Source: Epibacterium sp. Ofav1-8 (lineage in GTDB: Bacteria > Pseudomonadota > Alphaproteobacteria > Rhodobacterales > Rhodobacteraceae). Taken from it: a DNA stretch of 64,000 nt. The DNA lies in NCBI RefSeq assembly GCF_022348185.1, contig NZ_JAKRFD010000003.1:124001-188000 (forward strand), read 5' to 3'. Positions 1 through 64,000 of the stretch are shown here, piece by piece. The translations under genes were made by a program, and so were the position numbers. Numbering within the stretch: the stretch's first letter is position 1; the number at the start of each line of letters is the position of its first letter. Below the pieces are notes generated by a model. That model was not told the origin of the DNA, did not search any database, and saw only the letters and a list, made by a program, of their open reading frames with translations.

Positions 1-1
1 G

Positions 2-247
2 GCGGATCTGAAGAACATCACGCTGTCCTATTCCGGCGAGCCCGGTACCGTGTCGCGCCCGGGTGGGGTCAACACCGATGTGATCGCGTTAAGCCGGCGT
101 TTTGCGCAGTTGATGAGCGAGTATCAGGACGCGATCGCCGATGGCATCATCACCGTGAACGAGGCCAAGCGCCTGCTGAAGGAAACGGTGCTGCTGCAAC
201 AGGTGCTGCTGGATATGAAGCTGCATCTGGAAGAGGAAAGCACCTGA
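2..247 (+). CDS. C-terminal part of a small protein, cut by the left edge
   Basis: The frame is open from base 2 with no stop upstream, so 81 codons are visible and the true start lies outside the window. A GTG at base 50 is possible but not needed. The last 60 residues look wholly helical, with the segment DGIITVNEAKRLLKE followed by a leucine-rich helix and an acidic end. This style of ending (DG-I-T-x-x-E-A then a long helix) resembles the tail of phage CII-type regulatory proteins, but no DNA-binding part is visible, so that is only a resemblance. A strong terminator follows at about 420. Product unknown. Confidence 0.55.
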   Translation, partial: ADLKNITLSYSGEPGTVSRPGGVNTDVIALSRRFAQLMSEYQDAIADGIITVNEAKRLLKETVLLQQVLLDMKLHLEEEST

Positions 248-419
248 CGCGCCAGCCCCGCTGATCCATTGGTGGTTGTGCGCAAGGGGTTGGGCCCCGC
301 GGGCGTGCCGGGAGGTGGGTTTTTCGGAAGCGATCCTGCGGACGTGGGCAGCGTTGGTTGGGGCCGGGATCGGTTGTTTTGACTGCAAATTTCGGGTTTC
401 AATTCGGGTTTCAAACGGT

Positions 420-448
420 GCGCGCCCTGACCGGGCGCGCGCTTTTTT
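420..448 (+). terminator. Rho-independent terminator after the left-edge gene
   Basis: An 8-bp perfect GC stem (GCGCGCCC / GGGCGCGC) with a 5-base loop is followed by GC and six T residues. It lies about 170 bases after the stop of the left-edge gene and would end that transcript. Confidence 0.8.
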
Positions 449-690
449 GTGTGTGAAGAGGGGGCGATGGGCAGGCAAGGATCCACCAAAGCAGCAGCTT
501 CAGATCCATCCCGGCCATGCCCCCGGTCTGCCGGACGCCGCTTGGGCGCAAGGAAAATAGCCGTATCCACGCCCGTCGCCCGCAGGCGGGGCCGGGCGCG
601 GAGCCTCGGCGATTTGCCGTGCCCCCGGCGCTGATACGTCCGGCTGTCGGGGTGCAGGGCGGGGATGGCTCCGAAGCAGCAGCGTCGGCG
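449..690. other. Intergenic stretch without a recognisable gene
   Basis: With the bases before the terminator, about 440 bp separate the left-edge gene from the KAS III-like gene on the other strand. Short frames exist on both strands, but none has a good ribosome binding site, signal peptide or family-like sequence. Nothing further is supported here. Confidence 0.6.
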
Positions 691-1830
691 TCAGGCGGAG
701 ACAGGGGCCGCGTGGCGGCGCAGGATCACCGAGCCGACGGAATAGCCCGCCCCGAAGGAGCAGATCAGGCCGGTGTCGCCGGGGGCGAGATCGTCGGAAT
801 ATTTGGAAAAGGCGATGATCGAACCGGCGGAGGAGGTATTGGCGTAGTCCTGCAGAATATTGGGCTGTTCGCCCGGCTCGGGGGTGCGACCGAGGACTTT
901 CTTGCCGATGAAATCATTCATCGTCTTGTTGGCCTGATGCAGCCAGAGGCGCTTGAGCGCGGTGGCCTCCACCCCTTCGGCGGCCATATGGTCGGCGATG
1001 TGCTGGCTGACCATCGGCAGCACCTCCTTGAACACCTTGCGGCCGTTCTGCATGAACTGCATGTCGCGGCGGTCGGTGACCCCGTCGGGGCGGGAGCGGC
1101 GCAGGAAACCGTTGTTGTTGCGGATATTGTTGGAAAACTCCGTGGCGCAGCGGGTCGAGAGGATCTCGAAATGGGCGCCGGTGGCATCGGACTGCCGCTC
1201 GATCAGGGTGGCGGTGGCCACATCGCCAAAGATGAAGTGGCAATCGCGGTCGCGCCATTCCAGATGGCCGGAGCAGATCTCCGGGTTGACCACCAGCGCG
1301 GTGCGGATCGAGCCTGCGCGCACCATGTCGGCGGCGGCCTGGATGGCGAAGGTGGCCGAGGAGCAGGCGACATTCATGTCAAAGGCAAAGCCGCCGCAGC
1401 CCAGTAGCTGTTGCACTTCGATGGCGACAGCGGGGTAGGCGCGTTCCAGGTTGGAGGCGGCGCAGATCACCAGGTCCACATCCGCGGCGGTGCGCCCGGC
1501 CTGGGCAAGCGCCTGTCTGGCCGCGTCCAGCGCCATTTCCGCCATGATGCCCGGTTCATCATCGCTGCGCTGGCGCAGCCGCGGATGCATCACCTCCGGG
1601 TCGAGCACGCCGGTCTTGTCCATCACGTAGCGACTCTGGATGCCGGAGGCCTTCTCGATGAACTCCTCCGAGGAATACTGCAACGGGGCGCGATCCCCGG
1701 CGGCGATCTCTGCGGCGTGTTCGGCGTTGTAGAGGTCCACATAGGCGTTGAAGGCGGTGACCAGTTCCGCATTGGTGATGCGCTCGGAGGGGGTGAAGAC
1801 CCCGGTGCCGGTGATGGCGGGTGTATGCAT
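691..1830 (-). CDS. Beta-ketoacyl-ACP synthase III-like protein (FabH family)
   Basis: Thiolase-fold protein of 379 residues, probably condensing an acyl-CoA or acyl-ACP starter with malonyl-ACP. The KAS III triad is complete: Cys156 in VACSSATF, His298 in LHQANK and Asn331 in NTSSAG. It is longer than housekeeping FabH (about 320 residues), with an insert near residues 28-90 containing AYVDLYNAEH, so it belongs to a longer FabH-like branch. I chose the ATG at 1830 because the thiolase core begins directly after it; a start at 1899 would add unconserved residues. It is divergent from the MarR-RND operon and has no fatty-acid genes beside it. The substrate cannot be read from the sequence. Confidence 0.88.
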   Translation of the reverse strand: MHTPAITGTGVFTPSERITNAELVTAFNAYVDLYNAEHAAEIAAGDRAPLQYSSEEFIEKASGIQSRYVMDKTGVLDPEVMHPRLRQRSDDEPGIMAEMALDAARQALAQAGRTAADVDLVICAASNLERAYPAVAIEVQQLLGCGGFAFDMNVACSSATFAIQAAADMVRAGSIRTALVVNPEICSGHLEWRDRDCHFIFGDVATATLIERQSDATGAHFEILSTRCATEFSNNIRNNNGFLRRSRPDGVTDRRDMQFMQNGRKVFKEVLPMVSQHIADHMAAEGVEATALKRLWLHQANKTMNDFIGKKVLGRTPEPGEQPNILQDYANTSSAGSIIAFSKYSDDLAPGDTGLICSFGAGYSVGSVILRRHAAPVSA

Positions 1831-1984
1831 GTCTGTGTCCCAGGTGGCGGATCCGTGACGGCTCCTGTCTCGAGGTGGCGCATATAGGGACCGTTTCAAG
1901 GTGCAAGGTCAAGGGTGGCAGCGGGCGCGGGGGCGCATGCCCTTGGGTCAGGTTGCGGCAAAAAGCGGGAAAGCTCCCCTTTAA

Positions 1985-2005
1985 ATACTTCATGGTCTGA
2001 ACTAT
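1985..2005. promoter_or_regulatory. Candidate MarR operator (inverted repeat)
   Basis: Inverted repeat ATACTTCA-N5-TGAACTAT, with 7 of 8 positions pairing. It sits 21 bases upstream of the MarR start codon in the divergent region between the KAS III-like gene and the efflux operon. MarR proteins normally bind such palindromes and repress their own operon. The assignment is inference from position and symmetry. Confidence 0.45.
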
Positions 2006-2026
2006 CTCGCGGGCAGGAGACAGGAC

Positions 2027-2509
2027 ATGCATGCAGATTTTTCCGACAGCTGGGATCTCTTTACGCCCGAAGTGCAGGCCATGATGGGGGTCTTTGCGCT
2101 GCATTGGCAATTGGAGCAACGGCTGATTGATGCAAGTCTGGGGGAACAGTTGGGACGGTCCGAATGCCAGCTGCTGCTGATTCTCGCGCGGCCCCGCCGC
2201 ATGGGGGAACTGGCGCGGCTGGCGTTGAAGGCGCCCTCGGTGGTGACCGCTGCGGCGGCGACACTGGAGGCGCAGGGGCTGATCCGGCGCGTGCGGGATG
2301 CGCGTGACGGGCGGGCCTGGCTGCTGGAATTGACGGAAGACGGACAGAACCGCCGACAACAGCTTGTCGCCCGGGCCTCTGCGGTCTTCTATGAGACATC
2401 GGGCCTGAGCGAGGAGGAAGCCAAGCTTCTCGCCGGGTTGGCACAAAAGATACATAACAAGGCCGTTCAGTCGGGCGCTGTGGGACCCTGTGAAGGAGAC
2501 GAGACATGA
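2027..2509 (+). CDS. MarR-family transcriptional regulator
   Basis: Winged-helix regulator of 160 residues. A dimerising helix (HWQLEQRLIDASL) comes first, then the DNA-binding region LGRSECQLLLIL...MGELARLALKAPSVVTAAAATLEAQGLI, and the wing RRVRDARDGRAWLLELTEDG with the usual D-x-R-x-x-x-L-x-L-T pattern. The start at 2027 follows AGGAGACAGG at good spacing. The gene overlaps the RND adaptor start by 4 bp (ATGA), so the three efflux genes are translationally linked. By family analogy it represses this pump operon and is released by a ligand. A palindrome just upstream is a candidate operator. Confidence 0.9.
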   Translation: MHADFSDSWDLFTPEVQAMMGVFALHWQLEQRLIDASLGEQLGRSECQLLLILARPRRMGELARLALKAPSVVTAAAATLEAQGLIRRVRDARDGRAWLLELTEDGQNRRQQLVARASAVFYETSGLSEEEAKLLAGLAQKIHNKAVQSGAVGPCEGDET

Positions 2510-3567
2510 CATTGAGATCAATCCGGGCCGTGTTGCTGGGCGCGGTTCTTGCATTGCCGCAGACTGTCGGCGCGCAGGAGGAGGCCGAACCGGCGGCGGT
2601 GCTGAAGCCGGTGAAGCTGATGACCGCAAACGGGGGCGCATCGCCGCTGGAGCGGCAGTTTTTCGGCCAGGTGGCGGCGAAGGAGACCGTGGACCTGGCG
2701 TTTCAGGTCGGCGGCCAGGTGCTGCGGCTGCCGGTGACCGAGGGCGATGTGGTGCCCGAGGGGGAGCTGATCGGGCAGCTGGATCTCGAGACCTTTCAAT
2801 TGCAGCTGGAGCAGGCGGTCCTGAACAAGCAGCAGGCGGACCGCAGCAAGGAGCGCAACGAACGCCTGGCCGGAACGGTGAGCCAGGTGGCGATCGAGGA
2901 TGCGGAGACGGCCGCGGGCCTGGCCGAGGTGGCCCTGCGCACCGCCCAGACCAATCTGGATCATGCGACGCTTTACGCGCCCTTTGATGCGCTGGTGGCC
3001 CGCCGTGAGGTGGCGCTGTTTTCCACGGTTTCGGCCGGAACGCCGATCGCCCGGCTGCATGACATGTCGGAGCTGCATGTGGAAATCGACGTGCCGGAGC
3101 TGCTGTTCCAGCGCGCCAACGAGAGCGACACCTTTGACATTGTTGCAACCTTCCCGGGGTCGAGCACCGAATACCCGGCCGAGATCCTGGAATATGCCGC
3201 CGAGGCCTCTGCGGTGGGGCAGACCTATCGGGTGACCCTGCGGATGGACCCGCCGGAGGATCGCCAGATCCTGCCGGGGGCGTCGACCACGGTGAAGGTG
3301 CGGGTGATGACCGGGCGCCACCGGATCGCGCTGCCGGCGACGGCGATCGTGACCACGCCTGCGGGCGAAACCGGGGTGATGATCTTCACCCCCACGGGCG
3401 CCGATCAGGGCTCGGTGCGCTGGACCGAGGTGGAGATCGAGCCGAACCAGTTCGGCACGTTCGACGTGCTGTCGGGGATTGCCGATGGCGACGAGGTTGT
3501 CCTGACCGGCGGTGCTGCGCTGGAAGACGGTCAGGCGGTGCGCCGCTTTACCGGTTTCAGCAACTGA
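2506..3567 (+). CDS. RND efflux periplasmic adaptor (membrane fusion protein)
   Basis: Membrane fusion protein of 353 residues that would link an inner-membrane RND pump to an outer-membrane channel. It has a signal peptide ending near GAQ (residue 24), a lipoyl-like half-motif (QVGGQVLRLPVTEGDVV), a short coiled-coil hairpin (about 85-135) and the second half (DHATLYAPFDALVARREVAL). A beta-barrel and membrane-proximal domain follow. No lipobox cysteine is present, so it is probably anchored by an uncleaved signal or is soluble. It overlaps marR by ATGA, and the pump starts 10 bases downstream. No outer-membrane partner is in the operon; the TolC at 61.4 kb could serve. Confidence 0.92.
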   Translation: MTLRSIRAVLLGAVLALPQTVGAQEEAEPAAVLKPVKLMTANGGASPLERQFFGQVAAKETVDLAFQVGGQVLRLPVTEGDVVPEGELIGQLDLETFQLQLEQAVLNKQQADRSKERNERLAGTVSQVAIEDAETAAGLAEVALRTAQTNLDHATLYAPFDALVARREVALFSTVSAGTPIARLHDMSELHVEIDVPELLFQRANESDTFDIVATFPGSSTEYPAEILEYAAEASAVGQTYRVTLRMDPPEDRQILPGASTTVKVRVMTGRHRIALPATAIVTTPAGETGVMIFTPTGADQGSVRWTEVEIEPNQFGTFDVLSGIADGDEVVLTGGAALEDGQAVRRFTGFSN

Positions 3568-3577
3568 GGCCCGCGAC

Positions 3578-6500
3578 ATGGATATTGCACGCGGATCGAT
3601 CCAACGGCCTCTTTATACGTGGCTGATCATGCTCTTTGCCCTGTTCGGGGGCATCTGGGGGTTTCTCAACCTGGGACGGCTGGAAGACCCGGCCTTTACC
3701 ATCAAGAACGCGGTGATCCAGACCACCTATCCCGGTGCCACCGCCGAGCAGGTGGCGCTGGAGGTGTCGGAGCCGCTGGAATCCGCCATCCAGAAGATGG
3801 AGGAAGTGAAGGAAATCAGCTCGATGAACCGGCCCGGCGTGTCGGTGATCGAGGTGGAGATGCAGGACACCTATGACGGCAACGAACTGCCGGCGATCTG
3901 GACCAAGCTGCGCGCCAAGGTGCGTGATGCGGCGCGGAGGCTGCCGGAGGGGGTCAGCGAGCCGCTGGTCAACGACAGTTTCGGCGATGTGTTTGGCATC
4001 TTCTACGCGGTGACGGCGGAAGGCTTTACCGACAAGGAGAAATACGAGCTGTCCACCTATCTGCGGCGCGAGCTGTTGACGGTGGACGGTGTGGCCGATG
4101 TGGATATTGCCGGGCTGCGCAACGAGACCATCTATGTCGAGCCGGACATGCCGATCGCCACCAACCTCGGGGTGTCGGTGCAGGCGATCGCCAACGCCAT
4201 TGCCACCTCGAACTCGGTGACGCCTGCGGGCGAGATCAAGGCGGGGACGGTCAATACGCTGATGCAGACGCCGGAAGGCTCCGACTCGGTGTCCGAGATC
4301 GCCGGGCTGACGGTGGGCGTTGGTGGCGAGACCATCAATATCATCGATATTGCCAATGTCTGGCGCGGGCGCGAGATCGACCCGAGCGAGATTATCCGTT
4401 TCAACGGGGTCGAGGCCTTTACCCTTGGGGTGTCGGGCATTGCCAATGAAAACATCGTCGATGTCGGGCACCGGGTGGATGCCAAGCTGGCGGAGCTGGA
4501 TGGCGAAATCCCGGTCGGGGTCGAGCTGCATCCGATCTATCAGCAGCATATCGTGGTGGAGAAAGCCTCCAACGACTTTCTGGTGAACCTGGCGATGTCG
4601 GTGGCGATCGTGATCGTGGTGCTGGCCCTGTTCATGGGCTGGCGTGCGGCGATCGTGGTGGGCTCCACCCTGCTGCTGACGGTGGTGGGCACGCTGTTCT
4701 TCATGGCGATCTTCTCGATCGAGATGGAACGGATCTCGCTTGGGGCGCTGATCATCGCCATGGGCATGCTGGTGGACAACGCCATTGTTGTCGCCGAGGG
4801 GATGCAGATCTCCATGCAGCGGGGCAAATCCTCGCGCGAAGCGGCGCATGAGGCGGCCTCCAAGACGCAGATCCCGCTGCTGGGGGCCACGGTCATCGGC
4901 ATCATGGCCTTTGCCGGTATCGGTCTCAGCCCGGATGCCACCGGGGAATTCCTGTTCTCGCTGTTTGCGGTGATCGGCATTTCGCTGTTGCTGAGCTGGC
5001 TGCTGGCGCTGACCGTCACCCCCTTGCTGGGGCATTATTTCTTCAAGCGTGGCACGGGCGAGGTGCAGGACAGCTATGGCGGTCTGCTGTTCCGGGCCTA
5101 TGGCGCGCTGTTGCGCGCGGCGTTGAAGCTGCGCTGGCTGGTGGTCGCCGGTCTGGTGGCGATCACGGTGCTGTGTTTCATGGGCTTTGGCATGTTGAAG
5201 CAGCAGTTTTTTCCGAACTCCAACACGCCCTTGTTCTATGTCCATTACAAGCTGTCGCAGGGCACCGCGATCGAGACCACCTCGGCGCATATGGCAGAGG
5301 TCGAGGACTGGCTGGCAGCGCGCGATGACGTGGTGTCGGTGGCGACCTTCGTCGGCCAGGGGGCAACCCGGTTCCTGCTGACCTATTCGGCGCAGAAGGC
5401 CAACCCGAGCTACGGGCACCTGATCATCCGCACCGAGAGCCTGGAGCAGATCCCGGCCTTGCAGGCGGAGCTGGAATCCTACGGCAAGGCGCGGTTCCCC
5501 GAAGGCGAGTTCCGCACCGAACGGCTGGTCTTTGGTCCTGGCGGCGGCGCGCCGGTGGAGGTGCGGTTCTCCGGGCCCGATCCGGCGGTGCTGCGGCAGC
5601 TGGCGGAAGAGGCCAAGCTGGCACTGGAAGAGGCAAGCGACCTGACCCGTGACATTCGCCACGACTGGCGCGAGCAGGAGCTGGTGCTGAAACCGGTCTA
5701 TGCCACGGATCGGGCGCAGACCGCCGGGGTGACCCGGGATGCGATCTCCAACGCGCTGGAGTTCTCCACCAACGGCCTGACCACGGGCGTGTTCCGGGAG
5801 CGCGAGCGCCTGATCCCGATCGTGATGCGCCGACCGATGGAGGAGCCTTACAACCTGATGAACCAGGTGGTGTTCTCCGAAGCCGCAGGCGCCTGGATCC
5901 CGCTGGAGCAAATGCTCGACGGGGTGACCTACGAGGTGCAGAACACGCTGGTCCATCGCCGCGACCGGGTCTACACCATCACCGTGGGGGCCGATATCGA
6001 CAGCGAGGTGACGGCGGCCACGGTCTTTGGCGAAGTGCAGGCGGCGGTCGAGGCGATCGAGGTGCCCCGGGGCTTCAAGATGGAATGGGGCGGCGAGCAC
6101 GAGAACTCCTCGGAGGCCAACGAGAGCCTTGGCAAGCAGCTGCCGCTGTCGCTCTTGATCATGGTGCTGATCTCGGTGCTGCTGTTCAACGCGATCCGCC
6201 AGCCGATCATCATCTGGCTCCTGGTTCCGATGAGCGTCAACGGCGTGGTGATCGGGCTGATGGGCACCGGCCTGCCGTTCACCTTTACCGCGCTGCTGGG
6301 TCTGCTGAGCCTGTCGGGCATGCTGATCAAGAACGGCATCGTGCTGGTCGAGGAGATCGACATCGTGCGCCGCGAAGAGGGACTGCCGCTGCGCGAGAGC
6401 ATCGTCAAGGCCTCGGTCTCGCGTCTGCGGCCGGTGATGCTGGCGGCGGTGACGACCATCCTGGGCATGGCGCCGCTGATGAGCGATGCCTTCTTCGTCT

Positions 6501-6628
6501 CCATGGCGGTGACGATCATGGGCGGGCTGGCCTTTGCCACCGTGCTGACCCTGGTGGCCGCGCCGGTGTTCTACCTGATCTTCTTCAAGGGGGTGGAACG
6601 GCGCGAGCGGGCGGCAGCCGCGGCCTGA
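3578..6628 (+). CDS. RND-family efflux pump, inner-membrane permease
   Basis: Proton-driven RND transporter of 1016 residues, the usual size. An N-terminal membrane helix (WLIMLFALFGGIWGFL) is followed by porter domains (GATAEQVALEVSEPLE, IQKMEEVKEI), the central helices and the duplicated C-terminal half. TM4 carries the proton-relay Asp in AMGMLVDNAIVVAEG, and the matching C-terminal segment is GMLIKNGIVLVEEID. The ATG at 3578 follows the adaptor stop by 10 bases; the earlier in-frame start at 3512 would overlap the adaptor by 56 bases and adds no conserved sequence. The type with GRLEDPAFTIK near the N terminus is common in proteobacteria, often without a known substrate. A terminator follows. 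Confidence 0.94.
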   Translation: MDIARGSIQRPLYTWLIMLFALFGGIWGFLNLGRLEDPAFTIKNAVIQTTYPGATAEQVALEVSEPLESAIQKMEEVKEISSMNRPGVSVIEVEMQDTYDGNELPAIWTKLRAKVRDAARRLPEGVSEPLVNDSFGDVFGIFYAVTAEGFTDKEKYELSTYLRRELLTVDGVADVDIAGLRNETIYVEPDMPIATNLGVSVQAIANAIATSNSVTPAGEIKAGTVNTLMQTPEGSDSVSEIAGLTVGVGGETINIIDIANVWRGREIDPSEIIRFNGVEAFTLGVSGIANENIVDVGHRVDAKLAELDGEIPVGVELHPIYQQHIVVEKASNDFLVNLAMSVAIVIVVLALFMGWRAAIVVGSTLLLTVVGTLFFMAIFSIEMERISLGALIIAMGMLVDNAIVVAEGMQISMQRGKSSREAAHEAASKTQIPLLGATVIGIMAFAGIGLSPDATGEFLFSLFAVIGISLLLSWLLALTVTPLLGHYFFKRGTGEVQDSYGGLLFRAYGALLRAALKLRWLVVAGLVAITVLCFMGFGMLKQQFFPNSNTPLFYVHYKLSQGTAIETTSAHMAEVEDWLAARDDVVSVATFVGQGATRFLLTYSAQKANPSYGHLIIRTESLEQIPALQAELESYGKARFPEGEFRTERLVFGPGGGAPVEVRFSGPDPAVLRQLAEEAKLALEEASDLTRDIRHDWREQELVLKPVYATDRAQTAGVTRDAISNALEFSTNGLTTGVFRERERLIPIVMRRPMEEPYNLMNQVVFSEAAGAWIPLEQMLDGVTYEVQNTLVHRRDRVYTITVGADIDSEVTAATVFGEVQAAVEAIEVPRGFKMEWGGEHENSSEANESLGKQLPLSLLIMVLISVLLFNAIRQPIIIWLLVPMSVNGVVIGLMGTGLPFTFTALLGLLSLSGMLIKNGIVLVEEIDIVRREEGLPLRESIVKASVSRLRPVMLAAVTTILGMAPLMSDAFFVSMAVTIMGGLAFATVLTLVAAPVFYLIFFKGVERRERAAAAA

Positions 6629-6697
6629 GCGGCATCCGGGCGCGGGCTGGCCTCGCGCCCTGGTGTCCTCTCGCGTCCTGGCGTCGCTGCGAGATAA

Positions 6698-6732
6698 GAA
6701 AAGCCCCGGGGACCTGTCCCGCGGGGCTTTTC
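6698..6732 (+). terminator. Terminator of the MarR-RND efflux operon
   Basis: An 11-bp outer stem (GAAAAGCCCCG / CGGGGCTTTTC) with a second GGGA/TCCC pairing inside, about 70 bases after the pump stop codon. Confidence 0.85.
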
Positions 6733-6945
6733 CGTTTGGGGGAGATCAAGAGACGGCCATCCGTGAGGGGTGAGAGAGCAACGATGGCCTGGAGGGAACA
6801 TGATCTTCCGCTGCCCTTCTGGGCTGCTCTATGCAGGGATCACTGTGACGCGGCGACCGAGTCGGCGCAACGCGAGCGGCGTTATACCAACGTAAAGATC
6901 TGACTCAATTGAGTGAAATTCTGCCGGGCTTTGCGTGTTCCACGC
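6733..6945. other. Intergenic stretch with one short palindrome
   Basis: Part of a 316-bp gap between the RND pump and the tiny lipoprotein gene. It contains a perfect 12-bp palindrome, ACTCAATTGAGT (6903-6914), 31 bases past the lipoprotein stop codon. A 39-codon plus-strand frame at 6784-6903 lacks a proper ribosome binding site and is not called. Confidence 0.5.
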
Positions 6946-7020
6946 TTAGATCAGGGGCACCAGCGGGACGTCGCAGGCGGCAAGTGTGAGAAAGGTGCAA
7001 AGGCAGATCAGGTGTCGCAT
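6946..7020 (-). CDS. Very small lipoprotein (24 residues)
   Basis: A 25-codon frame encodes an N-terminal MRH, a hydrophobic stretch (LICLCTFLTLAAC) ending in a lipobox LAAC, and then only eight more residues (DVPLVPLI). After signal peptidase II cleavage the mature product would be a 9-residue acylated peptide. A GGAG lies 9 bases before the ATG. The frame is too short for ordinary gene finders. It lies between two terminators and looks like its own transcription unit. I believe similar tiny lipoproteins ending in DVPL occur in related bacteria, but I cannot check this. Function unknown. Confidence 0.6.
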   Translation of the reverse strand: MRHLICLCTFLTLAACDVPLVPLI

Positions 7021-7130
7021 GGGGCTGGGCTCCGGCGTGGTGCGGCATGGAAACAGGCACAGGGATAGCCGGGAAACCTTTCGGCTGTATGAAAGCTGTG
7101 AAAGGCGCGCCTTGGGATGAACCGGGGGTG

Positions 7131-7211
7131 GCGGCAGCAGCGCAGGCCCGCAGGGCCTGCGCTGCTGCCGCCCGGATCGGATCGCCTGTGGCGATCCGAC
7201 CGCCCTGCGGG
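7131..7211. repeat. Nested palindromic element downstream of carB
   Basis: A perfect 18-bp stem (7131-7148 with 7154-7171, 5-base loop) is followed by a 9-bp hairpin (CGGATCGCC, TGT loop, GGCGATCCG; 7178-7198). A further pair CCCGCAGGG / CCCTGCGGG (7147-7155 and 7203-7211) could form an alternative fold. It has no T run and is separate from the terminator beside it. It may be a REP-like element or a folded RNA end. Confidence 0.6.
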
Positions 7212-7221
7212 CTCAAACAAG

Positions 7222-7258
7222 AAAACGCCCCCGGAACGGGGGCGTTTGCCGTTTTTTT
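7222..7258. terminator. Terminator near the carB 3' end
   Basis: An 11-bp stem (AAACGCCCCCG / CGGGGGCGTTT) with a 3-base loop. There is a T7 run 4 bases further on the plus strand and A-rich sequence on the other side, so it can act for carB (minus strand), 14 bases away, and possibly in both directions. Confidence 0.75.
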
Positions 7259-7272
7259 AGAAAGGGCAGGGC

Positions 7273-10200
7273 TCAGCCCTGCAGGCTCTTCACCTCGACG
7301 TCGCCCTCTGCCTGCGCCTGGATGGCGCGGGCGGCGGCATGGGCGCCGGCGGCGGTGGTGAAATAGGGGATCTTGTCATAGAGCGCCACTTCGCGCATCG
7401 GCTTGGAGTCCTCGACCGCCTGAGCGCCTTCGGTGGTGTTCAGCACCAGCTGGATGCCACCGTCCTTGAGCATGTCGACCACATGCGGGCGGCCCTCGTA
7501 GACCTTGTTGACCACCGAACATGCAACCCCGTGACCGGAGAGCCAGCCTTGGGTGCCGCGGGTGGCGACCAGTTCAAACCCCTGATCCAGCAGGATGCGG
7601 GCGGTATCCAGCATCACCTCGGTCTTGTCGGTGTCGCGGATCGAGATGAAGGCGCGGCCCGCGCTGGGCAGCACCATGCCGGCCCCCATCTGCGCCTTGA
7701 GGAAGGCGCGCGCAAAGCTGCGGTCCCAGCCCATGACCTCGCCGGTGGAGCGCATTTCTGGGCCGAGGATGGTGTCGACACCGGGGAAGCGGGCGAAGGG
7801 CAGCACCGCCTCCTTGACCGAGAACCACGGCATGTCCGGGTCGGCCAGCGTCATCGGGTCGGCCATCGGCGTGTCGACGTCATAGCCCGCGTCCGGTTCA
7901 TAGGGCGCGCGCTGCGGGAAGTTCGCCAGCGGCTCGCCCGCCATGATGCGCGCGGCGATGGAGGCAATGGCGCTGTCGGTGGCCTTGGCCACAAAGGGCA
8001 CGGTCCGGGACGCACGCGGGTTGACCTCGATCAGGTAGATCTCATTGTCCTTGATCGCGAACTGCACGTTCATCAGGCCAACCACATTCAGCGCCTTGGC
8101 CAGCGCAAAGCTCTGCTCCTTGATGCGCTCGATCACATCCTTGTCGAGCGAGTAGGGCGGCAGCGAGCAGGCGCTGTCGCCGGAGTGCACGCCGGCCTCC
8201 TCGATGTGCTGCATGATGCCGGCCACATGCACGTCGGTGCCGTCGCAAAGCGCGTCCACATCCAGTTCCACTGCGCCGGAGAGATAGCTGTCCAGAAGCA
8301 CCGGGCTGTCGCCGGAGACCACCACGGCCTCGTTGATGTAGCGCTTGAGGTGATCCATGTCGCGCACGATCTCCATCGCACGACCGCCCAGAACATAGGA
8401 CGGACGGATGACCAGCGGAAAGCCGATCTCTTCTGCGATTTCAAGTGCTTGTGTATCCGTGGAGGCAATGCCGTTCTTCGGCTGCTTCAGGCCCAGCTCG
8501 TTGACCAGCGCCTGGAAACGCTCGCGGTCCTCGGCTAGGTCGATGGCGTCGGGCGTGGTACCGAGGATCGGGATGCCCTCGGCCTCCAGCGCGTTGGCGA
8601 GTTTGAGCGGGGTCTGGCCACCGAACTGCACGATGACGCCGTGCAGGGTGCCGTTCTCCTGCTCGACGCGCAGGATCTCCATCACGTGCTCCATGGTCAG
8701 GGGCTCGAAATACAGGCGATCCGAGGTGTCATAGTCGGTCGACACCGTCTCCGGGTTGCAGTTGACCATGATGGTCTCGTAGCCCGCGTCGGTGAGCGCA
8801 AAACAGGCGTGGCAGCAGCAGTAGTCGAACTCGATGCCCTGACCGATGCGGTTGGGGCCACCACCGAGGATGACGACCTTTTTCTTGTCCGACGGGCGCG
8901 CCTCGCATTCCACGTCGCCCATCATCGGGGCCTCGTAGGTGGAGTACATATAGGGCGTCTGCGCCTCGAATTCGGCGGCGCAGGTGTCGATGCGTTTGAA
9001 CACGGCCTTGACGCCGAGATTGTGGCGGGCGCGGCGCACGTTGTCCTCGTCCCGACCGGTGAGCGCGCCGAGGCGGGCGTCGGTGAAGCCGAGCATCTTG
9101 AGCGCGCGCAGGCCGTCCTCACGCATCGGCAGGCCGTTTTTGCGCACGTCGCGCTCGGCGTCGATGATCTCGCGGATGCGGGCGAGGAACCAGGGGTCGA
9201 ATTTGGTGACGGCCTGGATCTCGTCATCGGACAGCCCGTGGCGCATCGCCTGGGCGATGGTGCGCAGCCGGTCCGGGGTCTGCTGGCTGATCGCCTTGAT
9301 GACGGCGGCCTTGTCATCCGAACCGACGCTCTCCCAGAGACCGGCCTGCACGCCGGGGATCTCGACCTCGTCAAAGCCGGTGAGGCCCGATTCCATCGAG
9401 GCCAGCGCCTTTTGCATCGATTCGTGGATGGTGCGGCCGATCGCCATCGCCTCGCCCACGGATTTCATCGCGGTGGTGAGGAAGGGCTCGGCACCGGCGA
9501 ATTTCTCAAAGGCGAATTTCGGGATCTTGGTGACCACATAGTCGATGGTCGGCTCAAAGGAGGCCGGCGTCACCTTGGTGATGTCGTTGTCCAGCTCGTC
9601 CAGCGTGTAGCCCACGGCGAGTTTGGCGGCGATCTTGGCGATCGGGAAACCGGTGGCCTTGGACGCCAGCGCCGAGGAGCGCGACACGCGGGGGTTCATC
9701 TCGATCACCACCATGCGGCCATCGTCGGGGTTCACCGCCCATTGCACGTTGGAGCCGCCGGTCTCGACGCCGATCTCCCGCAGCACCGCGATCGAGGCGG
9801 TGCGCATGATCTGGTATTCCTTGTCGGTGAGCGTCAGCGCCGGGGCCACGGTGATGCTGTCGCCGGTGTGCACGCCCATCGGATCGACGTTCTCGATCGA
9901 GCAGACGATGATCGCGTTGTCCGCCTTGTCGCGGACCACTTCCATCTCGTATTCCTTCCAGCCCAGCAGGCTTTCATCGACGAGGATCTGGTTCACCGGC
10001 GAGGCATCCATGCCGGAGCGGCAGTAGTGGATGTAATCCTCGCGGTTGTAGGCGACGCCGCCGCCGGTGCCGCCGAGGGTGAAGGCGGGGCGGATGATCG
10101 CGGGCAGGCCGATGCCTTCGAGTTCCTCCAGGGCGATCTGCACGCCGGCCTCCAGATCCGCGGAGCCGTTTTCCTTTTTGGGCGCGGTGACGATGGTGGC

Positions 10201-10635
10201 GCGCGGGTTTTCCAGACCAAGCCGGTCCATTGCCTCGCGGAACAGCTTGCGGTCTTCGGCCATCTCGATGGCCTCGCGCTTGGCGCCGATCATCTCGACG
10301 CCGAATTTCTCCAGCACGCCCATTTCCTCGAGCGCGAGCGAGGTGTTGAGGCCGGTCTGACCGCCCATGGTCGGCAACAGCGCGTCGGGGCGTTCCTTTT
10401 CGATGATCTTGGCGACCACCTCGGGGGTGATCGGTTCGATATAGGTGGCGTCGGCCAGGCCCGGATCGGTCATGATCGTGGCGGGATTGGAGTTGACCAG
10501 GATGACGCGGTAGCCTTCTTCCTTCAGCGCTTTGCAGGCTTGCGCACCGGAGTAGTCGAATTCGCAGGCCTGACCGATGATGATCGGTCCCGCGCCAATG
10601 ATCATGATCGACTGGATATCGGTTCTTTTGGGCAT
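7273..10635 (-). CDS. carB: Carbamoyl-phosphate synthase large subunit
   Basis: Makes carbamoyl phosphate from bicarbonate, ATP and ammonia supplied by the CarA glutaminase, feeding arginine and pyrimidine synthesis. The 1120-residue protein has two homologous ATP-grasp halves: the first begins [27 protein letters not shown], the second [23 protein letters not shown]. Both carry the ATP-grasp signatures ([38 protein letters not shown]). The C-terminal allosteric (MGS-like) domain includes [13 protein letters not shown]. The ATG at 10635 gives the normal [10 protein letters not shown] start; the frame continues upstream but the extra sequence is unlike CarB. carA is not in the window. The argD-argF pair at 42-44 kb consumes its product. 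Confidence 0.98.
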
Positions 10636-10840
10636 GGCGTGGCGTCCTCTTGGAAAACTATGCGGCGTGGCAGTCTGAATCAGGCGCGGGCAGCGCCCAA
10701 ATTGTCCTGCGTTATAGGGAGCGAGACAAAAGGTGCAAGGGGGATCGGCCCTGTGATGCATTTTGCCGTTTTCGGGCCTTTCCCGCGGCAGGCAAACCGC
10801 TATATGCGGGGCTCCACCAGCCTGCGAGGAGACTCTGACG

Positions 10841-11980
10841 GTGCGACTGCGTTTTGACAATGGCCCGGTGAGCGGGGATCAGGGCGGAGCGGTTCGGTTT
10901 GCCGACCCGGTGCGGATGATCGCGGCCACCTGTGCGCAGGAGGTGCCGGATGCGCTGGCGGCCCTGGATGAGGCGCGCGCCGAGGGCTATTGGGTTGCGG
11001 GCTATGCCTCTTACGAGCTGGGCTATGCGCTGGAGCCGCGCCTGCTGGCACGGATGCCGGAGCGCCGGCGTCTGCCGTTGATGCAGTTCGGGGTGTACCA
11101 TGCGCCGGCGCGCGCCGATGTTCCGCGCTGGGCGGGCGATGCGGGGTTTGGCGAGGCGGTGCCGCGCTGGGATGCGGCGCGCTATGCTGAGGCCTTTGAC
11201 CGGGTGAAGGCGCTGATCGGGGCGGGCGACATCTATCAGGCCAATCTGACTTTTCCCATCGATGTGCCGGCCTGGGGCCGTCCGGAGGCGCTCTATGCGG
11301 CCTTGGCTGAACGTCAGCCGGTGGGGCATGGGGTCCTGATCGAGCAGGAGGGCCTGCCCGCGATCCTGTCGCGCAGCCCGGAGCTGTTCTTTCGCACCAC
11401 GGGTGAGGGCGTGATCGAGACCCGCCCGATGAAGGGCACCCAGCCGCGCAGTGCCGATCCGGCGGAGGATGCGCGGCGGCGCGAATTCCTGCAGGCGGAT
11501 GAGAAGAACCGGGCCGAGAACCTGATGATCGTGGATCTGTTGCGCAACGATATCAGCCGCGTGGCCGAGACCGGATCGGTGCGGGTGCCGGAGCTGTTCG
11601 CGATCGAAAGCTATGCGACCGTGCATCAGATGGTGTCGCTGGTGCGGGCGCGGCTGGCCGCGGGCTGTGGCCTCGCCGAGATCTTTGCCGCGCTCTATCC
11701 CTGCGGGTCGATCACCGGGGCGCCGAAGATCCGTGCCATGGAGGTGCTGCGCGACCTGGAGCCCTGGGCGCGGGACATCTATTGTGGCTCGATCGGCTGG
11801 GCGGCGCCGGACGGGCGGTCGGAGTTCAATGTGGCGATCCGCACGGTGCTGCTGGAGGGCGACCGCGCGACGTTCAATGTCGGTGGCGGGCTGGTCTGGG
11901 ACAGTACCGCGGAGTCGGAATATGAGGAAGCGCTGTGGAAAGCCCGATTTGCACAGGTGACGACGCCGATTTCCGCCTGA
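10841..11980 (+). CDS. pabB: Aminodeoxychorismate synthase component I
   Basis: Converts chorismate plus ammonia to 4-amino-4-deoxychorismate for folate synthesis. The 379-residue protein is the short form, mostly the chorismate-binding domain. Family signatures are present: [46 protein letters not shown] and GSIGW. The GTG start at 10841 follows GAGGAG at 10 bases; upstream in-frame codons lack a binding site. Its last 46 bases overlap the aminotransferase-type lyase gene, so the two are almost certainly co-translated. The amidotransferase partner PabA is not in the window. TrpE is the main alternative, but the short form and the class IV partner favour PabB. Confidence 0.9.
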
Positions 11981-12579
11981 TCGAGACCTTCGGCTATGTG
12001 CCCGGCCGCGGTGTCGCGCGGCTGGCGCTGCACCTGGCGCGGATGGCGCGGTCGGCAGAGGCCTTTGGCATCGCCTTTGATGCCGCTGCGGCTTCGCGTT
12101 TGGTGACGGGGCTCGGGGGCGCGGCACCGCTGCGCTGTCGGATGACTCTGGCGGCAGATGGCGCGCTGGATCTGACCACATCGCCGATGCCGCCCGCTGC
12201 ACCGATGTGGCGGTTTGATATCGCCGAGGCGCGGCTGGAGGCGGAGGACCCGTTCTTGCGCCACAAGACCACCCGGCGGGGGCTCTACGATCAGGTGCGG
12301 CACGAGCTTCCGAACGGGCTGCAGGAAATGGTGTTCCTGAACACGCGCGGAGAGCTCTGCGAGGGCACGATCACCAATATCGCCATCACCACCGCGCAGG
12401 GCGACAGGCTCACACCGCCGCTGGCCTCGGGCTGCCTGCCGGGGATCTGCCGTCAGAGCCTGCTGGAAGCGGGCGCGCTGCACGAGGCGGTTCTGACGAT
12501 GGATGATCTGCGACAGGCGCGGGAGATCCACCTGATGAATGCACTGCGGGGACAGATTCCGGCGCAGCTTGGGCGCTAA
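11935..12579 (+). CDS. pabC: Aminotransferase class IV, probable 4-amino-4-deoxychorismate lyase
   Basis: PLP enzyme of 214 residues in the BCAT / ADC lyase / D-amino-acid transaminase fold family. Expected role: release of pyruvate from aminodeoxychorismate to give p-aminobenzoate. The PLP lysine is in FLRHKTTRR and the phosphate-binding loop in LCEGTITNIAI. The start is GTG at 11935, preceded by GAGGAAGC, inside the 3' end of pabB. The protein is shorter than canonical PabC (about 270), with a compact N-terminal domain. The overlap with pabB supports the folate role over a branched-chain transaminase. Confidence 0.85.
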   Translation: MESPICTGDDADFRLIETFGYVPGRGVARLALHLARMARSAEAFGIAFDAAAASRLVTGLGGAAPLRCRMTLAADGALDLTTSPMPPAAPMWRFDIAEARLEAEDPFLRHKTTRRGLYDQVRHELPNGLQEMVFLNTRGELCEGTITNIAITTAQGDRLTPPLASGCLPGICRQSLLEAGALHEAVLTMDDLRQAREIHLMNALRGQIPAQLGR

Positions 12580-12636
12580 CCCGCGCGGCTCTGCCGAACA
12601 GGTGTTGCGGTCAGGATGCCGGAGGGGAATGGGGGG

Positions 12637-12752
12637 CAGCCGGTCCCCGCTGGGGACCGGCTGCGGCGCCACGCATCGCGCGGCGCCCGGCCCAACCGCA
12701 AGGTGTTGCCCTGCCTGTGCAGGGCGGCCCGCGTGGGCGGGAGGGCCCCCGT
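12637..12752 (-). repeat. Structured intergenic repeat, copy A (reverse orientation)
   Basis: Read on the minus strand it has the same parts as copies B-D: an arm GGGGGCCCTCCCGCCC (12735-12750), a 7-bp hairpin (12708-12725), a GGTTGGGCC linker (12689-12697) and a 10-bp hairpin (12665-12687, one G-T pair). A further 12-bp perfect hairpin (12637-12663, loop GCT) lies beyond. It fills most of the 327-bp gap between pabC and aspS, which otherwise holds no recognisable gene. Confidence 0.65.
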
Positions 12753-12906
12753 CCCCCTGCGGTGGTGCGAAACAGGGCGATCAGGACGCTCAATTGGCCC
12801 GGTTTGCTTGACAAGACCGGTCGAACCCTGTGTACGGGTGCGGATGAATTTTGCCCGGCGCTGATGCCCCGCATCGCGCCAGCCGCAGCCGAGAGAGACC
12901 AGATCC

Positions 12907-14691
12907 ATGCACGCATACCGCAGCCACACCTGCGCCGAATTGAACAAATCCCACGTCGGCGAAACCGTTCGCCTGTCCGGCTGGGTCCACCGGGTCCGCG
13001 ACCACGGCGGCCTCTTGTTCATCGACCTGCGCGACCATTACGGCGTCACCCAGGTGATGGCCGACCCCGACAGCCCGGTGTTTGCCGAGATCGAGAAGGT
13101 GCGCTCGGAATGGTGCATCCGCATTGACGGCAATGTCATGGCCCGCGACGACAGCCTGGTGAACCCGAAGATCCCGACCGGCGAGATCGAGGTGTTCATC
13201 CGCGACATCGAAATCCTCGGCAAATCCGAAGAGCTGCCGCTGATGGTCTTTGGCGAGCAGGAATACCCGGAAGAAACCCGCCTGCGCTACCGCTATCTCG
13301 ACCTGCGGCGCGAGAAGATGCAGAACAACATGGTGCTGCGCGCGCAGATGATCCAGTCGATCCGCAAGCGCATGTGGGATCGTGGCTTCAACGAATACCA
13401 GACCCCGATCATCACCGCCTCCTCCCCCGAGGGCGCGCGCGACTTCCTGGTGCCGTCGCGCCTGCACCCGGGCAAGTTCTACGCGCTGCCGCAGGCGCCG
13501 CAGCAGTTCAAGCAGCTGATGATGGTGTCGGGCTTTGACAAGTATTTCCAGATCGCGCCCTGCTTCCGCGACGAGGACCCGCGCGCCGACCGTTCGCCCA
13601 CCGATTTCTACCAGCTCGACATGGAAATGTCCTTTGTCACCCAGCAGGATGTGTTCGACACCATCGCGCCGGTGATGGCGGGCGTGTTCGAGGAATTCGG
13701 CAAGGGCCGCAAGGTGGATGCCGCCGAAGACTGGCCGCAGATCTCCTACAAGGACGCCGCCCTGTGGTATGGCTCCGACAAGCCGGACCTGCGCAACCCG
13801 ATCAAGATGCAGGTGGTCTCCGAACATTTCCGCGGGTCCGGGTTCGCGATCTTTGCCAAACTCCTGGAGCAGGACGGCACTGAAATTCGCGCCATTCCGG
13901 CACCGACCGGCGGCAGCCGCAAGTTCTGCGACCGCATGAACGCCTTTGCCCAGAAGGAAGGCCTGCCCGGCATGGGCTATATCTTCTGGCGCGAGAAGGA
14001 CGGCGAAATGGAAGCCGCCGGACCGCTGGCCAAGAACATCGGGCCAGAGCGCACCGAGGCGATCCGCCAGCAGCTGGGGCTGGGCGTTGGCGATGCGGCC
14101 TTCTTCCTTGGTGGCAAGCCGAAGACGTTTGAGGCCGTTGCCGGCCGCGCCCGCAACGTGATCGGCGAGGAGCTGGGCCTCACGGACAAGGACCGCTTTG
14201 CCTTTGCCTGGATCGTGGATTTCCCGATCTACGAGGCAGATGAGGAAACCGGCAAGATCGACTTTGAACACAACCCGTTTTCCATGCCGCAGGGCGGGAT
14301 GGAGGCGCTGGAGGGCGACCCATTGGCTGTGCGCGGGTTCCAGTATGACCTCGCCTGCAACGGCTACGAGCTGGTCTCGGGGGCGATCCGGAACCACAAG
14401 CCGGAGATCATGTTCAAGGCCTTTGAAATCGCGGGTTACGGCAAGGAAGAAGTCGAAAAACGCTTTGGCGGCATGGTCAATGCCTTCCAATATGGCGCGC
14501 CGCCGCATGGGGGCTGCGCGGCTGGTATCGACCGGATGGTGATGCTCTTGGCGGATGAAGCCAATATCCGCGAGGTCATCATGTTCCCGATGAACCAACG
14601 CGCCGAAGATCTGATGATGTCCGCGCCCTCCGAGCCGATGTCGGAGCAGCTGATGGAACTTGGCCTGCGTGTGATCCCGCAGGACGACTGA
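12907..14691 (+). CDS. aspS: Aspartyl-tRNA synthetase
   Basis: Class II synthetase of 594 residues that charges tRNA-Asp. It has an N-terminal OB anticodon-binding domain ([29 protein letters not shown]), the catalytic domain with [20 protein letters not shown] and the motif 2 segment [19 protein letters not shown], the bacterial GAD insertion and motif 3 near GIDRMVMLL. The C terminus [10 protein letters not shown] is complete. The ATG at 12907 has a modest GAGAGA site 15 bases upstream. Whether it also charges tRNA-Asn cannot be judged here. A strong terminator follows. Confidence 0.97.
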
Positions 14692-14716
14692 TGCTGAGGC
14701 GTCGGTAGACTGTGTT

Positions 14717-14745
14717 GGGGGCGGCCAGTTTGGCCGCCCCTTTTC
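14717..14745 (+). terminator. aspS terminator
   Basis: A 10-bp perfect stem GGGGCGGCCA / TGGCCGCCCC with a 4-base loop and a TTTTCTTCT tail, 25 bases after the aspS stop codon. Confidence 0.9.
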
Positions 14746-15186
14746 TTCTGTCAGAGACAGTTTTCGCGGCTGCCAGGGCGGCGTGTTGCAACACGGAGGG
14801 TCTTGCCTGGCGCAGCTATCCTGAGGGGGGCGACGATCGAAGGCACGGTGATCCATATGCGGGTGCACGCGACCTGGTGCCCGGCGTGTCGCGCATTCTG
14901 TTCCGTTTTTGTTGGGCGCCTCGTCGGGGCGCTCTCTCGAGCCCTCACCGTCGTGTGGGTTGATCGCGACCCGAAACCGGAGATCCGTCAAGCCTGCGCA
15001 GCGAATGGCGACGATATTCCGCGTTCCAGCGTCCTGTCACCAAACCTGTCGCGAAAGGGGGGCTTGCAGGTGGGGGGGCTTGCCGGGGGCGCTCAATTCC
15101 GGGCGCAGTGACGACCGTAATGTATGGCCAGCAGAGGACCCGGGCCCGCTGATTGGACTGTTGGCGCAGGCGCGAATGATCCGGAT
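14746..15186. other. Long intergenic stretch with one doubtful frame
   Basis: About 440 bp between the aspS terminator and the microprotein gene. A plus-strand frame from the ATG at 14857 to 15111 (84 residues) starts MRVHATWCPACRAF, which resembles a thioredoxin CxxC active site, and contains VVWVDRDP. It has no clear ribosome binding site and its C-terminal half does not look like a thioredoxin. It could be a decayed gene or chance. Nothing else is recognisable. Confidence 0.3.
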
Positions 15187-15315
15187 CTAGCGCAGCCGGA
15201 ACCGACGGCGGGAGGTGCGGGGTTTTCCCGCATCCGGCCGGCTCGGGATCAGACGGGACTGAAGCCCAAGGACGATGATCAGGGTCAGTGATGCGATCAG
15301 CAGTGTTTCCAGCAT
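15187..15315 (-). CDS. Membrane microprotein (42 residues) coupled to a response regulator
   Basis: A 43-codon frame whose ATG begins two bases after the TGA of the response regulator gene (TGATCATG), an arrangement typical of translational coupling. Residues 4-18 (TLLIASLTLIIVLGL) form one likely membrane helix. The rest is short and strongly basic (SRRRFRLR at the end), so a cytoplasmic C terminus is likely. No family is recognised. Its position suggests a membrane partner, anchor or modulator for the response regulator; this is inference. Confidence 0.55.
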   Translation of the reverse strand: MLETLLIASLTLIIVLGLQSRLIPSRPDAGKPRTSRRRFRLR

Positions 15316-15317
15316 GA

Positions 15318-16037
15318 TCAGATCGCGATCTTGCGCTGAAGCCGTTCCTGCACCAGATCGGCGATATGGGCGGCTTCGACGGCGATCGGGCCGCCGCTGC
15401 TGCGGGTTTCGGCCAGCCGGGTTGCGGCCTTGGCAAGCGGCGCATCTCCGACGCTGCGGGCCACACCGCCGAGGAATTGTGCCAGATAGTCCAGCGTCTT
15501 TTCATCGGCAGCTTCGCCCAGCACTTCGGCGGCGTGGGCCATATCGTCGCGAAAGGCGAGCAGGTCCGGTTCCACGGCTTCATCCGTCATCGGACGGGGG
15601 CCGAGCGGCTGGCGTTCGGGCGGCAGGTTGGACAGGATCGCGTTCTGAAACGCCGAGAGGGAGACGATCGGCTTGGGCAGGAAACTGTCGGCGCCGGCGG
15701 CCAGCGCGGTCGCTTCGGCGTTGTCATCACCGGAGATGCCCAGGATCACGGCAACGCGCGGATTGGCGTCGGCAAGCGACTGGATCAGATCCGCACCGGA
15801 GCCATCGGGCAGGCCGAGGTCGATGATCACCACCGAGGGGCGATAGACCTGGAGGTGCTTGCGCGCCGATTTCAGACTGTCGGCCCGTCGGATGCGTGCG
15901 CCGCTGCGCAAGCACAGAAGGCGCAGTGCCTCGCAGGCGTAGCGGCTGTCCTCGACCACCAGGATCGTCAACCCCAGAAGCGGGCGGCGTCCACTTCCCA
16001 GGCGGGTTGCCGAGGCAAAGAGATCCGAATCATCCAT
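15318..16037 (-). CDS. Response regulator with receiver and degenerate HPt-like domain
   Basis: Protein of 239 residues. The receiver spans about residues 24-138 with the acidic pocket at Asp30 (VVED), phosphoacceptor Asp73 (VVIIDLGLPDGSG), Ser102 and Lys122 (FLPKPI). The C-terminal part (about 155-235) is helical and has no DNA-binding or enzymatic signature. Its segment YLAQFLGGVARSVGDAPLA (184-202) matches the histidine phosphotransfer pattern A-H-x-L-K-G-x-A-x-x-x-G, but Gln187 stands where the phosphorylated His should be. GAGGG lies 7 bases before the ATG at 16037. A 42-residue membrane protein gene follows at once. Probably a signalling adaptor rather than a transcription factor. Confidence 0.82.
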   Translation of the reverse strand: MDDSDLFASATRLGSGRRPLLGLTILVVEDSRYACEALRLLCLRSGARIRRADSLKSARKHLQVYRPSVVIIDLGLPDGSGADLIQSLADANPRVAVILGISGDDNAEATALAAGADSFLPKPIVSLSAFQNAILSNLPPERQPLGPRPMTDEAVEPDLLAFRDDMAHAAEVLGEAADEKTLDYLAQFLGGVARSVGDAPLAKAATRLAETRSSGGPIAVEAAHIADLVQERLQRKIAI

Positions 16038-16223
16038 GTTCTGACCCTCACTGATTACATGGGTCGACGCTATGGATTCTGGGCTAACAACTCATTAACG
16101 GGGCGGGCTGTGACCACAGGACGCGGCGAGATACAGCTTCAGCGTGTGCGGATGGGCTTGCAACAAACATGCGGGTTTGATCTGTACGGGGACATATCAT
16201 TTCCAACGCTGAGGGGCCTCGCC

Positions 16224-16628
16224 ATGATCGGACGTCTGAACCATGTTGCCATTGCCGTGCCGGATCTTGAGGCCGCGGCGGCACAATACCGCGATACGCT
16301 GGGGGCCAAGGTGGGCGCGCCGCAGGCGGAGCCGGATCACGGTGTGACGGTGGTTTTCATCGAGCTGCCCAATACCAAGATCGAGCTGCTGCATCCGCTG
16401 GGGGAGGCCTCGCCGATCCAGGGGTTCCTCGACAAGAACCCGGCCGGCGGCATTCACCACATCTGCTATGAGGTCGAGGATATTCTGGCGGCGCGGGACC
16501 GGCTGCAGGCGCAGGGCGCCCGGGTGCTGGGCACCGGAGAGCCCAAGATCGGCGCCCATGGCAAGCCGGTGCTGTTCCTGCATCCCAAGGATTTCAACGG
16601 CTGCCTGGTGGAACTCGAACAGGTTTGA
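16224..16628 (+). CDS. mce: Methylmalonyl-CoA epimerase
   Basis: Interconverts (R)- and (S)-methylmalonyl-CoA between propionyl-CoA carboxylase and methylmalonyl-CoA mutase. It is a glyoxalase/VOC-fold protein of 134 residues with two beta-alpha-beta-beta-beta units. Visible ligand positions are His7 (LNHVAIAVPD), the HH pair at 78-79 (GGIHHICYEV) and Glu130 (LVELEQV). The ATG at 16224 follows GAGGGGCC. It is divergent from the response regulator gene. MeaB, the mutase chaperone, is 35 kb away at 51.4 kb, so the pathway genes are scattered. Confidence 0.92.
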   Translation: MIGRLNHVAIAVPDLEAAAAQYRDTLGAKVGAPQAEPDHGVTVVFIELPNTKIELLHPLGEASPIQGFLDKNPAGGIHHICYEVEDILAARDRLQAQGARVLGTGEPKIGAHGKPVLFLHPKDFNGCLVELEQV

Positions 16629-16732
16629 GACTAGATAGACCGCAAGTTGGCAAGGCGGCCGGATACGGGCCCTGATGCCGGCTGTGGCGTGTGGCGGGGC
16701 GCAGTCTTCCCCGTATATGAGAGGAATATTCC

Positions 16733-17008
16733 ATGGGTATCACATCCGCGATCGTGCTCTATGCGGTGATCTGGTTCCTGACCTTCCTGGTGGTGATCCC
16801 CATCCGTCTGGAAACACAGGGCGACGTGGGCGAGGTGGTGCCTGGCACCCACGCCGGCGCGCCCGAGCGGCATTTCCTGAAGCAGAAGGCCTGGATCACC
16901 ACGGCGGCGGCGGCGGTGCTCTGGGCGATCATTGCCGGGGTCATCCTGTCCGGCGCGATCAGCGTCAATGATTTCGACTGGTTCGACCGGCTGCCAGACC
17001 GTCCCTGA
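16733..17008 (+). CDS. DUF1467-family small membrane protein
   Basis: Protein of 91 residues with two membrane helices (about 5-23, SAIVLYAVIWFLTFLVVIP; and 53-74, ITTAAAAVLWAIIAGVILS). The loop has RLETQGDVGEVVPGTHAGAP, a pattern I associate with the DUF1467 family of alphaproteobacteria. GAGAGGA precedes the ATG. It follows mce by about 100 bases, and an mce-DUF1467 pairing is common in this group, but its function is unknown. Confidence 0.8.
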   Translation: MGITSAIVLYAVIWFLTFLVVIPIRLETQGDVGEVVPGTHAGAPERHFLKQKAWITTAAAAVLWAIIAGVILSGAISVNDFDWFDRLPDRP

Positions 17009-17077
17009 CACCATCCCTGACGATCCGGTGATTGCCGTCGCCCCGCGCGGGTCTCGGCGCGTGGAGGCGAGACGGAC

Positions 17078-17292
17078 GGGGAGGCTCCCGCCCGTTGGCC
17101 CGGTCTGGCACAGACCAGGCCGCCCGTTGGGCCCTGCGCCGGTCCTGGCGGACCGGCGCAGGGCGCCAGGATCGGACTTGGGCATGCCCTCGCCACCGGC
17201 GCATCCGCCGCGCCCCGCCAGGGGCGCGGCCGGGCCCAAGGCTGATTGGGTCGCATCTGTGATGCGGCGCACAGGCGCGGGAGCGCCCCCGG
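17078..17292 (+). repeat. Structured intergenic repeat, copy B
   Basis: Left arm GGGGAGGCTCCCGCCCGTTG (17078-17097), a small hairpin (GGTCTG / CAGACC, 17102-17116), the linker CCGCCCGTTGGGCC (17120-17133) and a perfect 15-bp hairpin with a TGGC loop (17131-17164). The right end carries GGGCCCAA (17233-17240) and the closing arm GCGGGAGCGCCCCC (17277-17290). The outer arms can pair, giving a multibranched fold. It occupies the whole 308-bp gap between the DUF1467 gene and the EI24-type gene. Confidence 0.7.
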
Positions 17293-17316
17293 TGCCAGGC
17301 AGCCGGGGACCTCCGG

Positions 17317-18009
17317 TCACTCCGCCCGCCACAGGGCGTGGAAGATATGGGTGAAGGTGGCCGCGCCGAGGATCGGGATCACCAGGTTCACCAGAGGCAG
17401 CGACAGCGGCATCGCCATCAGCACACCCGCAGCCCAGATCGTGGCGCCATGACGGCGGCGCAGTCGTTTGGCCTCCACCAGGCCGACCCGGCGCGCGGCG
17501 GCGAGGGTGAAATACTCCCGCCCCAGCAGAAATCCGTTCAGCCCCCAGAAGATGAACAGGGCCGCCGGGGCAAACATCAGATACAGCACCAGCGCCAGCA
17601 CATTGGCGGTGATCAGCACGCCGAGGAAGTTCACCGTGTCCTTCACCCCGTCCCAGACCGAGAGCCCGGGCACCGGCGCAAGATGCGGGTAGTGGCGGGC
17701 CTCCACCGCGGCAGCGACCTCATCCAGGAACATCGAGGTGATCGCCGAGGCGACCGGCACCATCAGAAACACCGACAGCAGCATCATGAAGAAGAACGAG
17801 CCCACCGACAGCAGGTCGTTGAGCCAGGTCACCTCGCCGATCAGGGGCAGGGTGGTTTCCGGCCCCACCATCCATTGGATCAGCATCAACAGCGCCGCAT
17901 AGGCGACCACCAGCAGCGCGAAGGTCAGGCCGACGCCAAGGAACAGCACCCGGCGAAAGCGCGGGTCGCCGGTCTGGCCCAGGGCCTTGCCAAAGGCCGC
18001 AAAGATCAT
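17317..18009 (-). CDS. EI24/CysZ-type integral membrane protein
   Basis: Protein of 230 residues with about four long hydrophobic segments (LFLGVGLTFALLVVAYAALL; FFFMMLLSVFLMVPVASAI; FLGVLITANVLALVLYLMF; AAGVLMAMPLSLPLVNLV). The conserved region FWGLNGFLLGREYFTLAAARR and the SAITSMFLDEVAAAVE segment fit the EI24 (DUF540) superfamily, which includes the sulfate transporter CysZ. Typical CysZ is a similar size, but sulfate transport should not be assumed; no cys genes are near. Its ATG overlaps the stop of the nitroreductase gene (ATGA), so the two form an operon. Confidence 0.82.
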   Translation of the reverse strand: MIFAAFGKALGQTGDPRFRRVLFLGVGLTFALLVVAYAALLMLIQWMVGPETTLPLIGEVTWLNDLLSVGSFFFMMLLSVFLMVPVASAITSMFLDEVAAAVEARHYPHLAPVPGLSVWDGVKDTVNFLGVLITANVLALVLYLMFAPAALFIFWGLNGFLLGREYFTLAAARRVGLVEAKRLRRRHGATIWAAGVLMAMPLSLPLVNLVIPILGAATFTHIFHALWRAE

Positions 18010-18584
18010 GTCTCGACCCAGCTGGTGAGCGCCGCCACATCGGGGCGCGGGCGGTCGGGCGGCACCGCACCTTCGGTGGCGATATGCACCAGCCCCGCGA
18101 TGCGCTCGTTGGGGGCGAGGTCAAAGGCCGCCTCGCAGAAGCCCCGGTCGTGACTCATCCAGCCCGAGAGCCAGTTCGCCCCCCAGCCAGCCGCCAGTGC
18201 CGCGTTCAGCAGGGCCAGGCAGACCGCACCCGCGGAATAGGTCATTTCCAACGCCGGGATCTTGGGGTTGTCCTTCTGGATCTCCACCACCACCACGGCA
18301 AGCTGGCCGAGGTCGAACTGGCTGCGGGCCTTGGCGATGTCGTCCGCCGATTTGCCCAGGCGCGCGCCGGTTTCCTCGGTCAGCTGCGCCAGCCGCGCCA
18401 TGGCGCCGTGTTCCACCACGATAAAGCGCCAGGGCTCCAGCTTGCCATGGTCCGGCGTGCGGGCGGCGGCGGTCAGGAGGTCCATCAGCTCCGCGCGGTC
18501 GGGCGCCGGGGCGACCAGGGTCTTGGCCGGGCGGGAGCGGCGACGGTGCAGGAAGTCGAGGACGGCCTCGTTGCGTTGCGGCAT
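18006..18584 (-). CDS. Nitroreductase-family protein
   Basis: FMN-dependent oxidoreductase fold, 192 residues. The N-terminal phosphate-binding region FLHRRRSRPAKTLVAPAP and the segment LLTAAARTPDHGKLEPWRF are typical (RSxR and the A-x-x-P-x-x-x-x-x-x-P-W-R-F box), as is the late GWGANWLSGW. The start at 18584 follows AGAGG. It is the first gene of a two-gene operon with the EI24-type membrane protein. Substrate unknown. Confidence 0.9.
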   Translation of the reverse strand: MPQRNEAVLDFLHRRRSRPAKTLVAPAPDRAELMDLLTAAARTPDHGKLEPWRFIVVEHGAMARLAQLTEETGARLGKSADDIAKARSQFDLGQLAVVVVEIQKDNPKIPALEMTYSAGAVCLALLNAALAAGWGANWLSGWMSHDRGFCEAAFDLAPNERIAGLVHIATEGAVPPDRPRPDVAALTSWVET

Positions 18585-18803
18585 ATGTAAAACCTCTTTA
18601 CATTTGGTCTCCCCCTATGTCGGGCAGCGGGAGCGGGGTTTCAAGGGGAAAGGGGCCGGGCTGCGGACCTCGATGAGGGCGGGCACGCGGGGCTGGGACC
18701 GGATCGTCACAGGGTGTACGAGAGCGCAGGTCGGTCGTCCACTGGTGCGGCTGCACAGGCAGGCGAGCGATGACGCACATTGCGCAAAAAGGGGGATCGA
18801 CAT

Positions 18804-19085
18804 ATGGCACGGCCAAAGGCGCGGGAACTGGCGGATCTGAGCGACCTTGCGCAGCCGGGGGCGGAGATCGCGGTGCGGGTGACGCCGCGATCAGCCTATA
18901 ACGCGGTGGTGCGGCGGGGGGATGTCATCAAGGTGCTGGTGACGACAGTGCCCGAGGGCGGCAAGGCCACGGCGGATGTGCAGGCGCTGCTGGCCCGTGC
19001 CCTTGGTCTGGCACCGTCGCGGCTGGAGTTGCGGCGCGGCGCTGCCGCGCGGGACAAGGTCTTTGCCATCCGCAATGGCGATTAG
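18804..19085 (+). CDS. DUF167-family (YggU-like) protein
   Basis: Small conserved protein of 93 residues. The family core is present: AEIAVRVTPRSAYNAVV, then DVIKVLVTTVPEGGKATADVQALLARALGLAPSRLELRRGAAARDKVFAI, equivalent to the usual V-x-x-P-x-x-G-x-A-N-x-x-L and G-x-x-S-R-x-K pattern. The ATG at 18804 follows GGGGGA. Biochemical role unknown. It stands alone, facing the next minus-strand gene tail to tail. Confidence 0.85.
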   Translation: MARPKARELADLSDLAQPGAEIAVRVTPRSAYNAVVRRGDVIKVLVTTVPEGGKATADVQALLARALGLAPSRLELRRGAAARDKVFAIRNGD

Positions 19086-19173
19086 GGACGGCCCGCGGCG
19101 GGGCCACAGCGCGCTCTGGTCTCCGGCGGCGCGCGGCAGATACAGGGAGGGCTGAGGCGGCCGTCGGCGGTGC

Positions 19174-19416
19174 TCAGTCGTTCTTTTCCAGCACCAGCCG
19201 ATAGACGCCTTCGGGCAGATCCAGCGCCGCGGCAAGGTCCTGCACCTGTTCCGGCGACAGGGTGATGCGCTGCACGACATTGGTGCGCGGGTCGAATTGT
19301 TCGATGGTCACGCATTCGGCAAAGGCGTTCAGGATCACATCCTCGTTCAGATGCGTCTTGCCCTCGTCGACGAGTGTGATCACGGTGGAATCGAATTCGT
19401 GCTCGATGGTAAACAT
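19174..19416 (-). CDS. Conserved small protein, unknown function
   Basis: Acidic protein of 80 residues, no membrane segment or signal peptide. The N-terminal half looks like a beta-sheet (FTIEHEFDSTVITLVDEG), and the middle has NEDVILNAFAECVTIEQFD and a basic/hydrophobic strand. The end LSPEQVQDLAAALDLPEGVYRLVLE is a helix-strand. The ATG at 19416 is preferred to an upstream start because the additional residues are low-complexity. It is divergent from the M48 lipoprotein gene. I do not recognise a named domain. Confidence 0.6.
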   Translation of the reverse strand: MFTIEHEFDSTVITLVDEGKTHLNEDVILNAFAECVTIEQFDPRTNVVQRITLSPEQVQDLAAALDLPEGVYRLVLEKND

Positions 19417-19555
19417 GTCTCCAGAGTGCCACCCTGTGCCCGTCTCTGGCAAGCCGGGATCGGAGGCGCCGGTCCGCTGGCACGCATTCCCGCCAACCGT
19501 TTGCACCCGCGCGGTGATCCGGTCTAGCGTGGAGGGGCTCTAGTTTTGGAATAGC

Positions 19556-20215
19556 ATGCGCCGTTATCTGATTCTCATTCTCCTGTGGGTGGCAGGCTGT
19601 ACCGGGGTGATGCCCGATGATCCGGCCTATCGCGCCTTTGTCGCGGTGGCGCAGGACGTGGAGCCCGTGGCGGAAGCCGAATGCATCAAGCAGAACCCCA
19701 ACCGCAACTGCGATTTCGACGTGCAGCTGGATCTCGACCCGCAGGCGCCGGCCAATGCGTTCCAGACCGTTGATCGCAACGGGCGTCCGGTGGTGATCTT
19801 TACCGCCGCCATGCTGGAGACCTTTCGCAACCCAGACGAGATGGCCTTTGTGATGAGCCATGAGGTGGCGCATCACATCCTCGGGCATCTGGATCAGCAG
19901 CGGCGCAACGCGGTGCAGGGGGCGGTGTTCCTGGGCGAGCTGGTCTCGCTCGAAGGGGGGACACCGGAGGAAATCGCCAATGCGCAATATGTCGGTGCGG
20001 TGGTGGGCGCGCGCAGCTATTCCAAGGCGTTCGAGCTGGAAGCGGATGCACTGGGCACGGTGATCACCCATCTGGCGGGCTATCGCCCCAGTGTCGGGGT
20101 CCGCTTTTTCGAGCAGATCCCCGATCCCGGCGACGCGTTCCTCGGCACCCATCCGGCCAATCCGGACCGTATCCTGGTGGTCCGGGAGACGATCCGCACC
20201 TACGGGCTGAACTGA
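19556..20215 (+). CDS. M48-family metalloprotease lipoprotein
   Basis: Zinc protease of 219 residues with a lipobox WVAGC (Cys15), so it is probably an envelope lipoprotein. The catalytic motif HEVAH is at 102-106 and the third ligand region FELEAD at 159-164. Compared with BepA/LoiP it has only the catalytic domain and no TPR repeats. Close relatives handle misfolded outer-membrane proteins; that role is by analogy. The YigZ-like gene starts 9 bases after its stop, so the two share a transcript. Confidence 0.9.
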   Translation: MRRYLILILLWVAGCTGVMPDDPAYRAFVAVAQDVEPVAEAECIKQNPNRNCDFDVQLDLDPQAPANAFQTVDRNGRPVVIFTAAMLETFRNPDEMAFVMSHEVAHHILGHLDQQRRNAVQGAVFLGELVSLEGGTPEEIANAQYVGAVVGARSYSKAFELEADALGTVITHLAGYRPSVGVRFFEQIPDPGDAFLGTHPANPDRILVVRETIRTYGLN

Positions 20216-20223
20216 GGCAGGCA

Positions 20224-20604
20224 ATGACACAGAATGACAAGGCCGCGACGCCGGCCCTGACCCGGCTTGGCGTGGTGCTGACAGATCGTGGGTCCAAATA
20301 TGCGGTGAGCGGCGCGCCGGTCACCAGCCGCGCAGAGGTCGACGCGGTGCTGGCCGCGCTGAAGGAAGACCGCGCCTATGCCAAGGCCACCCACAACACC
20401 TGGGCGGCGATGCTGCCCACCGGCGCGCTCAAGGCCGACGATGGCGAAAGCGGCGCCGGCATGGTGATCCTGCGGATGATGGAGCGCGAGGAGATTGCCG
20501 ATCACGTCATCATCGTCACCCGTTGGTACGGCGGCAAGAAGCTGGGCGGCGACCGGTTCCGCCGGGTGCAGGACGCGGTCCGCGCCTATCTGGAGGGGCG
20601 CTGA
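20224..20604 (+). CDS. YigZ/IMPACT-type (UPF0029) protein
   Basis: Protein of 126 residues matching the N-terminal IMPACT/UPF0029 domain only. Its hallmark segments are ATHNTWAAML, KADDGESGAGMVILRMM and HVIIVTRWYGGKKLGGDRFRRVQDA. Canonical YigZ is about 200 residues with a C-terminal ferredoxin-like domain, which is missing here. The frame is clean, so this is a short form rather than a truncation. It lies 9 bases after the M48 gene. Function is not established. Confidence 0.85.
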   Translation: MTQNDKAATPALTRLGVVLTDRGSKYAVSGAPVTSRAEVDAVLAALKEDRAYAKATHNTWAAMLPTGALKADDGESGAGMVILRMMEREEIADHVIIVTRWYGGKKLGGDRFRRVQDAVRAYLEGR

Positions 20605-20694
20605 GGGTGGCAGGGGCGGATTTGACCTCGATCAAGGCGCGCGGCTGCGGCGGCGGGCATGGTGGTCCCCGTGAACAGGATCAGGAGCCGCGCC

Positions 20695-20970
20695 ATGACC
20701 GACCCGGAGACACTGAAGACCCACGCCGACCTCTTTGACCGCATGGGGCGGGCCATGGGCCTCGACCTTGAACAGGAAGCCGTGAATGGCACGCTCAGGT
20801 TCGAGGAAATCGCCGAAGCGGTCCTGCGCTGCACCCGCTGCGCCTGCCCGCAGGTCTGTGACCGCAAGCTGGCCAGCCTGGAAGGCGAGATCGAGCGCAC
20901 CCCGGATTACTGCCGCAACGCCGATCTGCTGGCCTATCTGAAGGAAGAGCAGGCGGTGGCAGCGGAGTAG
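20695..20970 (+). CDS. DUF6455-type cysteine-containing protein
   Basis: Soluble protein of 91 residues. An N-terminal helix with LFDRMGRAMGLDLE is followed by a cysteine-rich region (VLRCTRCACPQVCDRKL) and a closing PDYCRNADLLAYL. The four to five conserved cysteines suggest a metal or Fe-S site. This pattern fits what I recall as DUF6455 in Rhodobacteraceae. AGGAG lies 6-7 bases before the ATG at 20695. A terminator shared with the convergent DUF3892 operon follows. Confidence 0.72.
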   Translation: MTDPETLKTHADLFDRMGRAMGLDLEQEAVNGTLRFEEIAEAVLRCTRCACPQVCDRKLASLEGEIERTPDYCRNADLLAYLKEEQAVAAE

Positions 20971-21015
20971 GGGGCGGTCCCTGTCTTCCGACCGCAAGGA
21001 TCGTCGAGACAACAA

Positions 21016-21052
21016 AAAGCCCCGCTCTTCCGGGCCGGAGGGGCGGGGCTTT
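21016..21052. terminator. Convergent terminator between DUF6455 and DUF3892 genes
   Basis: A 10-bp stem (AAAGCCCCGC / GCGGGGCTTT) with an inner CCGG-rich loop, A-rich on the left and T-containing on the right, so it could serve both converging transcripts. Confidence 0.85.
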
Positions 21053-21094
21053 GCTTGGTGTGACGAGCAATGCTCAGGACACTGGCGCTGACGT

Positions 21095-21301
21095 TTATCT
21101 GTTCACATTGTCAGACTTGGAGCGATCAGGATTGTCCCGCACATACTTGCGGTTCTTCACCTTGATAACGTGGGCGTCCGGGTGAAGACCTTTTTCGACT
21201 TCCTTGACAACTTCGCTACGACGCACGTTTTTGCGCCGTCCAATGTCGTAAGTCTCATTGCGACCGCCGGGGCCGTCATTGTTGCCTTTGATCTTTGTCA
21301 T
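21095..21301 (-). CDS. DUF3892-type small basic protein
   Basis: Basic protein of 68 residues: MTKIKGNNDGPGGRNETYDI, then RKNVRRSEVVKEVEKGLHPDAHVIK and the end KYVRDNPDRSKSDNVNR. The Y-V/I-R-x-x-x-D-x-x-x-x-D-N pattern at the end is typical of DUF3892. Its ATG overlaps the stop of the upstream HTH gene (ATGA). Codon use and base composition are less GC-biased than the neighbours, which with the AT-rich flank suggests an accessory, possibly acquired, pair. Function unknown. Confidence 0.65.
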   Translation of the reverse strand: MTKIKGNNDGPGGRNETYDIGRRKNVRRSEVVKEVEKGLHPDAHVIKVKNRKYVRDNPDRSKSDNVNR

Positions 21302-21498
21302 GCGTTCCACCCCGCATATTCCCGCGGTGCGACTTCGGGGAAGCGATGACCATTGATGACCTCGGAGACCCGCCCCTGGTTCAATGCGCCAAGGAGGGAC
21401 GCGATTTGAGCCTGGTTGAGCGGCGTGAACTGCCAGAGCCATTTGATATAGGCGGCGAGGGTTGGGGTGAGCCGAGGGCTCGGACGTTTTTTCGGCAT
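21298..21498 (-). CDS. Small HTH protein (NQGRVSEV type)
   Basis: Protein of 66 residues that is essentially one helix-turn-helix: YIKWLWQFTPLNQAQIASLL followed by the recognition-type segment ALNQGRVSEVINGHRF. This motif recurs in small alphaproteobacterial DNA-binding proteins. The ATG at 21498 gives the compact domain; the open frame continues upstream to 21549 without a clear site. It heads a two-gene operon with the DUF3892 protein. It may regulate its own operon; no inverted repeat clearly serving as operator was found. Confidence 0.65.
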   Translation of the reverse strand: MPKKRPSPRLTPTLAAYIKWLWQFTPLNQAQIASLLGALNQGRVSEVINGHRFPEVAPREYAGWNA

Positions 21499-21633
21499 GG
21501 AAATTCTCCCATGTTGCCTGCGCAGCAACCGTTGAATTTTCCGCGTCACCGACTTACACTCGCTTTGCTAGGAGAGAGTGACAAGTGGTGACGAGGCAGG
21601 CCGAAAGGGTTGCTTGGACCATGGCCTCTTTTC

Positions 21634-21669
21634 AAAAGGCGAGGCCGCGATCTGCGTGCCTCGCCTTTT
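21634..21669 (+). terminator. Isolated terminator-like hairpin in an AT-rich gap
   Basis: A perfect 12-bp stem AAAAGGCGAGGC / GCCTCGCCTTTT with a 12-base loop. No plus-strand gene ends here. An AGGAGAG followed by GTG codons lies about 60 bases upstream, so it may end a small RNA or a decayed gene. The rest of the 21,550-22,021 gap is AT-rich and holds no convincing gene. Confidence 0.55.
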
Positions 21670-21929
21670 CCGTTTATAGCCACAACTCGTTAGAAATTCA
21701 ATTAGTCGAATTCCTAACGCTCTCGGTGTCTGCCTTCTGCCGAAATGCGCCTATTTTTAAGGGCTGTCAAGGGGCATGGGGCGCTAATTCGAATAGTGGC
21801 GATAAGTCGCGCATGGCCGATCTGCATTTAGTGCAGGTCGCCTTGAGCAACGCTATATGCTGATGCGATTCGTTTTGGCGTTGACTTGATGCCAGCGCGG
21901 AGCCCTGAACCCGCTTTGTGTTCCGGGTA

Positions 21930-21992
21930 GGACAGTCCCCGACCTCGGGTGGGGGTGAAGCCCCCTCCCGTGGGGGAGGTCGGGGGCTGTCC
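21930..21992. repeat. Large inverted repeat beyond the rimO 3' end
   Basis: 17-bp arms GGACAGTCCCCGACCTC (21930-21946) and GAGGTCGGGGGCTGTCC (21976-21992) pair with one G-T position, and a GGGGG/CCCCC pairing lies inside. A second small palindrome CCGGCC-TCTC-GGCCGG follows (21991-22006). It ends 30 bases from the rimO stop codon and could stabilise the rimO mRNA end. There is no T run, so it is not a classical terminator. Confidence 0.6.
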
Positions 21993-22021
21993 GGCCTCTC
22001 GGCCGGATCGATCAATCGAGG

Positions 22022-23425
22022 TTAGCGCAGCGCGCCCCACAGATCATACTCCCCGGCCTCATCCACCTCGACCGTCACCAGATCGCCTACGTTCAGCCCT
22101 TCGGTGCCCTCGTCGATGAACAGGTTGCCGTCGATCTCCGGCGCGTCGGCCTTGGTGCGGCAGGTGGCGATGCCGTCTGCGTCGATGTCGTCCACGATCA
22201 CTTGCATGGTCTGACCCACCTTGGCGGCCAGCTTGGCCTCGGAAATCGCCTGCGCCTTTTCCATGAACCGGTCCCAGCGCTCCTGCTTGACCTCTTCGGG
22301 CACGTGATCGGGCAGCGCGTTGGAGCGTGCGCCGTCGACGTTTTCGTATTTGAAGCAACCCACCCGATCCAGCTGCGCCTCGTCCATCCAGTCCAGCAGA
22401 TGCTGGAACTCGGCTTCCGTCTCGCCGGGGTAGCCGACGATAAAGGTCGACCGCAGGGTAATCTCGGGGCAGATGGCGCGCCAGGCCCGGATTTCGTCCA
22501 GGGTCTTGGCCGCCGCTGCGGGTCGCGCCATGCGCTTTAGCACATCCGGGTGGGCGTGCTGGAAGGGGATGTCGAGATAGGGCAGCACTGCGTTGGCGGG
22601 ATCGGCCATCAGCGGGATCAGCTCGCGCACCGAGGGGTAGGGGTAGACGTAGTGCAGCCGCACCCACAGCTCCTCCGCCGGGGCCAGCTCCCCCAGAGCG
22701 CGGGTGAGGTCGGTGATATGGCTGCGGACCTCGCCGTCCTTCCACGGGTTCACGTCATATTTGCGATCCAGACCATAGGCGGAGGTGTCCTGAGAGATCA
22801 CCAGGAGTTCGCGCACGCCGGCGCCGACCAGCTTTTCCGCCTCGCGCAGCACCGCGTGGGCGGGGCGCGACGCCAGACGCCCGCGCATGTCCGGGATGAT
22901 GCAGAACTTGCACTTGTGATTGCAGCCCTCGGAGATCTTCAGATAGCTGAAGTGGCGCGGGGTGAGCTTCACGCCCGCCGCCGGCAGCAGGTCCACAAAG
23001 GGGTTGGGCGCGGGCGGCACGGCGGCATGCACCGCGTCGAGCACCTGTTCGTATTGATGCGGGCCGGTCACGGCGAGGATACGCGGGTGGTGTTCGCGGA
23101 TGTAGTCCGGCTCGGCCCCCAGACAGCCGGTGACGATCACCTTGCCGTTTTCCTTCAGCGCCTCGCCAATGGCCTCCAGGCTCTCGGCCTTGGCGCTGTC
23201 GAGAAAGCCGCAGGTGTTGACGATCACCGCATCGGCGCCGGAATAGTCGGCCGAGATGCCATAGCCCTCGGCCCGCAGCCGGGTGAGGATGCGCTCGCTG
23301 TCCACCAGCGCCTTGGGGCAGCCGAGCGAGACCATGCCGAGGGTCGGCTGGTCGGGGCGGGGGGCTGACCCGAAGGTGGGTTTCGGAGCAAGGTCGGGGC
23401 GGAGATCTGGCGGATTGCTGGTCAT
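22022..23425 (-). CDS. rimO: Ribosomal protein uS12 methylthiotransferase RimO
   Basis: Radical SAM enzyme that methylthiolates an aspartate of ribosomal protein S12. The 467-residue protein has the N-terminal UPF0004 domain with three cluster cysteines (Cys36, Cys72, Cys101), the radical SAM motif CNHKCKFC (168-175) and a C-terminal TRAM domain (about 400-465). The sequence [15 protein letters not shown] is RimO-like rather than MiaB-like. The ATG at 23425 puts a short variable leader before [12 protein letters not shown]; the frame stays open upstream without conservation. It is divergent from the pentapeptide-repeat gene. Confidence 0.95.
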
Positions 23426-23602
23426 GGCCGTCGTATAAACCGCGCGGGCGGGCAAGGGAATGCAGGATTTGCATGCTCCGCTGACCGGCGCGCGCAGGCG
23501 GGGGCGGTATTCGGACGCTGCTTGGCGCAAAACACCCTTGGCCCGGCCCCCGCGCGCTGGTTAGGCTGGCTGCACCGCGATTTTGATGACGAAAGCCGAT
23601 TG

Positions 23603-25222
23603 ATGACTGATGCGCCCGAGACCCCGGAGGGCCTGCGCCCCGCCAATGAAAACCCCTGGTATGTTCTGATGACCCTTTATGGGGAGCAGGAGGGGGAGGA
23701 GGTTGATTGGGAATTGCACGAGAAAAACTCCAAGCTTTGGAACAGATTGGTATCGAATTCGATTGGAGAAGCGGTCAGAGAAAAGGCCCGAGAACTTGGC
23801 TTGAGTGTGCCAAGTCGCGAGGAATTCCACACTGCACGACCAGAGGCTTGGAAGCTTTTCAGAGAAGTGTATCGGACTCGAAATGAGTGTAATTGGCAGG
23901 GCCGCGCATTACCGCAGTTCCGTACGGGATTAGCTATGGGTGAGCTGCACTTCGAAAACACGCTCGTCATGCAGGGAATGATGATACCTCATTCCATTCT
24001 TCTAGATGGTTCGTTCTTCGATAAGGGGGTGGTTGCGGCAAGCACGGTGTTTGATGGGGGGGTGAGTTTCGATAACGTTGAGGCTGTTGCCGGAGTAGAC
24101 GTCAACAAATCATACTTTTCAGGTTCTTTTAGCGCGCAAAATTCTACCTTTCACGGGTTGCTTGAGTTTCGCGAGACAGAGTGTTGCAACGACGTCGATT
24201 TTTCGAAGGTTTTAGTCAAGGGGGATCTGTTCGCCACTCACGCTAACTTCGGAGGTATTGCAAAATTCGAAGATTCGAAATTTAGCAGAGTGTATTTTCA
24301 GCGCGCTAAATTTCAGGGTGATGTTTCGTTCGCTAAGGTAGTATTTGGGGGAGAGGCGAAATTTCAAGTCGTTGAGTTTTCGGGTTCCTTAGACTTCCAG
24401 TTGTGTCACTTCAAATCCAATGCCTGCTTTCAAGGTGGAGTATTTAACTCGATAGCTGGCTTCCGCTCCACACAATTCGACGATGGCGCTTGGTTCACAA
24501 CCGGACTGTTTCATAAGCGAGTGGATTTTGGGGAGGCCAAGTTTTACGGCATAACGGATGTTTCTAAAACCAATGTTACCCGCGCCATCAGGTTTGACGG
24601 GTGCGATTTTCAGGCGCCGGTGAGCTTTGATCATGCAACATTCTCGTCAAGCTACCCTCAACTGAATGGTACAAGTTTTCCTGATAACGTGACTTTTAGT
24701 GCCAACGATCAACACTGGCCGAAACACACGCCGCAGGACACTGCGGGTTCAAAGGAGGCATGTGCCACCATCCGGCATCTTCTGACCCAGCAAGGGCTGC
24801 CGGAGGACGCGCATTTCTTCTTTCGCCGGGAAATGCGCTTTGCCAGCCAGATCGGCTCATTCTGGCAGCGGCTGCCTTATCGGTTGTTCGGCTGGCTGTC
24901 CGACTTTGGGTATTCGATCCAGCGACCCCTTGTGTGGCTGCTGTGTCTGTGGGCCTTTGGCGGTGCTGCCTTCTGGGGCTATCTTGCGAGCTGTCGCGTG
25001 CCCACGCCGCCGGGGGTGGTGGAACGCCCGATGGGCACGGCGATGGCGCTGAGCTTTTCCAACCTGTTTCCGCTCTTTGGCTTTGGCCGGGTGTTTCTGA
25101 GCGAGGTGCTCGCGGGCTTGCCACGCTGGGCGCAGGTGCTTTCGGGGGCGCAGACCGTGTTGTCGCTGCCGCTGTTGTTTTTCCTCGGTCTGGCGCTGCG
25201 GCAGCGGTTTCGATTGCGCTGA
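23603..25222 (+). CDS. Pentapeptide-repeat protein with C-terminal membrane helices
   Basis: Protein of 539 residues. After a short N-terminal part (ENPWYVLMTLYGEQEGEEVDW), residues about 115-375 form a right-handed beta-helix of F-x-x-A/x-x-F repeats (for example AKFQGDVSFAKVVFGGEAKF). A helical linker (HFFFRREMRFASQ) leads to three C-terminal hydrophobic segments (VWLLCLWAFGGAAFWGYL; MALSFSNLFPLFGFG; VLSLPLLFFLGLAL). The arrangement resembles pentapeptide proteins ending in an ion-channel-like domain, but no clear selectivity filter is seen. Bases about 23,700-24,730 are visibly AT-rich, while both ends match the genome. The ATG at 23603 has only a weak GAAAG site. Confidence 0.78.
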   Translation: MTDAPETPEGLRPANENPWYVLMTLYGEQEGEEVDWELHEKNSKLWNRLVSNSIGEAVREKARELGLSVPSREEFHTARPEAWKLFREVYRTRNECNWQGRALPQFRTGLAMGELHFENTLVMQGMMIPHSILLDGSFFDKGVVAASTVFDGGVSFDNVEAVAGVDVNKSYFSGSFSAQNSTFHGLLEFRETECCNDVDFSKVLVKGDLFATHANFGGIAKFEDSKFSRVYFQRAKFQGDVSFAKVVFGGEAKFQVVEFSGSLDFQLCHFKSNACFQGGVFNSIAGFRSTQFDDGAWFTTGLFHKRVDFGEAKFYGITDVSKTNVTRAIRFDGCDFQAPVSFDHATFSSSYPQLNGTSFPDNVTFSANDQHWPKHTPQDTAGSKEACATIRHLLTQQGLPEDAHFFFRREMRFASQIGSFWQRLPYRLFGWLSDFGYSIQRPLVWLLCLWAFGGAAFWGYLASCRVPTPPGVVERPMGTAMALSFSNLFPLFGFGRVFLSEVLAGLPRWAQVLSGAQTVLSLPLLFFLGLALRQRFRLR

Positions 25223-25336
25223 GGTCGCGGCGGGCGGCTGCGGTGGATTGATCCCGCGCGCGAGCGGTGTAATCTGCGCCAAAGCCCACGTACCGCGGGC
25301 TCAATCCCGACGCACTCCCAGAAGGGGCCAAGACCT

Positions 25337-27277
25337 ATGCGCCTGATTTTTCGTATCCTCTCTGCATTTCTGCTGACCATTGCCGTGGCGCTTGTGCTGC
25401 TGACCTTTCTGCCCGGGCAGAAGCTGGCCGAGCTGGCCGGACAGCAGATCGAGAAACAGACCGGGCGGCAGGTGGTTTTTGGCGGCGATGTGCGGTTTTC
25501 CTTCTGGCCGACGCTGGGCATCCAGGCGGACAACGTGGCCTTTGCCAATGCCGACTGGGCGGGGCCGGAGCCGATGCTGACGGCCGGTCGGCTAACCATC
25601 GGGGTGGATGCGGCGCGGCTGATCCGGGGCGATGTGCGGGTCACCGAGCTGACCGCGATCGTGCCGCATCTGAACCTGGAGACCCGGGCGGATGGCACCG
25701 GAAACTGGGTCTTTGAACCCGCTGAAGGGGCGGCGGGCGGCGCCGCGGCCGAGGGGGCGGGCGATGCGCAGGCCTCCTTTGCCATCGAGGCGATCTCGCT
25801 CAGCGGGGCCTCGCTGCGCTATGCGCCCTACGGCCAGGAGCCGGTGGAGATGGACCAGCTGGACCTCAACCTGCTGTGGCCGGAGCCCACCGGCACCGCG
25901 ACTGTGGATCTGACCCTGCGTCCGGCGGGATCGCCGCTGCGGGTGCAGGGCGAGGTGGGCCAGTTTGCCCGTTTTCTTGGCGGCGAGGTGGCGTCGGTCG
26001 GGCTGACGATGACGGCGGCGGCGAGCAAGCTGCGGCTGGACGGGCGGGCGGATCTGACCGGGGCCTTTGACGGCCGCGTGACCGGCGCCAGCGAGGACAC
26101 CCGCGCCCTGATGACGGCGCTGGGCCAAGCGCCGGTGGAGATCCCGCGGGGCCTCGGTCAGGCGGTTCAGGTGGCGGCGGACACCACCTATACGCCGGAT
26201 GGCAAACTGGCCCTGCGCGACCTCAGCCTGACGCTGGATCACAACACCCTCGGCGGCGAGGCGGATCTGACGCTTGGCAGTGCGCCGATGCGGGTGACGG
26301 CGGCGTTGCGGGCGGATGTGCTGGATCTGAGCGCGCTGGATGCGCCGCAACCGGGGGCTGCCGGGGGCGGCGCTGCGGGGGCGGGTGCGCAGGGCTGGTC
26401 GAGCGATCCCATTGATGCCTCGGCGCTGGGGCTGCTGGACGGGCAGATCGGCCTTGATGTGCAGGGGCTGAAGACCACCGCGCTGACGCTGGGGCCAAGC
26501 CGGCTGAACCTGGTCATCGACCGATCGCGGGCGGTGTTGTCCCTGCTGCCGGTCCAGGCCTTTGGCGGTAGTCTTCAGGGCGAGCTGATCGCCAACAATC
26601 GCAACGGGTTGTCGGTGGCCGGGCGGCTGAGCTTTGCCGATGTGAAGATGCAGGAGGCGCTGGGGCAGCTGGCGGGCTATGACAAGCTGACGGGCGAGGC
26701 GCTGGGTTCGCTGGAGTTTCTCGGTGTCGGCAACTCCATGGATCAGATCATGCGGTCGCTTGATGGCAAGGGGACGCTGGAGATCGGCAAGGGGTTCTTT
26801 ACCGGGTTTGACCTGCAGTCGATCATGGATCCCGACGGCGGCAATGGCGGCACCACGGTGTTCGACGGTCTGACCGCGAGTTTCAATATCGCCGATGGCA
26901 CGCTGACCAATCAGGATTTCCTGGCCACGCTGGAGGCGCTGAAGGCCGAGGGGGAGGGGCGCGTCGGGATCGGGGCGCAGGATCTGGACTATACCTTTAC
27001 CCCGACCGCCTTTGCCAGTGAGACCTCCGCCGGGGTGTCGGTGCCGGTGCGCATATCCGGGTCCTGGTTCGATCCGAAGATCAAGCCGGACCTGAGCAAG
27101 CTGGTGGAGCCGCAGCTGGAAGACGCCGAGGAGAAGGCGAAACAGGCGGTGAAGGACAAGCTGAGCGAGGAGCTGGGGGTGCCGGTGGAGACCGAAGAGG
27201 ACCTGAATGACGCGCTGAAACGCCGGGTCGAGGAAGAGGCACGGGAGCAGTTGCTGAAATTCCTCGGCGGCAACTGA
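25337..27277 (+). CDS. AsmA-family protein
   Basis: Inner-membrane-anchored periplasmic protein of 646 residues. One N-terminal helix (ILSAFLLTIAVALVLLTFLP) is followed by the AsmA N-terminal chorein-like domain (GRQVVFGGDVRFSFWPTLGI, VAFANADWAG), a middle region with an Ala/Gly-rich insert (GAAGGGAAGAGAQ), and the AsmA C-terminal domain (ADVKMQEALGQLAGYDKLTG, GNSMDQIMRSLDGKGTLEIG). The end is a charged helix. The family is implicated in phospholipid movement to and assembly of the outer membrane. It stands alone; a repeat and a terminator-like hairpin follow. Confidence 0.9.
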   Translation: MRLIFRILSAFLLTIAVALVLLTFLPGQKLAELAGQQIEKQTGRQVVFGGDVRFSFWPTLGIQADNVAFANADWAGPEPMLTAGRLTIGVDAARLIRGDVRVTELTAIVPHLNLETRADGTGNWVFEPAEGAAGGAAAEGAGDAQASFAIEAISLSGASLRYAPYGQEPVEMDQLDLNLLWPEPTGTATVDLTLRPAGSPLRVQGEVGQFARFLGGEVASVGLTMTAAASKLRLDGRADLTGAFDGRVTGASEDTRALMTALGQAPVEIPRGLGQAVQVAADTTYTPDGKLALRDLSLTLDHNTLGGEADLTLGSAPMRVTAALRADVLDLSALDAPQPGAAGGGAAGAGAQGWSSDPIDASALGLLDGQIGLDVQGLKTTALTLGPSRLNLVIDRSRAVLSLLPVQAFGGSLQGELIANNRNGLSVAGRLSFADVKMQEALGQLAGYDKLTGEALGSLEFLGVGNSMDQIMRSLDGKGTLEIGKGFFTGFDLQSIMDPDGGNGGTTVFDGLTASFNIADGTLTNQDFLATLEALKAEGEGRVGIGAQDLDYTFTPTAFASETSAGVSVPVRISGSWFDPKIKPDLSKLVEPQLEDAEEKAKQAVKDKLSEELGVPVETEEDLNDALKRRVEEEAREQLLKFLGGN

Positions 27278-27285
27278 GGCCGCGT

Positions 27286-27336
27286 TCCGGACCGGGGCGC
27301 TGCCCCGGACCCCGGGATATTTGTCAAGAAGATGAA
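27286..27336 (-). repeat. Short dispersed repeat, family 2, copy 1
   Basis: On the minus strand this reads CTTCATCTT-(5)-CAAATATCCCGGGGT-CCGGGG and ends in a CCGGGG / CCCCGG hairpin. The same pattern occurs on the plus strand at 43,452-43,500 after argD. Both copies lie directly after a gene end. Confidence 0.6.
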
Positions 27337-27343
27337 GGTGAAG

Positions 27344-27371
27344 AGCCGCGCCTCCTGTCCGGGGCGCGGCT
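27344..27371 (+). terminator. Probable asmA terminator
   Basis: A 9-bp stem AGCCGCGCC / GGCGCGGCT with a T-containing tail (GTTCTCTGT), between the convergent asmA and phosphomannomutase genes. Confidence 0.5.
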
Positions 27372-27391
27372 GTTCTCTGTGGGGGCGCCGG

Positions 27392-28888
27392 TCAGATGGT
27401 CTGGTCGTAGTCGCCGACGGCGGGTTCGGTGCGGATCACGGCGTCGATGTCGGCGAAGATGGCGCGCATCTCGGCCTCGCTGTCGGAGCTTTCGCAGACC
27501 ACCACCAGGTTCGGCGTGTTCGAAGACGCGCGCACCAGCCCCCAGGAGCCATTGTCGAGGATGACGCGGGCGCCGTTGACGGTGACCACCTCCTTGATGG
27601 CGCGGCCGGCAAAGGTGTCACCCGCCTCGTGTTTGGCGACGAGTTTCTGCACCAGCCGGTCGAGGATGTCGTATTTCTCGGTATCGGCGGCATAGGGCGA
27701 CATGGTGGGGGTGGACCAGGTTTTCGGCAGCGCCTTGCGCAGGTCGGACATCTGCATGTCCGGGTTGCGGTCCATCAGCTTGCAGATTTCCACCGCGACG
27801 CGCATGCCGTCGTCATAGCCACGGCCCACCGGCTCTGCCATGAAGTAGTGGCCGGATTTCTCGAACCCCGCCAGCGCGCCGAGTTCGTGCACGCGGCGTT
27901 TCATGTGGCTGTGGCCGGTCTTCCAGTAGTCGGCGGTAACGCCATTGGCCTGGAGTTCCGGGTCGGAGGCAAAGAGGCCGGTGGATTTCACATCCGCGAC
28001 GAAGGTGGCGTTCGGGTGCAGTTTCGACAGGTCGCGCGCCATGATGACGCCCACCTTGTCGGCAAAGATCTCCTCGCCCTCGTCATCGACCACGCCGCAG
28101 CGGTCGCCGTCGCCGTCAAACCCCAGCGCGAAATCCGCGCCCGAGGCGCGCACGCTGTCGGCCATGTCGTGCAGCATTTCCATCGCTTCGGGATTGGGGT
28201 TGTAGTGCGGGAAGGTGTAGTCGAGGGAATTGTGGCTCTCGACCACCTCGACGCCGATGCGTTTGAACAGGGCCGGTGCAAAGGCGGCGGCGGTGCCATT
28301 GCCGGTGGCGCAGACGACCTTGAGCTTGCGGGACATTTTGAAGTCGCCGACGAGGTCGTCCATATAGGCGTCCCAGACACCATCGACGAACTCATAGGCG
28401 CCGCCGGGGCGCGGCTCGCCCTTGCCGTTGAGCACGATGTCCTTCAGCTCTGCCATTTCGTCCGGGCCGTGGGTCAGCGGCATGTTGAAGCCCATCTTGA
28501 CCCCGGTCCAGCCGTTGGGGTTGTGCGAGGCGGTGACCATGGCCACCGCGCAGCCGCCGAGGTGGAAGGACGAGAAATAGGCCATCGGCGTGATGCAGGG
28601 GCCGATGTCTTTGACTGTGATGCCGGCCTGCATGAGGCCGAGGATCAGGGCGTTCTTGATGGTCAGCGAATAGTCGCGGTAGTCGTTTCCGACGGCGATC
28701 ACCGGGTCGATGCCATTGCGGATCATCTGGGTGCCAAGGCCGAGGCCAAGCGCGGTCATGCCGGGCAGGTTGATCTCGTTGGGGTATTTCCAGCGCGCGT
28801 CATATTCGCGAAAGCCGGTGGGCGTGATCATCGGATCGCGCAGGAATTCCCAGGTGTTTGGCGTCACATCGGGCAGCGGTTTGGTCAT
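27392..28888 (-). CDS. Phosphomannomutase/phosphoglucomutase
   Basis: Alpha-D-phosphohexomutase of 498 residues interconverting hexose 1- and 6-phosphates. The phosphoserine loop is TASHNPNGW (Ser121), the metal loop DGDGDRCG (258-263) and the sugar-binding loop EKSGHYF. It lies 22 bases after kdsA in a minus-strand operon kpsT-kpsE-kdsA-this gene, so it probably supplies mannose- or glucose-1-phosphate for capsule or LPS nucleotide sugars. The ATG at 28888 gives MTKPLPDVTPNTWEF; an upstream in-frame start would overlap kdsA and is not conserved. It resembles AlgC, but the exact specificity is not readable. Confidence 0.92.
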   Translation of the reverse strand: MTKPLPDVTPNTWEFLRDPMITPTGFREYDARWKYPNEINLPGMTALGLGLGTQMIRNGIDPVIAVGNDYRDYSLTIKNALILGLMQAGITVKDIGPCITPMAYFSSFHLGGCAVAMVTASHNPNGWTGVKMGFNMPLTHGPDEMAELKDIVLNGKGEPRPGGAYEFVDGVWDAYMDDLVGDFKMSRKLKVVCATGNGTAAAFAPALFKRIGVEVVESHNSLDYTFPHYNPNPEAMEMLHDMADSVRASGADFALGFDGDGDRCGVVDDEGEEIFADKVGVIMARDLSKLHPNATFVADVKSTGLFASDPELQANGVTADYWKTGHSHMKRRVHELGALAGFEKSGHYFMAEPVGRGYDDGMRVAVEICKLMDRNPDMQMSDLRKALPKTWSTPTMSPYAADTEKYDILDRLVQKLVAKHEAGDTFAGRAIKEVVTVNGARVILDNGSWGLVRASSNTPNLVVVCESSDSEAEMRAIFADIDAVIRTEPAVGDYDQTI

Positions 28889-28910
28889 CGGAAAACAGGT
28901 CCTTTGGCAA

Positions 28911-29744
28911 TCACATTTGGATCGGGTTGGCTTTGGCAAGCGCATCAAAGCCCATCAAAGTCTCAATCAATTGCGGCATGTCGCGGAGGTAAATCATATT
29001 CGGCCCGTCGGAGGGCGCATTGTCCGGATCCTCGTGGGTTTCGATGAAAACGGCGGCAATGCCCAAGGAAACGGCAGCCCGTGCCATCACCGGGGCGAAT
29101 TCGCGCTGGCCGCCGGTGGAGCCGCCCTGGCCGCCCGGTTGCTGCACCGAATGGGTGGCGTCCATCACCACCGGGTAGCCGGTCTGCGCCATGCGGGGCA
29201 GGCCGCGCATGTCGGCCACCAGGGCGTTGTAGCCAAAGGAGGTGCCGCGCTCGGTCAGGAGGATCTTGTCGTTGCCGGTGCTTGCGACCTTGGACACCAC
29301 ATTGTCCATGTCCCAGGGCGCGAGGAACTGGCCCTTCTTGATGTTCACCGCCTTGCCGGTGTTGCCCGCGGCCAGCAGCATATCGGTCTGGCGGCAGAGG
29401 AAGGCCGGGATCTGCAGGATGTCGACCACGTCGCCGGAGATGCCGCATTGGGCTTCGGTGTGGACATCGGTCAGCACCGGCACGCCAAGGGTGTCACGCA
29501 CATCCGCCAGAACCTGGAGCCCGGCGTCGATGCCGAGACCGCGCTTGCCCGACAGCGAGGTGCGGTTGGCCTTGTCGTAGGAGGCCTTGAAGACATATTG
29601 CGCGCCCACGGCGTCGCAGGCTTCCTTCATCTTGCCGGCGATCATCTGGGCGTGATCGGCGCTTTCCAACTGGCAGGGGCCGGCAATGACGGTCAGCGGA
29701 CAGTCATTGCCAATGGTGAGACCATTGATGTCGATTTTTTTCAT
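28911..29744 (-). CDS. kdsA: 3-deoxy-8-phosphooctulonate synthase
   Basis: Condenses phosphoenolpyruvate with arabinose 5-phosphate to give Kdo-8-phosphate. The 277-residue TIM-barrel shows the family segments LTVIAGPCQLES, FKASYDKANRTS, GVPVLTDVHTEAQ, CRQTDMLLAAGNTGKAVNIKKGQF, ERGTSFGYNALV, VVMDATHSVQQPGG and FIETHEDPDNAPSDGPNM. It lies 4 bases after kpsE. A kdsA copy in a kps operon fits the poly-Kdo linker of exported capsules. Whether it is also the housekeeping copy for lipid A cannot be judged from this window. Confidence 0.96.
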   Translation of the reverse strand: MKKIDINGLTIGNDCPLTVIAGPCQLESADHAQMIAGKMKEACDAVGAQYVFKASYDKANRTSLSGKRGLGIDAGLQVLADVRDTLGVPVLTDVHTEAQCGISGDVVDILQIPAFLCRQTDMLLAAGNTGKAVNIKKGQFLAPWDMDNVVSKVASTGNDKILLTERGTSFGYNALVADMRGLPRMAQTGYPVVMDATHSVQQPGGQGGSTGGQREFAPVMARAAVSLGIAAVFIETHEDPDNAPSDGPNMIYLRDMPQLIETLMGFDALAKANPIQM

Positions 29745-29748
29745 GAGC

Positions 29749-31551
29749 TTACGAAGAGACCTGTTCCCGGAGAATGGATGCCGTCAGGGCACACATCAGG
29801 TAGATACCGGAAAAGATCAGGAAAGCCAAAATCGTATTCTCGAATTTTCGCGGGTAGGAGGGCGTGTCGGCGGGAACCGGCTCGACCGCGGTGGTGAGGT
29901 AGCGCACCTGGCGGTTGGCCTCCATCCGGGTCTGTTCCACCTGTTGCAGCGCCGATTGCAGCATCATGTCGCGGGTGGCGAGGTCGGCCTGGGCCATCTG
30001 GATCTTGACGCTGAGCGAGGCCAGGGAGTTTTCCCCCTGGGAGGCATCGGTCATCCGTTCGTTCAGCTCAAAGATCAGTGTTTCCAGCCGCTTGATGTCT
30101 GCGGCGGTGCCTTCGACCTTGGCCTGGTTGGGGCGCAGGTTGTCCTTCAGCGCCGCCAGTTCCAGACGTTTCTGCTGCAGCTGAAGCTCGAAGGTGTTGA
30201 TCTGGGAGCGCAGCGAGGCAATCACCCCCTCGGGGTCGAGGACGGCGCCCTGTTGTTGCAGGCGGACCAGTTCGGCCTGGGCGTCGCGGCGCTGCTGTTC
30301 GGCCAGTTCCAGCGCGTCTTCGGCATCGCCCACCTGATCGGCGCGTTTTTGTTCGGACAGGTGGTTCACGTTTTCCTGCGCGTAGGAGATCAGGTGGCGC
30401 GAGAACTCGGCCGCAACCTCGGGCTCGGCGGCCGAAACCTCGAGCCGGACGACCCCTTCGGTCGGGTCGTAGCCGATCTTCACGTTGCGCTTGTAGATCT
30501 TGTAGGCGTCATCGTTGCTGGCCCCGGGTTCCAGCCGCTGGATCGGATCGATCCAGTCCTGCGAGAAATGGGCGCGGAAGCCGGCCTCCTCATCGAGGCG
30601 CCGCATGGCGACCTTGGATTGCAGGTAGGCCTGCACGGCGATCGAGTCCTGGCTGGTGGCAAACTGGGTGCCGCTGAGCAACCCGCCGAAGCCGGAGGAG
30701 CCGGTGCTGTCGGCCTTGAGCACCAGGAACTCCGACTTGGAGGAGTACATCGGCGTGGCGATGGTATAGAAATAGATCCCCGCCAGCAGGGTCGGCAACA
30801 GCACAAAGGCGCTGAGACGCACGCCGAGCAGGGCCATTTTGCGGCGACGACGGCGCGCGATGTCGCGCTGGATCGACTGGATCTCGCGGTTGCGCCGCTC
30901 TGCCGGGCTGAGGGTTTCGGTGCTCGGTACGGGGCGGTCGCCTGCGGGGACCGTTTGCGGCAGGGTCTGCGGCTTGGCGGTGTCGCCGGGGTCGGTCTTG
31001 GCCGGGACGCCGGATTTCTGCCCCTGGGGGACCACCAGTTCCAGCATGTTGGCCCGTTTGAAGGGATCGATGCCGCGCAGGCGCAAGAGGCGCACCGCGT
31101 CGTAGTCCGAGGTGGCGGGCAGGTCGTGTTTCTGGGCCACGCGGCGTGCGAGGCGCAGCTGTCGGCCGGTCAGCCCTTCCTGCTTGATGGCGTCAATATC
31201 GGTGCTCGCGGCGGTTTCCGCGGCAGAGGACAGCTGACCGCTGCGGGGCGTGGCCGCCGGATCAGCGGCGTTGGTCCCCGCGGCGGAGCGGGCCCCAGCG
31301 TCCGGGCCGGTGGCGGAGGCAGAGGTGGCACCGGACTGCGGCGCCGGTTCGGCCTGGTCCCGTGCTGCGGCGTTGCCCGCCCGCGGCGCGGCCTGATCGG
31401 CCTGAGCAGAGCCAGCCTGAGCAAATTCCGCCCGGTCGGGTCCCGGCACGGGGCGTGCCGTGGCGGCGTCCGGGCGCGCGTCGCCTTGCTCTGCCGCGGC
31501 CGTGGCGCTGCGGCGGATGCGGAATTTCTTAGCCTTGGGTTTCGTAGTCAT
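29749..31551 (-). CDS. kpsE: Capsule polysaccharide export inner-membrane protein (KpsE/CtrB type)
   Basis: Periplasmic adaptor of ABC-dependent capsule export, 600 residues against about 380 for E. coli KpsE. The extra part is a cytoplasmic N terminus: basic (KPKAKKFRIRR), then about 100 residues rich in Ala/Pro/Asp, then an ordered patch LTGRQLRLARRVAQKHDL...RLRGIDPF (127-164). A membrane helix (241-263) leads to the periplasmic part (MYSSKSEFLVLKADS), a long coiled coil (about 390-540) and a second helix (FLIFSGIYLMCALTASIL) at the end. It overlaps kpsT by 23 bp and is followed at 4 bp by kdsA. Confidence 0.88.
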   Translation of the reverse strand: MTTKPKAKKFRIRRSATAAAEQGDARPDAATARPVPGPDRAEFAQAGSAQADQAAPRAGNAAARDQAEPAPQSGATSASATGPDAGARSAAGTNAADPAATPRSGQLSSAAETAASTDIDAIKQEGLTGRQLRLARRVAQKHDLPATSDYDAVRLLRLRGIDPFKRANMLELVVPQGQKSGVPAKTDPGDTAKPQTLPQTVPAGDRPVPSTETLSPAERRNREIQSIQRDIARRRRRKMALLGVRLSAFVLLPTLLAGIYFYTIATPMYSSKSEFLVLKADSTGSSGFGGLLSGTQFATSQDSIAVQAYLQSKVAMRRLDEEAGFRAHFSQDWIDPIQRLEPGASNDDAYKIYKRNVKIGYDPTEGVVRLEVSAAEPEVAAEFSRHLISYAQENVNHLSEQKRADQVGDAEDALELAEQQRRDAQAELVRLQQQGAVLDPEGVIASLRSQINTFELQLQQKRLELAALKDNLRPNQAKVEGTAADIKRLETLIFELNERMTDASQGENSLASLSVKIQMAQADLATRDMMLQSALQQVEQTRMEANRQVRYLTTAVEPVPADTPSYPRKFENTILAFLIFSGIYLMCALTASILREQVSS

Positions 31552-32188
31552 AGAGCTGTTTCGCTTCTTCCAAGGTTTCAAACATATGGAGCTGCCCGTT
31601 CATCAGCACCGCCGCCGAATTGGCGAATTTCTCCAGGGTGCGGGGCTGGTGCGACACGATCACGATGGTCGTGGTTTGCAGGCGTTCCTGGAGAATCGCA
31701 CCGGCCTTGCGGTTGAATTCCACGTCGGTGGAACTGGGCATGCCCTCGTCAATCAGATAGATGTCAAAATCCAGCGCCAGCATCAATGCAAAGGAAAACC
31801 GCGACTTCATGCCGGCAGAATAGGTTCCCAGCGGCTGGTCGAAGTATTCGTTCAGCCCGCAGAGCCAGCGGCAGTAGCTTTCCACGTAATCCGGGTCGAG
31901 CCCGTAGAGACGGGCGATATAGCGGCTGTTTTCCATGCCGGACAGGCGACCGATGACGCCGCCCATAAAACCGAGCGGAAAGGAGATCTTGCAGCCGCGA
32001 TAAATCTCCCCTTCGTCGGGTTTTTCCAGCCCGGCCATCATGTTGATCAGGGTGGTCTTGCCGGTGCCATTGGGCGCGAGGATGCCAAGCGAGGTCCCCA
32101 GGTTCACCTCAAAGGAGACCCGATCCAGGATCACCTTGCGCTGGGTCCCGGTCCAGAAGGATTTGCTGACGTTCACGAATTCCAACAT
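31529..32188 (-). CDS. kpsT: Capsule export ABC transporter ATPase (KpsT type)
   Basis: ATPase of 219 residues energising polysaccharide export. Walker A reads APNGTGKTT (38-46); the first position is Ala38 instead of the usual Gly. The signature is YSAGM (123-127), as in KpsT-type proteins (YSSGM). Walker B is IYLIDE (143-148), and the switch His is His180 (VSHQ). It is the first gene of the capsule operon. No KpsM permease gene is adjacent; upstream is a 430-bp non-coding stretch with 16-bp tandem repeats. No strong ribosome binding site precedes the ATG. Confidence 0.9.
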   Translation of the reverse strand: MLEFVNVSKSFWTGTQRKVILDRVSFEVNLGTSLGILAPNGTGKTTLINMMAGLEKPDEGEIYRGCKISFPLGFMGGVIGRLSGMENSRYIARLYGLDPDYVESYCRWLCGLNEYFDQPLGTYSAGMKSRFSFALMLALDFDIYLIDEGMPSSTDVEFNRKAGAILQERLQTTTIVIVSHQPRTLEKFANSAAVLMNGQLHMFETLEEAKQLYDYETQG

Positions 32189-32620
32189 TGCCCGATCGGT
32201 CTGTCGCCTCTTGCCTCATGTTCCCGGAGGCATCGGCTGCGGGCCGTGCGCTCCTTGCTTGTTCTTATCATGCGGCACCGGATTTTTGAATCCGGATGCG
32301 CCGCATCCCGTCACCCTTGGGTGGCGGGCCGGTTTCGGCCGCGCCGTGCCATCGCGCCATGCTCGGCGCCTGCCGTGCTCCGCGCCTGCCTTGCTCCGTG
32401 TCTGCCGTGCGCACCGCCTGCCGGCGTCGTTGCCTTGATGCATGCGCATGTTGGACCAGCTGCCTGCTTAGCGAGCCCTAGCACAGGATCGTTAACGGTT
32501 TACGCGTTGATTTGGGCGCAAATATGTCGAATTTGAGCAAACCTGTGCAACTGTGCCGCAGGGCCCGGGCGGCCCGGAGGCGGGGCGGGGGCCGCAGCAG
32601 CAGAGTTGGGATGAGCCATC
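32189..32620. other. Intergenic region upstream of the capsule operon
   Basis: Divergent 432-bp gap between kpsT (minus) and the UDG-family gene (plus). It holds an imperfect hairpin around CCGGAT-TTTTGA-ATCCGG (32,279-32,296) and the 16-bp tandem repeats listed separately. No gene is visible. It must contain the promoters of both operons, but I could not pick -35/-10 boxes with confidence. Confidence 0.6.
32364..32427. repeat. Four imperfect 16-bp tandem repeats upstream of kpsT
   Basis: Four consecutive 16-base units share the core CGCCTGCCGTGCT: CGGCGCCTGCCGTGCT, CCGCGCCTGCCTTGCT, CCGTGTCTGCCGTGCG and CACCGCCTGCCGGCGT. They lie 176-239 bases upstream of the kpsT start. Such arrays can arise by slippage or be clustered regulator sites. 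Confidence 0.7.
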
Positions 32621-33220
32621 ATGACTGAGATCTTAACGTTAAAACAACGCATTGCTGCATGTCGCATTTGTGCGGACCGGTTTGCTGCCACGGCAACCGC
32701 GCATGCGCCGCGGCCGGTGGTCTGGTTCGATCCCGGCGCGCGTATCCTGATTGCCGGACAGGCGCCGGGGCTTCGCGTGCATGAAAGTGGTAAACCCTTT
32801 ACGGATGCGTCGGGGGATCGTCTGCGGGATTGGCTCGGGCTGGACGCCGAGCAGTTCTACGACCAGCGTCGGGTGGCGATCGTGCCGATGGCCTTTTGTT
32901 TTCCGGGCTATGACGCCGGGGGGTCCGATCTGCCGCCGCCGCGGATCTGCGGCGCGACCTGGCACGGTCAGGTGATGGCGGAGCTGGAGGAGATCCGCCT
33001 GCGCATCATCGTGGGCGGGCATGCTCACCGCTATCACCTCGGCACCCGCAAGGGCGTGACGGAGGTTGTTCAGGCCTGGCGCGACCTGCCCGAGGGGGTC
33101 TTTGCCTTGCCTCATCCGTCGTGGCGCAATACGGCTTGGCTGAATCGAAACCCCTGGTTCGAGGCGGAACTGCTGCCGGTTCTGCGCGCCCGGGTGAAGG
33201 AGCAGATGCAAGATGACTGA
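32621..33220 (+). CDS. Uracil-DNA glycosylase-family protein
   Basis: UDG-superfamily protein of 199 residues. The N-terminal CRICADRF segment has two cysteines, where family 4 enzymes bind an Fe-S cluster, but only these two are near. The active-site region is ILIAGQAPGLRVHESGKPF (equivalent to GEAPG-x-x-E-x-x-x-G-x-P-F), and the late motif is LPHPSWRNTAWLNRNPWF, in place of HPSPA. These substitutions place it in a divergent uncharacterised branch, so glycosylase activity is not certain. Its stop overlaps the SseB-like gene start by 8 bp, indicating an operon. Confidence 0.8.
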   Translation: MTEILTLKQRIAACRICADRFAATATAHAPRPVVWFDPGARILIAGQAPGLRVHESGKPFTDASGDRLRDWLGLDAEQFYDQRRVAIVPMAFCFPGYDAGGSDLPPPRICGATWHGQVMAELEEIRLRIIVGGHAHRYHLGTRKGVTEVVQAWRDLPEGVFALPHPSWRNTAWLNRNPWFEAELLPVLRARVKEQMQDD

Positions 33221-34004
33221 GATGACCCCGCTGGATCTGGCCCATGCGGCGATGGAGGCCGCGCCCGAAGACGACGCGGCGCGGTTGCGGTTCTTTGAGC
33301 GGCTGGCCGATTGCGAGCTGTTCATCCTGCTGGACAAGGAACCCGAAGGGGATCGCATCAGCCCGGAGATCTTTGACACCGGCGAGGGGCGTTTTGTGCT
33401 GGTGTTCGACCGCGAGGAGCGTCTGGCGCAGTTCGCCGATCGGATCGTGCCCTATGCGGCGCTGTCGGGACGGGTGATCGCCGCGATGCTGGCGGGGCAG
33501 GGGATTGGTCTTGGGGTCAATCTTGAGGTCGCGCCCTCGTCGATATTGATCCCGGATGCGGCGATGGGGTGGCTGGCGGAGACCCTGTCGCATGCCCCGG
33601 GCGAGGTGGAGGCGGCGATATCCGAAGTGCGCCCGCCGCAGGGCTTGCCGGAGGTGCTGTTGACGGCGCTGGATGCCAAGCTGGCCACCTCGGGCGGGCT
33701 GGCCAAGATGGCCTATCTGGCGGCGGTGACCTACGAGGGCGGCGGCAACGGCCATTTGCTGGCGTTCGTCGGGGCCCGCCCCGGGTCCGAGGGTGCGCTG
33801 GCCAAGGCTGTGGGGGAGGCGTTGACGTTCTCCGGCATCGAGGCCGGAGCACTGGACGTCGGGTTCTTTGCCGCCCGCGACGAGATCTCCGCACGCCTGT
33901 CGCGGGTCGGGTTGCGGTTCGACCTGCCGGAGCCCGCATCCGCGCCAACACATGCCCCACAGATGCCGGGCGCGGATCCGGCCAAGCCCCCGCGCTTGAA
34001 ATAA
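33213..34004 (+). CDS. SseB-family protein
   Basis: Soluble protein of 263 residues. The N-terminal domain fits SseB_N: LDLAHAAMEAAPEDDAARLRFFERLADCELFILL, then RFVLVFDREERLAQFA and GVNLEVAPSSILIP. The C-terminal domain (about 135-240) includes LLTALDAKLATSGGLAKMAYLAAVTY and GALDVGFF, like the SseB C-terminal domain. The end is Pro-rich and disordered. It overlaps the UDG-family gene by 8 bp. SseB-type proteins are of uncertain function outside sulfur-transfer annotations. Confidence 0.8.
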   Translation: MTEMTPLDLAHAAMEAAPEDDAARLRFFERLADCELFILLDKEPEGDRISPEIFDTGEGRFVLVFDREERLAQFADRIVPYAALSGRVIAAMLAGQGIGLGVNLEVAPSSILIPDAAMGWLAETLSHAPGEVEAAISEVRPPQGLPEVLLTALDAKLATSGGLAKMAYLAAVTYEGGGNGHLLAFVGARPGSEGALAKAVGEALTFSGIEAGALDVGFFAARDEISARLSRVGLRFDLPEPASAPTHAPQMPGADPAKPPRLK

Positions 34005-34023
34005 CCATGGAGCGTTGACAGCG

Positions 34024-34203
34024 GCGGGGGGGGCTCCCGCCCGTCGTCGGATCATCTGCATGATCCGCTCCCGTTGGGCCGGGCGCCGGGCCTGTCGGCC
34101 CGGCGCGGCCTCCAGCCCCGAATGGGGCTGGAGGCTGGGCCCAACGCTGCCAGGGGGATCTGCCGCAGGCAGGGCACCCGCAGGGGCGGGAGCGCCCCCG
34201 TCC
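34024..34203 (+). repeat. Structured intergenic repeat, copy C (fullest copy)
   Basis: An outer arm GGGGGGGCTCCCGCCC (34025-34040) pairs with GGGCGGGAGCGCCCCC (34184-34199). Inside are an 8-bp hairpin CGGATCAT-CTGC-ATGATCCG (34048-34067), the linker CTCCCGTTGGGCC (34068-34080), a 10-bp hairpin GCGCCGGGCC-TGTC-GGCCCGGCGC (34083-34106) and an 11-bp hairpin around CCTCCAGCCCC (34109-34134). A GTTGGGCC / GGCCCAAC pair (34073-34080, 34138-34145) encloses the last two. It takes up most of the 337-bp gap between the SseB-like and yghU genes. Confidence 0.72.
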
Positions 34204-34280
34204 CTGGTGCCGCGACGGTGAATGCTGCCTTGATCCCGCTGTTCTGGCTCGGCTCCGTACCGTTCAAAAAACCGCCGCTC

Positions 34281-34318
34281 AAACAAAACGGCCACAAGCC
34301 CCGCGGGACCTGCGGCCG
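34281..34318 (-). terminator. yghU terminator
   Basis: A stem CGGCCACA / TGCGGCCG (7 of 8 pairs) with an inner CCCCGCGGG, followed on the minus strand by TTTTGTTT, 24 bases after the yghU stop. Confidence 0.65.
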
Positions 34319-34341
34319 ATTTCATGAACCAAGGCCGGAGA

Positions 34342-35214
34342 TTACTCGGCCGCTTCGAGCTTGTCCTGTGTCTTGGTGTCGAAGTCCTCTGCCGCGTGGC
34401 GTTCGTGCAGCTGCGAGGACAGCTCGCCAAAGACGCGGTTCACCATGCGGCCGCGCTGGACGGCCGGGCGGGCATCAATCGCCTTGGCCCACCGCATGAC
34501 GTGCTCATAGCTCTCCACATCGAGGAACTCTGCCGCATTGTACTGCCGGCCCAGAACCAATTGGCCATACCAGGGCCAGATCGCCATATCGGCAATCGTG
34601 TAGTCCTCGCCGGCGATATGGGTTTTGGTCGCCAGTTCCCGGTTCAGCACATCCAGCTGACGCTTGACCTCCATGGTGAACCGGTTGATCGGGTATTCGA
34701 ATTTCTCCGGCGCATAGGCGTAGAAATGGCCAAACCCGCCGCCCAGATAGGGGGCGGAGCCCATCTGCCAGAACAGCCAGTTCAGAACCTCGGTGCGCGC
34801 GCTGCCCTCCTTGGGCAGGAAGTGGCCGAACTTCTCGGCCAGATGCATCAGGATCGACGCACTTTCGAACACCCGGACAGGCTCTGCGCCGCTGCGATCG
34901 AGCAGCGCGGGGATCTTGGAATTCGGGTTGATCTCGACAAAACCGGAGCCGAACTGATCGCCGTCGCCGATCTTGATCAGCCAGGCATCATATTCCGCCT
35001 CCTTGACGCCCGCGGCCAGCAGTTCTTCCAGCATCACCGTGACCTTGACGCCATTGGGCGTTGCCAGGGAATAGAGCTGGAAGGGATGCGCGCCCACCGG
35101 CAGATCCTTGTCATGGGTGGCGCCGGCTATGGGGCGGTTGATGGAGGCGAACTGGCCGCCGCTTTCCTGCTCCCAGGTCCAGACCTTCGGAGGGGTATAG
35201 GTCGAATCGCTCAT
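34342..35214 (-). CDS. yghU: Glutathione S-transferase-like disulfide-bond oxidoreductase (YghU type)
   Basis: GST Nu-class protein of 290 residues. It begins with the YghU-type N-terminal extension (YTPPKVWTWEQESGGQFASINRPIAGATHDK), then the thioredoxin-like domain (HPFQLYSLATPNGVKVTVMLEELL; NPNSKIPALLD; VFESASILMHLAEKFG) and the helical domain (EDYTIADMAIWPWYGQL). Characterised relatives bind two glutathiones and reduce disulfides. The ATG at 35214 is chosen because the extension begins directly after it. Single-gene unit. Confidence 0.93.
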   Translation of the reverse strand: MSDSTYTPPKVWTWEQESGGQFASINRPIAGATHDKDLPVGAHPFQLYSLATPNGVKVTVMLEELLAAGVKEAEYDAWLIKIGDGDQFGSGFVEINPNSKIPALLDRSGAEPVRVFESASILMHLAEKFGHFLPKEGSARTEVLNWLFWQMGSAPYLGGGFGHFYAYAPEKFEYPINRFTMEVKRQLDVLNRELATKTHIAGEDYTIADMAIWPWYGQLVLGRQYNAAEFLDVESYEHVMRWAKAIDARPAVQRGRMVNRVFGELSSQLHERHAAEDFDTKTQDKLEAAE

Positions 35215-35496
35215 GGAGGGCCTCTTTGTTCCCGTGTCAGACGTTGGTGAAGGGCCAGCCCGCAGGCGGCGCCTCACCTCAGATGGGGACGATACCGAAA
35301 ATTCCAATGACTGGAAGGTCTGGCGCGGTAAATTTTTGGACACCTGATTGTGCGCGGTTGTTGCGCGGCGGGGCCGGAGGCCCGATCCGCCGCGATCTGC
35401 GGCGCAATTTGGCGCTGACGGGAACCTCGGCGGTTTTCATTTCCGCCCAGCCGCGTATGTATGGGGAAAGCCCCTTACAGACAGGCAGAATATCCC

Positions 35497-36261
35497 ATGG
35501 CCACAAGCGAAAAACCGCCTCTTCTGGCGGTCCTGATCGACGCGGATAATATCTCCGCAAAATTTGCAGAAGCCATGTTCGAGGAGATCGCCTCGCTGGG
35601 GGAGGCAAGCATCCGGCGCATCTACGGGGATTTCTCCGGTGGCGGTCCGCAGGGCTGGAGCAAGGACAAGCTTGCCGCCTATGCGATTGTTCCGCATCAG
35701 CAATTTGCCAACACCACCGGCAAGAACGCCAGCGATATCGCGCTGGTGATCGACGCGATGGACATCCTGCATTCGGGCCGGTTCGACGGGTTTGTGCTGA
35801 TCTCGTCCGACAGCGATTTCACCCGTCTGGCCAGTCGCATCCGCGAACAGGGGCTGGATGTCTATGGCATGGGGATGCGCAAGACGCCGGCGGCCTTTGT
35901 GCGGGCGTGCAAGCGGTTCATCTATGTGGAGAATCTCCTGAAAGAGGAGCCCAAACCGCAAAAGCAGAAACAGAAACCAGCCGCGCAGGCGACCGAGCAG
36001 ACCGCAGCACCGCAGGACGATCAGGCTCCGGCAGAGCTCGAAGATCCGCAGAAACTGGTGCTGCGCGCCATGGATGCGATCAGCCAGGAGGACGAGTGGT
36101 TCTCGCTTGGGCAGATCGGCCAGTATATCACCGCCGCCAGCCCGGACTTCGATACCCGCAGCTACGGCAAGAGCAAACTCTCGGACCTGATCGCCACGAT
36201 GAAAATCCTGGAAACCCGCAGGGGGGACGGCAACCAGATCCTCGTGCGGCGGCTCGATTGA
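35497..36261 (+). CDS. NYN-domain nuclease-like protein with LOTUS/OST-HTH domain
   Basis: Protein of 254 residues. The N-terminal NYN (PIN-like) domain has acidic residues at the expected metal-site positions: VLIDADNIS (13-21), ASDIALVIDAMDIL (about 77-90) and LISSDSDFTRLASRIREQG (about 98-116). A Lys/Gln/Pro-rich linker (KPQKQKQKPAAQ) leads to a C-terminal LOTUS/OST-HTH domain (about 180-250), which binds RNA or G-quadruplexes in eukaryotic relatives. Likely an RNase or RNA-binding factor. The ATG at 36261 of the next gene overlaps its stop (TGATG), so the two are coupled. Confidence 0.88.
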   Translation: MATSEKPPLLAVLIDADNISAKFAEAMFEEIASLGEASIRRIYGDFSGGGPQGWSKDKLAAYAIVPHQQFANTTGKNASDIALVIDAMDILHSGRFDGFVLISSDSDFTRLASRIREQGLDVYGMGMRKTPAAFVRACKRFIYVENLLKEEPKPQKQKQKPAAQATEQTAAPQDDQAPAELEDPQKLVLRAMDAISQEDEWFSLGQIGQYITAASPDFDTRSYGKSKLSDLIATMKILETRRGDGNQILVRRLD

Positions 36262-36656
36262 TGCCGACACCGCAACCTGGCGCGCTCCGCTGGCAAAAAG
36301 CCGAGGGCGCGGTGATCTGCGCGGCCGGTCTGTGGCTCTATGCCGGAGCGGAGGCGGTGCTTCCGATCTGGGGGGCGGTGCTTGTGTTCTTTGCCCCGGA
36401 TCTGAGCTTTCTCGGCTATCTATTCGGGCGCCGTGTCGGGGCGATTTGTTACAACCTGGTCCACGTCTACGCGGCGGCAATTGTTACATTGGTGCTGGCG
36501 CATCTGTGGCAGGCGCCGCTGGGGTGGGAGCTGGGTGCGCTCTGGCTGGCGCATTGCGGTCTCGACCGGATGCTGGGATACGGGTTGAAAACACCGCAAG
36601 GCTTTGAATTTACGCATCTCGGCCGCATCGGGCGTGCGCGTCAGGACGCAGAATAG
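36261..36656 (+). CDS. DUF4260-family membrane protein
   Basis: Integral membrane protein of 131 residues with three to four hydrophobic segments (AVICAAGLWLYAGAEAVLPIWGAVLVFFAPDL; ICYNLVHVYAAAIVTLVLAHL; LGALWLAHCGLDRMLGYGLK). The conserved pieces FFAPDLSFLGYLFGRRVGA and GLDRMLGYGLKTPQGFEFTHLG fit DUF4260. It overlaps the NYN-LOTUS gene by one base and is presumably co-translated. Function unknown. Confidence 0.85.
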   Translation: MPTPQPGALRWQKAEGAVICAAGLWLYAGAEAVLPIWGAVLVFFAPDLSFLGYLFGRRVGAICYNLVHVYAAAIVTLVLAHLWQAPLGWELGALWLAHCGLDRMLGYGLKTPQGFEFTHLGRIGRARQDAE

Positions 36657-36827
36657 CGCCGGACGCACGGCCGATCACGCGTATCTCACGCGGTCTCGTC
36701 TCTCAACACAGCCGCGTGAGAGCCACTTCGCATGTGACCAATCTCGCGTATCTTCGCCTGAGATCCCGCACTGATGCGGATCAACTGGAGTTTGCTGCGC
36801 CGTCTGGCGCGAGGAGAGGAATTGGCG

Positions 36828-37346
36828 ATGAAACGTTTTGCATTGGCTGCGGTGGCAGCCCTGTCTTTTGGTCTACCCGCGTTTGCTGGTGAGCAGTTTG
36901 TGGACGACACCGGCTATGCGGTTTCGGGCTATGACGTCGTGGCCTACCGCAGCCTGGCGCAGGCCCCGGTTGGGCAGGCGCAGCCCGCCGCGGTCCCCGG
37001 CAAGGCCGACATCACCGCGGATTACAATGGCGCGACCTTCGCCTTTGCGACCGAGGAAAACCGCGACACCTTCCTGGAGAACCCGGCCTATTATGCCCCG
37101 GCCTATGACGGCCACTGTGCCTATGGCGTCTCCAAGGGCGGCAAGGTGCCGGGCAATCCCAACCTGTGGCGGATCGTGGATGACAAGCTGTATCTGAACA
37201 TCACCAAGAATGTGGTGAGCTTCTGGGAAGAAGACATTCCCGGCAACATCACCCTGGCCGAGGGCAACTGGCCCGGCATTGATCCCAACCCGGCGTCGAC
37301 CAATCCGATCCCGAACTTTGCGTCCAGCGCCCCGGCGCAGGACTGA
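36828..37346 (+). CDS. Periplasmic YHS-domain protein
   Basis: Exported protein of 172 residues with a signal peptide (MKRFALAAVAALSFGLPAFA, cleaved before GEQF). The YHS-like core includes GYAVSGYDVVAYRSL, ADYNGATFAFATEENRDTFLENPAYYAPAYDGHCAYGVSKG and NLWRIVDDKLYLNIT. Such YHS lipoprotein-like proteins are thought to bind metals (copper or similar), but no metal site is proven. The ATG at 36828 is preceded by GAGGAGAGG. Own transcription unit with a strong terminator. Confidence 0.87.
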   Translation: MKRFALAAVAALSFGLPAFAGEQFVDDTGYAVSGYDVVAYRSLAQAPVGQAQPAAVPGKADITADYNGATFAFATEENRDTFLENPAYYAPAYDGHCAYGVSKGGKVPGNPNLWRIVDDKLYLNITKNVVSFWEEDIPGNITLAEGNWPGIDPNPASTNPIPNFASSAPAQD

Positions 37347-37369
37347 CGGTTAAAGGTCAGTCATACACA

Positions 37370-37397
37370 GGCCCCGCAGGTGATGCGGGGCCTTTTT
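37370..37397 (+). terminator. Terminator of the YHS gene
   Basis: An 8-bp stem GGCCCCGC / GCGGGGCC with a 7-base loop and TTTTTG, 24 bases after the stop codon. Confidence 0.92.
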
Positions 37398-37415
37398 GTT
37401 TGCACTGTCTGCTGC

Positions 37416-37427
37416 GGGGGGGGGGGG
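37416..37427. repeat. Run of twelve G residues
   Basis: A homopolymer of 12 G between the YHS terminator and the araC stop codon, one base away from the latter. It is outside both coding regions, so length changes would not shift a frame. Confidence 0.85.
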
Positions 37428-37428
37428 A

Positions 37429-38322
37429 TCAGCGGGCCGGTGACGGGCCTGCCATCCGTTGCCACCGCCCCGGAGACATGCCCACGGCGGCGGTAAACTG
37501 GCGGGTCATATGCGGCTGGTCGCTGAAACCTGCATAGGCCGCCGCCTCCGCCAGGGACATGCCGTCGGAAATCGCCTGCCGTGCCCGGTCGACCCGACGC
37601 AGCGTCAGGTAGCGATAGGGGCTGGTGCCCAGCGCGGCGCGGAATTGCCGGGACAGGCTGTAGCGGTCGTGCTGGGTCAGGTTCTCCAGGTCCTCGGACG
37701 GAACCACCTGGTCCGCGTGGGCATCCAGATAGGCGCGCGCCTGCTCCACCGCGCGGAGATCAATGCGGGACGTCCGCATCTGGCCCGCGCTCTGGTCCTG
37801 TGCGAGCAATCCCTGCGCCAGCAGCGTGATGATCTGATCCAGTTGCAGCGGCTCCAGGGTCCGGCCCATATCCGCGCAGGCGTTCTGGAGCGCCTGCAAC
37901 AATGCGCCATCGGTCAGCACCGGATCGCGGGCAAACGGCAGCGCGCGGGCGTTTGGGCCGAGCGCGTCCCGGATGCGGGTCGGGGCGATATAGAGCATCC
38001 GGTAGGAAAACCCGGCGTCATGACCAGCTTCGCCATCATGCAGCTCGTCCGGGTGAATGACGATCACGTTCCCCGCAAGACTGTCCGCCCGCGCCCCGCG
38101 ATAGCGAAAGCTCTGCACGCCGGTGATGGTATAGCCGATCGCATAGGTGTCGTGGCGGTGCGGACCATAGGCATGGCCGTCGAAATGCGCCTCGATCCGC
38201 TCGATGCCGGGGGTTTGCGGCGCCACCCGCAACCAGTCACCGCGGCTGGGCAATGTGCAGGATCGTTCAAGACCGGGCGGTTCGGCTCTGGCAGGGTGCG
38301 GCTTTGACGACGTGTCGGTCAT
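37429..38322 (-). CDS. AraC-family transcriptional regulator
   Basis: Protein of 297 residues. The N-terminal cupin-like ligand domain includes AHFDGHAYGPHRHDTYAIGYTITGVQSFRYRGA and GNVIVIHPDELHDGEAG. The C-terminal pair of HTH motifs spans about 195-290, with LTQHDRYSLSRQFRAALGTSPYRYL and MSLAEAAAYAGFSDQPHMTRQFTAAVGMSPGRW. The ATG at 38322 begins a short polar leader. It is divergent from a cupin / DUF2000 operon, which it may control; the gap is only about 80 bases. Effector unknown. Confidence 0.92.
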   Translation of the reverse strand: MTDTSSKPHPARAEPPGLERSCTLPSRGDWLRVAPQTPGIERIEAHFDGHAYGPHRHDTYAIGYTITGVQSFRYRGARADSLAGNVIVIHPDELHDGEAGHDAGFSYRMLYIAPTRIRDALGPNARALPFARDPVLTDGALLQALQNACADMGRTLEPLQLDQIITLLAQGLLAQDQSAGQMRTSRIDLRAVEQARAYLDAHADQVVPSEDLENLTQHDRYSLSRQFRAALGTSPYRYLTLRRVDRARQAISDGMSLAEAAAYAGFSDQPHMTRQFTAAVGMSPGRWQRMAGPSPAR

Positions 38323-38403
38323 GGGTGGGGATCCTTGGGCGGCACGGGACATATCCTGCTGGCCCGGCTCGGGCTGGTTGGCACTACAACAAGGAGTATC
38401 CCT

Positions 38404-38787
38404 TTGCCGCCTGAAAAACTCAATATTCTCGATCAGGTAGATGCGCAGATAACGCAGGTCTTCGATCCGCATATCGTGGCGGATGTGAATGACGCGCAGG
38501 TCAAGGTCGCCAAGTTCGGTCCCCTGTTCGACTGGCACAGCCACCCGGCGGAGGACGAGGCGTTTCTGGTCCTGCGCGGGCGTATCGCCATCGATTTCCG
38601 CGATGGTGTGGTTGAACTGGGGCAGGGGGAGTTCCTCTGTGTGCCGCGTGGCGTCGAACATCGCCCCCGGGCGCTGACGCCGGAGCCGGTGGTGATCATG
38701 GTGGAACCCGCCGGTACGGTGAACACCGGTGATGCCGAGAGTGCCCTGACCGTGGCGGCGCCAAAGCGCCTGCAGGCGGAGGGCTGA
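38404..38787 (+). CDS. Single-domain cupin protein
   Basis: Protein of 127 residues with one cupin fold. Metal-binding motif 1 is in GPLFDWHSHPAEDEAFLVLRG (H-x-H-x6-E-type) and motif 2 in LGQGEFLCVPRGVEHRP. The likely start is TTG at 38404, seven bases after AAGGAG; an ATG further upstream (38335) would run into the araC start region and has no site. It is followed after 3 bases by the DUF2000 gene, so both are one operon, divergent from an AraC regulator. Possibly a small-molecule dioxygenase or sensor. Confidence 0.82.
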   Translation: MPPEKLNILDQVDAQITQVFDPHIVADVNDAQVKVAKFGPLFDWHSHPAEDEAFLVLRGRIAIDFRDGVVELGQGEFLCVPRGVEHRPRALTPEPVVIMVEPAGTVNTGDAESALTVAAPKRLQAEG

Positions 38788-38790
38788 GCG

Positions 38791-39201
38791 ATGCAGTTCG
38801 AGACCAAGATCGCCATTGTCCTGCGCGCGGATCTTGCCACCTGGCAGAAGCTCAATGTCACCGCGTTTCTGATGTCGGGCATCGTCGGCGCGGCGCTGGA
38901 GCTGATCGGGGAGCGCTACCGCGACGCGGACGGTAACAGCTACAACGCGCTGGCCATTCAGCCGGTCATCGTTCTGGCCAGCGACGGCGCGGGGCTGGGC
39001 AAGATCCATGCGCGGGCGCTGAGCCGGGAGGTGCCGCTGTCGCTTTATACCGAGGAGATGTTTGCCACCGGCCATGACGCCGCCAACCGCGCGGTGGTGG
39101 CGGAGTACGCAGCGGCGGATCTGACCCTCGCGGGGCTGGCGCTGCGCGCAGACAGGAAGCTGGTCGACAAGATCACCAAAGGCGCAAAGATGCACCCCTA
39201 G
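38791..39201 (+). CDS. DUF2000-family protein
   Basis: Soluble protein of 136 residues. The start KIAIVLRADLATWQKLNVTAFLMSGI and the later LAIQPVIVLASDG and VPLSLYTEEMFATGHDAANR are typical of DUF2000, related in fold to peptidyl-tRNA hydrolase 2. Function unknown. It is co-transcribed with the cupin gene (3-base gap) and followed by a terminator shared with gcrA. Confidence 0.87.
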   Translation: MQFETKIAIVLRADLATWQKLNVTAFLMSGIVGAALELIGERYRDADGNSYNALAIQPVIVLASDGAGLGKIHARALSREVPLSLYTEEMFATGHDAANRAVVAEYAAADLTLAGLALRADRKLVDKITKGAKMHP

Positions 39202-39300
39202 GGCAGCGCTTCGGGCGGGAGATGCGCCGCTGCCCTGGCGGCGGCGCGCCTTGGGCGAGGTCCGGACCCATCCCGCCCCGCATGGGCCGCGTGCAACGAA

Positions 39301-39335
39301 AAACCCCGGCTGTCCAAAAAGGCGCCGGGGTTTCT
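39301..39335. terminator. Terminator between DUF2000 gene and gcrA
   Basis: A 10-bp stem AAACCCCGGC / GCCGGGGTTT between convergent genes; A-rich and T-rich flanks suggest bidirectional use. Confidence 0.8.
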
Positions 39336-39358
39336 GTCGTGTCGTGTGGGATGCGCGC

Positions 39359-39949
39359 TCAGCGCTTGCGGTCGCGGCGCGAGCTCATCGGCTGGAAGGC
39401 AACGCCCACATGCGCCTCGCAATAGGGTTTGCCCTGCTGGGTGGGCAGGCCGCAGAACCAGAAATCATCGGTCGCCGGATCCCCAACGGGCCATTTGCAG
39501 GTGCGCTCCGTCAGTTCCATCAGCGTCAGCTTCTTGGCCTTCTTTTCGATCTCGTTGACCTTGGCCAGGGCTTCGGGGCTGATCTCATTGGCAGAGGGCT
39601 GCGGCGGCAGCGGCTGACCTGCGGGGATGATCTGCTTGCGCGCCGGGGCGGCGGGTTTCGGCTCTGCCGCCGGAGCTTCGGCGACGGGGGCCGGTGCGGC
39701 CGGGCGGGCCGGTTCCGTCTTGGGCGCGGCCTTGGGCTTTGCGGCCGCCTTGGGCGCGGGCTTTTCCTTCGGCTCGGCTGCGGCCTTGCTGCTGCCGCCG
39801 GTGGTGCGATTGGACAGGCCGAGGCGGTGAACCTTGCCGATCACTGCATTGCGGGTCACCCCGCCGAGTTCCTTTGCGATCTGACTGGCCGACTGGCCTT
39901 CGCCCCACATTTTCTTGAGCAGTTCGACGCGCTCGTCTGTCCAGGACAT
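39359..39949 (-). CDS. gcrA: Cell-cycle regulator GcrA
   Basis: Alphaproteobacterial regulator of 196 residues that works with sigma-70 and prefers promoters with methylated GANTC sites. The N-terminal DNA-binding domain is highly typical: MSWTDERVELLKKMWGEGQS, ASQIAKELGGVTRNAVIGKV and HRLGLSNR. An Ala/Pro/Lys-rich linker (about 55-115) leads to the conserved C-terminal part LMELTERTCKWPVGDP, DDFWFCGLPTQQGKPYCEAH and VAFQPMSSRRDRKR, which binds sigma factor. Single gene with its own promoter region. Confidence 0.96.
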   Translation of the reverse strand: MSWTDERVELLKKMWGEGQSASQIAKELGGVTRNAVIGKVHRLGLSNRTTGGSSKAAAEPKEKPAPKAAAKPKAAPKTEPARPAAPAPVAEAPAAEPKPAAPARKQIIPAGQPLPPQPSANEISPEALAKVNEIEKKAKKLTLMELTERTCKWPVGDPATDDFWFCGLPTQQGKPYCEAHVGVAFQPMSSRRDRKR

Positions 39950-40138
39950 AAGGTGCCTTTCAAAGCTAATAGCGGCCTCAAGAAACCTGTGGCCGCCATC
40001 GAATTCCAGAGTGTTGCCCTACAATAGTCACTGGCGGGCGAGATACAAGTCATGAACCGACCCCTGACGGCACAGAACCGCAGCTTGCATCCCGGGAATG
40101 AGCGATTATGCAGGGGGGACTGAGACGATGAGGATGCT

Positions 40139-40963
40139 ATGACCGACAACAACATACACTCGAGCTTTCGCATCGAGGTCGGCGAACGCCGGTTCGGCCG
40201 GGTCAATTGGCTGGGTCTGAAAACCCTGGCGGAGCGCGAGATCAAGCGGTTCCTGGTGGTCTATACCCAGACGCTGGTGGCGCCGATGGTGACGGCGGCG
40301 CTGTTCCTGCTGATCTTTTCGATCGCCATCGGGCCGCGCCGGGGCGACGTCATGGGCGTGGACTTCATGTCGTTCATCGCGCCGGGTATCATGATGATGA
40401 CGGTGATCCAGAACGCTTTTGCCAATACCTCGTCGTCGCTGGTGATCTCCAAGGTGCAGGGCAATATCGTTGACACGCTGATGCCGCCCTTGTCGGGGCT
40501 GGAGATCCTGCTGGGCTATCTCGCCGGGGCGATCGCACGCGGGTTGCTGGTGGCGACGGGAATCGGTCTCGGGTTGGTGCTGGTGCTGGGGCTGGTGCCC
40601 GCGCATCCGCTGGTGGCGCTGGGCTTTGTGGTGCTGGGAGCCGCGTTTCTGGGCGGCTTGGGCATCGTGGCCGGGGTATTTGCCGAGAAGTTCGACCAGA
40701 TGGCGGCGATCACCAACTTTATCGTGACGCCGCTGGCCTTCCTGTCGGGGACCTTCTACTCGGTCGAGGCGCTGCCGCCGGTGCTCTATGCGATCAGCCA
40801 CGTCAACCCGGTATTCTACCTCATTGATGGGGTGCGGTTCGGGATGATCGGCGTGTCCGACAGCGACCCGGCCTTTGGCGCCCTGGTGTGCCTTGGGGCA
40901 ACGGCCGTCATTCTGGTCGTAGCCTGGCAGATGCTGCGCCGCGGATACCGGCTGAAGGACTGA
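40139..40963 (+). CDS. ABC-2 type transporter permease
   Basis: Membrane protein of 274 residues with six helices (for example TLVAPMVTAALFLLIFSIAI; FIAPGIMMMTVIQNAFANTS). The ABC-2 signature region GTFYSVEALPPVLYAISHVNPVFYLIDGVRFGMIG near the C terminus is clear. It resembles the YadH/NodJ type rather than KpsM. No ATPase gene is adjacent, so its partner lies elsewhere. It is 8 kb from the KpsT ATPase, which lacks a permease here, but similarity does not favour that pairing. Confidence 0.88.
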   Translation: MTDNNIHSSFRIEVGERRFGRVNWLGLKTLAEREIKRFLVVYTQTLVAPMVTAALFLLIFSIAIGPRRGDVMGVDFMSFIAPGIMMMTVIQNAFANTSSSLVISKVQGNIVDTLMPPLSGLEILLGYLAGAIARGLLVATGIGLGLVLVLGLVPAHPLVALGFVVLGAAFLGGLGIVAGVFAEKFDQMAAITNFIVTPLAFLSGTFYSVEALPPVLYAISHVNPVFYLIDGVRFGMIGVSDSDPAFGALVCLGATAVILVVAWQMLRRGYRLKD

Positions 40964-40985
40964 GCGACGCAGAAGGTCCGGAGGC

Positions 40986-41900
40986 TCAGGGGGCGGGGCG
41001 GCGTGCGGTCACGCTTGGGCGCTTGCCGTTGACGCTCTCGCGCCAGGCCAGCAGCGCCGCGCCGGAGAGGATGATGCCGGCCCCCAGAAGGGTGATCCAA
41101 TCCGGCAGCACGCCAAAGATCACCGCATCGTAGATCGCGGCAAAGACCAGCGTGCCATAGGCAAAGGGCGCCACAAAGGACGCATCCGCCCGCGCCATGC
41201 CATTGATGAAACAGGCCTGCGCACAGGCCATCAATCCGCCAAGCGCGGCCAGCGCGCCCCATTGCGCCGGGGTCGGCATCTGCCAGACCGCCAGCGCGGC
41301 GCAGCTGGCGATCACCATGCCGATCAGGTTGTTCACCCACAGCACCTGCAAGGGCGGTTCGCGTCCCGCCAGTTTCTTGATAAAGATCAGCTCCGCCCCC
41401 ATGGCGACCGCAGCGCCAAGCGCCAGAACCGCTGCGGGCTGGAAACTCTCCGGTGTCGGGCGCAGCAGGATCATCGCACCCGCAAGGGCGATGGCGGCGG
41501 CCAGCCAGCGCCAGGGGCCGACCTTCTCGCCCAGGAACGGGATCGCCAGCAGCATGCCGATCACCGGGTTCAGAAAGGAAATCGCCGTCGCATCCGCCAG
41601 CGGGATGAAGGCAACGGAGGCAAACATCAGCGTGACACCGCCCCAGCCAAAGGAGGAGCGCCCGATATGCAACCCCCAGTGCGGCGCGCGAATCTGCTGG
41701 CGCCGCGCCATCACCGCAATCGAAATCCCGATGAAGGCAAAGACGAACCGCCCCTGGCTGATCTGCAAGGCATGCAACGGCGGGCCGAGCGTGTCGGTGC
41801 CGAGCGACTTTGCCAACAGCGTGGTGCCGGCGATGAAGACGGTCGCCAGCAGGATCAGCGCGGCGGCAAGCGGTGGGTTTTGCGGGGTCACATGGCTCAT
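40986..41900 (-). CDS. EamA/DMT-family transporter
   Basis: Membrane protein of 304 residues with about ten helices in two EamA repeats: AAALILLATVFIAGTTLLAK ... FLNPVIGMLLAIPFLGEKVGPWRW, and the second ending YGTLVFAAIYDAVIFGVLPDW ... GAGIILSGAALLAWRE. The N-terminal start MSHVTPQNPPLA is at 41900. These proteins export metabolites; the substrate cannot be read from the sequence. It converges on the ABC-2 permease gene with a 22-base gap. Confidence 0.9.
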   Translation of the reverse strand: MSHVTPQNPPLAAALILLATVFIAGTTLLAKSLGTDTLGPPLHALQISQGRFVFAFIGISIAVMARRQQIRAPHWGLHIGRSSFGWGGVTLMFASVAFIPLADATAISFLNPVIGMLLAIPFLGEKVGPWRWLAAAIALAGAMILLRPTPESFQPAAVLALGAAVAMGAELIFIKKLAGREPPLQVLWVNNLIGMVIASCAALAVWQMPTPAQWGALAALGGLMACAQACFINGMARADASFVAPFAYGTLVFAAIYDAVIFGVLPDWITLLGAGIILSGAALLAWRESVNGKRPSVTARRPAP

Positions 41901-42275
41901 GCGTCAATCGGTGCGTCAGGCCGCCGCCAAAGGCAAGCGCAAAGGCTGCGCTCCGGGGTGATGCGTCCCGTGCCCCCGGATGGGCTGGGATGCCGGTTTG
42001 CGCTGATGAAGGTGTCAAAGGGGGTTTTCATGCCGATAAACTTCCGTTATGGACCCTGCCTATGATCAAACACGCGTCTTTCCTGTCGACCCGACGTCGA
42101 CGCCAATGTGCCTGACACGCTGCCATCCGCAGCGCCTTTGATCCCGCGCGCCTTGCTTGTTCATCAAGGGGGCGCGACCTTCTCGAACCCAGACCGGACC
42201 AGTTGTTGACCGTCGCCCCGTGGTGGGGCACTGATTTGGTCCTGATCCCTCATAGTCATGATAAGGATGACCCCC
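41901..42275. other. Divergent promoter region between the EamA gene and argD
   Basis: A 375-bp gap that must hold promoters for both genes. It includes the palindrome GTCGAC-CCGAC-GTCGAC (42,087-42,103). No clear arginine-type operator, small gene or terminator was found. Confidence 0.45.
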
Positions 42276-43451
42276 ATGATCCCCTCCGTTCTTCCGACCT
42301 ATAATCGGGCGCCCCTGACCTTCGTCAAAGGCGAAGGCTCCTGGCTGATCGAGGCGGATGGCCGACGTTTTCTGGATCTGGGCTCGGGCATCGCCGTGAA
42401 CGCGCTGGGCCATGCGCATCCGGCGCTGGTTGAGGCACTGACCAGCCAGGCGCAAAACCTGTGGCATGTCTCCAACCTCTACGAGATCCCGCAGCAGCAG
42501 GCGCTGGCCGACAAGCTGGTGGCGGAAACCTTTGCCGATACGGTGTTCTTCACCAACTCCGGCACCGAGGCCTGCGAGCTGGCGGTGAAGATGGCGCGCA
42601 AATATCACTTTGAGCAGGGCCAGCCGGAGAAAGTGGAAATCATCACCTTCGAGGGGTCTTTCCACGGCCGGTCCTCCGCCGGCATCGCCGCGGCGGGGTC
42701 GGAAAAGATGACCAAGGGGTTCGGCCCGCTGCTGCCGGGATTTGTGCATCTGCCCTGGGGCGACGCCGACGCCGTCGAGGCCGCCATTGGCGAGACCACC
42801 GCGGCGGTGCTGGTGGAGCCGGTGCAGGGCGAGGGCGGCATCCGCCCGATGCCCGATCAGGAGTTGAAGGACCTGCGCGCGCTCTGTGACGCACATGGCA
42901 TCCTGCTGATCCTCGACGAGGTCCAATGCGGGGTGGGCCGCACCGGCAAGCTCTTTGCCCATGAATGGGCGGGCATCACCCCCGACATCATGATGGTGGC
43001 CAAGGGCATCGGCGGCGGCTTCCCGCTCGGTGCGGTGCTGGCCACCGAAACGGCCGCCTCCGGCATGACGGCGGGCACCCATGGCTCCACCTATGGCGGC
43101 AACCCGCTGGGCTGCGCGGTGGGCTGCGCGGTGATGGATCACGTGGCCGCGCCCGAGTTCCTCGCGGAGGTGAACCGCAAGGCGGGCCTCATGCGCCAGA
43201 AGCTCGAAGGGCTGGTTGCCTCGCACCCCGAGGTGTTCGAGGAGGTGCGCGGTTCCGGGCTGATGCTGGGGCTGAAATGCAGGGCGGTGAACGCCGATGT
43301 GGTCAAGGCGGGCTATGCCGCCGAGGTCATCACGGTGCCCGCCGCCGACAATGTGATCCGCCTGCTGCCCGCATTGACCATCACCGATGCGGATATCGAG
43401 GAGGCCGTCCTGCGCCTCGATGCGGCTGCCACGGCGGTCGAGGCTGCCTGA
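42276..43451 (+). CDS. argD: Acetylornithine aminotransferase
   Basis: PLP-dependent enzyme of 391 residues converting N-acetylglutamate semialdehyde to N-acetylornithine. Class III aminotransferase signatures: [45 protein letters not shown], the cofactor Asp in [14 protein letters not shown] and the lysine Lys243 in [10 protein letters not shown]. The third in-frame ATG (42276) is chosen because AAGGA sits 8 bases before it. argF follows after 80 bases, so this is an arginine operon. Some such enzymes also act as succinyldiaminopimelate aminotransferases. Confidence 0.95.
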
Positions 43452-43500
43452 CCTTCATCTTTTCCCAAATACCCCAGGGGTGCGGGGACGGGTCCCAGCG
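43452..43500 (+). repeat. Short dispersed repeat, family 2, copy 2
   Basis: CTTCATCTT-(4)-CCAAATACCCCAGGGGT-GCGGGG immediately after the argD stop, inside the argD-argF operon. It matches the minus-strand element at 27,286-27,336 in order and spacing. Confidence 0.6.
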
Positions 43501-43531
43501 TCACCTCTGGCACAACAAAGCGATACACCTC

Positions 43532-44458
43532 ATGAACCATTTCCTCGACATCCATAAGACCTCCCCCGACGACCTGCGGCAGATCATCGACCATGCCGCG
43601 CAGATGAAATCCGCGCGCGCCGGCCGCCCCAAGGGCACGCCCGACGACGACCAGCCGCTTGCGGGGCGCATGGTGGCGCTGATCTTCGAAAAACCCTCGA
43701 CCCGGACCCGGGTGTCGTTCGACGTCGGCGTGCGCCAGATGGGCGGCGAGACCATGGTGCTGTCGGGCAAGGACATGCAGCTGGGGCACGGCGAGACCAT
43801 CGCCGATACCGCCCGCGTCATGTCGCGCTATGTGGATCTGATCATGATCCGCACCTTTGACGAGACGGTGCTGACCGAGATGGCGGAATATGCCGATGTG
43901 CCGGTGATCAACGGTCTCACCGACCGCACCCACCCCTGCCAGATCATGGCCGACATCCTCACCTATGAGGAGCATCGCGGCCCCATCAAGGGCAAGAAGG
44001 TGGTCTGGACCGGGGACGGCAACAACGTCTGCGCTTCCTTCATCCATGCGGCCGGGCAGTTCGGCTTTGACCTCACGTTTACCGGCCCGTCGCAACTGGA
44101 CCCGGAGGAGGAATTCATCGGTCTGGCGCGCAAGGCCGGTGCCACCATCTCCATCGAACGCGACGCGGCCAAGGCCGTGGCGGGCGCCGATCTGGTGGTG
44201 GCGGACACCTGGGTGTCGATGCATGACAGCCAGTCCTCCAAGGAGCGGCGCCACAACATGCTGCGGCCCTATCAGGTCAATGATGCGCTGATGGCCCACG
44301 CCAAGCCCGATGCGCTGTTCATGCACTGCCTGCCCGCGCACCGCGAGGAGGAGGTGACCTCGGCGGTGATGGACGGGCCGCAGTCGGTGATCTTTGACGA
44401 GGCCGAGAACCGTCTGCATGCGCAGAAGGCGGTGATGCGCTGGTGTCTCGGCGTCTGA
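43532..44458 (+). CDS. argF: Ornithine carbamoyltransferase
   Basis: Makes citrulline from ornithine and carbamoyl phosphate. The 308-residue protein has the carbamoyl-phosphate motif STRTR (56-60, in [15 protein letters not shown]), [14 protein letters not shown], the ornithine-side [10 protein letters not shown] and the signature [11 protein letters not shown]. The ATG at 43532 starts the usual MNHFLDIH. It shares an operon with argD and uses the product of CarB (7-10 kb). A structured repeat (copy D) follows rather than a terminator. Confidence 0.97.
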
Positions 44459-44479
44459 TTCACCGGCACTGACAAGACC

Positions 44480-44566
44480 GGGGCGGGGGCGCTCCCGCCC
44501 GTTGCGCCTGCATGTTCATGCAGGCCCGCCCGTTGGGCGTGGCGCCGGGCCTAGCGGCCCGGCGCG
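44480..44566 (+). repeat. Structured intergenic repeat, copy D (left half)
   Basis: Arm GGGGGCGCTCCCGCCCGTTG (44485-44504), a 9-bp hairpin GCCTGCATG-TT-CATGCAGGC (44506-44525), the linker CCGCCCGTTGGGC (44526-44538) and a 10-bp hairpin GCGCCGGGCC-TAGC-GGCCCGGCGC (44542-44565). The last stem is identical to that of copy C except in the loop. The closing right arm seen in B and C is absent. It lies directly downstream of argF. Confidence 0.7.
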
Positions 44567-44655
44567 TTGCGTGTGGGGCGCGGCAGTGCCTCTGGTCAGC
44601 CGTCTGCGCCTCTGACAGGGTGGCGGCGAAACACGCATCCGAAAGGACGGGTATC

Positions 44656-45621
44656 ATGGCGGAAGGACATATCGTGGTTCTGGGCGCCCCGGCACCGGCC
44701 GGGTTCTGCGCTGCGCTCTGGGCTGCGGCCGGGCATATGGTCACCTGGATTGCGCCACCGGACTGGCATGCGGCCCATCTGCGCGACGGGGTGCATCTGA
44801 CCGATCACAGCGGCCTTGATGCGCGTGTGGGCGCCGACACGCTGGCCTGCACCACCAGTCCCGAGACACTGAGCCAGGCTGCGATGATCGTGGTGCTGGC
44901 CGCCACACCGGAGGCGTGCGCCCTGCTGCGCGCGGCCGACACCAAACCGGGGACGGCGCCGGCGTCCCGCGGCGCTGCTGCGGCACCCGTGCTGCTGTTT
45001 CACGCCGGGCCTGCGGTATCGATGCCCGACGGCCCCTCCGATCCGCGGCCTTCCTCTGCGCCGTCGGTCGAAGGGGTGCTGCCCTGGCAGGTGGAGGTGC
45101 GGCAGCAGGCGGGACCGCGTCGGCTGCACCGCTGTGGGAGCGGACCGCTCTTGGTGTCAGAGGCGGCCGGGGCAATGGCCCGGGAGCTTGATGTGCCTTG
45201 CCTCGAAACCACCACCCACCGGGATATTCCCGGCCTCCTGTGGGGGCTGCGACTGGCGGAGCTGTTGCGTATCAATGCAGGCGAGGCGGAGGCGCCGGAT
45301 CTGCCGGAACACCCGCAGGCCCTGTTGCAAGAGGCGCTAGGCACTCTGGCACAGGCGGGCATACGGCCCTGTTTGCCCGGCGGCGTGCCCTTTGCCCTGC
45401 GGGTTGGGCTGTGGCGGTCACGCCTGTTGCCAGCCTCATGGCGCGGCGGGCTGGCAAGACCGCACTGGCCGGGGCCGCTGGGGCACCAGCGCGCCGCTGC
45501 AATCGAGACCATGTTGGCGCAGCTTCTCCGGATGGGGCGGCGGCATGGGGTCGAGATGCCGGAGACCTCTGCCTGGATCGACCGTCGCAGGCAAAGCGCG
45601 CCGCTGGCGGCGGAGCGCTGA
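44656..45621 (+). CDS. Ketopantoate reductase-like protein with altered nucleotide loop
   Basis: Protein of 321 residues with the overall ApbA/PanE layout. The N-terminal Rossmann part (HIVVLGAPAPAGFCAALWAAAGHMVTWI) has the right strand-helix-strand pattern, but the glycine loop is G-A-P-A-P-A-G rather than G-x-G-x-x-G. Later elements include MIVVLAATPEACALL, RDIPGLLWGLRLAELLRINA (the helix that carries catalytic Lys in PanE shows no Lys here) and a C-terminal PLGHQRAAAIETMLAQLLRMGRRHG. It may have lost NADPH binding and catalysis. AAGGA precedes the ATG. Identity is by fold pattern only. Confidence 0.6.
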   Translation: MAEGHIVVLGAPAPAGFCAALWAAAGHMVTWIAPPDWHAAHLRDGVHLTDHSGLDARVGADTLACTTSPETLSQAAMIVVLAATPEACALLRAADTKPGTAPASRGAAAAPVLLFHAGPAVSMPDGPSDPRPSSAPSVEGVLPWQVEVRQQAGPRRLHRCGSGPLLVSEAAGAMARELDVPCLETTTHRDIPGLLWGLRLAELLRINAGEAEAPDLPEHPQALLQEALGTLAQAGIRPCLPGGVPFALRVGLWRSRLLPASWRGGLARPHWPGPLGHQRAAAIETMLAQLLRMGRRHGVEMPETSAWIDRRRQSAPLAAER

Positions 45622-45718
45622 TCCCGGCCCACCACGCACAGTCGTTCGCGACGCGCTGTCCAGGGCGCACTGACAGGCGGGCGGTAGGCGGGCCGGGGTG
45701 GGCAGGCAGGCGGGGCGC

Positions 45719-47212
45719 TCAGCGGCCGAGCAGATGCAACAGCGTATAGATCCCCGCCGACAGGGCGGCCGACAGCGGCACGGTGATCAGCCAGGCGGCG
45801 AGAATGGTCAGCACATGGCTGCGGCGGACCAGACGCCGGCGGCTGCGGTCCTCGCGCGGCAGGCCGGGACGCGCCGCGCGGGCGCCGATGCGGCGGGCGC
45901 GGGCGGCCATGTGCTCGCGGTAGAAGCCGACGCCAAACACCGCACCGACCGCGACATGGGTCGAGGACACCGGCATGCCGAGCCAGCTGGCCACGATCAC
46001 GGTCAGCGCGGCGGAGGTGGAGACACAATAGGCGCGGATCGGGTTGAGCTTGGTGATCTGGCTGCCGACCATGTTCACCAGCCGGGGGCCAAACAACAAC
46101 ACCCCCATTGCCATGCCGAGGGCTCCGATCACCAGCACCCAGAGCGGCACCGGGATTGGGGCAAAGGCGTTGATTTCAGCCGGGTGGGTGCCGCCGCCGC
46201 TGTTGGTCATGACCTGCATGATCGTGGCCAGTGGCCCGATCGCATTGGCGACGTCATTGGCGCCATGGGCAAAGGACATCAGCACCGCGGCGATCACCAG
46301 CGGCAGGCGGAACAGCGCCTTGATCGCGCCTTTCTGGTGTTCCAGCTGGGCCGCGCGGCGCAGCACCACCGGGCGGGCGACCAGATAGGACAGGGCACCG
46401 GCGACCAGCCCGGCCAGTGCGGCCTGGTCGGGCGTGGGGCTGGCGATGCGCTCTGGCAGCTTGAGCGCGAAGAACACGGCAAAAGCTCCGCCCATGCCGG
46501 CCAGCAGCACCGGCACCCAGCGGCGCGCGGCGGCCATCTTGTCCGGGCGGTTGCTGATCAAGCGCTGGATCAGCGCCAGCAGCGCCATTGCCAGCGCCGC
46601 GCCGATCAGCGGCGACAGCATCCAGCTGGTAGCGATGCCACCGAAGGTCAGCCAGTCCACGGCGGCAAACCCGGCGGCAGCGGTGGTGGCGCCGAGGATG
46701 GCGCCGATGATGCTCTGGGTGGTGGAGACCGGCGCCCCCAGCCAGGTGGCCAGATTGACCCAGAGCGCCGAGGCGATCATGGCCGACATCATCGCCTGCA
46801 CCATGATCTGGGGCGCGCTCACGGCCGAGGGGTCGATCAGGCGGCGGGACACCGTAGCGACCACCTCGCTGCCTCCCAGAAGCGCGCCGGTGACCTCTGC
46901 CAGCGCGGCGGCGATCAGGGCGGCCGTCATCGGCAGGGCCTTGGCGCCCACCGCGGGGCCCATGTTGTTTGCCACGTCGTTGGCGCCGATGTTGAGCGCC
47001 AGATAAGCGCCAAAGACCGCCGCCACCATGGCCATGATCGTGGTGGGCGAGGTGCCCAGCACCAGTGCGGCCTCCAGCCCGGCCAAGGCCATGAACGCCA
47101 GCGCCAGCCCCAGCCCCAGCAGCGGACGCACCACATAGCCGGTCACCCGCTCCACCTGGTTCAGGCGGGCAAGATCCTTGTCCAGGGATCGCCAGTCGGG
47201 GCGGGTCGTCAT
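45719..47212 (-). CDS. PiT-family inorganic phosphate transporter
   Basis: Membrane transporter of 497 residues with two PiT repeats. The signature GANDVANN (IGANDVANNMGPAVGAKAL) is in the N-terminal half and GANDVANAIGPLA in the C-terminal half; the matching APVSTTQSIIGA and GMPVSSTHVAVGAV follow each. A cytoplasmic N-terminal segment of about 35 residues precedes TM1. The start at 47212 follows AAGGAAGG at 7 bases. No Pho box was recognised upstream. Likely low-affinity phosphate uptake. Confidence 0.93.
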   Translation of the reverse strand: MTTRPDWRSLDKDLARLNQVERVTGYVVRPLLGLGLALAFMALAGLEAALVLGTSPTTIMAMVAAVFGAYLALNIGANDVANNMGPAVGAKALPMTAALIAAALAEVTGALLGGSEVVATVSRRLIDPSAVSAPQIMVQAMMSAMIASALWVNLATWLGAPVSTTQSIIGAILGATTAAAGFAAVDWLTFGGIATSWMLSPLIGAALAMALLALIQRLISNRPDKMAAARRWVPVLLAGMGGAFAVFFALKLPERIASPTPDQAALAGLVAGALSYLVARPVVLRRAAQLEHQKGAIKALFRLPLVIAAVLMSFAHGANDVANAIGPLATIMQVMTNSGGGTHPAEINAFAPIPVPLWVLVIGALGMAMGVLLFGPRLVNMVGSQITKLNPIRAYCVSTSAALTVIVASWLGMPVSSTHVAVGAVFGVGFYREHMAARARRIGARAARPGLPREDRSRRRLVRRSHVLTILAAWLITVPLSAALSAGIYTLLHLLGR

Positions 47213-47312
47213 GGGGTTGCCTTCCTTGCGCATGTCTGCAGGCCCAGGGTGCGCGGGGGACCCTGGCGCAGGCACAGGCTGAGATCGGAATGTGACACCT
47301 GCATCACGGCGA

Positions 47313-47771
47313 TCAGAAATTGTTCAACAAATCGCGCAGCTCCGGCTCGTCAACACGGGTTGCGGCCTCGGCCGGCGACATCCAGCTGCGGCTCCGTTCG
47401 TGGGCTTCGGGAAAGCACTCCTGAAGCTCCTGCACCTCCACCGCGTAGACCAGCGTTTCCAGCGGCTCAACAGCGCCATTGTCGAGACGCTTGTCGTAAC
47501 TGTAGCAGCCCAGGGGCGTCTCGTCGAAGCGGCTTTTGGCAACGCCGGCCTCTTCCCAGGCTTCCTGAACGGCGCTTTCGGCGCTGGTCTTGCCCGCCAT
47601 CGGCCAGCCCTTTGGCAGCACCCAGCGACCGGTGTCGCGGCTGGTGATCAGCAGGACCTCACGCCCGGTATCGGTCTGGCGATAGCACAACGCCGCCACC
47701 TGCAGCCGTCGCGGGCGCGACAGCATCGGCAGGAGGGTCTGGGACCAGAGCTTGTTGAGGGCGTTCAGCAT
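47313..47771 (-). CDS. Nudix hydrolase
   Basis: Protein of 152 residues of the diphosphoinositol/diadenosine polyphosphate hydrolase-like type: WVLPKGWPMAGKT leads into the Nudix box G-x5-E-x7-x-E-x-x-E-E-x-G (GKTSAESAVQEAWEEAGV). The position normally Arg in R-E-x-x-E-E is Gln (QEAWEE), while the three metal-binding Glu remain. The N terminus (WSQTLLPMLSRPRRLQVAALCYR) is typical of alphaproteobacterial members. Single gene; substrate unknown. Confidence 0.9.
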   Translation of the reverse strand: MLNALNKLWSQTLLPMLSRPRRLQVAALCYRQTDTGREVLLITSRDTGRWVLPKGWPMAGKTSAESAVQEAWEEAGVAKSRFDETPLGCYSYDKRLDNGAVEPLETLVYAVEVQELQECFPEAHERSRSWMSPAEAATRVDEPELRDLLNNF

Positions 47772-47934
47772 GGGTAGCGGTCATGGTCCGGAGGTGTCCG
47801 GGCGGCCTTGTTGGTTGCATGTGGCGATTGACCGACGGCACCTATGCAAAACCGACCCTGTTTGCAACGATTAAATGACAGGGGTGTTTGAAATTGCCCG
47901 AAATCAGCCCTTGATGTGTGGGAAAACGCACGTT

Positions 47935-50430
47935 TCAGCCGCGCGGGCGGGCACGCAGGGTCGCTTCAGCCTGGGTCGGGTCCTCGGGCCAGGGGTGTTT
48001 GGGGTACTGCGCGCGCATGTCCTTGCGCACATCGGCGTAGGAGCCGGACCAGAAGCCCGGCAAATCGCGGGTGATCTGGATCGGGCGCCGGGCGGGCGAC
48101 AAGAGCGTGACCTTGAGCGCCACACCCGCCACTGTGGGATGGCGGGTGACGCCGAACATCTCCTGCAGGCGGACCTCGATCCCCGGTGTGTCGCCCGCGT
48201 AATCAATGGGGATCTTGCGCCCGAGCGGCGTGATGAAACTGCCCGGAACCTCGCGGTCAAGGAGCTGGGTCTGTTCCCATGTCAGCGCGGCGCGCAGGGC
48301 TGGGAGCGCGTCGAACCCCTTCCAGTCGGCGTCCGTGCGCACGCCCGTGAGCATGGGCAGCAGCCAGTCCTCGAGGCTTGCCATCAGGCCCGCCTCGGAG
48401 AAATCCGGCAGGTCGTGGCCTTCGGCGCGCAGCAGTTCGACACGGGTGGCAAGCCGCGCGGCGGCGGGCGACAGGCGCAGGCCGAGGTCACGCACACCGT
48501 CGAGCATGGCGGTGGCTGTGGCCTCGGGCGGGACATCCTTCCAGATGCGGTCGTCCAGTACCAGCGCGCCAAAGCGTTCCTGTTTGCGCGCCACCACGCG
48601 GCGGTCGCGTTTGGACCAGCTGCAGAGATCCTGCCAGTGGATCTGATCTGCGAACAACGTGCGGATTTCGGCCAGGGTGATCTGCGCCGCAAGGCGGATC
48701 TTGGCCTCGCGCGGATTGCCGTCGCTGTCTGTGACGACAAGGTAAGGAGCCGCGGCCAGCGGGTCGGAGTTTTCCAGCACCGCGCCCTTGCCACCAGAGA
48801 GCACATAGCGGGCATCATCACCCTTGCGGCGCTGCGCCACCCGATCCGGGTAGGCCAGCGCGGCCATGGCCGCCGGAGAGAGCGGCTCTGATGTGGCGGG
48901 GGCGGCGGGTTGGCCCGCGGCGCGGGGCGTAGTGTCGCTCTGCCCGCCGCGTTGCCGGCGCAGGCGCTTTGCCTCACTGGTGATCGCCTGCAGAGCGGGG
49001 GTCTTGACCTGATAGGGGCGGCGGTCGCGGAAACGGCGCAGATCCCGCAGGGCCTCAAGACGCAGCGCCAGATCCACCGGCGCGCCGCGCAACGGGTCGC
49101 GGTCCGCCATCAGCGCCGCCAGTGTGGCGCTCTCCGGTCCCGCCACCGCCAGCATATGCGCCAGACGCGGGTGCAGGGGAAGACGGGCCAGAGCGCGGCC
49201 ATGGTCGGTGATCCGCATCTGCCCATCCAGCGCGCCGAGCATCTGCAACAGGGTGCGGGCCTCAGCGAGACTGCCGGAAGGCGGTTGGGTCAGCAGCGGC
49301 AGATCCGCGGGCTCCGCGCCCCAAAGTGCCAGTTCCAGCGCCAGACCGGTGAGGTCTGCGGCCTCGATCTCGGCCGGGGGATAGGCCATCAGCGCGCCCT
49401 CTTCGCCCTTGGACCAGAGCCGATAGCAGGTGCCCTCGGCCACGCGACCGGCGCGGCCCTGTCGCTGGGTGGCTTCGGCGCGGGTCACGCGTTCTGTCAC
49501 CAGCCGCGACATGCCTGCACCGGGATCGAACCGGGCGCGCCGGGCCTGTCCCATATCCACCACGACGCGGATGTCCTCGATCGTCAGGGAGGTTTCGGCG
49601 ATGGAGGTCGCCAGCACCACCTTGCGCCCCTCGGACACGGGGGCGATGGCGGCGCGTTGCTCGGCAAAGGGGAGGGCGCCAAACAGCGGGCGGATCTGGC
49701 AGTGGCCGGGCAGATGGGCCTCCAGCGCGCTGGCGGCGCGGCGGATTTCGCCCTCGCCGGGCAGGAACACCAAAAGGCCACCGCCGGTCTCGCGGGTCTC
49801 CCCTTCGGCGCGGGCAACCAGATCCACCAGCGCGTCCAGCTTGCGTGCCTTGGCGGGCAGGGGGCTGTCGAGCCAGCGGGTTTCGACCGGGTAGCTGCGG
49901 CCCTCGGAGGTCACAATGGGCGCATCCATCAGGGCCGCCACCGGCCCTGCGTCCAGCGTGGCGGACATCGCCAGCAGCAAGAGGTCGTCGCGTAGAGCGC
50001 CTGCGACCTCAAGGCAGAAGGCGAGCCCCAGGTCGCCATTGAGGGAGCGTTCGTGGAATTCGTCGAAGATCACCGCGCCGACGCCCGGCAGGTCCGGGTC
50101 CGATTGCAGCATCCGGGTCAGGATGCCCTCGGTGACAACCTCGATGCGGGTGGATTTTGAGATCTTGGCCTCGCCGCGCACCCGGTAGCCGACGGTCTGA
50201 CCGGGGCTTTCCCCCAAGGTTGACGCCATGCGCTCTGCCGCGGTGCGGGCGGCGAGGCGGCGGGGCTCCAGCATCAGGATGCGCCCGGTGGTCAAGCCTG
50301 CCTCAAGGATCGCAAGCGGCACCTTGGTGGTTTTGCCCGCACCGGGGGGCGCTTGCAGCACCGCGCGGCCCCGCGCGCGCAGAGCATCAATCAGGTCGGG
50401 GAGCGCGTCATCAATCGGGAGCCGTATCAT
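47935..50430 (-). CDS. hrpB: ATP-dependent RNA helicase HrpB
   Basis: DEAH-type helicase of 831 residues. Motifs: Walker A APPGAGKTT (28-36), DEFH (123-126, in IFDEFHERSLNGDLG), SAT (LLLAMSATLDAG), and motifs IV-VI including VLATSIAETSLTIEDIRVVVD and TQRQGRAGRVAEGTCYRLW. The C-terminal HrpB-specific domain ends LPGFWSGSYADVRKDMRAQYPKHPWPEDP. Function in bacteria is poorly defined. It follows the DUF3108 gene by 26 bases on the same strand, so they may be co-transcribed. Confidence 0.95.
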   Translation of the reverse strand: MIRLPIDDALPDLIDALRARGRAVLQAPPGAGKTTKVPLAILEAGLTTGRILMLEPRRLAARTAAERMASTLGESPGQTVGYRVRGEAKISKSTRIEVVTEGILTRMLQSDPDLPGVGAVIFDEFHERSLNGDLGLAFCLEVAGALRDDLLLLAMSATLDAGPVAALMDAPIVTSEGRSYPVETRWLDSPLPAKARKLDALVDLVARAEGETRETGGGLLVFLPGEGEIRRAASALEAHLPGHCQIRPLFGALPFAEQRAAIAPVSEGRKVVLATSIAETSLTIEDIRVVVDMGQARRARFDPGAGMSRLVTERVTRAEATQRQGRAGRVAEGTCYRLWSKGEEGALMAYPPAEIEAADLTGLALELALWGAEPADLPLLTQPPSGSLAEARTLLQMLGALDGQMRITDHGRALARLPLHPRLAHMLAVAGPESATLAALMADRDPLRGAPVDLALRLEALRDLRRFRDRRPYQVKTPALQAITSEAKRLRRQRGGQSDTTPRAAGQPAAPATSEPLSPAAMAALAYPDRVAQRRKGDDARYVLSGGKGAVLENSDPLAAAPYLVVTDSDGNPREAKIRLAAQITLAEIRTLFADQIHWQDLCSWSKRDRRVVARKQERFGALVLDDRIWKDVPPEATATAMLDGVRDLGLRLSPAAARLATRVELLRAEGHDLPDFSEAGLMASLEDWLLPMLTGVRTDADWKGFDALPALRAALTWEQTQLLDREVPGSFITPLGRKIPIDYAGDTPGIEVRLQEMFGVTRHPTVAGVALKVTLLSPARRPIQITRDLPGFWSGSYADVRKDMRAQYPKHPWPEDPTQAEATLRARPRG

Positions 50431-50456
50431 GGCGGCGCTTATCGCCAATTGCGGGC

Positions 50457-51227
50457 TTAACGTCCAGCCTGCGTCAGCCCACCTTGCAGCGTGACAGTGC
50501 CAAAAACCGTGGCGACTTTGGCGGTGGACATGTGGAAACGCCCATCCGGCCCGGCCTCGTAGCTGAGTTCGAGGTCAAAGGACTTTGCCCGCGCCAGTTC
50601 TCGCGCGCTGTAGCCGTCTTCGCGTTGCAATGTGCTCCAGCAGACAAACCCCGCTCCCTTTGGACGTGGCGGGTCCAGCACCAGCCGCGTGCGCCGTGCC
50701 CCATCAAAGATCGGCTGATCGAGAGCGCAGAGATCATCTGGGGCCTGCGGTGCCACTGCGCGAAAAATGGCGGTCGCCGGATCAAAAATGGCGGTCGCCG
50801 GATCAACCGTGTCGCGCTGATGCTCCGGGCGAAGAGGCGGGGTGTCAGAGCCAAGACGTCCACCCGTGACGCGGGGCACGCCACTTGCATAATCGAGGTG
50901 GGCCGTCGATTGCCGCCGCCCCGTGTCGACGCTTTCCAGGAACCACGCGGGCTGAGGGCCTGCGGAGGTCCAGCGCCCGGTCGCCTGCATCTCAAAGTGA
51001 ACCCGCGCCAGCAGTGCCATCGCACCGGTCGAGGTAAAGCGACTGCGCACGCCATAGGTGCCGCCGCTGCGCTGGCTGGCAAGAGTGAAAGTGCCAAGTT
51101 TGACGCCGAGGCCCCGCACAATATAGTGCTGTTGATCGCTCGTGCTGGGGTCATTTGCGAATATAGCCACGGGCGAGATGAAGGCCGCGAGCAGGATAAC
51201 CCATCCGAGGACAAGGTAGCGGCGCAT
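50457..51227 (-). CDS. DUF3108-type periplasmic protein
   Basis: Exported protein of 256 residues with a signal peptide (YLVLGWVILLAAFISPVAIFA). The mature part is beta-rich: HYIVRGLGVKLGTFTLASQ, then VHFEMQATGRWTSAGPQPAWFLESVDTGRRQ, and a C-terminal DLELSYEAGPDGRFHMSTAKV. It fits DUF3108, whose members resemble lipid-binding beta-sheet proteins. Residues 142-155 are an exact doubling of DPATAIF, from a 21-bp tandem duplication. ATG at 51227 follows AAGGAAG at 7 bases. It sits upstream of hrpB and is divergent from meaB. Confidence 0.8.
   Translation of the reverse strand: MRRYLVLGWVILLAAFISPVAIFANDPSTSDQQHYIVRGLGVKLGTFTLASQRSGGTYGVRSRFTSTGAMALLARVHFEMQATGRWTSAGPQPAWFLESVDTGRRQSTAHLDYASGVPRVTGGRLGSDTPPLRPEHQRDTVDPATAIFDPATAIFRAVAPQAPDDLCALDQPIFDGARRTRLVLDPPRPKGAGFVCWSTLQREDGYSARELARAKSFDLELSYEAGPDGRFHMSTAKVATVFGTVTLQGGLTQAGR
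50763..50804. repeat. 21-bp tandem duplication inside the DUF3108 gene
   Basis: Two exact consecutive copies of a 21-base unit (50763-50783 and 50784-50804), in frame, adding seven residues. The identity of both copies suggests a recent slippage event. Confidence 0.95.
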
Positions 51228-51351
51228 CAAGGCACTTCCTTTCCGATCTCAAGCCCGTGTTTCAAAGCGGCATCGGGGTTTTGCAGCCGCGCCACTGGAC
51301 AAGCGCGCCTCGGCTGCGCCATCAATGCGCGGCAAGGACGAGAGGCGCGCC

Positions 51352-52353
51352 ATGGACATCGCACAGCTGAGTGACAGGATCTTAAACGCGGACCGTCGGG
51401 CGCTCGCCCGCGCCATCACATTGGTGGAAAGCGCCCGTCCGGATCACCGCGCGCAGGCGGATGAGTTGCTGTCGCACTTGGCCAAAAGCGACCGTCAGGC
51501 ACTCAGGATCGGATTGTCGGGCACGCCCGGGGTGGGGAAATCCACCTTTATCGAGGCCTTTGGCATGATGCTCATCGGGCAGGGGCTGCGGGTTGCGGTG
51601 CTGGCGGTTGATCCCAGCTCGGCGCGGTCTGGTGGATCAATTCTGGGGGACAAGACCCGGATGGAGCGGCTCAGTCGTGAACGCGCGGCCTTCATTCGCC
51701 CCAGTCCCAGCCAGAGCCACCTTGGCGGTGTCGCACGCCGCACCCGCGATGCGGTGGCGCTGTGCGAGGCGGCGGGGTTTGACGTGGTGCTGATCGAAAC
51801 CGTGGGGGTGGGGCAATCGGAAACCGTTGTGGCGGAACTGTCCGATCTGTTCCTGCTGCTGCTGGCGCCGGCGGGTGGCGATGAGCTTCAGGGCGTGAAG
51901 CGCGGCATCATGGAGATCGCCGACATGATTCTGATCAACAAGGCCGATGGTGATCTGAAGGCGACGGCGACTCGCACCTGCGCCGATTATGCCGGGGCGC
52001 TGCGGCTGTTGCGCAAACGTCCGCAAGATCCCGATGGCTTTCCCAAGGCGTTGACCGTCTCGGCGATCGAGGCCGCCGGGCTGGACAAGGCGTGGGCAGA
52101 GGTGCAGGCGCTGGCCGGGTGGCGGCGCGACAACGGGTTTTGGGATCAGAACCGGGCGCAGCAGGCGCAGTATTGGTTCTCTGAGGAGGTGCGGCAGGCG
52201 CTTCTGGCGCGGCTTCAGACCTCTTGGGCAAAGTCGCGCATGACGGAACTGTCGAAAAAGGTGGCCGAGGGCGCGCAAACCCCACAAGAGGCTGCGCGCG
52301 ATCTGCTGACGGGGTTGGGTGTCGCGGACCTTGATCCGTCGCGCGTGGGCTAG
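51352..52353 (+). CDS. meaB: Methylmalonyl-CoA mutase-associated GTPase MeaB
   Basis: G3E-family GTPase of 333 residues that loads and protects the B12 cofactor of methylmalonyl-CoA mutase. Walker A is GTPGVGKST (57-65); further signatures are LAVDPSSARSGGSILGDKTRM, FIRPSPSQSHLGGVARRTRDA, VLIETVGVGQSETVVAELSD and the GTP-specificity LINKADGD. A dimerising C-terminal helix region follows. The ATG at 51352 lies just after GAGAGGCGCGCC. The mutase is not in the window; the epimerase mce is at 16.2 kb. Older annotations call this family ArgK. Confidence 0.95.
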   Translation: MDIAQLSDRILNADRRALARAITLVESARPDHRAQADELLSHLAKSDRQALRIGLSGTPGVGKSTFIEAFGMMLIGQGLRVAVLAVDPSSARSGGSILGDKTRMERLSRERAAFIRPSPSQSHLGGVARRTRDAVALCEAAGFDVVLIETVGVGQSETVVAELSDLFLLLLAPAGGDELQGVKRGIMEIADMILINKADGDLKATATRTCADYAGALRLLRKRPQDPDGFPKALTVSAIEAAGLDKAWAEVQALAGWRRDNGFWDQNRAQQAQYWFSEEVRQALLARLQTSWAKSRMTELSKKVAEGAQTPQEAARDLLTGLGVADLDPSRVG

Positions 52354-52503
52354 GGCCTGCGACTGAGGTGCGAAGGTTGGGGGACGGCCTAGTATGGCGT
52401 GCATAAGCTTGCATCTTGGCCCCGAAATTGTAAAAGCCCGCCAGCGCTGGAGGGGATGACGCGAGAATGTCGGCTGGAGTGCCATAAAAGCGTTGCATAT
52501 GGC

Positions 52504-52532
52504 TTGACCATCTTTGCGATTCCTCCTAAACG
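52504..52532 (+). promoter_or_regulatory. Candidate sigma-70 promoter of rpmB
   Basis: TTGACC (52504-52509), a 17-base spacer and TAAACG (52527-52532), about 120 bases upstream of rpmB. The leader contains a GGGCGC / GCGCCC hairpin (52,549-52,571). Boxes were picked by eye. Confidence 0.45.
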
Positions 52533-52650
52533 CATTCAACCAGTTTTCGGGCGCAGCCAATGGCAGCGCCCTTGTAATTTGGCGACTGATTCCCAAAGGC
52601 CGGGCAGGCCGCACACGGGTCGGGACGCCGCAGATACGAAGGATAACACC

Positions 52651-52941
52651 ATGTCGCGCCGTTGCGAACTGACCGGAAAAGGCCCGATGACTGGCAACAA
52701 TGTCAGCCACGCCAACAACAAAACCCGTCGCCGGTTTCTGCCGAACCTGAACGACGTCACCCTGCAGTCCGAGACCCTCGGCCGCGGTGTGAAGCTGCGC
52801 ATCTCCGCAGCCGCCCTGCGTTCCGTTGACCACCGCGGTGGTCTGGACGCCTTCCTGGCCAAAGCCAAGGACGAAGAGCTGTCCGATGCCGCTCTGAAGG
52901 TGAAGAAAGAGATCGCAAAGGCACAAGCTGCGCAGGCCTGA
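52651..52941 (+). CDS. rpmB: 50S ribosomal protein L28 (bL28)
   Basis: Ribosomal protein of 96 residues. Begins [32 protein letters not shown], the standard bL28 start, followed by [23 protein letters not shown]. The alphaproteobacterial C-terminal extension ([26 protein letters not shown]) is present. AAGGATAACACC gives the ribosome binding site for the ATG at 52651. Monocistronic, with a promoter candidate and a terminator. Confidence 0.98.
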
Positions 52942-52980
52942 TCGGCCCGCCCCTCTTGTGATCCTGCCCGGATTTATCTG

Positions 52981-53013
52981 AAAGACCGTTGGCCCGGCGC
53001 CAGCGGTCTTTTT
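52981..53013 (+). terminator. rpmB terminator
   Basis: AAAGACCG-T-TGG with CCA-G-CGGTCTTT, tail TTTTTG, 40 bases after the rpmB stop. Confidence 0.9.
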
Positions 53014-53093
53014 GCATTTGCGTGGAGGGGGAGGCGCGACTCTTTGCCCGCGTCTTGCGCAAGGGGCTTGAGCCGGAGGCCTCTTCCTGAGAT

Positions 53094-53450
53094 ATGACGA
53101 CGCCAATGACAGTGTTCGGACGGTATATCACCCTGCTGCTGACTGCGGCCCTGCTGCTGACCGGCCATAGTGCCGCCGCCAGCCGCTTTGACCGTGATGC
53201 CACGGGCCAGGTGATCCTGTGTACCGGCTCCGGTCCGGTCACCGTCTATGTCGACGAAAACGGCGAACCAACGGGCGCGCCGCATATCTGCCCGGATTGC
53301 ATTACCCATCTCCTTGATCTGGTTCAGGGCGCTCCGGCGCTGCTGGCACCGGTTGCAACGGCGCGACAGGCGCCCCGGCTGCCGTCGCGCGCGCAACGCG
53401 ACGCTGCACCTGAACGCACGGCCCGAGCGCGCGCGCCGCCGCTGGTCTGA
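53094..53450 (+). CDS. DUF2946-like exported protein
   Basis: Protein of 118 residues with a signal peptide (YITLLLTAALLLTGHSAAA). The mature part has ILCTGSGPVTVYVDENGEP and GAPHICPDCITHLL, i.e. a single Cys, a His and a C-x-x-C, typical of DUF2946. The C-terminal third is Ala/Arg/Pro-rich. It precedes a PCuAC copper chaperone gene by 80 bases, a frequent pairing in proteobacteria, which points to periplasmic copper handling. The start could be the ATG at 53094 or at 53106; neither has a strong site. Confidence 0.72.
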   Translation: MTTPMTVFGRYITLLLTAALLLTGHSAAASRFDRDATGQVILCTGSGPVTVYVDENGEPTGAPHICPDCITHLLDLVQGAPALLAPVATARQAPRLPSRAQRDAAPERTARARAPPLV

Positions 53451-53530
53451 CACACCCACACGTGCGAAGTCAGACCGGTCGCAGCGCCTGCGCCCGGATA
53501 CCCCCTGTTCCCGTCTCAAGGAGACCAATC

Positions 53531-54043
53531 ATGACCCTGAAATCCCTCGGCCTTTCTGCCGTTTTCTCCGCGCTTGCAGCCGCTGCCGTCGCCACCTCCG
53601 CCTCGGCGCAGATGGTTGTGCATGACGCCTATGCCCGTGCTTCCAACAAGATGGCCGGCGCCGCCTTTATGGAGATCATCAACGAAGGTGACGCAGATGA
53701 CCGCCTGATCGGGGCGCGCTCCGATGTGGCCAAGCGGGTGCAGCTCCACACCCACACCGAAGACGCCAATGGCGTGATGAAGATGACCCATGTCGAAGAC
53801 GGCTTTGCCATCCCGGCCGGCGCGACCCATCTGCTCCAGCGCGGCGGTGACCATGTGATGTTCATGGGGCTGAACCGGGAACTGGCGGACGGCGACACAA
53901 TCGACGTCATCCTCGACTTTGAAAAGGCCGGTGAAGTGGCGATCGAGGTCCCCGTCGACATGGCGCGCATGCCCGAGGGCGGACATGGCGGCCACGGCGA
54001 TCATTCGGGTCACGGCGACGATCACGGCGACCACTCCCACTAA
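53531..54043 (+). CDS. Periplasmic copper chaperone PCu(A)C
   Basis: Copper-binding protein of 170 residues that supplies Cu(I), usually to cytochrome oxidase Cu-A. It has a signal peptide (LKSLGLSAVFSALAAAAVAT, cut after SASA). The Cu(I) site H(M)x10Mx21HxM is visible: VQLHTHTEDANGVMKM, the loop IPAGATHLLQRGGDHVMFMGL. It ends in a His-rich tail (GGHGGHGDHSGHGDDHGDHS), extra to the core domain and probably a second metal site. AAGGAG precedes the ATG at 53531. It is paired with the DUF2946-like gene; a terminator is shared with the convergent sirtuin gene. Confidence 0.9.
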   Translation: MTLKSLGLSAVFSALAAAAVATSASAQMVVHDAYARASNKMAGAAFMEIINEGDADDRLIGARSDVAKRVQLHTHTEDANGVMKMTHVEDGFAIPAGATHLLQRGGDHVMFMGLNRELADGDTIDVILDFEKAGEVAIEVPVDMARMPEGGHGGHGDHSGHGDDHGDHSH

Positions 54044-54068
54044 CACCTTTCCTCGCGACAGATCTGAC

Positions 54069-54092
54069 AAGCCCCGGTTGACGCCGGGGCTT
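54069..54092. terminator. Terminator between the PCuAC gene and cobB
   Basis: A 9-bp stem AAGCCCCGG / CCGGGGCTT with a 6-base loop in the short gap between convergent genes. Confidence 0.75.
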
Positions 54093-54094
54093 CG

Positions 54095-54796
54095 TCATTC
54101 AGGGCCGTGAGACAGCAGCGCCCGGACCCAATCGGGCACCACCTCGGTGGCCGGGCCAAATCGGCGCTCGTCAAAGGCGTCACTGATGTCCGAGGGGGCA
54201 AGATTGAGCTCGACCGTCCGTGCCCCGCCGTAGGCCGCCTCCTGCACAAAGGACGCAGCTGGCTGGACCTGACCGGAAGTCCCGATCGCGGCAAACAGGC
54301 TGGCCTCCGTCAGGTGGTCGCCGATCTCGTCCAGGTGATAGGGGACCTCGCCGAACCAGACCACGTCAGGGCGGCTGCGGAGCGCATGGCAGGCGGGGCA
54401 GGTGGTGTCGGTGGTCATCTCCTGCGGTGCAGGCCAGCGATGATCGCAAGCGGCGCAGAGGGCACCGGCAAGCGTTCCATGCATGTGCAGCACGTTGCGC
54501 GATCCGGCCGCCTCATGCAGCGGATCGACGTTCTGAGTGACAATGACCACCTCGCCGGGCCACCGCTGTTCCAGCTCCGCCAGGGCGCGGTGGGCGGCGT
54601 TTGGCGTCGCGCGGGCGGCTTGCTGGCGGCGCGCGCTGTAGAACCGATGCACGCGCGCGGGATCCCGGGCAAAGCCCTCGGGGGTGGCGACATCTTCGAT
54701 CCGGTGTTGCGACCACAGGCCTTTTGCGTCGCGAAAGGTGCCAAGCCCGCTTTCGGCGGAAATGCCCGCGCCAGTCAGGATTGCGATTTTGGTCAT
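54095..54796 (-). CDS. cobB: NAD-dependent protein deacylase (sirtuin, CobB type)
   Basis: Sir2-family enzyme of 233 residues that removes acyl groups from lysines using NAD. Motifs: GAGISAESGLGTFRDAKGLW (NAD loop), VTQNVDPLHEAAGS, catalytic His in LHMHGTL, and the zinc site formed by CAAC and CPAC. AIGTSGQVQPAASF and the late VELNL complete the fold. The Ala-x-x-x-Tyr-x-x-Arg substrate signature of desuccinylases corresponds to the segment HRFYSARRQQA, so a CobB/SIRT5-like range is plausible. Single gene. Confidence 0.94.
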   Translation of the reverse strand: MTKIAILTGAGISAESGLGTFRDAKGLWSQHRIEDVATPEGFARDPARVHRFYSARRQQAARATPNAAHRALAELEQRWPGEVVIVTQNVDPLHEAAGSRNVLHMHGTLAGALCAACDHRWPAPQEMTTDTTCPACHALRSRPDVVWFGEVPYHLDEIGDHLTEASLFAAIGTSGQVQPAASFVQEAAYGGARTVELNLAPSDISDAFDERRFGPATEVVPDWVRALLSHGPE

Positions 54797-54922
54797 GGCG
54801 GGATCTCCTGTCCGGGCATCTGCTAGCGGGGGCGTGGCCTGTCAGTGCAAAACCTGACATAGAGAGCGGGGCGCGTAAACACGGACCACCGTCCCCGTTT
54901 CTTCTGACCTGAGAGAGTATCG

Positions 54923-55369
54923 ATGCGTAAAATCCTGTTTGTCTGCCTTGGCAATATCTGTCGCTCTCCGGCGGCGGAGGCGCTGTTTCGCGCCCGCTGC
55001 CCGCAGATTGCCACCGACAGTGCCGGCACCTCGGACTATCATATCGGTGATCCGCCCTATGGGCCGATGCAGGCGGCGGCGCTGGCACGGGGCGTTGATA
55101 TGTCCGATCTGAGGGCGCGGCAGTTCTCGGCTGGGGATTTTGCAGCCTTCGACCTGATTGTCGTGATGGATCATGCAAACCGGCATGACGTCGAAGCCCT
55201 GCGCCCGTCGGGCTCCACCACACCGGTGATGCTGTTTGCGCCCATGGCCGGGGCGGCCGCGGTGCAGGAGGTCCCCGATCCGTACTACACGCGGGATTTT
55301 GACGGCTGTCTGGATCTGCTTGAGGCCGCGGCGGCGGGATTGCAGCGTCATGTGGCGCTGTCGGACTGA
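54923..55369 (+). CDS. Low-molecular-weight protein-tyrosine phosphatase
   Basis: Phosphatase of 148 residues with the P-loop CLGNICRS (catalytic Cys8, Arg14) near the N terminus and the general acid in VPDPYYTRDFDG (Asp118 region). The pattern (AGTSDYHIGDPPYGPMQAAA) is that of general LMW-PTPs; no polysaccharide kinase is next to it. GAGAGAG precedes the ATG. Divergent from cobB. A role in capsule control is possible but unsupported by location. Confidence 0.93.
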   Translation: MRKILFVCLGNICRSPAAEALFRARCPQIATDSAGTSDYHIGDPPYGPMQAAALARGVDMSDLRARQFSAGDFAAFDLIVVMDHANRHDVEALRPSGSTTPVMLFAPMAGAAAVQEVPDPYYTRDFDGCLDLLEAAAAGLQRHVALSD

Positions 55370-55424
55370 CGCGCGCCCCCGGTTCGCGGAAGGGGTGCGT
55401 GGGGCGCGTGTCGGGCAGGCGGTC

Positions 55425-56390
55425 CTAGGCCTCCAGCACCCGCAATTGCCCAGCGAGCCAGGGCAGCCGGTTCACGGCCGGGGCAATCATCTGGCTCTGC
55501 ACCAGGCGACGCATGGTTCCGGCCACTTCGAGCGGCACGGTGTCGGGCCAGTCGGACTGTGAAAACAGCGAAATGCGCCGGGTGAATTCGGTCAGGGGCA
55601 GGGCAAAGGCGTCGATCTCGTCATGGAAACGCGCGGCCCGCATATAGCCCAGCGGGGTGGTGATCGCCCAGCCGATGCGGCGCGCCACCATGGCCATCAG
55701 CGCCAGATGAGACCCGATTTCAAACCGGTCCTCGAATTCCAGCTTGCTGCGGCTGAGGTGCGACTCGATCTGTTGCGAGATCAGCTGGTCGCGGGCGTAG
55801 CGCAGCAAGGGCAGGTGGTTGAGCTGATTGCCGACGTCATCGGGGTCGGTGACCGCGCCACGGGGGGCCACCAGGATGAAGGGTTCCTCGACCAGCGGAT
55901 ATTCGGTCACGCCCGGGCGCAGCTCGCCGGTGGAGGCGGCGATGCCGATGTGCAGTTCCTTTGCGTCCATGGCGCGGATGATGTCATGGCTGGATGCGGT
56001 CACCATCTTGAACCGGCACTGGGTCAGGCTGTCGGCAAGAATGGTGGCGAGCCGCGGCGTGAGGTCGTTGTCGAAATCGTCGATCAACCCGAGCGATAGC
56101 GCCGGCAGGTGTGACAGATCCATCACCGTCAGCTCGCTCTGGGCCAGCCGCAATTCGCTCAGGACAGCCTGGGTGCGGGAAAGGAAGCTGCGCCCGGCGG
56201 GTGTCAGAACCATGGGGCGGCGACCGTGATCGACAAGATCCGATCCAAGCGCTTTTTCAAGATTGCGAAGTTGTTGGCTCACGGCCGGTTGGCTCAATCC
56301 GGTAATATCGGCGGCCTGCGCGACCGATCCGGACTTTGCCAATGCTTCAAAAACTTCCAACCCCCGAAGTGTGACGCCTTTCATCAGCAT
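55425..56390 (-). CDS. LysR-family transcriptional regulator
   Basis: Protein of 321 residues. The N-terminal winged HTH is clear: LRGLEVFEALAKSGSVAQAADITGLSQPAVSQQLRNLEKALG, with VLTPAGRSFL after it. The periplasmic-binding-type effector domain covers about 95-300 (LSLGLIDDFDNDLTPRLA; LHIGIAASTGE; PFILVAPRGAV). The start at 56390 has GGAG 5 bases upstream; an ATG two codons later is less well placed. There is no divergent gene, unlike most LysR loci, so its target is not obvious. The upstream 260 bases are AT-rich. Confidence 0.93.
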   Translation of the reverse strand: MLMKGVTLRGLEVFEALAKSGSVAQAADITGLSQPAVSQQLRNLEKALGSDLVDHGRRPMVLTPAGRSFLSRTQAVLSELRLAQSELTVMDLSHLPALSLGLIDDFDNDLTPRLATILADSLTQCRFKMVTASSHDIIRAMDAKELHIGIAASTGELRPGVTEYPLVEEPFILVAPRGAVTDPDDVGNQLNHLPLLRYARDQLISQQIESHLSRSKLEFEDRFEIGSHLALMAMVARRIGWAITTPLGYMRAARFHDEIDAFALPLTEFTRRISLFSQSDWPDTVPLEVAGTMRRLVQSQMIAPAVNRLPWLAGQLRVLEA

Positions 56391-56649
56391 ATATTCGCTC
56401 CAAAAAATCCAAACTCTGATAACTCCGTCACGCGATGCTTCTGCCGGGGGAGCGTCTGACCACTGCACAGTGCAGGCTTTTCCTGCATACACACAAAAAT
56501 ATATGCCGTTTTTATTTTCATTTGAATAGTTTGGGAAGAGTAAAATTATCCTTTCGGGTAATTTATGGCGGTTTTAGTGGAATCTCAAATGTAATTGGCG
56601 CGGCGGCTGGCGGAATTAACCATTTTGAATGGTGCCTGCCGCCACCATT
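56391..56649. other. AT-rich non-coding stretch upstream of the LysR gene
   Basis: About 260 bp, clearly lower in GC than its surroundings (particularly 56,500-56,630), with no gene. It is the promoter region of the LysR gene and the 3' flank of the next minus-strand gene. AT-richness may mark promoters, a regulator or silencer binding region, or residual foreign DNA. Confidence 0.55.
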
Positions 56650-56967
56650 TCAGCCGCAGATTCGTTCGGCGTCGGTTCCGAACAGCTGGTATTTCTTCCA
56701 CAACCGGGAGTCGCTGCTCTTCGCGGATTGGCGCACTTCTTGTGCGCGATGCGGATCCGAGAACCATTTTGAAACCGTGCGCTGTTCGGATCGGGTCAAT
56801 CGGCGTTCGGCAACCTGCTGGATGCAATGGCACAGCGACGCCTGTGCCGCGCCGCGATCGGAGCTGCGGCAGGCGCGTTCGATGGTGCCGGCGGTGGCCT
56901 GTGGCGCGACGGGCACAAAACTCAGCGTGGTCGCGCAGAGCGCGGTGACGGATAGAAGTCGGAACAC
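56650..56967 (-). CDS. Small secreted cysteine-containing protein, unknown function
   Basis: Protein of 105 residues starting at GTG 56967 (AGGAG 10 bases upstream), with a signal peptide (RLLSVTALCATTLSFVPVAP, cut after QATA). The mature part has RACRSSDRGAAQASLCHCIQQVAERRL, then DQ-like basic helices (RTVSKWFSDPHRAQEVRQS) and a C-terminal FGTDAERICG. The four cysteines may form disulfides. I recall similar proteins in Rhodobacteraceae, sometimes labelled as arginine transporters, but nothing in the sequence supports transport. It lies between the LysR gene and lepA. Confidence 0.65.
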   Translation of the reverse strand: MFRLLSVTALCATTLSFVPVAPQATAGTIERACRSSDRGAAQASLCHCIQQVAERRLTRSEQRTVSKWFSDPHRAQEVRQSAKSSDSRLWKKYQLFGTDAERICG

Positions 56968-57141
56968 GTGTATCAATCTCCTGTTTGTGCGAAAGGACGC
57001 TGACCGATGTCGCCGCGCATATTCCATAGCTCGCGGCCGGTTTTCAATGGCGGATGCGCCGGATCGGCACCAGACGCGGCGCTGTTGCGGTGAAAGCGGT
57101 CCGGCGCCTGCAGATGGTGCGGCTCGGACGCATGATCCACC

Positions 57142-57169
57142 TTGACCAAAGGCGAAATCCCAATCATAT
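57142..57169 (+). promoter_or_regulatory. Candidate lepA promoter
   Basis: TTGACC (57142-57147) and TCATAT (57164-57169) with a 16-base spacer, ending only 9 bases before the lepA ATG. Transcription from it would give a nearly leaderless mRNA, in line with the missing Shine-Dalgarno sequence. Tentative. Confidence 0.3.
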
Positions 57170-57178
57170 GCGCTTGTC

Positions 57179-58978
<1,800 letters not shown>

Positions 58979-59006
58979 TCCCGTGACCTGAGAAATGCGA
59001 AATAGG

Positions 59007-59031
59007 AAACCCGGTGCAAGCCGGGTTTTTT
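59007..59031 (+). terminator. lepA terminator
   Basis: An 8-bp stem AAACCCGG / CCGGGTTT with a TGCAAG loop and six T residues in all at the 3' end, about 30 bases after the stop. Confidence 0.92.
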
Positions 59032-59343
59032 GCTGTTCGCTGCGCCGCGTTTGAACGCAGTGGCCCCTTTTTAAGGCCATACCAAGAGGCAAGGGCGGCG
59101 AAATCACGGGTAGATCCCCCGCGTCGAAACGCCGCCCAGTGATCTTTTCCCTGCGATACGCTGGCGACAGCCTGTGCGGGAGTTCCTTTAGGCAGAGATA
59201 TACGCAATATAAAATATTGGGAATTTTCGATTTCTGGAAACAGCGAAGCCTATACTTTCGTATAGATGATCCATGTCAATTCACGGGCCGAAAGCCTCTG
59301 TTATATTTCGCGCAAACGTCGACTTGTGACCAGGAGGGTAAAC
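59032..59343. other. Intergenic stretch before the 60-residue membrane protein
   Basis: About 310 bp with an AT-rich second half (59,200-59,270). A small inverted repeat TATAC-TTTC-GTATA lies at 59251-59264, about 80 bases before the next ATG, and may be an operator or a promoter element. No gene is visible. Confidence 0.5.
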
Positions 59344-59526
59344 ATGTTTCGCCTTGCGTTGATCTTGCACATCTTCATCGGCTCCACCCTTGCGGGCAGC
59401 GCGGTCATCGCAGCGCTGGTGCTGGGGCAGTCCTCGCTGTGGGGGATCCTGTTTGCAGCGCTGGTGGGTTTTTTGGTCGCGATCCCGGTCAGCGCCTGGG
59501 TCGCCCGCAAGCTCTATGTCGGATGA
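59344..59526 (+). CDS. Small membrane protein with two helices (60 residues)
   Basis: A 61-codon gene with a very strong ribosome binding site (AGGAGGG, 6 bases before ATG). The protein is almost all hydrophobic: LALILHIFIGSTLAGSAVIAALVL, a short turn (GQSSLWG) and ILFAALVGFLVAIPVSAWV, ending in RKLYVG. It is thus a two-helix hairpin. I do not recognise a named family. Its own promoter region is AT-rich. It converges with the entericidin-type gene. Confidence 0.75.
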   Translation: MFRLALILHIFIGSTLAGSAVIAALVLGQSSLWGILFAALVGFLVAIPVSAWVARKLYVG

Positions 59527-59584
59527 CGGGCCCGAGAGCGGGCACTGAGGGGCTGGTGATACCGCGGGCGATCCGGCGCGCGAC

Positions 59585-59722
59585 TCAGAGCGCGTCCTGC
59601 ACGTTTCGTGCGGTGTTCGAGATGGCCTGTCCGGCCTTCTGCAGGTCGCGCCCGGCACCTTTGGTGGTTTCGCAGGCGGCGAGGCTGAGGATCAGGAGGC
59701 CAAATAGCAGCGGGCGGATCAT
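59585..59722 (-). CDS. Entericidin-type lipoprotein (45 residues)
   Basis: A 46-codon gene below the usual length cut-off. It has an N-terminal hydrophobic segment PLLFGLLILSLAAC with lipobox SLAAC (Cys17), then ETTKGAGRDLQKAGQAISN, the typical entericidin EcnA/EcnB core (C-x-T-x-x-G-x-G-x-D-x-x-x-x-G). In E. coli EcnA and EcnB form an antidote/toxin pair; in alphaproteobacteria single copies are very common. No second copy is adjacent here. Confidence 0.85.
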   Translation of the reverse strand: MIRPLLFGLLILSLAACETTKGAGRDLQKAGQAISNTARNVQDAL

Positions 59723-60040
59723 GGCGGCGTGTCTTTCTCATGAGTTTGGTTCAAATTCGGAACCTGTTCAGCATAGGGAAAATTCCCCGATCCCCGCGCA
59801 AATGGCAAGAGTGCGATTGGGGCCGTGCGCCGTGTCTCTTTCGCAGATGCAGAAACGATTTGGCGGTGCTTTATCGCGCAAAGGTTGTAATCTTGGCCTA
59901 GGCTGATCCCAGCGAGCACCCACCTGAAGATGTGCAAAACGGGCGCAAATTCGCCCGGGGCAAGGCAGCAGCCAGGCAGAGACTTGAATGTCACCGCGTG
60001 TGACACAGATCGGATCATACCTGTTTCGGGAGGTTACATC
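59723..60040. other. Divergent intergenic region, entericidin to DksA-type gene
   Basis: About 320 bp with no recognisable gene. It must hold promoters for both flanking genes. No repeat or clear operator was seen. Confidence 0.5.
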
Positions 60041-60325
60041 ATGGATTTTTCGGCTCAGAAAGAGCGTCTTGAAACCCGGCTCAGCGCGTTGTCGGCAGGG
60101 ATGCTGGCCGGGCAGGGGTTGTCGGCGCTGACACAGAACGCCAAGACAACCCGGGCCGCGCACAGTCGCGCGGGCAAGACCACCCAGATCACCGAGATCC
60201 TGACGGCGCTGGATCGGTTGAAGGCCGGCGAATATGGCTATTGCAGGATTTGCGGCGCTGATCTGACCCACGATCAATTGCGCCAGCATCCCGAGACCCC
60301 CTTTTGCGAGTCCTGCTCCGCGTGA
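60041..60325 (+). CDS. TraR/DksA-type zinc-finger protein
   Basis: Protein of 94 residues: an N-terminal helical part (about 1-55), then EILTALDRLKAGEYGYCRICG and a four-cysteine zinc finger (Cys68, Cys71, Cys89, Cys92; CRICG...PFCESC). It is shorter than DksA (about 150), lacking the long coiled-coil tip with its acidic pair, so it resembles the YbiI/TraR short forms. It may act on RNA polymerase, but this is by family. GGGAGG lies 7 bases before the ATG. Confidence 0.82.
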   Translation: MDFSAQKERLETRLSALSAGMLAGQGLSALTQNAKTTRAAHSRAGKTTQITEILTALDRLKAGEYGYCRICGADLTHDQLRQHPETPFCESCSA

Positions 60326-60335
60326 ACTCTGCTGG

Positions 60336-60383
60336 ACGCGGGGCCAGTCCAGACCGGGACGCACGTCTGGCCTGGCCCCGCGT
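60336..60383. repeat. Strong hairpin after the DksA-type gene
   Basis: A perfect 12-bp outer stem ACGCGGGGCCAG / CTGGCCCCGCGT with an inner CCAGAC / GTCTGG stem. It has no T run; a possible mRNA 3' stabiliser or factor-assisted end. Confidence 0.6.
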
Positions 60384-60573
60384 GCGGCAAGTCACAGGCG
60401 CAGCCAATGCACAGGTGGCGTGAGGGCGCCATGCCGCTGCGGACTGCGTCCAAAGAGTGAGTGACCCGAGCCGGGCAGGGGGCGATCCTTGCAATGCGGA
60501 AAAAGGGACCGTTGCCGCGACGCCGGCAATGTGGCAGAAGACCAGCAACCGGCTGACCACATGAGTTTTGCAG

Positions 60574-61227
60574 ATGACAGATTTCTCCGCACTCCGCCGC
60601 ATGATGGTGGACACGCAGATCCGCCCGTCGGACGTGACCAAATACCCGATCATCGAAGCCATGCTGGCTGTCCCGCGCGAGACCTTCGTGCCGGACGCCC
60701 AGACCGAGGTCGCCTATGCAGATCAGAACGTGCCGCTGGGCGCGCAGCGCGTGGTGCCGGAGCCGCGCACGCTGGCCAAGATGCTGGACGCGCTGGATGT
60801 GCGCGAGGATGAGCTGGTGCTCGATGTCGGCTGTGGATTGGGATACTCGACCGCAGTTGTGGCCCGCCTGGCGCAGATGGTAATCGGCGTCGAAGAAGAC
60901 GAGCAGCTGGCATCCGAGGCGCAGGACCTGTTGAGCGAGAGCAATGCCGACAATGCCATCGTGCATGAGGGCACGCTTGCCGCAGGTGCCGCAGAGCATG
61001 GCCCCTACGATGTGATCCTGATCCAGGGCGGTATCGAGGTGCTGCCCGCGGAGATCCTGGCGCAGCTCAAGGATGGCGGGCGCATTGCGGCCCTGTTCAT
61101 GGACGGGGCCCTGGGCGAGGTCAAAATCGGCTACAAAAGCGGTGATCGCATCTCCTGGCGGTTCGAATTCAACGCGGGCGCGCCGGTACTGCCCGGCTTT
61201 GCCAAGGCGCCGGAGTTCGCGCTCTGA
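60574..61227 (+). CDS. pcm: Protein-L-isoaspartate O-methyltransferase-type protein
   Basis: SAM-dependent methyltransferase of 217 residues. It has VPRETFVPD, the SAM loop VLDVGCGLGYSTAVVARL, GVEEDEQLASEAQ and a C-terminal strand region. In genuine Pcm the motif after the start is usually M-V-x-x-Q-I; here it is MMVDTQIRPSDV. This MMVDxQIRPxDV variant is found next to tolC in alphaproteobacteria and may differ in substrate from E. coli Pcm. The ATG at 60574 is preferred to a TTG two codons earlier. tolC follows. Confidence 0.87.
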   Translation: MTDFSALRRMMVDTQIRPSDVTKYPIIEAMLAVPRETFVPDAQTEVAYADQNVPLGAQRVVPEPRTLAKMLDALDVREDELVLDVGCGLGYSTAVVARLAQMVIGVEEDEQLASEAQDLLSESNADNAIVHEGTLAAGAAEHGPYDVILIQGGIEVLPAEILAQLKDGGRIAALFMDGALGEVKIGYKSGDRISWRFEFNAGAPVLPGFAKAPEFAL

Positions 61228-61394
61228 TCCTCCGCCGTCTGTCTCGATCTTGACACGATCGCCGGAAATTCATGTTGCGCCTCTTCAACTTGTGGTGAGC
61301 CTCGCCTATGTTTCTGGTAAACTGACGCCTGCGTAAGTCGGGCGCAAATCGAGTGTAACGGGGTAGCCCCCAACAAGCGGATCGAGGCGACAGG

Positions 61395-62816
61395 ATGCGA
61401 GGATTTTTCAACATACGGCGGGTCAGGGCTCTGGTCTCTGTTAGCGCCGTTGCAACGGCTGCGGCCCTGGTGCCGCAGGCGCGTGCGGACAATCTCACCG
61501 ATGCAATGATCGGCGCCTATACCAGCAGCGGCTTGCTGGAACAGAACCGTGCATTGCTGCGCGTTGCGGACGAAGGCGTTGCCGCATCGGTATCGGGCTT
61601 GCGTCCGGTGATCTCCACCGCTCTGAACATCGCACGGGATTACAATCGCACCGGGCTTGGCGCCGCGGGCGCGCGGTCGAGCCACAGCACCGGCGCGTCC
61701 GTCAGTGTCAGCCTCAACTGGCTGTTGTTTGACAATGGCGCAACCCGTCTGGACACCGCCGCCGCACAGGAAACGGTTCTGGCCACGCGCCAGACTCTGG
61801 TGGATGTGGAGCAGCAGGTGCTGTTCGCGGCGGTGCAGGCCTATGTCAACGTGTTGACGCAACAGGATATTGTCGCGCTGCGCCGCAACAACCTGCGTTT
61901 GCTTCAGGAAGAATTGCGCGCCGCCAATGATCGGTTCGAGGTCGGCGAGGTGACCCGCACGGATGTGGCACTGGCGGAAAGCCAGGTCGCCGAGGCGCGC
62001 GCCAATCTGACCGACGCCCGGGGCGCCTTGCTGACCGCGCGGGCCACATACGAGGAGGTCGTGGGACGTGCCCCGGGCACCGTCTCCACCTATCCACCGT
62101 TGCCGCGCCGGGCGAACAGCCTGGACGCGGCCCAAGCGCTGGCACTGCGCAACCACCCCAGCCTGCGGTCGCAGCAGCACGCGGTGAAGGCGGCCCAGCT
62201 GACGGCGGACAGCTCCCTGCGCGACATGGGGCCGAGCCTCAACTTCAGCGCCACCGCCTCGCATGGCGAGTTGCACAGCACCGACAACAGCTCTGACAAT
62301 TTCGATCTGGGGCTGTCGTTGTCGCAGACCATCTATGCCGGCGGCGCGCTGGCATCGGCCCGTCGCGCGGATCTGGCGCGGCTGGATGCGGAGCGCGGCG
62401 CGCTGTTGTCGACGCAGCGCAGCATCACGTCGAACGCCGCCAGCGCCTATACCTCGTTTGAGACCGCAGCGGCCAGCCTGGTGTCCTCGACCGAGCGGGT
62501 GCGGGCGGCGCAGGTCGCCTTTGACGGGATTCGCGAGGAGGCAACACTGGGGTCGCGGACAACGCTGGATGTCTTGCAGGCCGAGCAGGAGCTTCTGGAT
62601 GCGCAGACCGCACGTCTGCAAGCCCGGGCCACCCAGGCTCTGGCCGCATATGACCTCCTTCAGGCCCAGGGGCTGCTGACGGCCGAGAACCTCAACCTCG
62701 CGGTGGAGCGCTATGATCCCGAGATCTATCACAATCAGGTGCGATCTGCGCCGGCCTTTGTGACCAAGCGGGGGCAGGATCTGGATCGCGTGCTCAAGGC
62801 TCTGAGAAAGAACTGA
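61395..62816 (+). CDS. tolC: TolC-family outer-membrane efflux protein
   Basis: Outer-membrane channel of 473 residues. A signal peptide (SVSAVATAAALVPQARA, cut before DNLTD) is followed by two repeats of the beta-barrel/coiled-coil unit: LRPVISTALNIARDYNR...VSLNWLLFDNG and DMGPSLNFSATASHG...LGLSLSQTIYAGG. Coiled coils include NDRFEVGEVTRTDVALAESQ and REEATLGSRTTLDVLQAEQE. The end after residue 430 is a short periplasmic tail. It could serve the RND pump at 2.5-6.6 kb as well as type I secretion. Flanked by pcm and a PopZ-like gene. Confidence 0.95.
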   Translation: MRGFFNIRRVRALVSVSAVATAAALVPQARADNLTDAMIGAYTSSGLLEQNRALLRVADEGVAASVSGLRPVISTALNIARDYNRTGLGAAGARSSHSTGASVSVSLNWLLFDNGATRLDTAAAQETVLATRQTLVDVEQQVLFAAVQAYVNVLTQQDIVALRRNNLRLLQEELRAANDRFEVGEVTRTDVALAESQVAEARANLTDARGALLTARATYEEVVGRAPGTVSTYPPLPRRANSLDAAQALALRNHPSLRSQQHAVKAAQLTADSSLRDMGPSLNFSATASHGELHSTDNSSDNFDLGLSLSQTIYAGGALASARRADLARLDAERGALLSTQRSITSNAASAYTSFETAAASLVSSTERVRAAQVAFDGIREEATLGSRTTLDVLQAEQELLDAQTARLQARATQALAAYDLLQAQGLLTAENLNLAVERYDPEIYHNQVRSAPAFVTKRGQDLDRVLKALRKN

Positions 62817-62891
62817 GAATCCGAGGTTGCTGTTGTGTGATGCGGGCAAGCTGGCTAGACTTGTCTCAAGAGGTGAGCTTGGCCAACAAAA

Positions 62892-64000
62892 ATGTCTGAA
62901 CCCGTTACGCACGCTGAAATCGAAGATGTCCTGTCCTCCATCCGCCGTCTGGTTCGCGAAACCGGGCGGAACGAGGGCGGTTCCGGCGGTGAGTCCGCCG
63001 CTGCGGCAGTTGCAACCGGGCCGGCGGAGCCTGCGAGCCGGCCTGCAACACGTCTGGTTCTGACACCCGCCCTGCGGGTGCCGGACGATGAAATCAGCCG
63101 CGCCGACACTGTTTCTGCCGATCCCGAACCCAAACATGCCGCGCCCGACGGGACAGAGCCGTATGAAGCGCAGGGCAATGTGTCCCGGGTGCTGGCCGAT
63201 CAGCTGTCGGCCGGACCGAACGCGGATGGGGCCCCGGATCGTAAGGCGGAGGAGAGCGGCGCAGAGGCTGCGGAATACGCCGAAGAAGCGCCTTTTTTGG
63301 CCGTGGAAGACGATGAGGCGGCGGATCTCGGCACTCCGAACGGCACAACAGCTTCGTTGCACATGACCCATCACGCGGAGCTGCGCGAGACGCAGGACGC
63401 GCCTGCGGAAGCGCGTGACGCCGGTGGCGTGATCGAGGCGGTGACAGATCCGTCGGCAGAGGAGATCGCTCCGGAACCGGACGCCGAATCCGAACCGGAG
63501 CAGGCGCCGTGGCGCGACCCGAACGCCAAGTTGTTTGACGTGGTGAGCGAGCAGGCGTTGCGCAGCGAAACCAGCGCCCCGGCACTGGACAGCGCCACCT
63601 CCCAGCCTCCGCGCGAGCAGAGCGCCCGGGTGGCCGCAGTGGTCCGCCGGATTGCCGAACTCGAAACCGCAGGGCACGGCGCCGGAGAGGCGCCCGCCAG
63701 CCGCAACGGCGTGCCTGTGCCGGACCTGAACGAGGATGAGATCGAGGCCGTGCCGGCAAGCGGCCCGTCGGTGGAAACCATTCAGTGGGAAGATCACCTG
63801 GATGCGGCTCCTGCGCGCCCGTCGTTCTCTTCCAGCCGCGAGGCCACTGAAGATGCCGCGCGCAGGCTGACGCAGGATGCCGCCGAGGAAACCGCCATGG
63901 CGGCGGTGTCGGCAAGCGAAGAGTTTCTCGACGAGGAAAGCCTGCGGGAGCTTGTGTCCGATATCGTGCGCGAAGAGCTGCAGGGAGCGTTGGGGGAGCG
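62892..64000 (+). CDS. PopZ-like (DUF2497-type) acidic protein, cut by the window end
   Basis: Open from the ATG at 62892 to the last base without a stop: 369 full codons. The N-terminal helix HAEIEDVLSSIRRLVRE matches the conserved start of PopZ (M-E-E-I-L-A-S-I-R-R-I-I-S). A long acidic, Ala/Pro/Glu-rich, low-complexity middle follows (residues about 25-340), then a helical C-terminal region with LDEESLRELVSDIVREELQG, like the PopZ oligomerising end. The order pcm-tolC-this gene is what I recall around popZ in Caulobacter, where valS comes next. A GAATC (GANTC methylation site) lies 71 bases upstream. Role as polar organiser is inferred. Confidence 0.62.
   Translation, partial: MSEPVTHAEIEDVLSSIRRLVRETGRNEGGSGGESAAAAVATGPAEPASRPATRLVLTPALRVPDDEISRADTVSADPEPKHAAPDGTEPYEAQGNVSRVLADQLSAGPNADGAPDRKAEESGAEAAEYAEEAPFLAVEDDEAADLGTPNGTTASLHMTHHAELRETQDAPAEARDAGGVIEAVTDPSAEEIAPEPDAESEPEQAPWRDPNAKLFDVVSEQALRSETSAPALDSATSQPPREQSARVAAVVRRIAELETAGHGAGEAPASRNGVPVPDLNEDEIEAVPASGPSVETIQWEDHLDAAPARPSFSSSREATEDAARRLTQDAAEETAMAAVSASEEFLDEESLRELVSDIVREELQGALGE

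Follow-up and report, generated by a model that had tools for sequence, protein, structure and literature searches.

What kind of sequence holds its joints constant, lets its stems change, and still keeps those stems paired? Four places, A to D, raise this question in a stretch of 64,000 nucleotides from Epibacterium sp. Ofav1-8, which we call the window. An earlier reading made from the letters of the window, the sequence-only reading, described four copies of a dispersed structured repeat there, all lying after genes, and suggested mRNA-end, REP-like or small-RNA roles. The four copies are where that reading put them and all carry the outer arm CTCCCGCCC. The linker it took to be fixed differs in A, where it is CGGTTGGGC; the other three copies have CCGTTGGGC. 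The arms it quoted for the first hairpin (hp1) are correct, and by eye each pairs with its partner: GCCCTGC/GCAGGGC in A, GGTCTG/CAGACC in B, CGGATCAT/ATGATCCG in C and GCCTGCATG/CATGCAGGC in D. The second hairpin (hp2) also has the lengths it gave, 15 bp in B and 10 bp in the other three, with one G.T pair in A.

The four copies are real, but four is too small a number: they make up six half-elements of a genome-wide family with about 100 copies. A half-element is laid out as GGGG-N-CTCCCGCC (the head), a variable hp1, GTTGGGCC (the joint), a few nucleotides and a variable hp2, and a third hairpin (hp3) often follows, ending in AAAC(A)CCTC or similar. We built a covariance model, R1, from an ungapped alignment of 22 Ofav1-8 copies with a 33-nt hp1, picked for equal length from 90 copies that match a strict pattern; the left half of copy B is among them. 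In the window R1 matches six half-elements with E < 1e-4, and the next best match has E 0.55 (Table 1). B and C each consist of two oppositely oriented R1 matches and so are inverted pairs of one half-element. The sequence-only reading had B and C close with a matching arm. Both do end in GCGGGAGCGCCCCC, but this is really a second, inverted half-element and not a mere arm.

Table 1. Half-elements of copies A to D and neighbouring genes, in window positions
Feature	Position	Strand	Evidence
Copy A, hp2 and hp3	12637..12688	-	sequence, folding
Copy A, single half-element core	12689..12757	-	R1 match 29.8 bits, E 8.9e-5
Copy B, left half-element core	17071..17133	+	R1 match 70.3 bits, E 1.7e-13; among the 22 R1 training sequences
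Copy B, right core, inverted; variant joint CCTTGGGCC, head CTCCCGCG	17233..17297	-	R1 match 34.8 bits, E 7.3e-6
SseB-like gene upstream of copy C; ends 16 nt before the element core	33213..34004	+	own gene caller, Pfam SseB
Copy C, left half-element core	34020..34080	+	R1 match 52.2 bits, E 1.3e-9
Copy C, parts of left core: GGGG..CTCCCGCC head, hp1, GTTGGGCC joint	hp1 34048-34055 pairing 34060-34067	+	sequence
Copy C, centre between the inverted halves: hairpins GCGCCGGGCC/GGCCCGGCGC and GCCTCCAGCCCC/GGGGCTGGAGGC	34081..34137	.	sequence, folding
Copy C, right half-element core, inverted	34138..34206	-	R1 match 38.8 bits, E 1e-6
Glutathione S-transferase-like gene downstream of copy C, convergent	34342..35214	-	own gene caller, Pfam
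Ornithine carbamoyltransferase-like gene; copy D core starts 20 nt past its end	43532..44458		Pfam OTCace
Copy D, single half-element core	44478..44539	+	R1 match 52.6 bits, E 1.1e-9
Copy D, hp2 (GCGCCGGGCC TAGC GGCCCGGCGC)	44540..44566	+	sequence

Half-elements occur singly or as inverted pairs. The heads of B and C point outward with hp2 and hp3 inside (tail-to-tail), and at a further site, E, heads abut head-to-head in several genomes, GGCGGGAG running directly into CTCCCGCC. A relaxed pattern gives a downstream partner to 20 of the 90 strict-pattern copies, at least one of these partner matches being doubtful (L075). Beneath hp1 the head GCC might pair with the joint GGC, which would bulge out GTT. 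The letters concerned are invariant in the 22-copy set, and the putative outer GGGG/CTCCC hairpin is nearly so. Among single copies of the Ofav1-8 genome there are many (e.g. L028, L037, L078, L085, L087) in which hp1 and hp2 vary and a third hairpin, GTCGCTTCGGGC(NNN)GCCCGAAGCGAAAC, stays nearly constant after hp2.

R1 gives 103 matches at E<=1 in the Ofav1-8 genome, with 150 of 2819 first-look candidates scored. Simple patterns lead to much the same number. CCCGCC-N15..44-GTTGGGCC matches the genome 94 times against 14 for its reversed control, and the stricter form with CTCCCGCC matches 90 times against 0. These 90 copies count the halves of a pair separately and leave out copy D, whose joint is GTTGGGCG.

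The idea of fixed joints with changing but pairing stems would fail if hp1 did not covary beyond chance, or if the stems were plain copies of each other. Neither is the case in the 22-copy set. The covariation score of hp1 is 0.368 against 0.097 in shuffled alignments (sd 0.017), and no shuffle out of 500 reaches it. Scores of this sort may be inflated by shared ancestry, as the aligned copies are paralogues. Double-changed cells number 46 against 13.2 when shuffled, all of them within two hp1 helices, and 90.9% of cells pair against 75.8%. Sliding the partners by 1-3 columns lowers the score to 0.141 or less. The count of pairs changed on both sides is 7, which is unremarkable (92/500 shuffles). 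Mean pairwise identity of the 33-nt hp1 is 0.42, against a composition expectation of 0.27, and its maximum is 0.79; the stems are not copies of one sequence. All 90 strict-pattern copies have an hp2 stem of at least 8 bp starting no more than 8 nt from the joint, compared with 28 of 90 at a control position 500 nt on, and in 72 of the 90 the fold of hp1 is better than that of its mononucleotide shuffles (z < -1).

The same picture is found at single sites followed across species. Four loci were compared across as many as 18 genomes of the genus, Ofav1-8 itself among them; C and D were taken as given, and E and F were chosen for lying in the same region. Element copies stand at the same locus in many species of the genus. 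The left half at site C is present in 12 of 18 genomes, with an interrupted one in G316. Its hp1 is CGGATCAT/ATGATCCG in Ofav1-8, GGATCAC/GTGATCC in G225, GCTTTT/AAAAGC in G790 and G787, and CGTTTT/AAAACG in G248. Despite these differing letters the predicted hp1 stack is at least 6 bp in 10 of the 12 genomes, and 5 bp (L188) and 4 bp (L192) in the others. Site D has a predicted stack of at least 6 bp in four of six copies and one of 5 or 4 bp in two. Matched copies in two related genomes of another genus tell about shorter spans: paired sites changed in 48 of 854 cases (5.6%) and unpaired sites in 28 of 420 (6.7%), and the changes include 3 compensatory, 26 wobble-type (18 A.C, 8 G.T) and 16 disruptive ones. 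The stems of site C remain paired though divergent while short-term change is nearly equal, so the constraint is visible over long spans and not over short ones. Site F of G780 (L352, C100:14900-16000) has an hp3-type hairpin alone, GGTCGCTTCGGGC..GCCCGAAGCGAAACC, and this looks like the relic of a decayed element.

The sequence-only reading placed all its copies after genes, and across the genome the family does lie mostly by gene 3' ends. Genes were called with a self-trained codon-pair caller, which agrees with Pfam on the strand of 7 of the 8 genes flanking A to D. None of the 90 strict-pattern copies overlaps a called gene. Convergent gaps hold 47 of them, tandem gaps 20 and 17 (in either orientation), divergent (promoter) gaps 5, and 1 is unassigned. 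In 67 cases the head-side gene is directed toward the copy, and in 49 of these it ends 15-55 nt from CCCGCC. In a comparison of gaps drawn from the window and from loci around elements, which makes the background a local one, convergent gaps make up 46 of 85 with an element against 17 of 129 without (P 2e-10), and divergent gaps 5 of 85 against 52 of 129 (P 5e-9). The relaxed pattern used for this and for the terminator comparison below keeps a few false element calls (L348, L361 and probably L196). A seeming all-plus run in two genomes turned out to be an effect of listing, as the full lists are of mixed orientation; we therefore drop a bias by replication strand. A defence-gene scan of three flanking genes gave no match.

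Do the copies stand in for terminators? At the gene ends CL and DL, 1 of 18 element-bearing ends has a T-run terminator within 150 nt of the stop codon, against 11 of 18 element-free ends (P 0.0009; 18 genus genomes). With six gene ends pooled, 20 of 61 element-bearing ends have a terminator ahead of the element, and 28 of 45 element-free ends have a terminator (P 0.003). Part of this contrast is a matter of space: where the element starts 20-50 nt past the stop codon, a terminator would not fit upstream of it. Other genes keep their own terminator with the element beyond it: EL in 11 of 13, CR in 4 of 13, ER in 3 of 13 and FR in 2 of 4. The element is thus not generally a replacement. Some copies stand at a terminator's place and others beyond one. 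General terminator replacement holds at CL and DL, does not hold at EL and holds only partly at CR, ER and FR, so we reject it as a rule. Within the Ofav1-8 genome 28 of 127 element-bearing ends have a T-run terminator, compared with 33 of the 90 others (convergent P 0.047, tandem P 0.23).

We believe the family is probably, though far from certainly, a REP/BIME-like non-coding repeat of roseobacter-type Rhodobacterales, and that its stop-abutting copies are putative two-way transcript boundaries. A copy abutting a stop codon would present strong hairpins to transcripts from either side and could act by termination or attenuation, or by protecting the mRNA 3' end. In relatives without the copy the same gene has an intrinsic terminator, and the copy would stand in for it. 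If pairing is kept while the letters are free, the hairpin itself would be what matters. The fixed head and joint might be kept as recognition sites, or as ends used in past spreading by a putative factor. The element is perhaps a 3'-end hairpin, and it may help to mark the ends of messages.

A possible but less probable view is that the element is a nonautonomous mobile repeat, with hairpins recognised as single-stranded DNA by an HUH/RAYT-type or other transposase, that 3' gaps merely tolerate it, and that it has no job in the cell. Its distribution speaks for this, being patchy within one family of Rhodobacterales: among 390 genomes of the order, all numbered as one family, 94 show one or more matches, spread over 39 of 139 genera, and an R1 search under stricter filters is positive in 22 of 149 genera. 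Single matches are partly chance, since reversed controls give 0-3 per genome; the genus of Ofav1-8, with 7 genomes in the 390-genome sample, has 19-90 matches per genome. In a sample of the class, 10 of 289 genomes match, namely Ofav1-8, one other of the family and 8 from outside it with one match each, like the controls. At least 116 stretches in named genomes match a strict pattern, and among the matches listed are Tritonibacter, Epibacterium, Tropicibacter, Falsiruegeria, Ruegeria, Phaeobacter, Pseudophaeobacter, Leisingera, Tropicimonas, Mangrovicoccus, Rubricella and others. The laboratory strain Ruegeria sp. TM1040 has a copy on its megaplasmid, flanked by a YqgE/AlgH gene and an aspartate carbamoyltransferase gene. 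A record titled Nocardioides marinus DP1N28-1 has two copies (L251, L252) amid alphaproteobacterial-looking genes. The nearest listed relative of the genes around L251 is a roseobacter-type plasmid (69.5%), and the record is probably a mislabelled or contaminated assembly.

A mobile repeat would also account for the inverted and mosaic arrangements, the avoidance of divergent gaps and the weak short-term constraint. A second full inverted pair in the Ofav1-8 genome (G000:C5:27321-27503) is about 79% identical to window positions 34020-34206 over nearly the full length, which means that whole pairs have been duplicated; this too fits mobility. The Ofav1-8 genome contains no Y1_Tnp (RAYT) gene, and among 149 genomes, 15 of them with RAYT, the gene is present in 4 of 22 element genomes and 11 of 127 others (P 0.24, taking both 149-genome samples as the same genomes). 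RAYT is thus not supported as the mobiliser. Viral contigs gave 0 matches to one strict pattern, which leaves spread by phage without support. The stem at site C also counts against a repeat with no function, as it diverges and yet keeps its stack in most genomes, which plain decay would not lead one to expect.

An IS110-family sequence interrupts the site C copy in G316 (L197, C37:1-1300), at the G|TT of the joint or right beside it. It is 83% identical to an annotated one, and its transposase frame ends prematurely. We see the left border directly and deduce the right one from where the match ends. We do not take this as targeting of the element by IS110, because four related plasmid IS copies (L366-L369, of 22 matching records) have another left-border sequence. 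Insertion sequences that land in REPs are known, according to the part of PMC1525189 drawn on here.

Spread and use could also be combined. A putative factor other than RAYT might bind the CTCCCGCC head and the unpaired joint GTT beside any hairpin of the right length and so spread the element by its shape, the host having adopted copies as two-way transcript ends. We consider this rather unlikely.

Is the element instead a structured RNA that works on one strand, as a 3'-UTR element or sRNA? We find this improbable, even though the strong covariation would suit it. The fold does seem to have a direction: whichever way the neighbouring genes point, the reverse strand of hp1 gives the better fold, in 80 of the 90 Ofav1-8 copies, in 84 of 94 copies from named genomes (drawn from 80 of the at least 116 named loci) and in 26 of 33 from another genus. 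Mononucleotide shuffles, however, also show a strand asymmetry, 133 against 53 of 190, so base composition explains part of it. Composition-corrected wobble tests in four sets give P 3e-4, 0.04, 0.08 and 0.85, and a strict in-helix count of G.T against A.C gives 44 to 62 (P 0.10). We have accordingly downgraded a decisive strand polarity of the hp1 fold to a hint only. A strand-specific form of the mRNA-end or small-RNA roles offered by the sequence-only reading is not supported, for a further reason: in tandem gaps the element shows no orientation bias, 20 copies running with the genes and 17 against them. Rfam has no match at gathering score in the window, and its 21 matches to copy C, with E up to 5, all fall below that score.

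Quasi-palindrome correction, an established mutational mechanism in which polymerase template switching rewrites one hairpin arm, would give the observed paired stems with freely drifting sequence by mutation and not selection, but we hold it to be very improbable as it leaves the fixed head, the joint and the gene-end position unexplained, and the 16 disruptive against 3 compensatory changes between relatives indicate that correction is not fast.

How does the putative boundary repeat compare with known systems? Like an intrinsic terminator it places a strong GC hairpin just past a stop codon. Unlike one, it has no T-run after the hairpins of copies A to D (one related copy, L187, has TTTT after hp2), it has fixed flanking motifs, and it forms a dispersed family. 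The attC sites of integrons have a GTTRRRY-like core beside a hairpin conserved in structure, at gene 3' ends, with a complementary RYYYAAC box. The element resembles them in having a GTTRRRY-like core next to a hairpin kept in structure by gene 3' ends, but its copies are dispersed and not in cassette arrays. The attC explanation is rejected since the RYYYAAC box opposite GTT is absent; by eye the arm there is GCC followed by CGT, CCT, TGT, AAA or others. Bradyrhizobium, which has repeats of its own, belongs to a bacterial order other than Rhodobacterales. Its Br-REP1 and Br-REP2 are described, in the part of PMC5082802 used here, as alphaproteobacterial 3'-UTR repeats at about 200 sites, the first one found having three stem-loops between convergent genes. 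The element shares with them the host class and the gene 3' side, but the Bradyrhizobium repeats as given there have a fixed stem consensus, CCGGAATCTCGAGATTCCGG, unrelated in sequence to ours. No description of such a repeat in this bacterial group was found in the open literature searched.

The closest comparison is with REP and BIME sequences, and here the sequence-only reading, which had called the repeat REP-like, was right. The sections of PMC2817692 we rely on describe these as short palindromic intergenic repeats of high copy number and alternating orientation that form composite mosaics, and link them to transcription termination. The element is likewise a short palindromic intergenic repeat, with 90 strict copies and inverted or composite arrangements. 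In the REPs listed in those sections the stem hardly varies, a 5' GTAG/GTGG-type tag is present, and the association with RAYT is described as obligate. The feet of our hairpins are CTCCCGCC and GTTGGGCC, with no tag of that type. Since the layout is REP/BIME-like and the constant stem, the tag and RAYT all fail, we regard the element as a REP/BIME-like variant and not as a member of a RAYT-REP family. What is new relative to the REPs covered by those sections is that the joints, including GTTGGGCC, are constant and the stems free, with no RAYT link found. With up to about 100 copies per genome, these marine bacteria show how one structural role can be filled by many stems that arose independently, and the family would allow one to test cleanly if repeats of this kind benefit the cell, in 3'-end formation, or only themselves.
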